Source: Voacanga thouarsii (taxonomy: Eukaryota; Streptophyta; Magnoliopsida; Gentianales; Apocynaceae). From it: a stretch of 64,000 nt of DNA. The notes under the pieces were generated by a model. The model saw only the letters and a program-made list of their open reading frames with translations. It was not told the DNA's origin and ran no database searches. Position numbers and translations under genes: made by a program. The stretch is taken from the NCBI GenBank assembly GCA_026120185.1, contig JANUWF010002051.1, forward strand, positions 62,001 to 126,000, given 5' to 3'. Below, in pieces: positions 1 to 64,000 of this stretch (positions within the stretch are counted from its first letter, which is position 1; each line of letters starts with the position of its first letter).

Positions 1-722
1 ATTTTCTTATAGTGATATTAGAAAATATTTAAAATACAAAATATATCTATTTATATTTGTAGGGGTGTTTTGGTCATTTTAGTAGCCATGGCGATATATC
101 TTTTTGGTCCTCGAAATAACCCATTAGTCCTAATTAATTTTAGGTTGAGGAAATAGTCTCAGTTGAAAAAGATTTTATTTTATTCAGGAAGTCTAATTTA
201 TTATTGGACTAGAATAAAATAAAAGGGCGAGAGAAATTAAATTAATTTATTGTCTAATTTGATTGGTTAATTAATTATTCAATGCCTAAGCCCATACTGA
301 ATAATAGAAAAATTAACATGGGTCTAAACTAGATAAAAGACTTGAATAATTATTTTGGTCTATTTTGGGTTATCTTTATAAGTCTAGAAAATAAATAATT
401 AATGTTTATTATTTTTGGGCTTATTAGATCTTGGAAAAACAATAAAAATATTAATGGCTCAATAGCTTGGATCAAAGGGTTTTTTTTTTTTTTATCATTC
501 ACAGAACATAAGAGTTTAGGATGTGGTAAACATCTTCTGTTGATAACTTCTGAATGTTTTGAAAAACTAAAACCACGGCGTTTTGGTTATCAAGGGTGAA
601 TCCGTGTGTATTAGTGAGATACACATCTGTGAACGAAAAAAATATTCTCCCAAAAGTCTTTCTTTTTCTCTCGTCTTCTTCTTGTGTTCTTCTTGATTTT
701 ACTAATTAATAGCAGAGAGTCA
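1..722 (+). mobile_element. Copia LTR fragment, left part (split by CACTA1)
   Basis: This stretch resembles the reverse complement of the Copia-1 LTR; the opening bases correspond to the complement of about 33264 running downward. It therefore belongs to a related but clearly diverged LTR whose transcription direction is plus. The window starts inside it, so its 5' end and left TSD are not visible. At 720-722 it is interrupted by CACTA1 with TSD TCA, and it resumes at 19453. Short open frames here have no similarity to known proteins. It could be a solo LTR or the 3' LTR of an element lying to the left. Confidence 0.7.
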
Positions 723-1690
723 CATTACAAGAAATCATTATTTTTCCTACCAAAAATTCACAAATTTGGTAGGAAATTGCATTTTCCTACGATTTTCCTT
801 CCAAACCTAAGTGGTCGGAAAACCCCTTGTAGGAAAAAAATTTCCGTCCAAATTTTTATTTACAGTTGGAAATTCGGGACCAAAAATATGGTAGGAATAT
901 AAGTATTTGGTCAGAAATTAGCAACTAAATAAGTCAAATTTTTTTTAGACCAAATTATTTTGGTAGGAAATAATTGAAAAACTTCCGTCCAATAAATTTG
1001 GGAGGAAATTAGTTTTAAAACATAATATTTTTAAAAATAAATTAAATTTCAAACAAAATTATTTGGTAGGAAACATTATTTCCAAAAATATAAATAATGT
1101 TTCCGTCCAAAATATTTGGTAGGAAATTATTTTTAAAAATAATATTTTTAAAAGATAAATTAAATTTCAGACTAAATTATTTGGTAAAAAATATTATTTC
1201 CAAAAAATAAATGATGTTTATGGCCAAATTTATTTGATAGGAAATTAATTTTAAAAAATAATATTTTCAAAAAATTAAATTAAATTTCTGACCAAGTATT
1301 TGATAGGGAAAATTATTTCCAAAAATTAAATAATGTTTCCTACCAAATTAATTTGGTAGGAAAGAATTTTTAAAAAATATGTAAATAGCTCTGACCAAAA
1401 TATTTGGAAGGAATTTTTTTTAAAGACATATTTCCGACCAAAATAGTTGGAAGGAAAATTTTTTGAAAAATATTTCCTACCAAATATTTTGTAGGAAACA
1501 AAAATTTTTCTAAAAGAAATTTTTTTCCTACCAAAATGTGGTAGGAAATTTATTCTTCTTAAAAAAATATTGTTCCTACCAAAACTTTTGGTCGGAATTA
1601 ATTAAAGGAAGTATAGTTCTTACCAAATAGTTTTGGTCTAAAATTTTTTTATTTGAAAAAAATATTTTTTGCTTCCACATTTTGGTCGAA
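723..1690. repeat. CACTA1 left subterminal repeat array
   Basis: Many copies of TTTCCTACCAAA-like and TTTGGTAGGAAA-like motifs alternate in both orientations about every 30-60 bases, with AT-rich spacers. Neighbouring copies can pair as hairpins. In En/Spm elements such arrays bind the TnpA-type protein. Similar motifs recur at 17825-19449, which shows that the two arrays belong to one element. Confidence 0.85.
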
Positions 1691-1823
1691 AACAGAATCA
1701 CAAAATAATGTGAATAAATCAATATAATATCATATTTAAGTTGACTAATAATATTATATTCTAATAAAATATATATATCCTGAATCTGAAATAAACTCAA
1801 CAAAACAATATGTAAATTGTCAA

Positions 1824-2439
1824 CAAAATTCTTCGGTAACTCTAAACTATGTTTCTATGAGCTCCTTTGTACACCCGTGGACCAACTCAAAATAGCATTT
1901 TCTAACTTACTCTTTCTATCATCAGCATCCAAGGAATTAGCATTTTTATTGCTCTTGTTTTTATCTCATCCAGTGAAAACTTCAAATTTAAATATATATT
2001 CTGTATATTTCTCAAGGAATCACTAGGCGAATCCGATTCTGAATTTTCATCATCATCTCCACTTCTCAGCCATCATGGATGCCTTGGTTTGGAACTAGCA
2101 ATTTTAGTGAGATATGTATTACAATACTCTAGCCACGACAAGAGGTGAATGTTTTTCAATCCATTGGCACGACATTTGGTCCAAAGTTACTTATCAACAA
2201 CCAAATTCAGAAGAGCCCAGTAATAGACTATTGGTTGTGCAAATCAACAAGAAATCCATAGTCAAGAGCTTGAAAGGATAAAAAATCAATGTTAAAAACC
2301 TTTTCTAAAGAACTGTAGTCAACATATCATAGATTCACCGTGGCAATAGAATATGAAAGGAGAAAGAATTTTGCATCCTCTATGTATATCACATGACCTC
2401 CATTTTTAGTGGCAACAATTGGCAAACCATGAGCTGCAG
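1824..2439 (-). pseudogene. SPS: Captured sucrose-phosphate synthase gene fragment
   Basis: Read on the minus strand, the first exon piece (about 2439-2378) encodes AAAHGLPIVATKNGG, a conserved stretch of the glycosyltransferase domain of sucrose-phosphate synthase. A splice-acceptor-like pyrimidine tract ending in TACAG precedes it. After an intron-like gap, a second piece (about 2262-1824) encodes [44 protein letters not shown], then NSESDSPSDSLRNIQ and DADDRKSKLENAILSW. These occur in the order and spacing expected for the end of the glycosyltransferase domain and the linker to the phosphatase-like domain. At least three frameshifts and several stops interrupt it, so no enzyme can be made. 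It abuts the left subterminal repeats of CACTA1 and follows the DDB1-like fragment on the same strand. The retained intron points to DNA-level capture rather than retroposition. Confidence 0.85.
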
Positions 2440-2474
2440 CTGTACAAGAAAAAGCAATAATGTCTATGTTCTAT

Positions 2475-3986
2475 TAAGAAAACTTTGCCTACCAATCTTT
2501 CAAGCATGATTAGTAGCGTGAAGTTTACCCAAACTTGCTATCCAACCTTGTGACAACTTCTCCTACGTTAGAATCCCATTGAAGAACACAAAGTTTGTGT
2601 CTCTTTGTTGCGGTGAAGAGAAGATCTTGAGTTTCACCCTGTCAATTTGATGGCAAAACATGAGTAAGATCAAAGACAATCTGAAACAATTAACTAGTTG
2701 ACCAAAACTTATAATAGCAACTTGAACCTTGCATGAAGCTGGAAAAGCTCAAGTGTTGCAATTCTTCCATCTATTGGAACATCCAACATAGGCTGCAAAT
2801 GAATAAAGAATTCAAATCAGCTCTAGAAGAATTAATGCCACTAACAATAGAATCTCTTCAAGCTAAAAATGACAATGACTAATTCATATAGCAGTATATA
2901 TATACTTGAACAATCATATGCAAGGTTCAAATATGTGAGACAATCATTCTGAAAAAGAGTTTAATTATGTGAGACCAAAGAATGAATGCAATAATACTCC
3001 TAAAGGGATATATTGCTATATAAGTAATTGAATACGTATGTAAAAGGGAAAAGTTAATGCCATATTTCTTTTTTTTTTTTTTTCTATCATGGCCCAACTA
3101 TTAATTGCAACTACCATAATCACATTTGCAAGTGGATATATAGAACCTTATATTAAATAATCAGACGAAACTAGGTATATGAAGTTTAGCATTATTGACC
3201 TAATGCTACACCATGAAAAGTTACTAAAGCAAAATCCAGGCAACAATATGAAACTTGTGATGAATGTAGACAACTTCCCCCTAGGTGGACACATTTCAAC
3301 ATCTATGGACCTCATTTTGCACAATCCTCCGAACCTAGAAATGTCATGATTGAAAGGGGAAAGCAGACTTTATTCTATCTAGGATTCTCCAAGGACTACA
3401 AGTTTTAGCTCCATTTATGAGGTCAGGGGCATGATTAGACATCATGTACAAATACTGATCACATAATAGTAGCACTTGCAACAAAAATTGTTTAGAAGCA
3501 TTCAAAATTTTCATCAAAATCTCACTACTAAAGCATATGTAGTAAGCCCTTTAGAGGCCTGAGGTCGCGTTGGTTCATTCTTCGGTGATACTAATCAATA
3601 CTGGTTCATTCCTAATCATAAATGGAATGATAATGAATATTTGGTATGCTGCTCTCCACAACCACAAAATCATGATGAATGGGATAGGTAAACCATATAG
3701 ATATAAAGCTAAAATTCAGCTTTAGAATAAAAGTATTGTAAGACATTCCAATTCATACAGCAAATATACACACATTCATAAAATAGTGCAGGGATAAAGT
3801 CAACTTAATCAATTAAGTACAAAAGGATTCATGAGTGGTGAATAATGTACAACAAAAGACACTTGCAGGGAAGAAGAGTAACTACTTAACAAACTCAAAT
3901 ATGTCTCAACTTCTAGAAGCTAAATAGGAAACTGCACTTGTAGACCTTGGGGAGTAAGTAGATGAATATCTATTCTTCCGCATTTC
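2475..3986 (-). pseudogene. DDB1: Captured DDB1-like gene fragment (three exons)
   Basis: On the minus strand three exon-like blocks match the N-terminal beta-propeller region of DDB1, the adaptor of CUL4 ubiquitin ligases. Block one (3986-3938), after a TTTTTGTCAG acceptor, encodes KCGRIDIHLLTPQGLQ. Block two (2792-2732), after TTTGCAG, encodes PMLDVPIDGRIATLELF. Block three (from 2638, after TTGACAG) encodes GETQDLLFTATKRHKLCVL followed by QWDSN. The blocks are consecutive in DDB1 and are separated by introns of about 1.1 kb and 93 bases, so the capture was genomic. The match fades after about 2540, with stops, and gives way to the SPS fragment near 2440-2475. The first DDB1 exon was not found. 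The donor site after block two is altered (CA in place of GT). The fragment is too short and damaged to encode a working propeller. Confidence 0.85.
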
Positions 3987-4699
3987 CTGACAAAAAATAA
4001 AAATTTGATACAAACATTTTCTAGTAAAATGCACATCAAATTGATAAAGAAAAACAAAGGATAGGTTAAGAAGGATAAAAAATTACTATGATTTCAAAGT
4101 TGGACAAAACAATAGGCATCTAATAATATGATAATTCCTTCTTCCTTGCCATATTGATTGGGTGATTTTTCAATTTATATACTTCTTCATATGCATTATT
4201 CTGCTATATAAACCCTCATGACCAAATATCCATTGATAACATGTAGGTGGCATTTCAAACAAGTCAATCAAAACATACACTGAAATCATTAAAGGATCAT
4301 ATATGCTATGCAGAAGAGAGATTTAAGAGATGAAGTATTTGTAAAATAGGTGTGAGTATATGCATGTATTCCCCCTAAGATTGGCAGCAGGCCTACAAGA
4401 GAATGAACCACTTAAACAACACTCATGAGATATTCACTTTGTAGCTAAATATTCTTCATTTTGGCTAACTACATCTCTAATTAAAATCTTCAAACAATTT
4501 AAAAAAACCAAAAAATAAAGAAAAAAAAATCAATCTTCTAAACAAAAAAGGAAACCAATGAACTATTTTTGCCCTTTCTTTTTTTTTTTTTTTTTTTTGG
4601 CATCAACTACTTTGCAAGAAATCTAAAGTTAGCAAGAGTACCTAAAGAAATGAAAATATTCACACTCAAAAAACAAATGAATATTTTCATCCATTCTAG
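3987..4699. other. Intron-like spacer upstream of the DDB1-like exons
   Basis: AT-rich DNA with a long T tract at 4576-4598 and no recognisable coding. By position it would be intron 1 of the captured DDB1-like fragment, but no upstream exon was found before Copia-2 begins at 5169. Confidence 0.4.
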
Positions 4700-5030
4700 T
4701 CCACTTGAGGTCATACTTTGATTAAGCAACACACTTTTCACCTTTTTTTATGTAATTGCTAATTTTGGGCAACCTCTTTCCATGGTTTGCCTTCAGTATT
4801 CTAGTCTTACTTATCCCAACCTATCCACATATTCTTTTTTTTAGCATGTTGACCTCCAAACATGCCAATTCCAGTCTATAATTTTTCATCTAAAGGTTCT
4901 ACTCTTATTGTCATTCCTAACATCCATCTTTTCAATTCTCATGTTTTTTCTATTGCAATTCAAATGTTGTAAGCTATGTTACACCTTTTTCCTTCTAATT
5001 TATGGGTTCGCTATGGTAAATAAAAGTTCT
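4700..5030 (-). pseudogene. Possible LINE reverse-transcriptase tail
   Basis: The minus strand can be read, with stops, as LKRWMLGMT, then RVEPLDEKL, then GMFGGQHAK, then GKPWKEVAQ. This resembles the C-terminal end of plant non-LTR retrotransposon reverse transcriptases (RWMCG...KV.V.PIE.KMRE...RWFGHVQRR...RPKKTW). Only this tail is visible and the match is loose. It may be a very old 5'-truncated LINE insertion within the captured intron. No poly(A) tail or target duplication could be assigned. Confidence 0.3.
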
Positions 5031-5168
5031 TAATGCATTCCACTCATGCAAAATTCAATACTACTGTAAATTAAATCACTTCAAATGTATTCAACCACTC
5101 TCCCCCATCTTTGAAATAAGAGTATTTCTTCCTATTGAAGGAACTTTTGCAACTCAGATCAGATACAC

Positions 5169-6758
5169 TGATAAACCTTAGAGGGGGTGAATAAGGTTTA
5201 CGGTAAACAAATGCAATTTTTTTAAAAAAAAAATTCTTTGATATCTTGTTGATAAAGGCTGAACAAAGTGTGAGTTAAAAAATGCAACTTGAATGTGCTG
5301 CTAAAGAACTTTCAAAACTCCTCTAAATAATGAAAAGAAGATCTATAGTTAAGATGGGTAGATACAACAACAATAACAGTTTCACCGAATTGCATAAAAG
5401 TCTTTAATTAAATCAATGAATGTAAGGAGGAGTATAAAGCTCAAGTTAGATGAATAGTAAAAACGCAAGTATAAATATCATATTAGCTTCACAGCTGAAG
5501 GAGTGCAGACATGAATCTTTTGAAACACCACTAAATGGCGAGAAAATGGTTTGTTTTAAAGATGGGCAATTGAGGCATTAAAGACAAACTTTCTATAGAC
5601 TGTAAAGGTCTTTAAAACTGATCAACAATTGCAGAGATTAAGAAAAAGTTCTTTGATCTAATGACCAGAAAAAATGCAGTGATAAAGTGCAGATGAAATG
5701 CAAAAGAAAAGACCCAAGGATTTATAGTGGTTTGATCCTCAGTTGATCTACATCTACTACCTTAAGTACCCACTTAAGGATTTCAACACAATCACTAAAA
5801 CGTTTTTTTCAAATCAATGGTGGTAGGCAAAACTAATCTTACACAAGAAGATCGCCACACTTGATTTTACACCCAACCTCTTAAACCTACAAATCAAGGA
5901 TCACCCCAACTGGATTTTACTTTCTTAACCTTGATACACAATAATTCAAGGCTCACCCCAACCAGGTTTTACTTTTCAAAACCTTGATACAAAGTTGATA
6001 AAAGATAGAGTATAGAAATAGCTCACAGATTGAGCAGATATGAACATCTAAGCATAAATACCTTTTTACCTTTGGAACAATTTGATTTTACTTTAAAATA
6101 GAATGAAAAAGGAGATTTTTGTATTCCAAAGTGTAAGAGTGTTCTGAGTGAGATAGCACAAAAATTAACTTCAAAATCTAGTTTTAAAGGCTTTTATAGG
6201 AGCAAAAAGTAAGACAACAACGGTTAGTAACAGCTAGTTTTTGCTATTAGATTCTTTAGAGTTTTGGACTAAAAGATTAGAAGAAGGTGTGTCCAAAAGA
6301 TGAGTCCAAAATGGCACTTTTTTTAGGCAAAAACATTTAAACACCGTTCCAAAGTTTTGGACGAAGCTTTTGGATGTAGAGTCCATCCAAACTACTCAAT
6401 CCAAATATCTGAATGCTTACTCTTTGAAATCATTTTATTTGTGTGCTTTAAAGTAGAAATAAATTGAATCATAAGGTTAAGAGACATAAGAATTTTATAA
6501 GAAATACTTTAACATTGATTCCTAGTCTAAAGTTCTTTCACAAGGACTTCATGATCTTGCAAGCTCTTAGATTGAAGATATTACTTTGATCAATCACCTC
6601 TTTGGATTCCATTTGCTTAAGAGTTACTTAGCAATCATATTTGCATGCCTTGGAAGAACTAAGGCCAAACATGTCCTATTATATATAAGTCACACAAATT
6701 AGTCCTCATCAATATTCTTCATAAGTAAAAACATAGGAAAATGCCCTTAGGGCTAACA
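5169..6758 (-). repeat. Copia-2 3' LTR
   Basis: Direct repeat of 13723-15310, matching along its whole length with scattered differences. It starts TGATAAACC and ends GGCTAACA. For this minus-strand element it is the 3' LTR and lies next to the polypurine tract at 6759. Confidence 0.9.
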
Positions 6759-6777
6759 GTCTCTCCCTTTTTGAGTG
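6759..6777 (-). other. Copia-2 polypurine tract
   Basis: On the minus strand the bases just before the 3' LTR read ACTCAAAAAGGGAGAGAC, a purine-rich tract of the kind that primes plus-strand DNA synthesis. It lies directly beside the LTR boundary. Confidence 0.75.
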
Positions 6778-8398
6778 ATGACAAAGTTGATGGGATTGTA
6801 ACATGGAAACAATGATATATACAGTATGGACATGTTAGACAAAGAGAAATAAGAATATTTTTAACTGAAATACATTCTCTCATTATAGGACTCAAAGAGT
6901 GCTTATGAGATTAAGATAATAAAATTCAAGTATTGTCTCATAAATAATGCTCAATAAGCCTATGGCCCAACCTACCTCCTTATCCTCCTTTCTTCCATCA
7001 TAGGACTATTTCACAAGAAAAATGGCCGCAAATAGCAGTCACAAAAAAATGTATAGATATGTACATGAGATGTAGAAGATAAATCATAAAATGTAATGCT
7101 CCCCCTACGTATGTGTATATGTAAACAAAAGATAATGAGATGCTAGCCATGAAGTGCATTTGAGAATAAAACTGGATTTCACAATTTTGGACTTTCAAAA
7201 CGTGCATCCAAAATGGGTAAAAATGAGGCAGAAACTAACCTTTTAAAAAGTCATTTTTGGACTGCTATTTTAGATTGAATAAATGCGGATCTAAAACTCC
7301 TTCTATGTATGTGTAGGGTAAAAATGAATTTTCAAAAAGATATATCAGAGGTTTTTAACCCAACCCAGTTTTCTCAAGGTATTTCAAACACAAAGAATTT
7401 TCCATGCAACCAAAAAAAACTTTTTTATAAGTATAAATATCCTTATCATCCAAATATTTAACAAAATACACATCACAACCATAGTCAAGAAACAAATCAT
7501 CAAGCCAAGTTAAAATCAGTTGGAATGCACAATGAACTCATAACCACACTTCAATTTCCTTAGTCTATAACAGCAACAACGTCTCAACATAGTCTCCATT
7601 AAGTCACCCAATTCATCATAGTCCACATTTTCAAACCATAACCATAAGTAGTCATAGTTCATCTTAAATCATATGAATTTATCATCCTCATAAACAGTCA
7701 CAATCATAATCTATAAATTTCAAATCATACCCTTCATAAACCATCATGCAACCACAATATATTCACAATTCACAATCCATATTTATAAGAGCAAAAACCA
7801 ATGGAAGAGATATCATGATAGCAAAAAGAAATTTCTACAGCACAATGTTTGATCAACCAAAATCTCAAAAATGTATTTCAAAGAATCACAAGCTTCCTAA
7901 GAAATTTTTAGTCTCCACATCACAATCTCCTCTTAGTTTACAGCACAGTTAGTTTACAGCACAGTCTCCATAACCACATCAAGCCATCTATTCACAATCC
8001 CCCAACAATATATTTTCTTCCTCTTTGTCGTCAATCAAAGAAAATAATAACAATAAGCAGTAAAGAAGCAATCAGTAGTAAATTAGCAGTAATATCGAGA
8101 GAATGCCCAAAATATGGACAGTAATAAGCAACATTAGCAACAATAAGCAGTAGTACCAGTTAAAGATAAAAAAAAAAAAAAAAAGATGTTCATGAAAATA
8201 TAGTGCAGAGAGCATATGCCATATCTTATGGAATGAGGTCATCAGTAAGAAAGTTGTGTCATCGGAAAAAAAAGTTGGAAGAACAGGTCATTAGTCATCA
8301 GCCGTCGTGTGCTACATCTCAAGGAATGAAGATAATCACAGGCTTAGCACTGGCACCCTTCCTTGAATGCTGTTCAACAATTCTGTTGGACTTCTATT
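6778..8398. other. Copia-2 post-pol non-coding stretch
   Basis: AT-rich sequence between the polypurine tract and the extra reading frame. It has runs of CAATAAGCAGTA-like words near 8050-8160 and an A tract at 8168-8184. Short open frames in either direction have no recognisable similarity. Confidence 0.5.
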
Positions 8399-9885
8399 TT
8401 ACCATGACATACTTCTGCCATCTACCAAATGCAGTTGGTTTATCTTGCTTGGGAACTTCCTTGTCAATAGTGGATACAACCGTTGTGGGTTCCTTGGTAT
8501 GCAGAGATGGGACATTAGTAATATCAATCTCTTTTTCGTTCTCTTTCTCAGTCTCCTTCTCTGGCTAAACATCAATTTCTTCCCGTGTTGAAAGAATGAT
8601 AGGTTCAAGCTATGGCATGGGTGGAGGAACTTGTTCAATCGAATCGCTTGTAGCTTCATATTAATTTTTTTCCACATTTATCAGTCTATTTCCCAAATTT
8701 TTTAGTTCACCTTTAACTTCTACACTCAGACTATCTAGCTTGATAGATAGCAAATTTATAGCATCCAAAATACTTTAAGTTATTTTACTTTCCTAATTTT
8801 TCTACTTCCCTCAACTTGATGTTTCCCCTTGAATTTCAGTTTTAGATTTTCTTCTTGTTCGTCCTGATGTAGCAGATTTTTCCTTAGCCTTCACCAATTT
8901 TTCTTCCTCTCCTTTAGTGGCTTCTCTAAGTAATATCCATTGATTATTCACTTGAATGGACCCCATTTTCTCAAATGAATCTCTACTATAGATGTTTACC
9001 TTGTAGTGCTCAGGGACAACCGCACTCAAATCAACATTGAAGTACTTGAATAGCTTGGTGAGAAGGATTCCAAAAAGTAACGCTTTGTTTGATGTGCTTT
9101 GAGATTGAGTCATCGATTTCACAGCCAAAAACCCAAGGTTAATTTGTTTTCCTTCTAACAGAGCCAGCATCAACATTATTTGTAGAATACTTACAGATGT
9201 CTTGTGGCCAAAACTAGGTATCAACATGGTTGAGCCCATATGATGTAGCAATCTTCCCAGTTCATTTAACCATTTGGCTTTTCAATCACTTAAATTTCTA
9301 AAACTCTTGGCACCAATAAATTTCATCTCAAATTGACTCACTAAAAAATTCAGAAATTTTCAAACAGTTTGTTCATTTCAAAAAATTGTACTCCACTGTC
9401 TCTGAGTGCCTATACTTTTCCTCTTCTGCAAGTTGTTTTGATAATACAGTTTGAGGAGTTGGTTCATCAATGGCAACTCCTTTTTCCTTCTTCTTTGCAG
9501 ATATCGATTTAGCAACAACTGATTTCTTTTTCATTATCTTATGTTTCTTGATCTCCTTCGTTATTAGCTCGGCCCCTTTGCTGTGTTTTGGAGTTTTATC
9601 CATGGTGAACAGGATTGAAGGGTTTGATTTTTCTGGTTTTTTTGGCGAGAGATTGGAAGCCAGAAGAAAGAGCAAAATGCTAAGAAGAATGACAGCTTTT
9701 TTTTTTTTTTTTAAAAGAGAAGAAGATTCAAATAGATTTGAATTCTTTTGGGGGTTTATGAGGTATTGAAGAGTATAAGTACAATTTAGTACATTTGAGA
9801 AAGGTGATTTTTGAAAATATATAAAGATATTTTGATACGAAGAGAGAGAGTGTGTTGTGGCTGGAATGAAAAAATGTGCGAACAT
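8399..9885 (-). pseudogene. Copia-2 additional ORF after pol (plant transposon protein-like)
   Basis: Three minus-strand reading pieces (9885-9373, 9251-8811, 8677-8399) appear to come from one broken frame. The first contains a lysine-rich stretch (KEIKKHKIMKKKSVVAKS) and begins with a hydrophobic N-terminus of doubtful meaning. The second contains LLFGILLTKLFKYFNVDL, then YSRDSFEKMGSIQVNNQW, then a basic tail. This resembles the uncharacterised plant transposon protein domain often found as an extra frame in SIRE-type and other plant LTR elements (GMLLT..F..FGVDL...RMG). It lies downstream of pol in the same direction. Its function is unknown. It is broken between the pieces, so it is not translated as one protein now. 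Confidence 0.55.
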
Positions 9886-9959
9886 TTAGAGTTTAAAAGA
9901 TTTGATCATTTGGACACAAATTGTCCATCCGATTTCCCTGTCCAAAAGGTGTGTCACAC

Positions 9960-10950
9960 GTGGTCAAAAGATATTGAGTTTTCACTTAAAATATAATTCA
10001 AGTACTGCATCCAATATCTCTATGCAAAATCAAAGGATCTTCAGAAATTCTGCAAGAATAAACAACCAATCTCTAGCAAAATCATTAGTTACATAATCTG
10101 GTAATTCCCAAACCTCTCCTCAGATAATCGAATCATTCTTTAGCCAGTGGTTTGTGAATATATCAACTTCTTTTGCTTCGTTCATTCCAAATCTTTTGAG
10201 AAGTTCCTTGACATACTTGGCTCGATTGAGGAAGATATCATCTATGGTTTATTTGATTTGTAATCCAAGGAAGAAATTAAGTTCTCTTATCATACTCATC
10301 TCAAACTCTTGCTGCGTTGTCGTGATAAATTTCTTGCATAAAGAATTATTAGTAGTTCCAAGGATAATATCAACATAGATTTGAACAGTAAGAATGTCTT
10401 CAGAAATTTTAAATTTATTAAACAAAGTATATCAATCAATCATCTTGAAAAAGCTTTCGAATGTAAAAATCCACTAAGACTTACATACCAAGCACGAGGA
10501 GCTTGTTTTAAACCATAAAGAGTTTTGAAAAGGTTGCTCCATATATACTTCTTCTTCAATAAAACCATTTAAGAAAGCACTTTTGACATCTATTTGATAG
10601 AGTATAAAACCATTGAAAGATAGAAAAGCAAGTAACATTCTAATAGATTCTAATCGAGCAATGGGAGTAAAAGTTTTATCATAGTCAATGCCATCTTCCT
10701 GATTAAATCCTTGGGCAACTAATCTAACTTTATTTCTAATAACAATGACATGCTCATCAAGCTTGTTTTTGAAAGCCCACTTAGTATCAATTATAGGATG
10801 GTCAAGTGGTCTAGAGACAAGCTTCCAAATTTGATTCTTTTTAAATTGGTTTAGCTCTTCTTGCATGGTCATAATCCAAAAATTTATCATGTAAGGCTGC
10901 ATCAATAAAATTAGGTTCAGTGCTAGAAAGTAAAATAAAATTATCAACAA
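9960..10950 (-). pseudogene. Copia-2 reverse transcriptase and RNase H remnant
   Basis: The minus strand from 10950 reads EELNQFKKNQIWKLV, KWAFKNKLDE, RNKVRLVAQGFNQEDGIDY, then KSAFLNGFIEEEVYMEQPF, the N-terminal half of a Copia reverse transcriptase. It continues with shifted frames to QIYVDIILGT, where the catalytic YVDD has become YVDI, then FEMSMIRELNFFLGLQI and AKYVKELLKRFGM. At about 10160 the reading jumps to DIFTNHW, matching the DIFTKPL motif at the end of RNase H. The rest of the polymerase thumb and most of RNase H are therefore deleted. With the active-site change the enzyme is inactive. Confidence 0.85.
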
Positions 10951-12060
10951 AATACCGTATAATTTTAACTCCGCAGCTAGATCACCAATGATTTATTCTT
11001 TTGGATGGACAGTTTTGTACTTCCAAAATCTTGGCATATTCTGATCAATATGCTCGACACTTCTTTTCTCACTTTGTTCAACTTGTTTTTCTTCTAATTC
11101 TTCTTCTTTGGCATGGTTGTCAAGTGATGGAACTTCATGATGTTTAATGCCATTTCTCTTTGAGCTACCTGCATTATTGTCATCTTTTTGTGTAGAAGAT
11201 AAGGTCTCAGTAAATCTCAAAAAATCATGTATTTATACATAAGCATACCTCTTACCATCTAGGCTAGTAGTCCTTATTAGTCCAAACAAATCCATGTGTA
11301 TGATCTCAAGAGGTTTTGACGTTGAAATCATTTTCTTGGGTTTAAAAGAGGTTTAGGTTTGTTTTTCAAATCAGCAAGCATCACACAATTGGTTTTAGTC
11401 AAATATCATTTTGGGTAGTCCTTTCTCAAGCTCTTTTGAGGACAATCTATTTGACAAATCAATAGAGACGTGTCCTAACCTTCTATGCCAAAGGTAGCCA
11501 TCATCATTTGTGGAAAAGCATTTTACATCATGAGCAATAGAATCATCAAGATATAATATATAATCATTACCAATGCAATTGGAAACAAAAAAAAAAAATT
11601 ATTTCTTCATTAGAATTATCAATGATAGTGCATGAATCTTTTCAAAATTAACCTTGCAACAATTGTCACACAAATGATTAATACTAAGCAAATTATACTT
11701 TAATTCATCAATCAATAATACTTGCTTAATAATGATGGAGGATCCCTTACCAACATTACCTATATAGAGTATTTTTCCTTTTTCTCATCTCCAAATATGA
11801 CATATCTATCATTTGCAACTTGAATGTTATCCATTAATGCTACATTTCCCATCATGTGTCTTGAGCATCCACTATCCAAGAACCACTTTGTGGAGCTCAA
11901 TTCTTTGTAGCTAATGTATCTATTCATGAGATGGAAGAATGGCTTTTGGTACCTACATTTTCTTAGATCCACGGAGGTTAGTAGTGGTTTCTCTAATTTT
12001 CCAAACTGTTTTTGAACCGGATTCCACTTTCTTCTTAACATGACACCTAGATGCTTTATG
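10951..12060 (-). pseudogene. Copia-2 protease, GAG-pre-integrase and truncated integrase
   Basis: WFLDSGCSRHM, read on the minus strand near 11890-11845, carries the aspartic protease DSG motif. Further downstream LWHRRLGHVSIDL and CDACRFEKQT mark the GAG-pre-integrase and zinc-binding region, and MDLFGLIRTTSLDGKR marks the start of the integrase core. Around 11215 the reading passes from the beginning of the core straight into a low-complexity acidic linker (HAKEEELEEKQVEQSEKR). Most of the integrase catalytic core is deleted. Several stops are present. Confidence 0.8.
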
Positions 12061-12190
12061 TCTAAATTTCACAATATGTGCAACAATTGTGTGTCATATA
12101 TGATGAAGCAACTTTTACAAAGTGAGATTTGTAATTTCCAGCTTTGATCTCATGCCTATAGCCTAGACCATTTTGGTTTCCAGCTATGTG

Positions 12191-13600
12191 TTATGCACTA
12201 AGCAATTTTTCCAAATTATTTTTTCCATTTGTAAACTTTTCAATGCATGTAGTGAGATCATCGACTCTATTTTTCATATCATCAAAATTGCTAACCATAA
12301 TTTCAAGAGAATGAATTTTATCATATAAGTATTTATTTTCTAGAGACATATGATGCAAGGAGGTAATGATAACATCCTTTTCAATATTTGCACACATATG
12401 TGACTCAAGTGAGACTTTGTTCTTATTCAATAGCTTTGTATTCTCATCTAACAAACTGTCAATTTTCATCTTCATTTCTTTATTTCTTCTAGACAACTTT
12501 TTTAGTTCATGAAATATGTCAAATAGCAATTCATTAGGTTCATCATGCAAATTGGTTATCAATTCTGGAAAAGTAGGATTTACCTTATCCTCCATAGCCA
12601 TGAAGTAAATGTTTGCTTTTTCATCTTTAGAATCACGACTTTCTTCTATCTCAGATTCAGCTTGATCCCAAGTTCCAATCAATCCTTTTCTTTTCTTCTT
12701 GTTGTGCTTGGCTTCTCTTTCTTTAGCTCTTGGACAAACAGTAATAAAATACTCCGTACTCTTGCATTCATAACATTAAGATTTGAAGGACGAAGTTTGT
12801 CCTTCCTTTTTGATAAACTTCTTTCTTTTGCTAAAGTTGTCTTTTTTGAACATCTTTTTGAATTTTTCAGCTACCATAGCCAATTCTTCATTGCCTAGAT
12901 CAGTACCATCATTACAATCGGTTTGATCACTATTAGATTCTTCATCAACTGCTTTTAAAGCAATTCCCTATTCACCTTTGTCATCACCTCATGCTCTTGA
13001 AACCTTTTAAGTTTCATTTCATGGGTCAAGAGGGAGTCAACTAGCTCTTTAGTAGGTAAGTTGTTCAGGTTTTTAGATTCCTCAATAGCTAAGGTTTTTT
13101 GCTACCAACTTTTTGGCAAAGCATCAAACATTTTTCTATTTTGCTCACTAAGGGAATAAACTTTCCCATAGGGCTTTAGACCATTCATGACATTTGTAAA
13201 TCGAGTGAACATATCAGTTATGTTCTCACATGGCTTCATAGTGAATAACTCATAATCGTAGACTAAAAGTCGTAGCTTTGATTCCTTTACTTGATTAGTC
13301 CCCTCATGGGTGACTTTCAGTAATCTCCACATTTCGTAAGCTGAATCACAACTACTAACCCAGTTGAAATCATTAGCATCAAGAGCACAGTACAATATAT
13401 TCATTGCCTAAAAATTCAAAGTCATTTTTGAAATATCCTCATTATCATATTCATTACTCTGTTTAGGCATTTTTCTACCTTCAACAAATTTTGACAAGAC
13501 AAATGGTCCATTCTCAATCAAATTCCACAGCTCAAAGTTGATTGAGAAAATAAAAAATATTCATTCTATTTTTTCAAAATATGTAATTGCTTTAATTGAA
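12191..13600 (-). pseudogene. Copia-2 gag
   Basis: The minus strand from about 13560 reads LWNLIENGPFV, then YCALDANDFNWVSSCDSA, YEMWRLLKVTHEGTNQVK and LLTHEMKLKRFQEHE, the UBN2-type gag of plant Copia elements. A zinc-knuckle remnant, CYECKSTEYF.TVCP, lies near 12780; its histidine is replaced by tyrosine. The distal part (12682-12191) is a predicted coiled coil rich in L, K, N and E (ELKKLSRRNKEMKMK), typical of long SIRE-type gags. Stops and frameshifts separate the pieces. A nucleocapsid without the knuckle histidine would be expected to bind zinc poorly. Confidence 0.8.
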
Positions 13601-13708
13601 CAAAGAAGGTCTACATGTGGAAGACCCTTGAATGTAAGGTAGAACAAATATGTTTGCCATAAGGATCTTTGCTAAAAGGCTGTTAAGCCGAGGATAATGT
13701 AGACCAAC

Positions 13709-13720
13709 TCTCTGATACCA
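13709..13720 (-). other. Copia-2 primer-binding site
   Basis: On the minus strand TGGTATCAGAGA lies two bases after the 5' LTR end. It matches the 3' end of initiator methionine tRNA (usual form TGGTATCAGAGC). Confidence 0.85.
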
Positions 13721-13722
13721 AT

Positions 13723-15310
13723 TGATAAACCTTAGATTGGGTGAATAAGGTTTATGGAAAACAAATGCAATTTAAAAATAATTCTTTGATGTCTTTTTGA
13801 TAAAGGCCGAACAAAGTGTAAGTTAAAAAATGCAGACTTGAATGAGCTACTAAAGAGCTTTCACAACTCCTCTAAATGATAAAAAGAAGATCTATAGTTA
13901 AGATGGATAGACAAAGCAATAATAATAGTTTCACCCAACTACATAAAAGTTTTTGATCAAATCAATGAATGCAAGGAGGAGTATAAAGCTCTCAAGTCGG
14001 ATAAATAGTAAAAATGCAGGTATAAATATCATATTAGCTTCGTAGTTGAAGGAGTACAGATATGAATCTTTTGAAACACCATTAAATGGCAAGAAGATGG
14101 TCTGTTTTAAAGATGGATAGTTGAGGCATTAAAGACATACTTTCGATAGAACACAAAGGTATTTAAAACTGATCAACAATTGCAGAGATTAAGAAAAAGT
14201 TCTTTGATCTAATGACCAGCAAAAATGCAGTGATAAAGTGCAGATCAAATGCAAAAGAAAAGACCTAAGGATTTATAGTGGTTCGATCCTCAACTGATCT
14301 ACATCCACTACCTTATGTACCCACTTAAGGATTTCAACACAATCATTAAAACCATTTTCCTAAATTAATAGTAGTAGGCTACACTAATCTTATACAAGAG
14401 GATCACCACACTTGGTTTTACACCCAACCTCTTAAACACACAAATCAAGGCTCACCCCAACTGGATTTTACTTCCTTAACCTTGATACACAATAATTCAA
14501 GACTCACCCCAATCGGATTTTACTTCCCAAAACCTTAACACAAAGTTGATAAAAGATAGAGTATAGAAATAGCTCATGGATTGAGCAGATATGAACAGCT
14601 AAGCATAAATACATTCTTACCTTTGGAGCAATTTGGTTTCACTTTGAAGCAGAATGAAAAGGGAGATTTTTGTATTCTAAAGGGTAAGAGTGTTTCTGAG
14701 AGAGATAGTACAAAAACCCACTTCACAATCGTGTTTTGAAGGCTTTTATAGGAACAAAAAGTAAGACAGCAACGGCTAATAACGGCTAGTTTTTTGCTGT
14801 CAGATTTTCTTGAGTTTTGGACTCAAAGATTGGAAGCAGGCGCATCCAAAAAGTGAGCTCAAAATGGCACTTTTTTTAGGCAGAAACATTTAGACATTGT
14901 TTTAGAGTTTTGAACTAAGCTTTTGGTTGCAAAGTCCATCTAAACTATTCAATCTAAACATCTAAAAGCTTACTCTTTGAAATCATTTTATTTGTGTGCT
15001 TCAAGGTAGAAATAAATTGAATCATAAAATAAATAAACATAGGAATTTTACAAACAATACCTTAACAATGATTCTTAATCTAAAGTTCTTTCACAAGGAC
15101 TTCATGATCTTGCAAGCTCTTAGGTTGAAGTTGGACTTTGATCAGTCACTTCTTTAGATTCCATTTACTTAAGAGATGCTTAGCAGTTATATTTGCACGT
15201 CTTGGAAGAATTGAGGTCAAACATGTCCTATCACATATAAGTCACATAAATTAGTCCTCATCAATGTTTGTCATAAGTCAAAATACAAAACAATACCCTT
15301 AGGACTAACA
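13723..15310 (-). repeat. Copia-2 5' LTR
   Basis: Direct repeat of 5169-6758, starting TGATAAACC and ending GGACTAACA. It should hold the promoter of Copia-2. The many substitutions between the two copies suggest an old insertion. Confidence 0.9.
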
Positions 15311-16864
15311 CACACATCAGACCTACTACACCACCCATCCTTGGGAAATAGTCCATAGAAGACATATTCCAACGGGTTTCATTTTCCAACCGTCTATAGT
15401 TTCTATTTCTATCATTTGGTTCCCCCTTTTGGTCTATCTATATTCCAAGAAATTCATTGCTCCATAGACAGAGCAAAAAGTGAAGTTACAGTCACAGCAG
15501 CTCCACTATTTATCAATGTAATGAAATTTCCAATTACGCAATGCAAGTACTTATTTACCTCTAGTATTTATCAATTTGTGTCCTATTTGGTCTTTGTACC
15601 TATCTTCAAGATTGATTCCATGTATTCAATTTAACAATTATCTAAAACATCCTACATTGCAAGGGTTCTCCATCCAACTCGAATTTAGCAAGTCATTATG
15701 CCACTTGTAGCACAGTTTATTTCCATGGTGTCAAACCCCAAAGAAAAAAAATCCAAGACCCTAATTATATCTAATTTTTCATAAACCATACAGAAACCCA
15801 GAATGTAATCATGAAAGTACAAATGCACCTCATACTACGAAAAATGACATATTCCTCTCAGAAGATCTGAAATACACCACATTGTAAGAAAAATTCAGAC
15901 ATGACCCAAAAAAATCCAAAAACCTCAAAATTGTGGACCTGAATGCTTTTTTCTCCAACAAACCTCAAGAATATAGGCGCCATCAAAAAATTCAAAATGT
16001 GCCGTACAGTATGAGAATTTCATACAGAACGGACTCAAAAAGGCAATGAGTTCGATCTATTCTCCAAATATTTCAAAAGAAATTAACATAGCGTAATATC
16101 CCCACTCCATTCCAGCGAATTTTTTTTTTCAAAAAAGCTAGAATCTTTATGTCTATTAGAGCTGGTTGGTGGTGGACAACCCCATAATGGATTCCCCAAC
16201 TACAGTTTTGGAAAGCTGCTAATTATGAGGCTGCTTCTTGTTTTCGGTTGTTGCTTTTGCCTACTATCAGCAAAATTTAAAGCTTTGGCAACCAGACTCT
16301 TTTTTTTTTTTTTGGTAAAAAAAACCCAAAAACTTAAATCCACACTCAAATACAATTTAACTCATGAAACAAAATTAACAAATTCCAATTTTGCAATTTC
16401 AAATTATGAAACAAAACCAATATACCCAATTTATTTGCACACTTTGTAGTCACCGTTTATGTCCAGGGATTGGACAAAGCACCCGCCTTTTCCTAGGAGA
16501 AGCGGCTTTCGTGTTACCAAAGTTCGATTGCTATGGCTGCAAGTTGGAGGGAAACTCTTTTACGAGAAAAAGAAAGGAAAATTTAGAGGTGGATTACGAG
16601 GGTTTTTTGTTATTTCTTCTAGCAAAACTCTCTTAGCTCCCGCTATTTTTCCTTCAATTTCTTCTCTTTATTTTATTTTTCAAATGTTAATATTTCAATA
16701 TAATGAATATTATAGAAAAAATATAAAAATTTTCAATCTCTATGGATTAAATAATCAAAGTGATAAAATTATACATATTTATCATATAATATATTTTATT
16801 GTAACAAATAAGTTAATGTTGAAAGTATATTTACTAATTTAAAATTTAAATAATAACTTCATAT

Positions 16865-16867
<3 letters not shown>

Positions 16868-16902
<35 letters not shown>
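16868..16902. repeat. (TA)n microsatellite
   Basis: An uninterrupted run of TA dinucleotides of about 35 bases within AT-rich DNA. Confidence 0.95.
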
Positions 16903-16903
<1 letters not shown>

Positions 16904-17346
16904 TTCAAGTTACTTATCACAGTTATACCTTATACTTTAAAAACTAAAAATATTTATATATATTAACATTTACTTATTTACAGTGGCATCAAAAAATTTA
17001 TTAAATTAGAACTTAAAAAATTAAAAATATAATAATTATATCAAAGTAGCAATTTTTTTTCTTTTACAAAAGGATTACATATGCATACAAATTTTACTTA
17101 CCAAAAATTCATTCTATGTTGTTGAAAGTTCATTAAGAGTTCCAATTGATCATGAAAAAGAAAAAAGTTTTTATCAACTATTATTTTTATAAATTTGAAA
17201 TTTTAAAAATATAAAAGTAATTAGAAATTATAAGTAGGTGATCATTACCAAGACAAAAAAGTCTTAACTTATTTTATAATGCTCTTGCTTCATAATATTC
17301 TATAACACTTCATCTAAAGTACACTATACATGCATAGGTGCGCACG

Positions 17347-17348
<2 letters not shown>

Positions 17349-17399
<51 letters not shown>
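17349..17399. repeat. (TG)n(TA)n microsatellite
   Basis: A short TG run passes into a long pure TA run of about 46 bases. Confidence 0.95.
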
Positions 17400-17401
<2 letters not shown>

Positions 17402-17824
17402 ATCATCAAAATACTCGAATTGACTTTATCAGAGAAGTAGAAATGAGTTTGACCCCTTACTTCAAATTTGATATCTAATTTAAGAATCGTGTAAAAAAAA
17501 CATAAGATTCTAGGGAAGAAAGACGTTGGAAAACAGTTAAATTAATAAATTATCTAGTAAAATTAACTATAGAAACTTTATATGATGAAATTAATCAACT
17601 ACGTTTTTTATTAGATCATTTGATGAATTTTTTTTTTGTAATCAAATGTAAATAACCTAAAATGACAAAACAAATACCACATATACTTTATCTAGTAATA
17701 CTAATTAGTTTTCAGTGACACGTTAATATCTTAGGAAAATTCTTGCAAAATTATTCTGTTATGTTCATTTTTTTAACTATTTTTTTTTAATTGACTTAAA
17801 AATTAAGAATGAATTTTTAATTTT

Positions 17825-19449
17825 TAATTTCCTACCAAAAATAATGTGGTCGGAACTTTTTTTTTTCAATTCCCTCTCAAATACAAATTGGTTGGAACAC
17901 ATACTGTAAGTTAAATAAATATTAAATTAAATTTTTACTCAAAATTTTAAATTTTAATTAAATATCCGACATCAAATAAAAGTGGTTAGAAGATAACTAT
18001 CCCTTTTCTACCAAAAATTGCATTTGGTCGAAAAATTAATTCTCCCCCAAAAAAAAATTTAAAAATTGAATTCGGCTAAAAAAAATATGTTTGGTCAAAT
18101 TTTAATTACATTTTCCTACCAGATTATCCTTTTCATCGAAAAGTATTTTTATTCCTACCAAACTTGAAGGCGGTTGGAAATCAAATAGTCTTGTCAACAA
18201 AAAATACTATTAAATTTATAATTTGATTTCTTACCAAATGCAGAAACTTTAATTTAATATTCCATTACCATTTCAAACCATAAAAATGATTGCAAGGTAA
18301 TTTGATTCATGGTCCCTACCAAAATTCATCTATACTCGAAAATGTAACCTTTATTCCTTTCAAAATTAGTTTGGTGGGAAATTATATCTTCTTCAAGAAA
18401 AAAAAATTGAAATTATAAATTTAATTTCCATCCCCAAGAAACAAAATAATTTTTTGGAGAACTAAATCATATTTCCTAGCACATTTCAAAATGGTCGGGA
18501 AAACAATTTTTAAACTCCTACCAAAATTACTTTTGATCCAAAATTCTTTAAGAAAATAAAATTTAAATTATAAATTTAATTTCCACCTTTGAGAAATAAA
18601 ATAATTTGTTAGAGAATTAATTAATATTTCCTACCAAATGCAAAATGGTCAAAAAAATATTTTTAAACTTCTACAAATATTAATTTTGGTTGGAAACAAA
18701 TATTTTTGTGAAGAAAAAGGATGAATAATTTAAAATTTTCATTTTCATTTCCTTCTAAATAATTATATAGTTAGAAATGCATTTTTACTTTCCTTCTAAA
18801 ATAGCATTGGTTAGAAATAATTTATTATTTTCATACCAAATCTCAATTTGATGGGAAAGTTTTAACTAATGTTCCTACCCATAAACTTTTGGATGGAAAT
18901 GTAGCTATTTTCCCTACCAGAATGTATATTAGATGGAAATAGAGCTATTTTTCCTACCAAAATGTGTGTTGGACGGAAATGTAACTAAATTTTCCTACCA
19001 AAATGTGTGTGAGAAGAAAAGGTAGCTATTTTTTCCTACCAAAGTGTATGCTGTACGGAAATGTAACTATTTTTCCTACCAAAATATATGTTGGACGAAA
19101 ATGTAGCTAAATTTTCCTACCAAAATGTGTGTTGGACGGAAATGTAGCTATTTTTCCGACCAAAATATTTGTTGAATGAAAATGTAACTTAACTTTCCTA
19201 CCAAAATTTTTGTTGGATGGAAATGTAGTAATAGTTTCCTACCAAAATATATGTTGGATGGAAATGTCGATATATTTTCCTACCAAAATGTATGTTGGAC
19301 GGAAATTTCCAACTCTAATTCCTACCAACATGAGTGTAGTCAGAAAGCCCCTACCAAGTACTTCTTTGGTAGGAAATAGGTAGCTAAATTGCTACCATTT
19401 AGTTTTGGTAGGGAACTTTTAGTAGGAAATAGGTAGTTTTGTTGTAGTG
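17825..19449. repeat. CACTA1 right subterminal repeat array
   Basis: Repeated units of roughly 60 bases contain TTTCCTACCAAAATGTGTGT followed by TGGACGGAAATGTAGCTA. They are especially regular from about 18900 to 19310, where some ten copies run in tandem. The array ends with the terminal inverted repeat at 19449. It is longer and more ordered than the left array. Confidence 0.88.
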
Positions 19450-19452
19450 TCA

Positions 19453-19773
19453 AGAGGTTTTGAGACTGTGATTCCTTACCTATATTGTTTCACCAACAAG
19501 GGTTTAGGCAGTGGAATATTTTGAGATTCAAAGAGCTTGTGCATTCATGCCAAGAAGGAGCAGAAAAATAGCGGGATTTAAGCTAGAAGTATCAACAAGT
19601 CGTGAAGACGAGATCCCTATAGTTCAATCAACATCTTAAGAGCCAAAGAAATTTTTGAAGCGCAAAGGTATTAAAAACGAAAATTTCTTCCGCTATGTTT
19701 TTCTCTGTGCCTTTTGGCTTCTCTATGTTTACAACATGCATGCTTTTTATTTATTTTCTAGCTTCAATCTTCA
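19453..19773 (+). mobile_element. Copia LTR fragment, right part
   Basis: Continuation of the LTR from 1-722 after CACTA1. It includes CTTCCGCTATGTTTTTCT and ends with CTTCAATCTTCA, equivalent to the end of the Copia-1 LTR read on its coding strand. The next bases are CACTA2 transposase coding sequence, not a primer-binding site. The fragment is therefore a solo LTR or a 3' LTR inserted into CACTA2. Confidence 0.7.
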
Positions 19774-21634
19774 ATACAATTTTTTACGAAAAGGGGAAGA
19801 TAAAAGACTATAAGAATGCAAAAAGGGATTTACGTGAGATTTGTCGACAAAAAGAATTTAAAGTTAGTAGAAGAAGGTACCAAGAGACCAAAAGCATGCT
19901 ATTGTATGGAAAAAAAATACTCAACAAATTTTGTGCAAGTGGATATTAAATCTTTGAAATATTCATGTGGTTATGCTTCCAATTTTTCAAGATATGTGAA
20001 AGAGAAGCAATGCATATTATTTGGCCTTAAGAGCAATGATTGTCATGTATTTATGCTTTGGTTGATACCAATAGTGTTTTGCTATTTGCTTCCAGATACT
20101 ATCGACAATATTCTAATAGAATTGAGCTTGTTTTCAAGGACTTGACTTCTAGAATGTTACGTGATGAACAAATTTTGAAACTAGAAGAGAATATTGTTGT
20201 GACCGTATGCAAATTAGAGAGAATTTTTCCACCAAAATTTTTTAATTCAATGGAACATTCACCAATCCACATACCATTTGAGGCTTTAATGGGAGGGCCT
20301 AGACAATATAGTTGAATGTATCCTTTTAAGAGGCTAATTAAATATTTAGCTGATTATTTATTAAATTGCAATTTTTGATATCCATAATGATAAATCTCCA
20401 ACCATAGGTTCTTGTACAATTTGAAATAAATGGTGAAAAATAAAGAAATACTTGAAGCTTCAATATGCAATGCATACCTAGTCGAAGAAGTTTTGACTTT
20501 TTGTACTTATTACTTTGACTCTCATGTCAAAGAAAAGAGTAGAAGGGTTGAACAAAATATGATAGTGGTAGTTGTGACGAGTTAATAAGCTCAAGTATTT
20601 CAACATTTAGTTGTTCTAGGCAACCATTAGGTGCTGTAAGGATAAGATTCTTATCAGATGAAGAGCATGGTGTAGCTGCACTGTATGTGTTGCTAAATAC
20701 CGAAGAGGTGCAACCATATGTGAAGTGAGTATGAATCTACACATTGATTTGAAATAAGAAATAATTTACCATTTTACAGCTTTTTATTATTTTAATAAAA
20801 TTCTGATTTTTCAAGGTTGGGAAGCACTCTAATACAACCAACATTTCTGAATCTCATTTAGAGTTGGCATTGGAAAGAGAGTTTGTTCAACAGTTTAAGG
20901 AATATGTAAGAATATATCTAATGTCGTGACATCCCAAATAATATTGTCATTCTAACTAATGTCATCTTTTTTTTTAAGTTACACACGTTTTGTATCAAAT
21001 AGGTGCATGATCTAGCTAACAATGTTTTAAATGATGAAATAAAACATATGGCATGGGGTTAAAGAGATCTGTGCGCACCAATACACAGTTTTTTTGTGAA
21101 TGGCTACAACTTTTACACAATTGCCTATAGTAAAGGAAAATCCACTACAAATAGTGGCATATGCATAAAAGGTTATAGTTATGATGATGGTGGCACAGTT
21201 AATTACTGTGGTGCATTGAATGAAGTGGTGGAATTGGAGTATCCTAGTTTGCCTATTAAACATGCTTATTTATTTCACTGTGATTGGTATGATTTAAGAC
21301 ATGACATTCATCCTAAGTACAAACTAATTGATATTAATCCTAAAAGATCATGGAACAAATTTGATTCGTTTGCACTTGCACATCAAGCTACCCAAGTGTA
21401 TTTCGTAACATATACAAGTTCCATAAAGGATACTACAGATTGGTTGCATGCTTATCATGACATAGCAAGACGAACATTAGAAATGGCTACAATTGATTGT
21501 GCGTTAAAAGAAAATGAAGTTCAAAATCCAAATATTAATATTATGGATGATCTATTAGACAACATAACAGATCCAAACAACATTTATGATGATGTCGAAC
21601 CCTCTATAAATGTTGGTTTGGAAGAGAATGAGTA
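19774..21634 (+). pseudogene. CACTA2 TNP2-type transposase, 3' half
   Basis: The reading begins mid-gene with EKGKIKDYKNAKRDLREI, equivalent to the GKSKDHxxARxDLxEMGI region of TNP2 transposases. It continues with LKSNDCHVFM, ICSR-like SRMLRDEQILKLEENIV, IFPPKFFNSMEHSPIHIPFE and GGPRQYS*MYPFKRLIKYL (DUF4218), then KEILEASICNAYLVEEVLTF. DUF4216 follows at about 21060-21460, with VNGYNFYTIAYSKGKSTTNS, FHCDWYDL and FDSFALAHQATQVYF. Several frameshifts and a stop in place of the usual tryptophan or arginine break it. The N-terminal catalytic part is cut off by the LTR insertion. It cannot encode transposase now, but it identifies the outer element as autonomous in origin. Confidence 0.88.
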
Positions 21635-22406
21635 AGGGTTGAAAAGTAGTTCTAATGAATCTAATATAGAAATATCTACTTTAGAGACAGAAGATGAAGT
21701 AGATAGAAAATATTATCGTGAAATTAACTAGTACAATGCTATTATTTGTCAATGGTAAATTGCCTTATAACAATATGTTAAAATTTTCAAACATATTAAA
21801 GTTTTGTAATCATTTATTTTGGACATATTCAATTGAATTTATGGATCCTATTTTATCTCTCTCATAACATTATGAGCATTTCTTGTTTATTTAATATATT
21901 TTTGTTCAAAGTTTCACCATGATTCTTTTTTTTTTATTTTTTTTACTGCTCTAATATAAAAACAGGTTCAACTTATTGGTTTGTGTGTTTTCTTAGACTG
22001 TCAATGTTGCTAAATTTTGTGGATTTTTGAGTTGAACAATTCCTAAACAATCCCCAACTAGCAGAAACTAGTTCTTGTCATATACTTCCTAGAACTGTGA
22101 TCTCACATGTGTGTCCTTTCATTTACGAGGAAAAAGCAGCAAGTGTTTTGGCTATCTAAATATGAGGTCTGACATGACAAGCAACCGGAGAGTGAGTCAA
22201 TAGCTTATGCATCTAAACTCATTTAGTATTTAATTATGCTCTTATGCTCTACATCTAAATCTAACAAGCTATTAAATAAATCTGAAAGCTATAACTGGAC
22301 AGTGGTTCACTTTTGTAATAATGTTTTTTTTTTAAAATTACATTGGAGATGGTTAAAACTAAACTAAACTCTCTGCCTCCTAGACCTATTTCCAGCTTTG
22401 TAGTTT
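21635..22406. other. CACTA2 spacer after TNP2
   Basis: AT-rich sequence following the end of the TNP2 frame, up to the Copia-0 target duplication AGAAA at 22407-22411. No coding or repeats are recognised. Confidence 0.5.
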
Positions 22407-22411
22407 AGAAA

Positions 22412-24152
22412 CTAAAGGATCCTAGGAAAATAAAATACGTAATGGAAATATGCAATTTAAAATTTTTTCCAAATCAAAGTCTAGGAAAACATATTTTTTG
22501 GTCACCTAGATTGAAAAACAGGAAGAATTGGTTTTGATGAAATGCTTTGATTTGTCACGATTACTTGTTTCGCAAGAATCCTGACCAAGAATCAACTCGT
22601 TCGTATCAAATACACGAGCTAAGATTGCTAGCTTTTAATCTTCCAGAGTATTTACAAACCTCCTATGGATTAACTACCGGTGAAAGAAGAATTAGGATGA
22701 TCAATTATGGAAGAAATTGGAAGAGCTAAATAAAAAGAATAAGGAAACCAAAGGCCATTGCTCTTAGTCCACGAAAACTGTGTATGTAGTAGTTTCTTAA
22801 CGTGACCAATATGTCCTTTTAACAATGATTCCAAAACCAACAGTCTTTAATGTTTCATATTCTTTCCTTTCAAAAAAACATGTGGCTATTACTTGGTTTC
22901 TAAAACTATAGTAGGCACCTCCCTTATCATTGGTAAGCCAGCATTTTCTAATTAGCCTAAGACTAATTAAATAGCTCATATATTAATTAATTAATCTATT
23001 TGGGCCCAATATAAAATTATCTAAGATAATTAATTAATAAACCAATTTAATTAAATTAGTCTAATAAATTATCCTTATCCAAATAAATAATTATTGGATT
23101 CCTAGAATAATTCTTCCAATATTAATTTCCTCCAATAAGCCCATATAGTAAATAAATATATTAAGATAAGTTGAGCTACTCTGGGAATTCAAAGATATAT
23201 TATTCTTAACTACTAAAATAACCAAAATATCCTTATTAACAAATAACTGTATTTTATCATTTTAAATATATTCCATTTATCACCATATGAAAATATTGAC
23301 TCCAAGAATAATATTGCAACTGTAGTATCTTCGAATTACAGATGTAATGATGAAAATACCTCTCTCTATAATATCCATTATTAAAATTGTACTAACATTT
23401 TTCTAAATGACACCTACCATCCTTTGATATCTAGTTCGAGAATTCATAACTTTCAGTATGTACTCACTTATCTTAGGGATCTATCTAAAGCAAACATACT
23501 TAGCCACATTTCTCAGGGCTCTGAATTATTTAAATTATCCCAGACAATCACAAGGAAGTTATATTTTCACTAAGAATAGTATAGAAACTCTATTATATAA
23601 GTCTATTTTAATTAACTAGAGTCATACATCTAACATATAAAATTATTGGCCTTGCATTAAGACCCCACCCATCATACACCAAATTGCACAAGTCTAGCTT
23701 CACTAGGCTATTAGCTTATACTTAAGTCTTAGGGTACTCGTCCATGCAGTATCGACAAAAGACCAATTTTTATTTGTTATGGTACTTTTATAAAAATTAC
23801 TATCGCGTGGTCCAATTTTACGTATTCCAAATATGCTTACACTATTGCCATGAGAGGACTACTCATTGATTAAAGGTAAATAATACCTTATTTAGAAATC
23901 ATAGTGTAATAATTTAAACCTTGATAAAGTATCCAACTTCATCAATCGATCAAGAACATTTTAGCTTGTATGTTTGAAGCCCATGATCTACACCTTAATG
24001 TGAAAGCACGACCCAATCATATAAATCACTTACTAACACACTTGGATCTTAATATGCAAATATACGTAGATCAACACCCATTAATAAATGAAATATTTTT
24101 GTTACATTCCAAAATACAGAAATACATAATCTATTTTGAGTATACATTACTA
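22412..24152 (-). repeat. Copia-0 3' LTR
   Basis: It matches the start (53811 onward) and the end (up to 57336) of the right LTR, with segments such as TTTGTCACGATTACTTGTT. Its middle (about 23165-23772) has no partner in the right LTR, where it was lost along with the CACTA remnant insertion. The polypurine tract expected beyond 24152 is not well preserved. Confidence 0.8.
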
Positions 24153-24189
24153 AATAAACTATGACAGTCCATATGTGTCTATATTTATG

Positions 24190-26149
24190 ACGTCTAGATG
24201 TCTTCTGAATACTTTCTCCGTGAAAAGCTTGGTAAAAGGATCCGCTAGATTATTTGAGGAGAAAATCTGATAAACCACTATCTCTTGTTTCTAGATGAAC
24301 TCCCAAATCAAGTGATACTTATTTTCAATGTGTTTGCCCTTCTTATGGTTCCTTGGTTACTTGCATTGTAACACAACTCCAGAATTGTCACAGTATATAG
24401 TAGTAGGTTTGTCCATTTGTGGTACTACTCCAAGTTTTATAAGAAACATTTGGAGCTAAATTGCATCTTTTAAAGCTTCTGAAGCTACACATACTCAGCT
24501 TCTATTGTAGAATCAATAATGCAAGATTACTTAATACTCTTCTATGAAATAGCTCCTCCAGACAAAATGAAAATATATCCACTAATGGATTTTCTTTCAT
24601 CTTTATCTGTTTTGAAGTCTAAGTCAGTGTAACTGATAATAACTAAATCATCAACTCTGTAGACAAGCATATAATTCCTTGTTCCTTTCAGGTACTTGAG
24701 TATATGCTTCATAACTTGCCAATATTCTTCCTCTGAATATGACAAACATCTACTAATTATGCCTATGACAAATAAATATCTAGCTTTGTACAAAGTATGG
24801 TATATATGAGAATTTCCATTGTCGAAGTATAGGGAATCTTACTCATTCTTTCCTTTTCTTTATGTGTTTTAGAACACTACTTGGAAGATAAAGTCAATCC
24901 GTGCCTAAAGGATATAATTGCCCCTTTACACTGATTTATGCTAAACTTAACTAATATCTTATCAATATGGATATATTGGGATAACCTTAACATTCTTGAC
25001 TTCCTAAATCTAAGAAGTTTTATATCAAGAATATAGCTAGCTTCTGCCACATCTTTTATACTAAACTGACTTGATAGCCAAACCTTTATAGATGACAATG
25101 TCCTTACATCATTCTTAATGAATAGAATGTCATCTATATAAAATACCATAAAGGACACGTTATTCCCATATACTTTCCAATATACACATAGCTCATTCAC
25201 ATTTTGTATGAATCCATAAGACTTTACAATCTCATTAAAATATGTGTTCCATGCACATGATGCTTGTTTAAGTCTATAAATGAACTTTTTAAACTTGCAA
25301 ACAATATGCTCTTAGCCTTTTGCAATAAAGCCTTCAAGCTGAGTTATGTAGATATCTTCGCTAAGTAGCAATTTAGAAAAGTTATCTTGACATCCATTTG
25401 TTATATTTCATAGTTATAATGATATGCGATGACCAAGAGAATGCGAATGGACTTAACTACATATGAAAAGGTCTCCTCATAATCGATCCATTCTTTCTAA
25501 GTATAATCTTTTATAACTAAACTTACTTTAAAGGTTTCCACCTTTTCATGTACACCTCTCTTTCTTTTCTATACCCACTTACACCTAGTGGGTTTAATTC
25601 CTTCAATTGTAGTGATAATATCCCAAACTTGATTGAGATACATAAAGTCATTCTCGACATCTGTTGTCACTAGCCATTTGTTTGCATCAGTATTAACAAT
25701 AGTCTCATCGTATCTAGTGGGATCTTATTTCTGATAGTCAGAGACTACCTCAAAAGGCTTCTTCGACTCATTTTTCCGGAACCTTTGATATTCTCCCACA
25801 ACAACATGGCCCATTTTCTTTGGGAACATCTGGTTGTAGCTCTTTAGATTCCTCAATTGGGGTAGTAGAAGTTGAAATGTCGCTCAACTCCTCTTCTAAT
25901 TCCACCTTACTCAAGATCTTAGTGGATACACTTTGTTTATTCTCCAAATATCTAGCATGAGTACTCATAAGTACCTTTTACTCTTGGAGATGATAAAAAC
26001 ATCCACCCCTTGTTCATTTTTGATACCTTACAAAGTAGCACAATTTTGATCTTGGGTCTAACTTATTTTCTTTAGTCAGTACATAAGTTAGACAATCTCA
26101 TATCTTGAGATGATTTATATTAAGCTTGCGTCTAGTCCACATCTTAGAA
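24190..26149 (-). pseudogene. Copia-0 RNase H, reverse transcriptase and integrase end
   Basis: The minus strand resembles Copia-1 (34190-36150) along its whole length. Visible pieces include the reverse transcriptase segment VSFMVFYIDDILFIKND, in which YVDD has become YIDD, then SSQFSIKDVAEASYILDIKL, and RNase H segments ILKYLKGTRNYMLVYRVDD, DKDERKSISGYIF and LSGGAIS. Stops and shifts are frequent. The upstream part is cut at 26153 by the chromovirus insertion and resumes at 41729. Confidence 0.8.
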
Positions 26150-26153
26150 AGTG

Positions 26154-26919
26154 TGATACGGATCTAATTGTTTCAGAGCTCAATGATCTATTACAATTGC
26201 CCAATGGACCAATTGCTAAATCGAAAGTCTAACGATTTAAGGATGCTTTGCAAGATTTTATGTCTAATTGGTGATGAAAGCTATCCATTAAAGATATTAA
26301 AGGCTTCCAAAAGGCCTAAACATCATCAAACATTTTTATTTTAGATATTGGAAAGCCCAAAGAGAAGTGAGGGCTTATAAGCAACCCACAAGATCATAAT
26401 AAATATTCTGAAGATATTTTGTAGGACATAATAGTATTCCTCCTATTCTTTTACGAAATTATTATAATTGAATATTTCTATTTTATATAGGAAATTATTC
26501 TAGTTACCTAATTTCTTTAGGTAGTTATTCTAGTTTCCTAATCACTTTAGGGAATTGTTATATTTTAGTAATTTTTTATTTTTCAAGAAGTCTAACTCTA
26601 TATAAAGAGGCTTCTAACTATTATAATGGGGATTCATTCAATAATATAATTATGATTTTTATTCTCTTGCTGAGGGTTCTTTCTTGGATTCTTTAGTGAA
26701 CTAAGATATCTTTTTCATAGCAAGGATTGATCATCCATTGAGTGATATCACCTAGGGTCTTGTAGTGCTTTGCTTGCACGGTTTGTGGTTCTACTGAGGG
26801 TCTCTAGTTCTTTTGGTTTAGGGGTTTCAGATTGATCAAATCAACTTGTAATTGGGAAAGTTAGTCCTATCTTGATGATTTTCGGTTTACAAGTCTTTAG
26901 CTTGTGAGGTTTCGCATCA
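26154..26919 (+). repeat. Chromovirus 5' LTR
   Basis: Begins TGATACGGATCTAATTG and ends TTTCGCATCA. It contains a TATATAAAGAGGC segment near 26600 that could be the promoter TATA region. It matches the split 3' LTR along its whole length, including a stretch that in the 3' copy encodes the end of pol. Confidence 0.9.
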
Positions 26920-26922
26920 TCT

Positions 26923-26934
26923 TGGTATTAGAGC
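26923..26934 (+). other. Chromovirus primer-binding site
   Basis: TGGTATTAGAGC lies three bases after the 5' LTR and differs by one base from the initiator methionine tRNA complement TGGTATCAGAGC. Confidence 0.85.
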
Positions 26935-27421
26935 TAAGGCTCCCCAATCTAGGTTCTATCTTTTTTTGTTATTATTATTCATTTTTTTATTCTTCCCAAA
27001 GATAAAAAGTTCTTGATTCCTTGTTAGAAAAAAAAAAAGAAAAAAATTTGTTCTTTTAATTGCAAACAAAAAAGAAAAAAAAATCTTTTCTTGAAATACC
27101 TGATTGATTGTTTGGTACCTAGACTTCATCTGTTAACCATTCTCTTCACAAGTCAATTCATACTCTTGATTCTTAGAATAGTTTAGGCATTGCAAAATTG
27201 AATACTTTGGTGTGTCATTCTTTGGGTGATTTTTCTAAGCACTCAATCTTTCTAGGAGCCTAAAGAACTACTAGAGTGGTAAAAAGTAGAGGGAGAGAGT
27301 ATTATTTCAAAAGCTATTATAAAAAGCGCATACACGAGAGGAATGCCGTCTTTTTTAGTGTAAACACATGAGGTTGTGTGTGAGGACATATTTTACTAAC
27401 AATTCTTGTAGGTATTTAAAT

Positions 27422-28440
27422 ATGTCACAGGAACATAACAACAATTTTAAGAAACAAAAGCAAACAGAATCTTCCATGAAAGAGGAGATGAGCTTTCTAA
27501 CTACTTTGGAGCAAATTCAAAGACAACTTTCTTTCATGAATGGTAAATTGGATTGGACAGAAAGTGTGTAGTCTAGTGGAGCCAACAATTAACTGCTAGA
27601 AGAAAAACTCATAGAAGGGAAGAAGAAGTTGGAGATAATGAAGAGAACAAATGCTATAAAAAAGTAAACACAAAAAGACATAGAGATAGACCAAGGGGGA
27701 AAGAGAGGGAAGATGCCAACATTAACTTTATCAAAATGAAAATTCCTTCATTCCAAGGGAAAAATGACCTTGAAGCCTATTTGGAGTGGGAAAGAAAGAT
27801 TGAATTGGTATTTCACTGCTACAACTACTCCAAAGAGAAAAAAGTAAAGTTGCTTGTGATTAAATTTTCTCATTATGCTATTATTTGGTATGATCAATTA
27901 ATTAAATCAAGAAATAGAAATTATAAAGACCTTATTGAAACTTGGGATGATTTAAAGAAAATAATGAGAAAAAGATTTGCTACGTCACATTACTATAGGG
28001 AGCTTTATCAAAAGCTCCAAGTACTTACCCAATAGAATAAAAGCATAGAGGACTATTACAAGGAGGTAGAGATGGCCATGATTCGAGCTAATATGGTGGT
28101 AGATAATGAAGCTACATTGGCAAGATTCTTACAAAGAATAAATCGAGACATTGCTAATATGATGGAACTTCATCATTATATAGATTTGTAGGAGATGTTT
28201 CATATGGAGATAAAGGCAAAAAAAAAAACTCAAAAGAAAGGGAATATCCAAACCTTCATTCAACCAATCTACTTCATCTAGAACCAATTGGAGAAGGAAA
28301 GTTAAGCCAACAATCAAAGAAACTCCTAAGGACAAAGGTAAATCAATTAAACCCCCTAAAAGAAGTAGAGAATTTGTTTGTTTCAAATGTAGGGGACATT
28401 TACATGCATCCCACCAATATCTAAATATTCGAGTGATGAT
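27422..28440 (+). pseudogene. Chromovirus gag
   Basis: The likely start is the ATG at 27422 (MSQEHNNNFKK). The capsid core at 27736-28035 reads MKIPSFQGKNDLEAYLEWE, KKVKLLVIKFSHYAIIWYD and MRKRFATSHYYRELYQKLQ, a typical retrotransposon gag domain. After a stop at 28033 it goes on as EDYYKEVEMAMIRANM and ATLARFLQRINRDIANMMEL. A degraded zinc knuckle near 28380 starts CFKC but lacks the final cysteine. Stops, and a shift between the N-terminal piece and the core, make it non-functional. Confidence 0.85.
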
Positions 28441-28559
28441 TATTAAAGATGGAGAATTGGTAAATGATAGTGAAAGTGACAACTCCTTGCCACCCTTTGA
28501 AAATGATAATGAAGATAAATGCATTGAATATCCTGTAGATGGAGTCCTTGTGATAAGAT

Positions 28560-30540
28560 GAGTATTGAACTTGCAATTTAAGGAAGGTGACAACAAGGAG
28601 CAAAGGAAAAATATCTTCCATGCAAGGTGTTTTGTCAATGGCAAGGTATGTAATTTAATTATTGATGGTGAAAGTTGTACTATGTAGCTAGCATTACTCT
28701 TATGGGGAAATTAGCATTATCTTGGATGAAACATTCTAAATCCTACAAATTGTAATAGTTAAATGACTATAGGAAGGTAAGAGTTACTACGCAAATATTG
28801 GTAACATTCTCCATTGGAAGATACAAGAATGATGTCTTATGTGATGTAGTTCACATGGAAGCTGGTCACATCCTTTTGGGATGTCTATGGCAATTTGATC
28901 ATAAAGTGGTACATGATGGTTATAAGAACAAATATACTTTGTACATAACCATAAAAAATCATCCTTGCACCCTTACTCCAAAACAAGTGTATAAAACTCA
29001 AAAGGGAAAAGAAAAAGAGAATGATGAAAAAAAAAAATCAAAAGAAAAAAGAAAAGAAAGAGAAGAGAGGGGTGGGAAAAAAATGAATGGAAAAATAAGA
29101 AAGAAATGGAAAAGCAAAAAAATGCAAAAGAGAGAAAAGTGATTGAAGCTATTAATGTAAATGAGCCTGTGGTCTTAATCCTTTTTAAGAAGTCTCTTTT
29201 TGCTACTAACGCTCTTGAGTTCTTTTGTTCAGATATTGTAGGAATTTGAAGATGCATTTTTCGAGGAACTCCCTAAGAGACTACCACCAATCAAGACAAT
29301 TGAACATCAAATTAATTTTGTTCCTGGAGCTATTATCCCAAACCGCCCCACCAATAGAAGTAATCCTGAAGAAATAAAGGAGTTACAAAAGTAAGTAGAG
29401 GAACTTCTAGCTAAGAGCATGTAAGGAAAAGTTTAAGTCCATGTGTTGTACCGATTTTGTTGGTTCCAAAAAAATATGGTACTTGGCATATGTGTTTTGA
29501 TTGTAGAGCAATTAACAACATAATGATAAAGTATCGTCACCCTATCCTTAGATTAGATGACATGTTGGATGAATTGTATGCTTCTAGTATTTTTATAAAA
29601 ATTGATTTAAAATTTGGATACTATCAAATTACCATTAGGGAAATGGATAAGTGGAAAACTATATTTAAAACAAAATATGGGCTTTATGAATAGTTAGTAA
29701 TGACTTTTGGACTTACAAATGCACTTAACACTTTCATGAGATTAATGAATCATGTGTTGTGTGAGTTCATTGGCAAATTTGTGGTTGTATACTTTGATGA
29801 CATTTTGATTTATAGTAAATCTTTTGATGAGCATATGTCACATGTAAAACTTGTTCTACTTGCATTAAGGAAAGAAAAACTATATGCAAATATTGAAAAG
29901 TGTAGTTTTTGCATAGAAAATATTACTTTTCTTGGATTTGTGGTAAGTTTTAGAAGGATTAAAGTTGAATAATCTAAGGTCAAGGTAATCAAGGATTGGC
30001 CAATACCTATCAATGCTAATGAGATAAGAAATTTTCATGGTTTGGCTAGATTTTATAGAAGATTTGTAAAAGATTTTCGTACCATTACTCCACCCCTAAT
30101 TGAAGTTATCATCAAGAATATTGGTTTCAAATGAGGTAGTAAACAAAAGCATGCATTCAAAAGAGCTTAAAGGTAAGTTATGTACTACACCTTTACTTAT
30201 ATTATCAAATTTTCATTAAATTTTTGAAATAGAATGTGATGCATCGAGAATGGATATTGGTGCTATTATCTGGAGCTACATTGAGCTATCCAACATACAA
30301 TAAGGAGTTGTATGCTTTAGTGAGGACATTACAAACTTAGCAACATTATCTCTGACCTAAGGAATTTATAATCCATTCAGACTATGAATCACTGAAACAC
30401 TTGAAATGATAAGGTAAGATTAACAAAAGACATGTTAGATGGCTTGAATTTATTGAGACCTTACTCTATATGATCAAATACAAGCAAGGTAAGGAGAATG
30501 TGGTTGCTGATTTACTCTCTAGAAGGTACACTCTTCTTAA
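28560..30540 (+). pseudogene. Chromovirus protease, reverse transcriptase and RNase H
   Basis: A protease-like stretch (CNLIIDGESCT near 28655, then SIGRYKNDVLCDVVHMEAGH) precedes a lysine- and glutamate-rich linker at 28980-29145. The polymerase begins near 29250 with ELPKRLPPIKTIEHQINF and continues with [37 protein letters not shown] and [12 protein letters not shown]; the catalytic FDD is intact at 29793-29801. FHGLARFYRRFVKDF marks the end of the polymerase. RNase H pieces (FEIECDAS, then [13 protein letters not shown] near 30500) follow with many stops. At least three stops and several shifts disrupt it. Confidence 0.85.
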
Positions 30541-30759
30541 CACCTTTTAACCTAAGTTACTTTGATTTGAATATGTTAAGGAGCTGTATGAGAAAGATGG
30601 TGAGTTTAGTTCTATCTTCAATACTTGTGAAAAAGGTTCTTGTGGACAAGTTTATAGGCATGATGGTTTTTTGTTCAAAACTAATAGACTTTGTGTCCCT
30701 AAATGCACTTTGCGAGAATTATTGTTTAAACAAGCTCATAAAGGAGGTTTAATGGGATA

Positions 30760-31774
30760 TTTGGTATGACAAAAACTTTAGATGTCTTGCATGAACATTT
30801 TTTTGGCCAAAGATGAAAAAAGATGTTCAAAGGTTTAGTTCTAAATGCATTATTTGTAAAAAGGTTAAATCTAAACTGTCTCCACATGGTTTATACATGT
30901 CTTTATCTGTACCTAATAAACCTTTGATTGATATTTCTATGGACTTTATTTTAGGTTTACCTAGGTCAAAAAGAGGTACGGATACAATCTTTATGGTTAT
31001 CGATAGATTTTTCTAGAATAGTATATTTTATATGTTGTAGTAAGATGGATTGTGCATCTCACATTGTTGATTTGTTTTTTAAAGAAATTATTCTGATAGG
31101 GATGTAAAATTTTTGAGTCATTTTACGAGTTTTGTGGAACAAGCTTGGCACTAAATTGTTATACTCTACTACTTGTCATTCACAAACTGATAGACAAACT
31201 AAAGTAGTAAATAGGACTCTCATAGAGATGTTAAGGGCAATCATACAAAAGAATTTCAGAATTTGGGAAGATTGTTTGCCTTACATTGAGTTTGCATATT
31301 ATAGAAGTGTTCATTTTGCTACTCACTTTTCACCTTTTGAGATTGTTTATGGTTTTAATCCTCTTACTCCTTTAGATTTGTTGCCTTTGCCTATTGATCA
31401 AAAGTTAAATTTTGATGGTAAGCAGAAAGTAGATTTTGTGAAGAGTTTATATGAAAAGATAAAGATAAAAATTGAGAAGAGGAATCAAACTGTTGCCAAT
31501 AAGGTGAATAAATGAAGGAAACAAGTTATGTTTGAACTTGGTGACTGGATTTGAGTACACCTTCGTAAAGGAAGATTTCCTAACTTCAGGAAATCTAAGC
31601 TTGATCCATGTGAGGCTAGACCATTCCAAGTATTGGAAAGAATAAATGATAATTCTTACAAGATGGATCTCCCAAGTGAGTTTAATATTTCTACTACTTT
31701 CAATGTTTTTAATCTATCTTTGTTTGAGATAAGGGATGATGATTCGAAGATAAATCCTCTTCAAAAAATGAGGA
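30760..31774 (+). pseudogene. Chromovirus integrase
   Basis: MKKDVQRFSSKCIICKKVKS gives the end of the zinc-binding domain. DISMDFILGLPRSKRGTDTI holds the first catalytic aspartate. STTCHSQTDRQTKVVNRTL aligns with the segment carrying the catalytic glutamate, here replaced by lysine. WEDCLPYIEFAYYRSVHF and PFEIVYGFNPLTPLDLLP follow. The C-terminal domain includes HLRKGRFPNFRKSKLD, VLERINDNSYKMDLP and TTFNVFNLSLF. The family's pol end continues into the 3' LTR, in a shifted frame, as HPSVLRPKNPLQLPNRPVTR. Stops at several points and the glutamate change indicate inactivity. Confidence 0.85.
31761..31774 (+). other. Chromovirus polypurine tract
   Basis: TCAAAAAATGAGGA lies directly before the 3' LTR start TGATAAGC. 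It is purine-rich but has one internal T, so it is a weak tract. Confidence 0.6.
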
Positions 31775-32368
31775 TGATAAGCATCCAAGTGTCTTGAGGC
31801 CCAAGAATCCATTACAATTACCCAATAGACCGGTTACTAGATTGAGAGCTAAACGATTTAAGGATGCTTTACAATGTTTTTTGTCCAATTGGCGACAAGA
31901 GTTGTCCATTAAAAATATTGAAGGCTTCCAAAAAACCCAGATATCATCAAATATCTTTATTTTAGAGATTGGAGAGCCTAAAAAGAATTGTAGGCTTATA
32001 GGCAGCCCAAAGTATCATAATGAATATTCTGAAGATATTCTGTAGGACAGAATATTATTCCACCTATTCTTTTAGGAAATTATTATAATTGAATATTTCT
32101 GTTTTCTATAGGAAATTATCCTAATTGTCTAATTTCTTTAGATAATTATCTAATTTCCTAATCACTTTAGGGAATTGTTATGTTTTCGTAATTTCTTATT
32201 TTCTAAGAAGCTAAACTCTATATAAAGAGGCTTCTAACTATTGTATTAGAGATTCATTGATAATACAATTGTATGTTTTATTTTCTGTGTAAGAGTTCTT
32301 TCTTGAGTTCCTTAACAGACTAAAATATCCATTACCTAGCAAAGGTTTGATTATCCTTGGAGTGATAT
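31775..32368 (+). repeat. Chromovirus 3' LTR, part 1
   Basis: Begins TGATAAGCATCCAAGTG. It includes the coding end of pol for about the first 270 bases, then the LTR promoter region. It is interrupted by Copia-1 after GATAT (32364-32368). Confidence 0.9.
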
Positions 32369-34126
32369 TGAAGATTCAATTGCGAGCGAAACACAGCCAA
32401 AAAATCAGCCGAACAACAGGAAAAATTGTAGCTTTCCTGCGTGAAGAAGAAAGGGGGAAAAAAAAATATAATTTTTCCTTATTACCTCTTCTTGTTCTCA
32501 AAATTTGCTAGACTGGAATATGAGGAATTAGGGTAGGCATACTGGTGGAAACCTCTGGTGTGATTCCTGCAAACCTCCTACTCCGTCTTTGCATGTATGT
32601 GAATGACAATCTCTCGATCTTCCAGTATATGGCCTGCCTAATCCTGTTTGGTGAATAGCTTATAGGCTAAGGAATATTTTCTGGAGAAAAAGACGTCTGG
32701 TTTTTTTTTTCACAGAGAAGAAGCAGTTAAGGGGGGAAAAAAAACCAATGTTATTATATTCATTCTCCTGTTTAACCTAAATAAAACCCTAGGTTAAACT
32801 GGACTGACCCATTGGACTCTTAGTTTAGTCTTTTGAACCAAATTAATTATTCTAATTAGAACCAAACAAATGGCCCAATAAATAATTAATTTTTCGGCCT
32901 AAATAAACTAGTTCAATTAATTAGCTTATATTAGTTTAATCCCAAGTTAATCCCCAATTATTTAAATTAGGCCAAAGTCCTGAATAATTAATTAACCTAC
33001 CAAATTAATTTAATTAATTCTCTCTCTCTATGAACCTTTATTTTATTCTAACCCAATAATTAAATTAGATTAAAATCAAATAAATTCTATTTATTTTAAT
33101 TTAAGACTAATTCCTTAGCTTGAATTTAATTAGGACTCACGGTCTATACTGAGGACCAAAAGACACACCGCCTTGGCTACTAAAATGACCAAAATACCCT
33201 TGCCATATAAATAGATGTATTTTGCATTTTAAATATTTTCTAATATCACTATAAGAAAATATTGACCCCAATGACAATGTTGCGTTAGCAAAGTCTCCGA
33301 CCTACAGATGAAATGACTAGAATACCCCTCTACACATCGTCGTACATTTAGAAAGGAAGAAGTGTACTAACACCTCTCTAAATGACATCTACCATCCTTA
33401 TGCTTCTAGTCCAATGAACCACGGCTTCTTGGAGCGTTTCTACTTTCCAAGGGAACTACCCTAAAGCAAACATTCAAGTTATATTTCTCAGGGTCCTGGA
33501 TATTTAGATCATTCAGATAACCACAATGGGTGATATAGTATAGAAACTATCTTATACAAATCTGTCTTAACTAACAAGTCACGCATACCCAACATGCAAG
33601 TATATTGGTCCTACGATAAAACCTTAACTTTAGCATATCAAAGTACATGCTTCTAGTTTCGTCAGACCACCAACTTATACTTAAATCGTAGAGTACTAGT
33701 TCACGTTGTAGTAGTAGTAGTCTAGATTTCTACCATATAGTACTTTAAGAAACCACTACTACAGGTCCTGTTTTACGTATTTGAAATACGCTTATATCAT
33801 TAAGTGAGTGGACTACTCACTGGCTAAAGGTAAGCCATTCCCCATTTGGAATTCACAACATAATAACCTAAACATGATGAGATTCCCATTCTCATCAATC
33901 AGTTAAGAACGAGCGTTTATGTGTTAAGTAACCCGTGATCCATACCTTACTGTGAAAGACCTCTATTCACATGGACCACTTACTTAAACATAATAGGTCT
34001 TTTCCAAACGTAATTGAATACAAATAAAAATGTAAATTCACAAACAATTTCTGAAAATAAATTCTTTTATTAAAAAATTCGATAGTTACATCAGAAACCT
34101 AGTCTAAGAGGGCATATTTCCCAACA
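32369..34126 (-). repeat. Copia-1 3' LTR
   Basis: TGAAGATTCAATTGCGAG...CCCAACA. It is longer than the right copy by a short segment near 32565-32605 (CCTGCAAACCTCCTACTCC region). Confidence 0.95.
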
Positions 34127-34138
34127 ATTTCCCACTTG
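34127..34138 (-). other. Copia-1 polypurine tract
   Basis: On the minus strand CAAGTGGGAAAT lies immediately before the 3' LTR start TGTTGGG. This is the usual tract of this Copia type. Confidence 0.85.
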
Positions 34139-34189
34139 TACTCTAAAACTATGTAAGTCCGTAGGTATCCACCCCTATGGCATCTAAGT

Positions 34190-35560
34190 GTCTCTTGAAG
34201 ACTCTCTCAGCCAAAGGCTTGGTGAATGGATCTGCTAGATTGTTCTCTGAGGCAATTTGTTCCACCACGATTTCCCATCTCTAGATGAAATCCCGGATCA
34301 GGTGGTACTTTCTCTCGATATGCTTCCCCTTTTTGTGGTTCCTGGGTTCTTTAGATTGTGATACTACTCCACTGTTGTCACAATACATCACAATTGGCCT
34401 ATTTATGTGTGGCACGACTCCAAGTTCTAAAAGGAACTTCCGGAGCCAGACTACTTCCTTGGATGCCTTCGAAACTGCCACATACTTAGCTTCCATAGTC
34501 AAATCAGCAATGTAAGATTACTTGATACTCCTCCATGAAATGGCTCCTCCAGACAAGGTGAAGACATATTCACTAGTGAATTTTCTCTCATCCTTATTCG
34601 CATAGAAGTCTGAGTCTGCGTATCCTGTAGGAACCAAGTCATTAGCCCTGTAAACCAACATATGATCTCTCGTTCCCTTGAGGTACTTGAGAATATGCTT
34701 TACAGCTTGCCAATGAACCTCCCCAGGGTTTGACTGATATTTGCTAACTACGCCTACAGCAAAGCAGATATCTGGCCTAGTACATAGCATGGCGTACATG
34801 AGACTTCCCATAGTCGAAGCGTAGGGAATCTTACTCATTCTGTCCTTTTCTTCTTGAGATGGACAGTCCCTTGAAGAAAATGACAACCCATATCTGTAAG
34901 GAATTAGAGCTCTCTTGCATGAGTCCATGCTGTACTTGGCCAACATCTTGTCAATGTATGCCGCTTGAGATAATCCTAACATTCTCTATTTCCTATTTCT
35001 AAGAAGTCTAATCCCGAGAATGTAGTTGGCTTCTCCCAAGTCTTTCATACTAAATTGACTAGACAGCCAAATCCTTATAGATGACAATGGCCCTACACCA
35101 TTTCCAATGAGTAGAATGTCATCTACATACAAGACAAGAAAAACTACATTAATGCCTTTAAGTTTTCTGCACACACATAGTTCATCCTCGTTTTGAATAA
35201 ATCGTCAAAATGAATGTTCCATGCTCTCGATGCCTGCTTAAGTCTATAAACGGATTTTTTAAGCTTGCAAACCATATGTTCTTGGCCTTCAGCAATAAAG
35301 CCTTCCGGTTGGGACATATAGATGTCTTCACTAAGATAGCCATTTAAAAATGCCGTCTTGACATCCATTTTCCATATCTTGTAGTCATAATGATATGCAA
35401 TGGCAAGGAGGATACAGATGGATTTAAGCATGGCTACCGAGGAAAAGGTTTCCTCATAATCGATTCCCTCTTTCTGAATATACCCTTTCGCCATAAGCCT
35501 AGCTTTGAAGGTTTCCACCTTCTCAACTACTCCCCTCTTCCTCTTGTATACCTACTTACA
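34190..35560 (-). pseudogene. Copia-1 reverse transcriptase and RNase H
   Basis: From 35518 the minus strand reads FKARLMAKGYIQKEGIDYEE, KMDVKTAFLNGYLSEDIYM, SQPEGFIAEGQEHMVCKLKK and YRLKQASRAWN. After a frameshift it continues with VVFLVLYVDDILLIGN, where the catalytic YVDD at 35118-35129 is intact, then FSMKDLGEANYILGIRL. RNase H follows with MLGLSQAAYIDKMLAKY, SLMYAMLCTRPDICFAVGVV, HILKYLKGTRDHMLVYR, SGYVF-like SEYVFTLSGGAISW, then EAKYVAVSKASKEVVWLRKF and KHIERKYHLIRDFI. About three breaks are visible. It is otherwise close to full domain length. Confidence 0.88.
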
Positions 35561-37000
35561 CCTAATGGGTTTTATCCCTTCTGGTGAAGCTATAAGATCC
35601 CAAACCTGATTAAAGTATATAAACTCAATCTCGGCTTTTATTGCTTCATGCCATAAATTTGCATCGGCATCAGAAATAGCCTCCTTGTATCTAATGGGGT
35701 CTTATTCCTGATAGTCGAAGACTAGCTCGAAAGCTTCTCCAGTCTATCTCTCTGGAACCCTAAACACTCTCCCATTACAACGAGGCTCTATCTGTAGAGG
35801 CTCTTGAGGCTATGCCTCTTCTTGTTCCACAATCGGGTTAGAAGAAGTTGATTCTGAAGATAACTTCTCCTCAAGTTCCAACCTAGTCGAACCTTTCGTG
35901 GAGGTACTCTGATCATCCTCTAAGTATCTAGCATTGGTACTAATCAGTACTTTCTACTATTTAGGATAATAAAAGTAACCACACTTTGTCCCTTTTGGAT
36001 ACCCAACAAAATAGTATAATTCTGATCTTGGTTCCAACTTGTCTCCCTTGACCAGTACATAAGCTGGACAATCCCATATCCTGAGATGATTTAGACTTGG
36101 CTTATGCCCAATCCACATCTCATAGAGAGTCCTAGGTACTGACTTGGAAGGCACTAAGTTCAGAATGTATACCGCTGTTTTCAGAGCATATCCTCAAAAA
36201 GATACTGGAAGAGTAGCATGAGACACCATGCTTCGGACTATTTTCATCAGTGTCCTGTTCCTTCTCTCAGCTACTCCGTTCTGCTGGGGTGTTCTCAGTA
36301 CAGAGAGTTGGGATACTATTCCATGATGTACTATGTAGTCCTTGAATTCACCCAAGAGGTACTCTCCACCACGTCCGATCGTAAAGTCTTGATCAATTTA
36401 CCTGTCGAACGCTCTACTTCAGCATTAAACTCTTTGAACTTGTCAAAAGAGTCAGACTTGTGTCTCATTAGGTAAATATAACCAAACCTTGTACAATCAT
36501 CTGTGAAAGTGATGAAGTACTCAAAACCCCCTCTAGTTGGTGTAGACAAGGGACCACACACATTAATGTGAACAAGATTCAATACCTCATTGGCTCTATC
36601 TGCCTTTGGGGTAAATGACCTTTTGGTCATCTTTTCCCATTAGGCAGGATTCACACTGAGGTTAATTTTTCAATCTCAATGAGCCCAAAGGCCCATCATG
36701 GATTAGCCTCAAAATTCTGATTGAGTTGATATGACCCAACTTTAGATGCTAAAGGTATAAGTCATTGACATTGGTCTTTTTCTTCATTGTTTAAAGGTTC
36801 AGATTGAGCATTATTTAATTAATTGTTAATAGGGTTTAAGAAAAATATATTCCTATACATGTGCCAAGTACATAAAATTTCTCCATCTCTACTAATAGAA
36901 ATACTAGAATGGAAAGATACAGAATATCCTTGATTTATTAGTTTCGCAATCAAAATCAAGTTCTGTCAAAATCCAGGTACATATAAAATATATATCAAAA
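35561..37000 (-). pseudogene. Copia-1 integrase
   Basis: The core begins in VLNLVHINVCGPLSTPTRGG with YFITFTDD downstream. The first catalytic aspartate (usual HTDVCGP) is asparagine here, codon AAT. The second motif, normally SDRGGEY, reads SDVVEST. A later part at 36154-35957 reads MPSKSVPRTLYEMWIGHKPS, RIWDCPAYVLVKGDKLEP and YYFVGYPKGTKCGYFYY. The linker to the polymerase (about 35560-35950) is acidic and serine-rich with several stops. The enzyme would be inactive. Confidence 0.85.
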
Positions 37001-37003
37001 CCA

Positions 37004-38032
37004 CTATTCTATTACAATAAAAAATAAGATCCAACTCTCCCACTGCAAGGGTCCAGACTTGTGCTCTATTTCCAACATGTAGTCCATGTTCATCCTTTTT
37101 GAGTCTTCTAATCTTTCTAAACCCCTACAAAGAGTTACAAATGTGATCATGGCTCCAGCTCCTGAATCAACAATCCAAGTGGAAGTTGATCCAACCATTG
37201 ATATAGACTCTAGATAGAAAACATTACCTGTGGGGTTTCTCTTGGCTTGAAGATCCGGACACTCCTTTTTCCAGTGTCCCTTCAGTCCACATTTGAAGCA
37301 CTTGCCCTTGGGTTTGTCTTTGAGTTGGGTCTTGGGCTGGGCCACTACATTCCCCTTCTTCTTTTTGAACTTTCTGAGCTTAGGCCTAGTTCTAGAAAAT
37401 GAAGCCTTAGCAATCATAGCCTTAGATTGTGGCTTTATGACCTTCTCCGCCATCTGGAGATCCTTCATCAACTCAATTAAACTCATGTTTAACTTGTTCA
37501 TGTTGTAATTCAACTTGAATTGAATAAAGGAACCCGGTAGAGATTCGAGAATCATGTTCACTTGTCTCTCGGGGTCAATAACGGCCCCTAAGATTTCTGT
37601 CTCTTTGAAAGCAGCAATCATCCTGAGCATATGCTCTCTGACTAATGCTCCCTCAGCCATCTTAGTATTAATGATAGTTCGAAGAGCCTCCTGCCATGCG
37701 AGCCGGCTCTTATCCGCGAATATCGTAACTAATGATTGAGTTATATCATACACAGTGGCCATGTACTCATGTTTGGATTGGAGCACATTAGACATAGAGG
37801 CCAACATGTAGCAACGAGCTATCTCGTCGGCCTTCTTCCATACCTTCTCAGCCTCTTGCTCCTCAGCGGTGGAACCTTTCCCGATAACAGGGCAGGTTTC
37901 ATAAAGGACATACTTATACTCCTCAACTGTGAGTATTATGTCCAAGTTCCTCTTTCAGTCCACACAATTTGGTCCCATTAGCTTATTCTCTCTGAGAATA
38001 ACAGCCAATGGACTAAAAGAACCTCCCACCAT
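37004..38032 (-). pseudogene. Copia-1 gag and protease start
   Basis: The family start is the ATG at 38032 (MVGGSFSPLAVILRENKL). A TGA at 37957-37955, in place of the tryptophan of the usual VDWKRNL, separates it from the long frame that reads from 37945 to 37004. That frame contains DIILTVEEYKYVLYETCP, IARCYMLASMSNVLQSKHE and FKLNYNMNKLNMSLIELMKD, a basic stretch, and an intact zinc knuckle CFKCGLKGHWKKECP near 37300-37258. It ends in the protease motif WIVDSGAGAMITF near 37178. Apart from the one stop, this gag is complete, which agrees with the element being young. No in-frame protease-integrase continuation survives. Confidence 0.88.
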
Positions 38033-39797
38033 TTCTGAAAAATCGAAAAATAAAAGAAAAAGATTTAGTTTATGAAAACAAAACAAATTTGTGCACTTTA
38101 TCAAAACTGATAATAAATTCTGCTCTTAGAAAAACTGACATAACTCCTTGGGAAGATTAACAGTTCCCTAAGCTAAGTGTGTCAACCACCACAAATTTAT
38201 TTCCCTTCTAGGTAATGATCTAGAAGATAACTCCATCGAGGGGATGGCTGTTTCCTCTCATTTCTTATGGACATACCTCGCACTATAACCTCCAACGAGG
38301 GGCTGGCCGAGCATAGTACGTGTCCCAGGTTATTAATTACATCCTTCCATTAGATCTAGATCCTTGTGGTATCCCCATCCAATACAGGTTCACTCCCAGG
38401 GTGATGCGAGGGGACCCACGATCTCTAATGAGGATCGTGATGGAAGCCGTGGAGCTATTGGAACCCCTCTCCCACTTAGTCTTTTAAAATAACGATTTTC
38501 TGAAAAATATCCTTTTGAAAATTTTCATCAAGTTTTCCCTTAACTCAAAAATAAAATATCTAAATCCATTAAAATCTCTATGTCAGGGTTTATATCCTTT
38601 GAGAGATTTTTTCATGGACTAATTTTATTTAAGTTAAAATTTTAATGATTTCAAAAAATTTTCAATTAAAACTTTCTAAAGACTTTGGTCTCAAGTTTAT
38701 TTGACAAAACAATTTTTCTTGTGCCAAAATAAAACAAAATGACTTTCTATTTTAACTTACAAAAATATCTAAATCCAATATATTTTCTATGTCAAGGATT
38801 AAATCATTTGAGAAAATATCTAAGGATTAATTTTTGTTCAAGTTAAAATAACCATTTATTTTTTTTATTTTTAGAAAAAACATTTTCTTGTTAAAAAATA
38901 TTCCCAAAGACTTTGGTCTTTGAGAAAATGCGCACATAAGTACTCAAAAATAAATAGCGTGCTAGAACACAGTAGACGTTTTTATGATTTTCTATTTTTA
39001 AACCTAAGTGTCCAAATAATAGAATTAAGCACATTAATTAATTAATGATCTTGTTTAATCCTAAAATTCCTTACTAATATTTTTCATGCAAATATATTCC
39101 ACAAATATTAACTATTGCAAAAATATTAACTTCGCTTGGTGTGGATCCCAAAACAAAAAAGAAAATGCAAGAAAATTACAAGGGAAAAAAATTTTCTCCT
39201 TAGTCTACTGCACCCGCCGCACAGGAATGTAGCCTTTCTGAGCTGTGGTCTACAATACCCGCCGCACTGGAACAACCGCCTCATGGATCATCCAAGATCC
39301 TGCCCACACAGCTGACCCGTCCATGTGCAACTTGCGAGAAACCGAAATTCAAATTTCGGTTGAATTGCAAATTGCAATTCAATTTCACCCGCAGCAGCCG
39401 AGCCAGTAAGCTACCAAATTGAGCCGCTCTCCTTACTCCAGGCACAAACATTGTCGTCGAATAGTACCTTCCTTCATCAAAATTCTACGCAACTTCCTTT
39501 CTGCATTTTCTTCACTGTTTTTTTTTTTTTTTCTACGATAGTTTTGCTAGCTTTTGCCCTCCGATTTCAACCAAAATCAATAAAACCAAAAACCAACAAC
39601 CGCCTATACCCATTAAAATTGGGTTTACACGATTTATTCTTGGAAAAACAGTGAATTATCAAAGCCTATACCTCCATCCAAGAGGTTTAACAAGCCATCT
39701 ATCCATACCAAAATACCAGTGAAGGATCATAGTTAATCACACATAACTATCCGATTTTATTAACTAGCATACATGCCTCCAATTTGTGCAAATATCT
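38033..39797 (-). other. Copia-1 untranslated leader
   Basis: About 1.8 kb between the gag start and the primer-binding site. No coding is recognised; a less AT-rich part with many CCGC words lies at about 39190-39430. Short frames on the plus strand have no similarity. Long leaders are common in plant Copia elements. Confidence 0.5.
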
Positions 39798-39798
39798 T

Positions 39799-39813
39799 CA
39801 TGCTCTGATACAA
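39799..39813 (-). other. Copia-1 primer-binding site
   Basis: On the minus strand TGTATCAGAGCATGA follows the 5' LTR end by two bases. It resembles the initiator methionine tRNA complement (TGGTATCAGAGC) with one base missing. Confidence 0.8.
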
Positions 39814-39815
39814 AT

Positions 39816-41546
39816 TGAAGATTAAATTGCGAGCGAAACACAGCCAAAAAATCAGCCGAACAACAGGAAAAATTGCAGCTTTCCTGCGTTAAGAAGAAAA
39901 GGGGAAAAAATAATAATTTTTCCTTATTACCTCTTCTTGTTCTCAAAATTGGTTGGACTGGATTATTCGGAACTGGGGTAGGCACGCTGGTGGAAACCTC
40001 TGGTATATATGAATGCCAATCTCTCGATCTTCCAGTATATGACCTGCCTAATCCCGTTTGATGAGCAGGTTACAAGCTAAGGAATATTTTCTGGAGAGAG
40101 AGACGTCTGGTTTTTTTTTTTCACAAAGAAGAAGCAGTGAAGGAAAAATAAAAAAAACCAATGTTGTTATATTCATTCAACTGTTTAACCTAAATAAAAC
40201 CCTAGATTAAACTGAACTGGCCTATTAGACTCTTAGTTTAGCCTTTTGGACCAAATTAATTATTCTAATTAGAACCAAACAAATGGCCCAATAAATAATT
40301 AATTTTTCGGCCCAAATAAACTAGTCCAATTAATTAGCTTATATTAATTTAGTCCCAGGTTAATCTCCAATTATTCAAACTAGGCCAAAGCCCTGAATAA
40401 TTAATTAACCTACCAAACTAATTTAATTAATTCTCTCTCTCTATGGACCTTTATTTTATTCTAGCCCAATACTTAAATTAGACTACTTAAATAAAATAAA
40501 TTCTATTTAATTTAATTTAAGACCAATTCCTTAGCTTGAATTTAATTAGGACTCATGGTCTATACTGGGGACCAAAAGACACACCGCCTTGGCTACTTAA
40601 ATGACCAAAATACCCTTACCATATAAATAGATATATTTTGTATTTTAAATATTTCATAATATCACCATAAGAAAATATTGACCTCAAGGACAATGCTGCA
40701 TTAACAAAGTCTCCAACCTATAGGTGAAATGATTAGAATACCCCTCTACACATCACCATGCATTTAGAGAGGAAGAAGTGTATTAACACCTCTCTAAATG
40801 ACATCTACCATCCTTAGGCTTATAGTCCAATGATCCACGACTTCTTGGAGTATTTCCGCTTTCCAAGAGAGCTACTCTAAAGCAAACATCCAAGTCATGT
40901 TTCTCAGGGCCCTAGATATTTAGATCATTCAGACAACCACGAGGGACGATATAGTATAGAAACTATCTTGTACAAGTTTGTCTTAACTAACTAGTCACAT
41001 ATACCCAATATGCAAGTAAGTATATTGGTCCTACGATAGAACCTTAACTTTAGCATATCAAACTACATGATTCCAGCTTCGTCAAACCACCAACTCATAC
41101 TCAAGTCGTAGAGTACTAGTCCACGCTGTAGCAGTAGTAGTCTAGGTTTCTACCATATAGTACTTTAAGAAACTACTATTACAAGTTCTGTTCTATATAT
41201 TTGAAATACGCTTATATCATGAAGTGAGCAGACTACTCACTAGTTAAAGATAAGCTATTCCCCATTTGGAATTCACAAAATAATAACTTAGACATGATGA
41301 GATTCCCATTCTCATCAATCGGTTAAGAACGAACGTTTATGTGTTAAGTAACTCGTGATCCATACCTTACTGTGAAAGACCTCCATTCACATGGACCACT
41401 TACTTAAACACAGTGGGTCTTTTCCAAACGTAATTGTACACAAATAAAAATGTAAATTCACAAGCAATTTCTAAAAATAAATTCTTTTATTAAAATATTC
41501 AACATTTACATTAGAAACCTAGTCTAAGAGGGCTTACTTCCCAACA
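39816..41546 (-). repeat. Copia-1 5' LTR
   Basis: Begins TGAAGATTAAATTGCG and ends CCCAACA. It pairs with 32369-34126 and borders the GATAT duplication at 41547-41551. Confidence 0.95.
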
Positions 41547-41723
41547 GATATTACCTAGGATCTTGTAGTACTTTGCCTGTAAGGTTTATTGTTCTACTGA
41601 AGGTCTCTAGTTCTTTTAGTATAGGGATTTCAGGTTGATCAAATCAACTTCTGACTTGTTAAGTTAGTCCTATCTTGATCAATTATGGGTTTACAAACCT
41701 TTGGCTTGTGGGGTTTTGCATCA
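41547..41723 (+). repeat. Chromovirus 3' LTR, part 2
   Basis: Continues from 32368 after Copia-1, matching 26749-26919 of the 5' LTR (CCTAGG.TCTTGTAGT, GGTCTCTAGTTCTTTT) and ending TTTTGCATCA at 41723. Confidence 0.92.
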
Positions 41724-41728
41724 AGGTA

Positions 41729-41815
41729 TCGTAGGTACTGATTTAGAATGCACTAAATTCAAAATATATACTGCTATTTCCAGAGCATATCCCCAACAAG
41801 AAATAGGAAGAGTTG
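41729..41815 (-). pseudogene. Copia-0 integrase fragment between the two Gypsy elements
   Basis: About 85 bases match Copia-1 around 36130-36215 (GGTACTGA.TT.GAA.GCACTAA, then CAGAGCATATCC). It is the piece of Copia-0 left between the chromovirus and the Athila-like element. It ends with AGTTG, the target duplication of the latter. Confidence 0.85.
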
Positions 41816-43252
41816 TGATAGGTAAATTTTGGGTGTATAAAAATTATTAAATTTAAATCCATCCCTTAGCTAAGTTTTAAATAAAACATTAATTCCAAAT
41901 TACACATACGAGTAAGTATACTCATCGCAAGTATAGTATAGGGAATTAATAAGTATCAATCCTCAAGAGAACAAGTACACACTAATAACTTTTCATTCAT
42001 TGTTTAACCGACCCAATAAAGTGATAAGATAATAAAAAGAAAAATAAAGAAAAATATATACAACTCAAGGATGTAAGAATAAGCAATTTAGACAAATAAT
42101 TTGAAAACATGACAATGAATCACTTACCAAATATCACAATCAATTATCATCTTGATCTCATGAAGGATTTAAATTAGACCCACTTCATTTGCAATCCATG
42201 GAATCACTATCTTCTAATTAAATTAGTGGACATATTCTGTCTCAACCAATATACCTAAAAGATTCATTAAAATTAATCATCATATAAACCCTTATATTCT
42301 AGGTGATTTAAGTATGAAATTAGTCAATGAATCCATATTCTAGCAATCACCAACTAACCTTTGATTATCTAAGTTCTTAACAATTAACCCATTTTTCAAG
42401 CAAGTTAAGAGATAACAAATATGAAATTAATTAATTAAAGTCATTATCAATCCCCTTTTCAAGCAAGTTAATAACAAGAATGAACCAATCAACTCCGTAA
42501 CGAAAACAAGTAATCAAATCCCAAGACAAACAATTAATTGATCAAAAGTATAAATTAACTCAAAAAATCATGAATCCTAAAATAGTGTCAAATTATAATG
42601 AAAACATTAATTATAGCATTACTCTAGAAAAAGAAAACAAAGGTAAAAGAAAGAACTAATAGGCAAGCCTTTCTTCTTCTCCTTGAAAACCTTCTTAAAT
42701 AATACCCCTTGAATGATGAATCTCCTCCTTTTTTTTATTAAGTGATTGGCAACTTTAATCCTTAGATTCACACTTTTGTCTTGTGTTTTTCTTGTTTAAA
42801 TAGACTCCCAAGAGGCCAAAATTCATTCTCTAAGAGTTCTAGGCCGAGTAGAGATTGGAAAATACCAAAACTCTTGAGAAATTATCAAATTCGCACGTGA
42901 AAGGAAAATTCGTCGGCATTAAGCATATTAGGGCCGATGCTAGCTCCATTTGGCATGGTTGGTGCCAGCCATACTCTGGTCACCCGATCATGCTCTATTT
43001 TTCTTCTTGAAAATTCCCCTGTTTTTCCAGAATGGGGTTGGTACTAGCCCCGTCGGCCACGGCCAGTGCCGACCGTGCTCTGACAGCAAAGGATTTTTCG
43101 TTTTTTCGTCATTTTCTGCAATAAAAAGTGAAAACATATTTTCGAGGGTAAAATAGCAAATATGAAGAAATACACCTAGTTATTGCACCAAATGTATCAC
43201 AAAATATCCTCAAATAATTAGGAAAATATAGATGAATTTGGCCCCTATAACA
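41816..43252 (-). repeat. Athila/Tat-like 3' LTR
   Basis: Begins TGATAGGTAAATTTTGGG and ends GGCCCCTATAACA. It matches 48937-50375 along its whole length, without the GT/AC array found there. Confidence 0.93.
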
Positions 43253-43267
43253 TTCCTCCACACTTGA
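43253..43267 (-). other. Athila/Tat-like polypurine tract
   Basis: On the minus strand TCAAGTGTGGAGGAA lies directly at the 3' LTR boundary. It is preceded by TTGAGGACAAGCAAATAT, a conserved lead-in in this lineage. Confidence 0.85.
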
Positions 43268-44584
43268 ATATTTGCTTGTCCTCAAGTAAAGCCATTTAAA
43301 ATTAAAAAAAAAAAAATAAGACAATCTTTCAAAAAGTTCACTTAGGACAAAGCCACAATTACCTTTCAAACTTTAGATATGTCCTTGTTATTGTTTCAAC
43401 CCTTTGAAAACATTCACAGAGTAACGTACTAAACAAGACATATCAAGGCCCTCAAAGTCAAATTAAACAAGTTTAAACTCTAGTCTAAGAACATTATTTC
43501 ACCCTTCACATAAAAACATAGATAACATGAATCATACAAGTCAAGTTATCTACGAACTCAAGTATTATAAATTCAAAAATTGTACAACTCAAGTCATGAT
43601 TCAAAAAAAAAAAAAAAAAAACATTCCAATTTCTTTCTCTCAATTTTTTCAATAACTTAAGGAATTGATAGCCTCAAATGAATGGATTTCTCTTCATGCA
43701 CCGTATTGGTCCCTATATAGTCATCACTCATTATTTTTTTCAACAAACTTTCTTTCTTTCTTTTGCTTTTGGGAATTAATAGCCTTAAGAAAGTGAATTT
43801 CTCTTCATTATCCATATTGACCCTCATAAACAAGAAAAAGTATTTTTCCTCCTTCAAAGATAAAACAACAATCAACTCATTGTTCTTCTTTTTCAATTTA
43901 CAATCAATTTTTTTTTCACTCAATCTTTCCACTCAAAGATTTTTTTCTCACATTCCTTATCACAACTCAAAGTTAAACAAAGTTTAAACCTATAATACAA
44001 GAGTTAGCCAACAACTTTCTCCATGTTCATCATGTTCTCCATATTCAAGCTAGGTGAATCAAATGATACTCAAACACTAATACATAAACAGGATTAACCC
44101 GAATTCTCAAGTCTTAACATATCCCATCCAATAAACTATTTTATTATCAATAAAAATCCACCATGTACATGACAAAACTCATATCCAAGTAAGAAAGATA
44201 ATTATAACCTTGCTAATACAATGAAAACTACAAAAATGTTGAAAAAGTTCGAAAAATTTCACCAAAATGGATATATGGATATGGAAAATTTTTTCAATGC
44301 TAAACTCTCCCCCCACACTTAAACTAGACATTATCCTCAATCACCAAAAATACAACAATGAAAGCAAAGCTAAGGGACCCGAAATAAATAAAGAGAAAGA
44401 ACAGCGAAAAGAAAATACTTCCATTACAGATTAGTTCCAACACATGTGAATCCATCATAAAGAATCATTAGGGAAATTGTACATAGCTAAAAATAAGAGA
44501 AACAAAAACAAAAAACATAACTCTAGAAAAGGAAAAATAATAAAAAGAAAAGAAAAGACAAGAAACATCAACTAAAATGAAATC
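43268..44584. other. Athila/Tat-like post-integrase region
   Basis: No envelope-like or other protein is recognised. A repeated pair of about 56 bases (near 43661-43716 and 43771-43826, sharing ATTTCTCTTCAT) is embedded in pyrimidine-rich DNA, and an A tract lies at 43603-43620. A second purine tract lies at 44305-44320. Confidence 0.5.
44305..44320 (-). other. Second internal polypurine tract
   Basis: On the minus strand AAGTGTGGGGGGAGAG preceded by TTGAGGATAATG repeats the arrangement at the 3' LTR boundary about 1.05 kb further on. It is a stronger purine run than the terminal one. Confidence 0.7.
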
Positions 44585-45930
44585 CTAAGAAAAGTCATAA
44601 ATCATGGAGAAAAATATCTGCATGATCCAAAGTGTCACAAGTCTCACCAAATAATGCTTCACCATATTTCCATTGACTTTGAAAATACTATTAATCGGGT
44701 GAGAAACTTCAAGAGTACCAAAAGGAAAAACCTTATTCACCAAAGACGGCCCCAACCTTATTAATTTTAACTTACCCAAAAAGAGTCGCAAGCGAGAATT
44801 AAATAGCAACATTTGATCACCTTCTTTAAACTCCCAGCGTTTAGCAATATGTTTATCATGCCACCGTTTCACCCACTATTTGTAGAGTAGGGAATTATCA
44901 TAGACAGTCAAGCGCAATTCGTCCAATGCACTCAAGTGAAGTAACTTGGATTTTCCAGCAAGCTCAAGATCAAAGTTAACAAGTTTGATAGCCCAATAAG
45001 ATTTGTGTTCAATCTCCACAAGTAAATGACAAGATTTTTCATACACCAATCTCTAGGGGGTTATACCAAAAGTAGTTTTGAAAGCAGTCCTATAAGCCCA
45101 AAGAGTATCATCTAGCTTTAAGCTCCAATCCTTTCTCGTATGATTAACCAATTTTCCAAAATTCTTTTTAACTATCTATTGACCACCTCAACTTAGCCAC
45201 TGGTTTGAGGGTGATAGGGAGTAGCAAACTTATGAGTAACACCTAAATGTTTTAGAACTTTATCCAATGTGTATTGCAAAAGTGTATTCCCCTATCACTA
45301 ATGAGTACTTTAGGTACACTAAAATGGGTGAAAAGCTTTTTAAGAAATTTAACTATAACCCGAGAATCATTAGTAGGCAAGACTTGCACCTAAACCCACT
45401 TAGACATATACTCAACCGCAACCAAAATGTTGACCCAATGAATTAGGAAAAAGGCCCATGAAATCGATCTCCCAACAATAAAAAATTTCACAAGCTTGGT
45501 AATGGCATCTTATTACATTTAAAAACGTTACCTGTATATTGACACCTATTACAATTTTGAACAAACTTGTGAGAATCCTTAAAGATTGTTAGCCAATAAA
45601 ATTTGGACTCAAGCACCTTTCTTGCCATGTTGTTAGCTGGATAGTAGTCTTTCGCAGGCCCTTCATGACAATGTTTCAAGAAGTTTGCACTTTCCGCGGA
45701 ATCCACACATCTCCGAATGATTTGATCCGCACAATACTTGAACAAGTAAGGATCTTTCCAAAAGTAATACTTTACTTCGGAGAGAAATTTGTTCTTTTGT
45801 TGTGCCGTGAAATCCTTTGGAACAATTCCTACAACTAAGTAATTAGCAAAATTCACATACCAAGGTGTTTGAGAAATCTCACCTTCAAAAAGTAGAAGTT
45901 GTTCATCCGAAAAAAGTGTCATTGATGTCC
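44585..45930 (-). pseudogene. Athila/Tat-like integrase
   Basis: From 45922 the minus strand reads PWYVNFANYLVVGIVPKDF, KNKFLSEVKYYFWKDPYLFK and IIRRCVDSAESANFLKHCHE, then KVLESKFYWLTIFKDSHKFV and CNRCQYTGN. This is the zinc-binding domain; the family's GGHF segment is changed to KDYY, so one zinc-binding histidine is lost. The catalytic core (about 44880-45480) has no continuous frame. The C-terminal domain at 44872-44585 reads MKRWHDKHIAKR, EGDQMLLFNSRLRLFLGKLK and FKVNGNMVKHYL, as usual for this family. Confidence 0.85.
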
Positions 45931-47100
45931 ATTTCGGCTAATGGTTCTAAGTTGGGGTTTTCCAACCTAGATAAGTGATTTGCAGCCAAATTTTATGCTC
46001 CCTCTTTATCCCTAATCTCCAAGTAGAATTTCTGCAATAATAAAACCCATCTTATCAATCTTGGTTTGGAATCATGCTTGGTTAGTAGGTATTTAAGAGT
46101 GGAATGGTACGTATACATAATGACTTTGACAAAACAAGATAAGAATGAAATTTATCAAAAGTAAATACTATTGCAAGCAATTCTTTCTCCGGTGTGGTGT
46201 AGTTCTCTTGTGCCACCGTAAGAGTTTTGCTTTCATAATAGATTGGTTGAAAATACTTATTCCTCTTTTGTCCAAGCACTTCCCTAACTGCATAATCACT
46301 TGCATTACACATTAATTCAAAAGGAAGAGACCAATTTGGTGTAATTAAAATAGGAGAGTTGATCAATTTCTTTTTAAGCACAATGGAAGCATTAAGACAT
46401 TTATCATTAAAATCAAAAAAAGCATCTTTTTCAAGTAGAGAAGTAAGAGATTTAGAAATTTTTGAGAAATCCAAAATAAAACTTCTATAAAAACCTACAT
46501 GACAATAAAGTTTCGAATAGCATTCATGGAAGCGGGAGGAGGAAGTTTCTCAATTACCTCATTTTTCATTCTATTGACTTCAATACTTTTCCTTGAAATC
46601 TTATGTCCTAATACAATACCTTCTTACACATTGAAGTGACATTTTTTCCAATTAAGCATGAGGTTAGATTCTTCACACCTTTTCTAAATTGGCCAAACAT
46701 AAGTTAAAATAATAACCAAAAATAGAAAAATCATCTATAAATACTTCTATGATGTCTCCCACAAGTCCTTCGAATATAGCCATTATACATTTTTGGAAAG
46801 TTCCTGGACCATTACAAAGACCAGAAAGCATACGACGTATGTAAAAGTACCAAAAGGGCATGTAAAGGTAGTCTTATCTTCATCTTCCGGGGCTATAGGA
46901 ACTTGAAAGTAACCGAAAAAACCATGTAAAAAGTAATAAAACTCATGTCTGGCTAATCTTTCTAACATTTAATCAATAAAAGGGAGAGAAAAATTATTCT
47001 TCCTAGTTGCCTCATTTAATTTCATATAATCAATTCAAACCCTCTAACCGATTACCAATTTCATTGGGATTAACTCATTTTTTCATTTGGGCTCACCGTT
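45931..47100 (-). pseudogene. Athila/Tat-like reverse transcriptase and RNase H
   Basis: MLERLARHEFYYFLHGFFGY, QVPIAPEDEDKTTFTCPFGT, LSGLCNGPGTFQKCIMAIFE and VFIDDFSIFG, in which the catalytic pair DD is present, belong to the polymerase (46968-46673). RNase H at 46474-46082 contains DFSKISKSLTSLLEKDAFF, PFELMCNASDYAVREVLGQK and [20 protein letters not shown]. Frameshifts separate the segments. Confidence 0.88.
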
Positions 47101-48300
47101 ATTCCCTACTTCTTTGATACCACTTGTGTTGGACTCGTCCAAATACTATCAGAGATAGGGTAAATGATGCCAGAATCTAAGAGTTTAATCACCTCACCTT
47201 TTACCACATTGTTTATATTTGGGTTCAACCTACATTGGGATTGTACTACGGACTTCACTTCTTCTTCTAACAAAATTTTGTGAGTGCAAAAGGAAAGGCT
47301 TATTCTCTTAATGTCTGTGATCTTCCATGCTATGACTCTCTTATATTTTGCCAATAGACTTACCAATTTGGTCTTTTGTTCACAAGTGAGGTCGTTTGCT
47401 ATGATCACTGGCAATTTTCCTCTGTTAGCCAAAAATGCATATTCCAAGTGCTCGGGGAGGCCTTTTAGGTCCAATTCTGGTGGTTCCTCAATGGATGACT
47501 TCATCCTTCCCAAACTACTTTTTTCGATTTCTTCAAATCCTCCCAACTCCTGTCCCTTATTTGAATCCTCCATATATGCATTTGTTTGTTCCTTCAAGTC
47601 TATAGAGAAATTGACAAATGATTCCTGTACAAAATCAAAGATAGACTCATTAAGAATATCAATCCTTAAATAAGAATCATCAGAAGAGATAGGATGTTGC
47701 ATGCTTTTGTGGATTCGCAACCCTAAGTGTCAACTTTCCCCCATGAACTTCAATTAATGCTTTGGCCGTAGCTAGAAAGGGTCAACCTAGGATTAAAGGA
47801 ACTTTAGAATCTTCATCCATATCAAGAATAACAAAATCTATAGGAAATATAAATCTATTCACCTTAACCAATACATCTTCAACTACTCCCGTAGGATATT
47901 TAATAGATCTATTCGCAAGTTGAATACTCATCCTAGTGGACTTGGGCTCACCTAGGCCTAGTTTTTTGAACGTTTTGTATGGTAAAAGATTAATACTAGC
48001 ACCTAAGTCGGCTAATGCATTGCAAAATGCAAGAGTACCAACAAGACAATGAATAGAAAAACTCCCTGGATCATTTTCTTTTCATAGCAAAGTCCGTTGG
48101 CCTTGCAAGATGGCAGAGCATTCTTCATTTAAAACCACAGTGGATAATTCTTCTAACCTTTTTTGGTTACAAGCATACTTTTGAGGAACTTTACATATTT
48201 GGGCATATGTATCAAAGCCTCACTGAGTGGGTGTTTATGTGCAGTTCTTTGAAAACTTCTAAAAACATATCAAATTGTGCATCTTTTCTTGCTCTTTGTG
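47101..48300 (-). pseudogene. Athila/Tat-like gag end, protease and polymerase N-terminus
   Basis: Near 48250-48060 the minus strand, with stops, reads FDMFLEVFKELHINTHSV, the end of gag. ALADLGASINLLPY near 48030-47985 is the protease motif of this family, where DLGAS replaces DTGAS, followed by a segment matching IKYPTGVVEDVLVKVNRFIF and DMDEDSKVPLILG. The frame from 47720 to 47106 gives ELDLKGLPEHLEYAFLANRG, LPVIIANDLTCEQKTKLV, RVIAWKITDIKRISLSFCTH, then the polymerase start LLDSGIIYPISDSIWTSP and QVVSKK. Confidence 0.85.
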
Positions 48301-48911
48301 TTCAAGTGGAGTAAAGTACCAATGGTTGAAAATCTGGATTTTTAGCTTGTTTTTCAAGTGGGTCACCAAGAAGGGTCAGCACCGGCCCATGTTCTTTAGA
48401 TGGTGCTGGCTCCGTACTAGGATTGGGTAGCTTCTTACCACTTCATAATGTAATGGCAGCTAAATCTTGTTGTGTTTCCACCTCCAATTGTGACTTTATC
48501 ACTAGATCCATTAAAAACAAAATTTGCCTTTACATGTTTCGAATCATTTCCTCAAATTTTGCCAATGTGTTATTTATCTTCTGAAATCGTTTGGTCACAC
48601 GGGTGGAAAATTTTCACAATACCCCTTCTAAGGTCGTGGAGTTGGATGGCCGAAGTGTCATCTCTTGAGACGTGTTAGGGTACCGTCCTATGTTCCAATT
48701 GGTCATGTTACCTACATAAGGTAGCTTGTTAATATCATATAGATATAGTACAATATCAAATCAAATTAGTTAGTTAAAGTACATATATACATACAACAAG
48801 ATATGGCACTTAGTTACACGAAGAACATATATATATATTCACATATTTATATATAAACGTATAAACATATAAACATGGTTAAATCAATAAAATTCAAACT
48901 TACATGATATT
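48301..48911. other. Athila/Tat-like leader with gag mostly missing
   Basis: Only about 600 bases separate the gag tail from the primer site, far too few for the usual gag of this group. No capsid motifs are visible, so most of gag appears deleted. An AT-rich ATATAT stretch lies near 48790-48875. Confidence 0.55.
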
Positions 48912-48930
48912 GTTCCCCAACAACGGTCTA
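48912..48930 (-). other. Athila/Tat-like primer-binding site (degenerate)
   Basis: On the minus strand TAGACCGTTGTTGGGGAAC resembles the aspartate-tRNA complement TGGCGCCGTTGCCGGGGA used by Athila/Tat elements, with several transitions. It lies six bases from the LTR end. Confidence 0.7.
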
Positions 48931-48936
48931 AAAACT

Positions 48937-50375
48937 TGATGCATAAATTTTGGGTATATAAAAATCATTAAATTTAAATCCATCCCTTAGCCATGTTTTA
49001 ATTAGCACATTAATCCCAAATTACACATATGAGCAAGTATACTCATCACAATCATAGTATAGGGAATTAACGAGTATCGATTCTCAAGAGAACAAGTACA
49101 CACTGTCATTTTTCATTCATTATTTAACCTATCCAATAAAGTGATAAGATAATAAAATATGTGTGTGTGTGTGTGTGTGTGTGTGTACACACACACAACT
49201 CAAGGATATAAGAATATGCAATTTAGACAAATACTTTTGAAAACATGACAATGAATCATTTACCAAATATCACAATCAATTATCGTATTGGTCTCATGAA
49301 GGATTTAAAATAAACTCACTTCGTTAGCAATCCATGGAATCACTATCTTCTAGTTAAATTAGTGAACATATTTTGTCTCAACTAATTTACCTAAAAGATG
49401 CAAGAAGATCAATCTTTATATAAACCCCTATATTCTAGGTGATTTAAGTACGAAATTAGTAAATGAATTCATATTCTAGCAATCATCAACTAACATTTGA
49501 TTACCCAAATTCTTAACAATTAACCTATTTTTCGAGCAATTTAAGAGATAACAAATATGAAATTAATAAATTTGAAGTCATTATCAACCCCTTTTCAAGT
49601 AAGTTAATAACAAGAATCAACCAATCAACTTCGTAACGAAAACAAGTAATCAAATCCCAAGATAAATAATAAATTGATCAAAAGTCTAAATTAACTCAAG
49701 AGATCATGAATCCTAAAAAAAATTCTAATTACAATGAAAAAATTAATTACGCCATTATTCTAAGGGAAAAAAACAAAGGTAAAAGAAAGAACTAATAAGC
49801 AAGCCTTTCTTCTTCTCCTTGAAAACCTTCTTAAATAATGCCCCTTGAATGATTAATCTCCTCCTTCTTTTTTTTTTTTTTATTCAGTGATTGGTAACTT
49901 TAATCCTTAGATTCACACTTTTGTCTTGTGTTTTTCTTGCTTAAATAGGCTCCCAAGAGGCCAAAATTCGTTGCCTAAGAGTTTTGTGCCGAATAGAGAT
50001 TGGAAAATACTAAAACTCTTGGCAAATTACCAAATCCACGCATGAAAGGAAAATTCGCCAACATTGGGCAGATCAGGGCCGGCGCCGGCTCCATTTGCGC
50101 CAAGCGTGCTTTGGTCACCCTATCATGCTCTGTTTTTCTTCCCGAAAATTCTCCTGTTTCTTCATAATGGGGCTGGCGCCGGCCCCATAGGTCGCCGGCC
50201 GTGCTCTAACGGCAACAAGTGTTCATTTTTTCGTCGTTTTCTGCAATAAAAAGCCAAAACACCTTTCCAAGAGTAAAATACTAAATATATGGATATAGGC
50301 CTAGTTATTGCACTAAATGTATCACAAAACATCCTCAAATAATTAGAAAAATATAGATGAATTTTGCCCCTATCA
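48937..50375 (-). repeat. Athila/Tat-like 5' LTR
   Basis: Begins TGATGCATAAATTTTGGG and ends GCCCCTATCA. It pairs with 41816-43252. Confidence 0.93.
49159..49198. repeat. (GT)n(AC)n self-complementary microsatellite
   Basis: A run of about 13 GT units passes into about five AC units through TACAC, so the two halves can fold into a hairpin. The equivalent place in the other LTR (near 42050) has only AAATATATACAAC, so the array grew after insertion. Confidence 0.95.
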
Positions 50376-50380
50376 AGTTG

Positions 50381-51480
50381 CATGACTCATCATGCTTCTG
50401 ACCATTTCTATCAAAATTTTATTTTTTCTCTCAGCTGCTCTGTTCTACTGAGAAGTACCAAATGCAGTTAGCTAAGATACTATTCCCTGATGTACTAAAT
50501 AGTCCTTAAATTTACCAAAAAGGTACTCTCCACCACGATCCCATCTTAACTTCTTGATTAGTTTGCCTATTTGATACTCCACTTTAGCCTCACATTCCTT
50601 GAATTTATCAAATGATTCAGACTTGAACCTCATCAAGTAAATGTAATAGAAATGCATATAATCATTCATGAGCGTAATGATGTATTCATAATATCCTTTA
50701 GCAGGTGCAGATATAAGACCACAAACATTAGTGTGAACTAACTCTAGTATTTTCTTAGCCCTTTCTGCCTTTTGAATAAAGGACTTTTTGGTCATTTTAC
50801 CCATAAGACAAGATTTACACTGAGGCTATTCCTTCAATTTTAATGAGTCCAAAGACTTATTTTGTATTAACCTCTAAATCTAATTAGGATTTATATATCA
50901 TAATCTTAAGTGCCATAAATACAAATTTTTGATGTGGCCCTTCTATTCTTATTATTAGGTTCCATATGAGTATTATTTATTTGATAACGATTAACATAAA
51001 CTAGATTTTCATACATATTTCTAGAACAAATAGCATTTCCATCTCTACTGATTAAAATACCAGAATTGGAAAAAATAAATATAATATCCTTGATTAATGA
51101 ATCTTAAAACTGAAATCAAATTCTGTTTAAAATTGGAAACATATAAAATATCTTTTAATACTAAAATCATATTATAATCAAATAAAAGTTCCAAATCTCC
51201 CACTGCTTCAACCCACATTTTTACTCCCATTGCTGACTCAGAGTCAATGCACTCCTCTAGTGAGTCTCCTTATCCTGTTGAATCCCTGCAAGGAGATACA
51301 GATACGGTCAGTGGCTCTAAAATCAATAATTCAAGTGGATGATGATCCAACCATCAAAATTGACTCTATATGAAGAATAATACCTGAGGAAGACTTGGCC
51401 AAGAAACTCGAACAATCTTTCTTAAAGTTCCTCTTCTTGCCACACTTGAAATATTTTCCCTTGGGTTTAGCATTGGGTTA
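50381..51480 (-). pseudogene. Copia-0 integrase and protease
   Basis: The minus strand at 50804-50472 reads KKSFIQKAERAKKILELVHT, NVCGLISAPAKGYYEYIITL, MRFKSESFDKFKE and KLRWDRGGEYLFGKFKDYLV. The first catalytic aspartate is asparagine (HTNVCG), whereas the DRGGEY motif is intact. Upstream, around 51380-51310, a protease-like stretch reads GSSSTWIIDFRATD, in which DSG has become DFR. The end is cut at 50380 by the Athila-like insertion and continues at 41815. Confidence 0.82.
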
Positions 51481-52201
51481 GGACGGATCAGGCTTAGACA
51501 CTTTAGGCTGGACCCCTACGTTGTTCTTAGCCTTCTTCTTCTTAAACTTTGCTAAGCCCTAATTCTAGAAGATGAATTAGAACGAGTGACTAAAACTTTT
51601 GACACATACTTTATAATTTTCTCAATAGCTTGGAATTCCTTCAGCAACTCAGTCAAAAATTTACTCAACTTGTTCATATTATAGTTCAACTTGAACTGAG
51701 AGTAAAATCTGGCAAAGTCACAAAAATTATGTCAATTTGGCTCTTAGGATCAATTGTTGCCTCTAGGACCTTGGCTTCCTCAAAATGAGCAATCATCTTG
51801 AGCATATACTCATGAAATGATATTCCCTCAGCCATCCTAGTATTCATGATTACCTAAAAAGTTTCTTGTCTTGCGGGCCGTCTCTTATCAAGAAATATAG
51901 TATGCAATGATATATCAATATCATACGTAGTACGCATGTTCTCATGCTTAGATTAAAGAACATTAGATATAGAAGCCAACATATAGCATCTAGCCATTTT
52001 ATCAGCTTTCTTGCATGCCCTCTCAGCATCACGATTATGGACTGCGGAATCTTCCTCAATTTCTAGATAGGAGTCGGTCCAAATATACTTGGACTCCTCA
52101 GTAGTGAGTATTATGTTCAAATTCCTTTTTCAATCCACATAATTTGGTCTAGTTAATTTATTATCCTTAAGAATAATGGACAAAGGACGGAAACCAGACA
52201 T
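51481..52201 (-). pseudogene. Copia-0 gag
   Basis: The start ATG at 52201 gives MSGFRPLSIILKDNKLTRPN, then a stop in place of the tryptophan of VDW, then KRNLNIILTTEESKYIW, as in Copia-1. ARCYMLASISNVL follows. The zinc knuckle (about 51465-51420) reads YFKCGKKRNFKKDC, with the first cysteine and the histidine replaced. Frames are broken throughout. Confidence 0.82.
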
Positions 52202-53791
52202 TTATGTTGATTGGAAAAAAAATCATTTAGAAAAATGTTTGTTTTGAAAAACTATAAAAATGCACATTTAAATATCATACTATATTCATGATATGGTTAA
52301 CTTATTAAAATAATTATTAAAAATATGAACATTTTGGCTTTTAGAAAAATTGACAAAATTTTGTGGGAATGTTAACAATTTTCTAACTGTATAACCATCA
52401 TTAATTAAATTTTGCATAATAGTTAATGATCTAGAGATATATTCATCGACGGGATAGACACTACTCACATTACTTATGGATAATCTAATGTTAAAACCTC
52501 CAATGTAGACTGACCGATACCAACATATATCCATGGCATTCATTATAATTCCTCCTTTAGTTCTAGATTCTCGTAAAAATCCATCCTATAGGAGTCATGC
52601 TCAGAATGACATGAAGATAACTACAATCTCTAATAGGAATTCGTGATGTACGCCATGAAATCATTGGAACCCCTCTCTCACTTAATCTTTTGAGAAAATA
52701 GATTTTTGGAAAAATATTTTTTTTAAATATATTTGGCTTTCATTAACTTTAGTAAAAAATCTAAAAATTTAACATTGTTTTCTATGTTAAGGATAATATC
52801 CTTAAGAGAATAAATCATAAATTTTATTTTTACTACTTAAGTTAAAAACCTTTTTTATGAACTAAATTTAAAATATTTAAATTCAAAATATTCTCCATAT
52901 CAAGGATAAATCCTATTCGAAGAATAAATCATAAGTTTTATTTTAAATTCCTAAGTTCCCATTTAAAACCTTTTTTTTAACTATTTTATTTAGAGAAAAA
53001 TTTATTTCTCAAAAACTTGTGCATTTGATCATAAAATTAAAATGGTCATGCTTCCAAAAATAAACTTTTTACATGTTATTTCTATCATTTTAATTCTTAT
53101 GTGATTAAGTAATAGATTGAACATCATAATAATAAATTAAAATTATTTTTGTTTAATCCTAAGGTGGTTCCTCTTTTACTAACCTTTTCATGCAAAATTA
53201 TTTATCACTATAAATGAACCATTGCAAGAAAAATAACCACGTGTGCTATTGGCACAAACAAAAGAAAATTACAGGAAATAACTAAAAAGAAAATATCTCA
53301 CAAACTCTTCAAGAACAGCACGAACCGAACCACATCGAACCAATTCTTCATGCTCCAAAACCAGTAGCCAGCTTTCTTGCCTTGCCTTGGTCCACCTGGG
53401 TCTTCCCTGGGCAGCCTAGAGCTTCCCTAGGCCACCTAGCTCTCCCCTGAAGCTGTTGTTTTCCTTTTTTTTTTTTTATCATCCGTTTAATTTTCTTTCT
53501 TCTTCCATAGGATTCCAGTGTTAGCACCACGATTGTTATACAAATTTCAGTAAAATTAATTTAAATAAAATATTAACTGCCTATGCCTTTCAAAACGAGG
53601 CGTACACGAATTTTACAAAAAAATGAATAACAATATTACAAATGCCTATGCCTCTACACACAAGTCGTATACAATATCTACCCATATAAAAAAAACTACA
53701 AGAGATCCATACAATCACAAAGATTAAATTTTTAATTAGTAAATAAACCACCTTTCCGGTTATTAACTTTATGCATACTCCTAGATTATAA
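52202..53791 (-). other. Copia-0 untranslated leader
   Basis: Homologous in position to the leader of Copia-1. AT-rich, with a less AT-rich part at about 53290-53470 that contains repeated CACCTAG and CTTCCCT words. No coding is recognised. Confidence 0.5.
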
Positions 53792-53805
53792 CCATGGCTC
53801 TGATA
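53792..53805 (-). other. Copia-0 primer-binding site
   Basis: On the minus strand TATCAGAGCCATGG lies close to the 5' LTR end and matches the initiator methionine tRNA complement after its first bases. Confidence 0.78.
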
Positions 53806-54273
53806 CTGCTTGAAAGATTGCAAGAAAATAAAATACGCAACGGAAATATGTAATTTAAACTTTTTTTCGAGTCAAAGTCTAGAAAAACTTACTTTTAGGT
53901 TGCTTATATTGAACAACAAGAAAAAAAGGTTTTGACAGAATGTTTTGATTTGTCACGATCACTTGTTCTACAAGAATCCCGACCAAGCGTCAACTTTTTC
54001 ATATCAAACACACATGCCAAGATTGCTAGCTTTTAATTTTTCAAAGTATTTTTGAACCTCCCATAGACTAACTTACGATGAAAGTAGAACTAGGATGATA
54101 AATTATGGAAGAAATTGGAAGAGCTAAATCAAAGGAATAAGAAAATCGAAGGCCATTTTTCTTATTCCAAGAAAACTGGCTGTAGTAGTTTCTTAACGTG
54201 AACAATATGTCCTTTTAACAATGATTCCAAAACCAACAGACTTTAACGTTTCCTATTCTTTCCTTATAAAAAC

Positions 54274-54698
54274 CAAGGTTCTGAAAACCGGATTGGTCAT
54301 CAAACCGGTGAAGCAATAGGTTCAATGGTTTACAGATCCGATCGGGTTGAACCATGGTCAAATCGAAATGTAATTAAATATTTTTAAATATTATTTATAT
54401 ATATAAATACTATTAACTGTATATATATATATATATATATATATCAAATAAATAAAAAAATATAAAATTTGTCTCTTAAAATTAATAAATTTCAAACAAG
54501 AATAACTTAGTTATTTGCCAAAAAAGTCTAAAACAAAAAAATAAATTTTTTTTCTTTTTTTTAATTCAAATTGACCGATTTATTGTTGACCGATTTGGCC
54601 GATTTTGATCGGTTCTTTGCTGTTCGGCTTATAGCATATAACTGGACCGAACAAGTGGCCGGTTTTCGATCTAGTCCAGTTTGACTTTCAAAACGCTG
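54274..54698. mobile_element. hAT-type MITE
   Basis: A 425-base insertion begins CAAGGTTCTGAAAACCGG and ends with the complement of CAGCGTTTTGAAAGTCAAAC, giving imperfect inverted repeats. It is flanked by an exact 8-bp duplication ATAAAAAC (54266-54273 and 54699-54706), the hallmark of hAT transposition. The left LTR of Copia-0 shows the corresponding site without the insertion. It has no coding capacity. Repeated CCGGT and GACCGAT words occur near both ends. Confidence 0.9.
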
Positions 54699-55015
54699 AT
54701 AAAAACACATGTAGCGGCTACTTGGTTTCTAAAACCACAGTAGTTGCCTTCCTTATACTTGGTGAGCCAGTGTTTTCCTAATTAGTCCAAGGCAATTTAA
54801 ATAATTCTTATATTAATTAATTGATCCACTTGGATCCAATATAAAATTATTTAAAATAATTACTTAATAAATTAGTTTAATTAAATTAGCCCAATAAATT
54901 ATTCTAACCCAAATAAATAATTATTGGAATCCTAGAAAAAAAATTTTAATATTCATTTCAAGCAATAAGCCCTTATAGTAAATAAATTTATTTCACCCAA
55001 TATGTATTCATAAAT

Positions 55016-55017
<2 letters not shown>

Positions 55018-55050
<33 letters not shown>

Positions 55051-55421
55051 TATATATATATATATATATATTAATATATATACATATTTATTTATGTTTT
55101 TTTGTTTTTATATATATACAATTATTAATACATATTTATATACATAAATATATATTAATGTATATGAATATGTATTAATATTTGTATATATACGTATATT
55201 AATATCTATATATATACATATATATATATATTAATATATCTTAATTTATATATCAATATATATTTATATATATTTATATATATATATAAATATTTAAATA
55301 TATATTTATATATTAATATATTTACATATATATATTATGTGTATATATATATACATATATATAATATATATTGTGTGGATACACAATATATTATATATAT
55401 TTATATATATAGATAAATAAA

Positions 55422-55459
<38 letters not shown>

Positions 55460-55860
55460 GACAAACCCGGCGAACTACCTTTTCTTTCGTGACTCTCGGT
55501 ATAATTATATTAGTAACTTCCAGCATCTCTCCTCGAATATCAGGACCCTGTATATATATTAAATATATATATATATATGTATATATGTGTATATTACATA
55601 TTAAATATATATTTACATATTAATATAATTATTTATATTTTGTTCTATATATATATATGTATGTATGTATATATATGTGGATATATATATATATATATAT
55701 ATGTATGTATATATGCATGTATATATATGTGGGATATATATATATAGGTGTGTGTGTGTGTGTGTGTTTTTGTATGTATGTATATAAATATGTGTGTATG
55801 TGTGTGTGTGTGTATGTGTGTGTGTATTTATATGTGTGTGTGTGTGTGTGTGTATTTGTA
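55018..55860. repeat. Large compound microsatellite (CA, TA, GT)
   Basis: A (CA)n run passes into several hundred bases of TA-rich repeats such as ATATATTAATATATA, then GTATGTATATATGT and (GT)n runs to about 55855. It is broken by a unique 95-base island at 55461-55553. The open frame across 55657-55899 is pure repeat. Confidence 0.92.
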
Positions 55861-56084
55861 AAAAATATAATGTATAAGTCTTTTTTTTTTTCTATTTGAT
55901 TTATATGTGTTAAATTATTTAATAAAATTTTAATAAAATAATTAATAGAATTTAAACTTTAAAAATTAAATAATTTATTATTTTGAATAATTTAATCTGA
56001 TTATTATTTTTTATTATTACTCTAATTTTTTTTAAAAAATATAAAAATATGTTAAAAATAGTTTAAATAATAAAAAAGGATACA

Positions 56085-56300
56085 ACCAAACATTTAAACT
56101 TGGCTCAGCGGGTTGAGTTATACAAGCTTTCAAAGAAGGTAGCGGCTTCGAAACCCACCACAGTGTAATGTCGCATTCTAAATTAAATTGGGGTACAATC
56201 AAGTGTGCTTGGTGTAGGAGGACCAAGCCAATGAGGAGAGGTTAGTGTGGTGGGGTGCAATCAAGTATGCTTAGTGTAGGTGGACCAAGCCAATGAGACA
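56085..56300 (+). mobile_element. tRNA-derived SINE-like sequence
   Basis: TGGCTCAGCGGG at 56101-56112 fits the RNA polymerase III A box (TRGCNNAGYNGG), and GGCTTCGAAACCC at 56144-56156 fits the B box, at tRNA-like spacing. Downstream a unit of about 50 bases (GGGTACAATCAAGTGTGCTT and so on, ending CCAAGCCAATGAG) occurs twice with a 62-base period. Ends and target duplication are not clear. Confidence 0.5.
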
Positions 56301-56947
56301 TAATTGGAAGAGAAAATTTTTATTTTTTATTTTTTTAAAAAACTTTCTTGACCTTTGGCTAGGAAATATTTCCTCACCAATGCAAGATATTTTTGGAAGC
56401 CATGATTATTTTGGCAACAAAAAATTTTCCCGCCAAAAGGTCCCGTTTTTCCTCGCCAATGTCGCCAATGAAAAAAAAATTTATTGCATTAGAGAGGATT
56501 CCTCGCCAAAGAAACCGTTTCATCACAAAATGGTATTTTATTTCCTCTTCAGTAGTGACAAAAAATTTTTATTTTATCTCAGAAAAATATTTTCTCAAAA
56601 TTATATGTAATTTCCCAATGAAAATTTTATTTTTTGTGACAAAATTTTAGCTACAAAGACTTTTTGTCATTGAAAATCATCATCAGCGACAAAATTAAAA
56701 GCTTTGGTGACAAAACTTGTTAAGCTTTAGTGAGGAAATTTTTCCTAACTAAAACTCAAGGCTTTAGCGAGGAAATATTTTCCTAGCTAAAGGTCACTTT
56801 TTGTGACAAAATGCAAACTTTTGGCGATGGCGTTTTAGTGACGATGTGATAAGGAAGAATTTTTCCTCGCCAAAGACCTTTAACAAGGAAATTTTGGCCT
56901 TTAGCGAGGAAAATGTTTTGTCACGAAAGCCTAATTTTCTTTTAGTG
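56301..56947. mobile_element. One-ended CACTA remnant
   Basis: The right end reads inward CACTAAAAGAAAATTAGGC, a CACTA terminus. Inside are repeated motifs such as TTTAGCGAGGAAA and TTTCCTCGCCAA in both orientations, typical subterminal repeats. The opposite terminus is not found. LTR sequence of Copia-0 resumes immediately at 56948. Confidence 0.7.
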
Positions 56948-57341
56948 TTTGTTAGAGTACTTTTGTAAGGATTACTATCGTGTGATTCAATTCTACGTAT
57001 TCTAAATACACTTACACTATTGGTGTGAGAGGATTACTCACTGATTAAAAGTAAATCATTTCTCATTTAGAAATCATAATGTAATGATCTAAATCTTAAT
57101 GAAGTACCCAACTTCATCAATTGACCAATCTTAATGTAATATTTTAACTTGTATATTAGTAGTCCATGATCTACACCTTATAGTGAAAGCATGACACAAT
57201 CATATAGATCACTTACTAATACATTTGGACCTTAATATGAAAATATATATATTGGTAAACAACTATTAATAAATAAAATATTTTTATTACATTTCAAAAT
57301 ATAGAAATCTATAATCCATTTTGGATTTACATTTCAAGAAA

Positions 57342-58175
57342 AACTTCAGTTAATTGAATAAGAATTTATAAAAACACTACTAGTTACATAGCCAGGATAG
57401 TTAGTGCAAAGCTTGAAATGCCATTTTGCTTCGGAAAATAAGAAACAATAAGTAATTTCTTCTTCATGCCCATCATTAAATTGTAATATATGTTTGGCTT
57501 CCACTGTCATTTCAATTCCTGTATTATGCAAATTTGATTGCGTAGCTAATCTTATTCCAAATTTGAAAATTTTCCTCCTAAGGATGCAATATTCAAGTTT
57601 AAAAATGCATCTTAATTTCCCTTATACATGGAATAACTAAACTATACAGTAGTCCTTGTTTCACCATTGGTTTTACAAACATTTCCTTCTCTTAATTTTT
57701 CACGTGTTTATTTTTCTTTTATCATGTCTTGTCAATTCTCAAGCATCTTATCATCAATTGATTTTTGTTGCCATGTATTCCTTGTTTTGTAGTATATTTT
57801 TTTGGATTTACTCATTCCTTCAGGATCTGAGTTTTGTTATAGTAAGAGAATTAGTGTAGGGTTTCTTCACGATCATTCTCTATTGATTATACTTACCTTC
57901 AATAAATATGGGAAAATGTACTCAAAAGGCAGTAATGAGAATGCTTGTGATATATATCAATTCGAAAAACGCAATAAAACTGAGCAGACATAACCACAAT
58001 TAGACATATATTGTTTGGCTGCTTAATTTCACAAGAATAAACTATTCTTTTCTTTTTCCTTCCCATGTAGCCTAGTGTGTGAGAACAACAGTCTACTGCT
58101 TTTCATATTTATCTTTTCAGTATTCTTGTTTTATAATATGTTTTTTAATTGAAATCTATGCATTGCTTTCAGATG
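57342..58175. other. CACTA2 sequence after Copia-0
   Basis: AT-rich sequence between the AGAAA duplication and the TnpA-like exons. It contains short frames without recognisable similarity and may be intron or spacer of CACTA2. Confidence 0.45.
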
Positions 58176-60213
58176 GCAACTGGTAGGAAAGTAACGCAAA
58201 AAAAGCTAGTGTGGGAACCATCTGGCTTTTCTTGCATGTGCTGAATATGCAACTATCGAGCTTCTCTTCAGCTACTAATACTCCAACACAAGGCAAGATA
58301 TTTTTAATTTCCTGAAATTTAGGATTTGTTCTAAAAGTTTCGAGTAAAGTCTTTAAATACTTATTATTTTGTTATAGGATTCTTTGAAATGCCAAGACGT
58401 TTAATAAGCCAATGTGATCTATTCATCCAACTATAGAGTCTATGTTTTCTAAACCATACCCTAGTTGGAAAAAGGTCCCATTTGCTACAAGGGACATATG
58501 GTACACTAAGTGTGTAGTAAGTATTAATTTTCTTTGTCTAATTATAGTTATAGGTTGTATTTTATGCTTATTATAGTGATTTGATAATTTTTACTGGTAA
58601 ACTGCAAAAAGACTACAATTTGGACAACAAATATGATTTGATTATGAGGACAAGGTATTTGAAGGAAGAAGTACACAATGAATTTATTAGTCATAATTTC
58701 ATGAAAATGGAGCACTATAATGAGCTTTGAGCATATTAAGATAGCAATGCTTTCAAAAAAAATTCAAGGACTATATCAACAAACTAGAAGAGTGTTTTAG
58801 GGACCTTAAATCATTCAGGAGGATCTGTCCCAACAACTATACACAAGAGGAAGCTAGTAATATATATAGATTTTCCTTCTAATGCATCATTTGAAATGTA
58901 TTTTTTTATTATTGTTCTTATATATAATATGCTATAACTTCTATTTTATGATAATTTCACAGGAGGAGAAATATCATAGAGACTATTCGCAGGTGGATAG
59001 GTATGTCTTCATTCACACAACAAATAGTGAAGATGAGGTTGAGCAAGTGTTGAAAAGGAAAAGACTAGTGTTAGAGGGGGAAGACGAGCTTCCAAAGGCG
59101 CCAAAACTTGTCTTTATTGTCAAGTGATCCAAGGAAATATATGCAAGTGTCATAACTTGATTATGGTAAATTTTATTATATAAATAGTAATACTATCCAA
59201 TTTTGTTATTGAGTGACTTTATCTATTACAAGAACCTAAGCCATATGATATTTTAGTAACTTAGCAAGTACTTTACCCCTTTTATTTGCAAGACTATTAA
59301 ATTTGTGCAACCATTGAAATTCAAAAAAGATACTAACTACTAAGGAATTTTTGCGAAAAAAAAAAGAAGAAGAAAGCTTTAGACTTTAACAGTTTAGAAT
59401 AGAGTGGAAAAGAACGTTTAAATATTATTTTGACAAAAGCACAATTTTTTGCTATTTAACTTTGCTGGTATAATTTTGGGGACTTGCATCATTATTGTTC
59501 TCTATCAGTGAATGAGTATTGGTTAAAAAAAAGTTGATATCATCTCTGTAGTTTCTCATGATACTTGGATTTGCTATAACTTTGTCATTTATGGTTTTTA
59601 TTTAACTGCACAGCTTATGATTTAGGTATGAATGTTGTTTGTGGTCCTTTTAGAACTTATAGACTTTAACATCCTATTTCATATGCTTGCAGTAATGTGA
59701 ATATTTGCCAAACTAGTTCTACTATAAATTTTCCTCTGGATTATCTTTTGTTTGATTAAATAAGAATTTGTGTTGTCTATTTATTCGAGCATGAATGCTC
59801 AGAAATAAAATATAATTTAAGTTTTTGTTGGCACTTTTTACTAGCATGCATAATTTTTGCTACTGGTATTGGTTATCATTTATACTATGGTATTGTCAGT
59901 GTCACAACCTAGGTAACAAGAGGAATTGCACAAAGAAAAGGAGCTAATTGCAAATCAAACATCTGAGGGGGAGCAACTTGAACCAGTTAACAAGGTTGAT
60001 GTTTGGTTTCAAGTTGTCGGACTGCCAAAGAAAGGCAACACAATCTATGGCATGAGATCCCTTAGTTCAAGTTGCCTAGAGAAATCTATTGCATACAAGT
60101 CATCCTCTTCTTCATCTTATTCATCAGGACAACCTTCAAAACAAACTCAAAGGAAGGGATGCTTCACAAGCTGGTTCTTCTTGATTTTAATTCATACTGG
60201 ACTTATGAAGTGA
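58176..60213 (+). pseudogene. CACTA2 TnpA-like gene remnant
   Basis: Several exon-like blocks lie in order on the plus strand: MATGRKVTQKKLVWEPSGF from 58173, SMFSKPYPSWKKVPFATRDI near 58437-58500, KYDLIMRTRYLKEEVHNEFI near 58630, EEKYHRDYSQVDRYVFIHTT near 58965, and DVWFQVVGLPKKGNTIYGM near 60000. The last resembles the conserved LY..VVG.KK.RVYGLGS motif of plant En/Spm transposase_24 (TnpA) proteins. AT-rich intron-like gaps separate them. Stops are present, and the exon assignment is tentative. The position just inside the right subterminal repeats suits the second gene of a CACTA element. Confidence 0.45.
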
Positions 60214-60348
60214 AATATTATTTTTGAACTTATTAAGAATTGACTTTATTTGCTTTTTGTTCCATATTAGAATTTGATGTACTTTTGATATGGATGGTAG
60301 TTGATTTAAGTAGTGTTTTGATTGTATAGAAGGGTATTATCTCTATCT

Positions 60349-60387
<39 letters not shown>
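60349..60387. repeat. (AT)n microsatellite
   Basis: An uninterrupted run of about 38 bases of AT repeats. Confidence 0.95.
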
Positions 60388-60392
<5 letters not shown>

Positions 60393-60479
60393 ACATTCAA
60401 TAAAAAAAAAAAAGTGAACATATATTTTGAGACAGAGGTAGTATTTGGTTTTAATATTTTGCTAGATAACTTTATCAAA

Positions 60480-61141
60480 TATATGAATTATAAATTATAT
60501 AGTGATAATGCAATTTTGGTTATCAACAGTAAATGTGTTAGTACTTACCAATAATTGAGGGTTTTTGTACTATAATATTACCAACTGAATTTTAGTTGGT
60601 AAGTTATCAATTGACATGATAGTCTTAGACGTTTACTAAGTAAGTGCCAATTGAATCATTTGTTGATAATGTATAATATTTACCAACAAAACAAAATGTC
60701 AAGTTAGGAACTATTGGAAAAGTACCCACTAAATTACTAACTAAAGAATCAATTGGAAAGATATAGCAACTAAAAAATCCATTGGTAATTAGCAACAAAG
60801 AAAATGTACCCATTGCCAAATTTCCAATAGCAGAAAACTAATTTACCTATGGAAGCAGTTGTTAGCAATTACCAGTTAGTTAGTTTGTTGGTAATTTAAC
60901 AAAATTACCAATAGAAAATACTTAACTTCAAAAAAAAAAAAATTTTACCAACCAAAATTTAATGTTATCAACTGTGAAATCTGTTAGTATTTCCTAACCA
61001 ACTTGAAAAAAATCTTGTTGATAACAATTTCCAATAAGCATTCAACCAATGAACAAAATTGTACTGGAAATCTGTGGGTAATAGTGTTGGTCAATTATCA
61101 ATTGAATTTGTCAATTGGTAATCAACCTTTTTCTAGTAGTG
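60480..61141. repeat. CACTA2 right subterminal repeats and terminus
   Basis: Words such as TTACCAAC, CCAATTGAAT, GTTGGTAA and ATTGGTAA recur in both orientations up to the terminus TTTTTCTAGTAGTG at 61128-61141, which reads CACTACTAGAAAAA inward. The motif differs from the CCTACCAAA motif of CACTA1, so the two belong to different families. Confidence 0.75.
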
Positions 61142-62504
61142 ATATAATAAAATTCCATAAATAAAATATAAAATCATCATTAAATTAATGTTTTGTTCAA
61201 CCTTAGCTAAAGATTAAAGAACTTATTATTGTATAACTCAAACTAATAAATAAACTCTTGTTAAGCCAACCAATTTATAAATGCATCTAATCTCATGTGT
61301 CTTCATAATACTTACTATATTTTGGCCAATATTCACAAAATATTAAATTAAGTGAATTACACTAACCTAATAAGTAGTTCAAGAATACTTTTGAAAATGA
61401 GTAAATTATATATGATATATTTTTAAATAAAACACATTGAGAAGTATCGAATTGTTAGATGGAAGTAATTTTTTATTTTTATTTTCTTTAATATTTATTT
61501 ATACACATAATAATAAATTAAGAATATAATTCAATCTTAAATAAAATAAGAGTATGACTCAATTTTTAAAATAAATACAAGTTTAGGCCAATTTTAAAAT
61601 AAAACACAAATATGATTCAATTTTAAATAATACACTAGTCCAAAGTATACAAAAGAAATAAACCAAAACGAATGGGACACATTAGTACTTTACTTTTTAA
61701 ATAATCTCTAAGACCTACCATAGTGGCTCACGGCCATGCACCACAGGCTGGCCCAAGTCAGTAGCCACCTCAAAGTTTCTCCTTTTTTTTTTTTTTTTTT
61801 AAACCAACTGGATACGTTCCCGCTGCAGAGCAAAACCGGCAGCTGATTTAATTTTTTTATTTTTTATTTTTTATTACAATCGAATCAAATTGAATTATTA
61901 AAAAAATTATTTCAATCGAATTAAAATAATTTCGATTTAGTTTGATTGTAAATCAAATTGAGATATCCAAATTTAGCTAGTCTATTAATTATTAATTTAA
62001 GTCTAATATAAAATTAAATCCTCTTTAACTAACCTATTTAATTGGTTCAATATAAAATAAATCTCAAATTTAATATAAATTTTAATACAAATTTAAGGTT
62101 AAATATTTTAAAACTAATATATAAAGGATCAAAACAATTTAACATCAAGAAAACTTCTCCAGTAGTCATGAGAAAAATTTAACAACAGATCTTGAATTAA
62201 CAACACAAAATAGAAATTTTAAAAAATTATAATATATATATAATTATTAATTAATATTTTAATATTAATTATATATTTTTAATTAAATAATTTTTATTTT
62301 TATTTTTAAAAATAAAAATCAAATCAAATTTTATATAAATTTCAAAATCAAATCAAATTTCATAAAAATTGGCCCGAATATTCGATTTAAATCAAATAAT
62401 ACATAGCCGTAACAGCAAACAAATTTTTGAGGGAACATCAATCCCCGACAATGTCCCCACAGCAAAACTGGAGTTTACAGAAACCAGGCACTTTTTTTCA
62501 TTGT
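61142..62504. other. AT-rich DNA outside CACTA2
   Basis: No coding is recognised. A T tract lies at about 61783-61800, beside a less AT-rich patch at 61700-61850. From 61870 to 62400 the DNA is very AT-rich, with repeated AATCAAAT and AAATCAAAT words. Confidence 0.5.
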
Positions 62505-62963
62505 TGTGAGGATCAGACCGGACCAGTCGATCCGACCGTGGACCGGTCCTCCAACCGATTCGATTTGAGGCTTTAGACCGGTTCTCTAAAAAATAAGTGG
62601 CTTTTGAGAGAATTGTATTGGACCGGCCAGTCCAACATTGAATCGGTTCTTTAAAAAAAAAATTTGGACAAATTTTATAATTTTTTAGGGATAAATTAAA
62701 TTATATAATTTAATAAACTATGTTAATGTGTTAAATTGTTAGATATAAACTAAAAATAACTACTTTTAATCATGAATTTAAATATTTATATCTTTATAGA
62801 TTTAAATTATACTATATTATTGATTAATTTTTTAAAAAAATAATTATATTTTTAATTTTTAAATTATAATATTACCGGTTCAATTGTAGTCTAATTATAA
62901 TTAGATCATTAAACCGTAAATCAATAACTTTTTCGGTTCGATGACCGGTCCGATTATGAAAAC
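62505..62963. mobile_element. MITE-like sequence with GGACCGG ends
   Basis: The left part reads GATCAGACCGGACCAG and the right part, inverted, AATCGGACCGGTCATCGAACC. Repeated CCGGTC and GGACCGG words lie near both ends, and an AT-rich centre separates them. The vocabulary is the same as in the hAT-type MITE at 54274-54698. No exact 8-bp duplication was found, so the ends are approximate. Confidence 0.55.
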
Positions 62964-64000
62964 ATTACTTTTGTTTTTTTTCCTATCAAAACAACAGCAG
63001 AAAGAGCAGAATTTCACGGACAACCACAGCCGCTAGACACACCCCCTCGCCCAGCTCACCACGCCCCCCCCCCCGCGCCCCCACCCCCGCTTTTTTTTTT
63101 TTTTTTCAAAAAGCAAGAACAAAACTAGTAACCAACATGACACTTTAGAATTTCAAATAATTTAGTTCCCTCTACTAATGAAATACTTTTTTATATATAT
63201 TTATACACATAACATATAGTATATATATACACAACAAAATCCCTCAAACTCATTTTCTATATATATATATATTTTTTCTTTTTCAAACATGTAGAACAAA
63301 AACTTAAGATTGAATATATTCTTAACATATAACAATTAAATGCTCATAAATTTCAAATTAGAAAGTGGACAACTGTCTCCTTATTATTTGTCTCATCAAG
63401 GAGGCCAAATTAAGATTATTGACTAAGAAGAATTTCAGACAAAAATTTAAACTTTAAAACATATTTTCCCTCCCTTCTTTTAACACAAATATAGTATATA
63501 CACATAATACATATCATAACATTGTTCAAAAGTAACACAAAATAACTAAAATTCAATTCCCAAATTTATACAGAAAATATAAAAGATGTCAGAATTACTT
63601 ACCCTTATTCTTAATCATTATTCTTTAAATGAATTAATAATCAAAATTTTTATAAGACTTAGCTCCAAGATTGAAAAAGCTCAGAACTCTCTCTATCCTT
63701 TTCCGATGTCTAAAATTCTTATGTGACTATCATATACAGTTGACGATAACAATTGAAGAATATGATTTTTAGGATAAAAAAATACAGAATTAACTTTTTA
63801 AAACTAAATAACAAATATATCTTTCTAACTTAACTTTAATCTCATATGAATATGACCGGCCAACTAAAAGTATGGGTCATAATATGACCACTCAATAGAA
63901 TACGAAACCCAAATCAAAGGATTGTATATTTACAATTTTATAGAACACAGAAGAGATTCCATTAGGTCGCTTTTGGAAGAGCTCACACCAAAGACAATCT
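62964..64000. other. AT-rich flank with a C tract
   Basis: A C-rich low-complexity run with GCGCCCCCACCCCCGC lies at 63060-63091, next to a T tract. The rest is AT-rich with a small TA run near 63258. No coding is recognised up to the window end. Confidence 0.5.

Follow-up and report, generated by a model that had tools for sequence, protein, structure and literature searches.

How fragments of two unrelated plant genes came to lie joined within a transposable element is the question raised by the window analyzed here, a 64-kb stretch of DNA (bases 62001-126000 of contig C1022) from an assembly of 1.35 Gb and 1,848 contigs. The original prediction described DDB1 exon blocks that run straight into two exon blocks of sucrose-phosphate synthase (SPS), all on one strand. 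DDB1 encodes an adaptor in DNA-damage and ubiquitin pathways, and SPS an enzyme of sugar synthesis. Every one of these blocks is present, on the minus strand, and both gene families were correctly named, with source genes located elsewhere in the assembly on contigs C1210 (SPS) and C770 (DDB1). We conclude, with a probability of roughly 0.9, that the locus is a presumably non-autonomous Pack-CACTA element that carries genomic segments of SPS and DDB1, introns included, and that has moved as a unit.

The join was predicted to lie inside a CACTA element, and the borders of the element bear this out. The complete element spans 723-19449 on the plus strand (18,727 bp including a nested retroelement), opens with CATTACAAGAAA, closes with TTTGTTGTAGTG, and is flanked by matching 3-bp TSDs, with TCA directly preceding the left end (720-722) and TCA directly past the right end (19450-19452). 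These ends are CACTA terminal inverted repeats, the left one being a single change from CACTACAAGAAA. A second copy on contig C518 aligned piecewise from 723 through to 19449 with the same ends. All three elements for which both ends were recovered had a 3-bp TSD, which was TCA in the window, AAG in C518, and GTT in a related element on C503. The motif TTTGGTAGGAAA, allowing at most one mismatch, occurred 38 times in the 64-kb window compared to 0.96 expected by chance, and 37 of the 38 hits fell within two end clusters (743-1583 and 17828-19429). The left subterminal repeat region (723-1848, plus strand) had 16 hits in both orientations and was common to C518, C503, and C992, and the right subterminal repeat region with the right end (17828-19449, plus strand) had 21.

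Element backbone occupies 16317-17827 (plus strand), of which the part up to about 17340 is repeated at many genome places and the remainder is common to C518. Most of 16317-17360, the latter being where the search query stopped, recurred at ~70-88% in many other places (40 of 61 candidates scored), and by that recurrence it appears to be the backbone of the family. Alignment and the genome search, with the same 40 of 61 candidates scored, matched the segment at 15825-16316 otherwise only in C518. For the most part these ~490 bp matched neither the DDB1 nor the SPS loci, and they are possibly a third captured fragment. Seven selected ORFs lying outside the nested retroelement were scanned against Pfam (E 0.01), and none had a match. 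Left of the element, ~480 bp (window 1-485) were similar to C503 and C518 sequence outside their respective elements (75-81%) and belong to another repeat family.

Read 5' to 3' on the minus strand, the cargo consists of part of DDB1 intron 1, DDB1 exons 2, 3, and 4, the start of intron 4, an SPS intron, the SPS exon AAAHGLPIVATKNGG, and the start of a large SPS exon. The SPS cargo (1849-2529, minus strand) contains two exon parts with introns and is both frameshifted and interrupted by stop codons. Its exon limits were fixed by alignment to the C1210 gene, which placed AAAHGLPIVATKNGG at about 2380-2439 and the start of the next, large exon at about 1849-2268. The first part of the DDB1 cargo (2528-5168, minus strand; C770 alignment 2528-5165) extends from the start of intron 4 through exons 4, 3, and 2 with their introns into intron 1. 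The exons were located on the minus strand by tblastn at 2547-2638 (exon 4), 2733-2792 (exon 3), and 3938-3985 (exon 2). The second part (15311-15824, minus strand, from the C770 alignment) is further intron 1 sequence that ends before exon 1, and exon 1 itself was not found in the window by tblastn. The extent first proposed, 1824-3986, does contain the exon blocks but understates the DDB1 cargo, which continues to 5168 and resumes at 15311-15824.

Positions 1849-2529 matched the C1210 SPS gene (E 3.6e-256, 89%) and positions 2528-4000 matched the C770 DDB1 gene (E 0, 90%). Both matches were at the DNA level and included introns, so the SPS and DDB1 blocks are not chance similarities. A search of the assembly with 1800-4000 matched at least ten places, the window itself among them. 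The C518 match crossed the junction (query 1-1156), the C1210 match stopped there (query 50-730), and the C770 match started there (query 729 on), while C503 was matched by two pieces. C943, a second SPS gene, gave a 66% match, and the left part had three short matches, one on C992 and two on C125. In Pfam searches of the fragments, the SPS piece had one glycosyltransferase match below the cut-off and the two DDB1 pieces had none, and phmmer against PDB with two short window fragments as queries found no match at E 0.1.

Host adjacency of the two genes, raised with the prediction as grounds against it, does not agree with the assembly. Because the SPS donor (C1210, 89% identity) and the DDB1 donor (C770, about 90%) occupy separate contigs, the captured pieces are not host neighbors as far as the assembly goes. 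On C1210, more SPS exons flank the captured part on both sides, and two exons matched the plant SPS model TIGR02468 (2.1e-150 and 1.5e-122). Comparison with an Arabidopsis DDB1a sequence tiled the exons of the C770 gene over its whole coding length, initiator methionine and final residues included, and all 39 PDB matches (E <= 1e-5) to an 86-residue stretch of it were named DNA damage-binding protein 1. Profile searches with PF10433 and PF03178 found nine further loci beyond C770, seven of which were compared with DDB1 (all but L037 and L039, which share a contig with L034). L021, L025, and L033 aligned over long stretches at no more than 24% identity, L034 and L036 matched over just 33 residues (45%), and L022 and L031 had no match at E 0.001. 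On the comparison of these seven of the nine other loci, C770 appears to be the only DDB1 found in the assembly. Intron 4 of the C770 gene also contains, near the end of the captured piece, a reverse-transcriptase-like ORF read by eye (L009:8616-9623), which we take to be of the non-LTR type.

Alignment to the SPS and DDB1 genes of the source genome, as suggested with the prediction, fixed the breakpoint at 2528/2529. The donors meet there from either side, with the C1210 alignment ending at 2529 and the C770 alignment beginning at 2528. The pieces are thus joined intron to intron with a 2-bp overlap (CC) and no transposon motif between them, and the junction is identical in C518. A switch within 2440-2475, the location first given, is rejected: 2440 to about 2528 is SPS intron, and the actual join is some 55-90 bp away. 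TTTGGTAGGAAA (at most one mismatch) was absent between the SPS and DDB1 fragments. Close to the junction, at 2440-2451, is a 12-mer, CTGTACAAGAAA, with two mismatches from a CACTA end. We rejected it as a CACTA-end remnant, since it is the end of an SPS intron and similar in the host gene, and chance matches of this kind are expected (19 with two mismatches found in the window vs 10.9 expected). Random breakpoints in both donor loci produced an overlap of at least 2 bp in 19% of 20,000 trials, so the 2-bp overlap alone is no proof of a capture route, and our view of that route is drawn from the lack of transposon remnants at the join and not from microhomology. An assembly error at this position is unlikely because the junction is present on two separate contigs.

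A search for other genome copies with the same junction, likewise proposed at the outset, is answered by C518. The C518 element is 7,050 bp long, with ends CACTACAAC and CTTGTAGTG and TSD AAG. It is without the nested retroelement and without 2956-4601, and so without DDB1 exon 2. Because the same junction occurs there at another site with its own TSD, the double cargo transposed as one unit after capture. K2P distances between the window and C518 were 0.100 for the SPS cargo and 0.091 and 0.070 for the two DDB1 parts, compared to 0.107 for the left (5') and 0.092 for the right (3') part of the element, so cargo and carrier have diverged to a similar degree, as expected for joint movement. Host-element K2P distances were 0.083-0.121, which would put the capture shortly before the window and C518 copies parted; the estimate is rough, since host SPS changes slowly in the exons that form part of this piece.

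The DDB1 intron 1 cargo in the window is interrupted by a nested LTR retroelement of the Copia type (5169-15310, minus strand) with an RVT_2 match, which has no counterpart at this place in C518 or C770. Its LTRs have diverged more (K2P 0.137) than the element copies (0.092 and 0.107), although the insertion should be younger. Among the LTR differences, transitions strongly outnumbered transversions (149 to 46). When only transversions are counted (46 of 1584 sites in the nested LTRs vs 132 of 3540 between the element copies), the LTRs are the younger pair. The excess divergence is probably due to decay of methylated cytosines.

The complete related CACTA element on C503 (12.3 kb, TSD GTT; G000:C503:1429765-1442089; L015, L016) carries more of this SPS gene, a 2.4-kb piece oriented as in the window, and comparison with C770 found no DDB1 in it. 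Its SPS borders differ from those of the window on both sides, and its match to C1210 extends past both (C1210 local 8067-9753 and 10040-10764). K2P between C503 and the window was 0.131 for the cargo and 0.175 (3' part), 0.262 (5' part), and 0.169 (the stretch before the SPS border) for the backbone. Since the borders differ and the cargo is nearer to that of the window than the backbone is, the C503 piece is likely, though not proven, to be an independent capture from the same donor gene, and a relative that retained the same captured SPS piece is the less likely reading. Weighing against independence are the shared orientation and the shared-site counts for the three groupings (5, 4, and 1), which scarcely resolve the relations. 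On balance we lean toward two CACTA lineages, window/C518 and C503, having each taken this SPS gene separately, with matching orientation. A wider reading that combines such captures with SPS as a preferred donor, and in which small RNAs from transcripts of the double cargo, matching both DDB1 and SPS, would link the host genes in trans, is very improbable as a whole.

In our reconstruction, an element would have taken up one SPS and one DDB1 segment as genomic DNA, and the retained introns argue against an mRNA intermediate. Capture would most likely have taken place when a break within an element was repaired with template switching; we favor this route because the pieces are joined directly with no element remnants, a join that gap repair would fit better than tandem insertion. 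Its later movement as a unit would have relied on CACTA transposase provided in trans from elsewhere.

The two segments may also have been acquired in sequence, SPS first and DDB1 later, by the same growing element. This proposal concerns only the order of events, is compatible with the Pack-CACTA reading above, and merits tentative consideration. In its favor, C992 has the same border between left subterminal repeats and SPS as the window, followed by about 28 bp of SPS before it continues into other sequence, and its flank is slightly farther from the window than the C518 flank (K2P 0.113 vs 0.086). However, nothing to the right survives in C992, which is uninformative on whether DDB1 was formerly present. 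Sites at which both copies agree against the host were also about equally frequent in SPS (31/675) and DDB1 (80/1454), with no age difference seen in a comparison where the SPS piece is partly exon and slow-evolving in the host. A large inverted repeat (L019:2852-4268; 1.4 kb, 67% self-complementary) is situated on C992 where its SPS piece breaks off.

Less probable is tandem insertion, the model in print for Arabidopsis Pack-CACTA (PMC8903248, PMC13317346), in which two nearby elements lose their inner ends and carry off the intervening DNA. Here this would have happened twice, or an SPS-carrying and a DDB1-carrying element would have fused; in either form the proposal bears on the capture route only and not on the identity of the element. 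C503, with SPS and no DDB1 by the C770 comparison, demonstrates that single-cargo elements exist, but the SPS piece there is bounded differently, with no end at 2529. If elements had fused, their ends or subterminal repeats should remain between the pieces, whereas SPS and DDB1 are joined directly, and TTTGGTAGGAAA had no hits in 20 kb around the C1210 donor or in 30 kb around the C770 donor. We consider this route unlikely and retain template switching during capture as the preferred explanation.

The coding capacity of the cargo has decayed. A 1-bp deletion in the first SPS exon, common to the window and C518, breaks the SPS frame, which was therefore lost early, and the window copy has further stop codons. 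DDB1 exons 2-4 of the window differed from the host by 5 synonymous and 15 nonsynonymous changes in 66 codons (omega 0.90), and omega was 0.52 for host-C518 and 0.64 for window-C518 (50 codons each, exons 3 and 4), with site numbers too few to be read as constraint or to exclude weak constraint. In both element copies the GT donor of DDB1 exon 3 in the host reads GC. The distance from the DDB1 intron-4 donor to the SPS acceptor is 107 bases in the window and 105 in C518, and in neither copy would a chimeric splice between them keep DDB1 exon 4 in the SPS frame, with a stop codon encountered in each. Because of the SPS frameshift in both copies, the drift of the DDB1 exons, and a splice that leaves the SPS frame, a working DDB1-SPS fusion gene or protein is not supported by these sequences, and the cargo is presumably without function. 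That the join was selected as a chimeric gene or regulatory RNA is very improbable. The persisting intron-4 donor and SPS acceptor make a spliced chimeric RNA possible, and the cargo of soybean Tgm-Express1 is described as spliced into chimeric transcripts (PMC1947982), but broken frames, stops, the altered exon-3 donor, and no clear sign of constraint stand against it.

The general premise of the prediction, that CACTA elements pick up gene fragments, agrees with multi-locus capture already documented in two studies (PMC1947982, PMC8903248). Unrelated gene fragments have been described together in single CACTA elements before, in soybean Tgm-Express1 and maize Pack-CACTAs, and which genes are caught is incidental. 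A DDB1-SPS pairing in a CACTA element was not found in the open-licence PMC papers searched, and the combination of CACTA and DDB1 returned no title on gene capture from the same source. What the window offers is a well-bounded double gene capture by a CACTA element, for which a single assembly supplies the two donors, the precise join, and a further copy that has moved. The direct join without remnants suits template switching over the printed tandem-insertion model. A single such case changes little, and many of them could test the capture mechanism.

Several known systems are comparable. Tgm-Express1, a soybean CACTA element, contains five fragments from unrelated host genes, one of them from fructose-6-phosphate 2-kinase (Zabala and Vodkin 2007, PMC1947982), sits in an intron of F3H, and was shown to be transcribed. 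The window element resembles it in carrying unrelated host gene fragments in succession with introns kept. Unlike Tgm-Express1, it has two identified fragments, from other genes, with decayed frames. With the Pack-CACTA elements of Arabidopsis and maize it shares CACTA ends combined with host coding DNA (PMC8903248), and it differs from those surveyed in its cargo of DDB1 and SPS and in having no element remnant between the fragments. For animal Pack-TIRs, gap filling or template switching has been argued, with overlaps of a median of 2 bp where present (PMC8277862). The element described here is a plant CACTA with two donors, in contrast to those metazoan elements, and is like them in a short-overlap join, 2 bp in this case, and in the multiplication of some copies by transposition.
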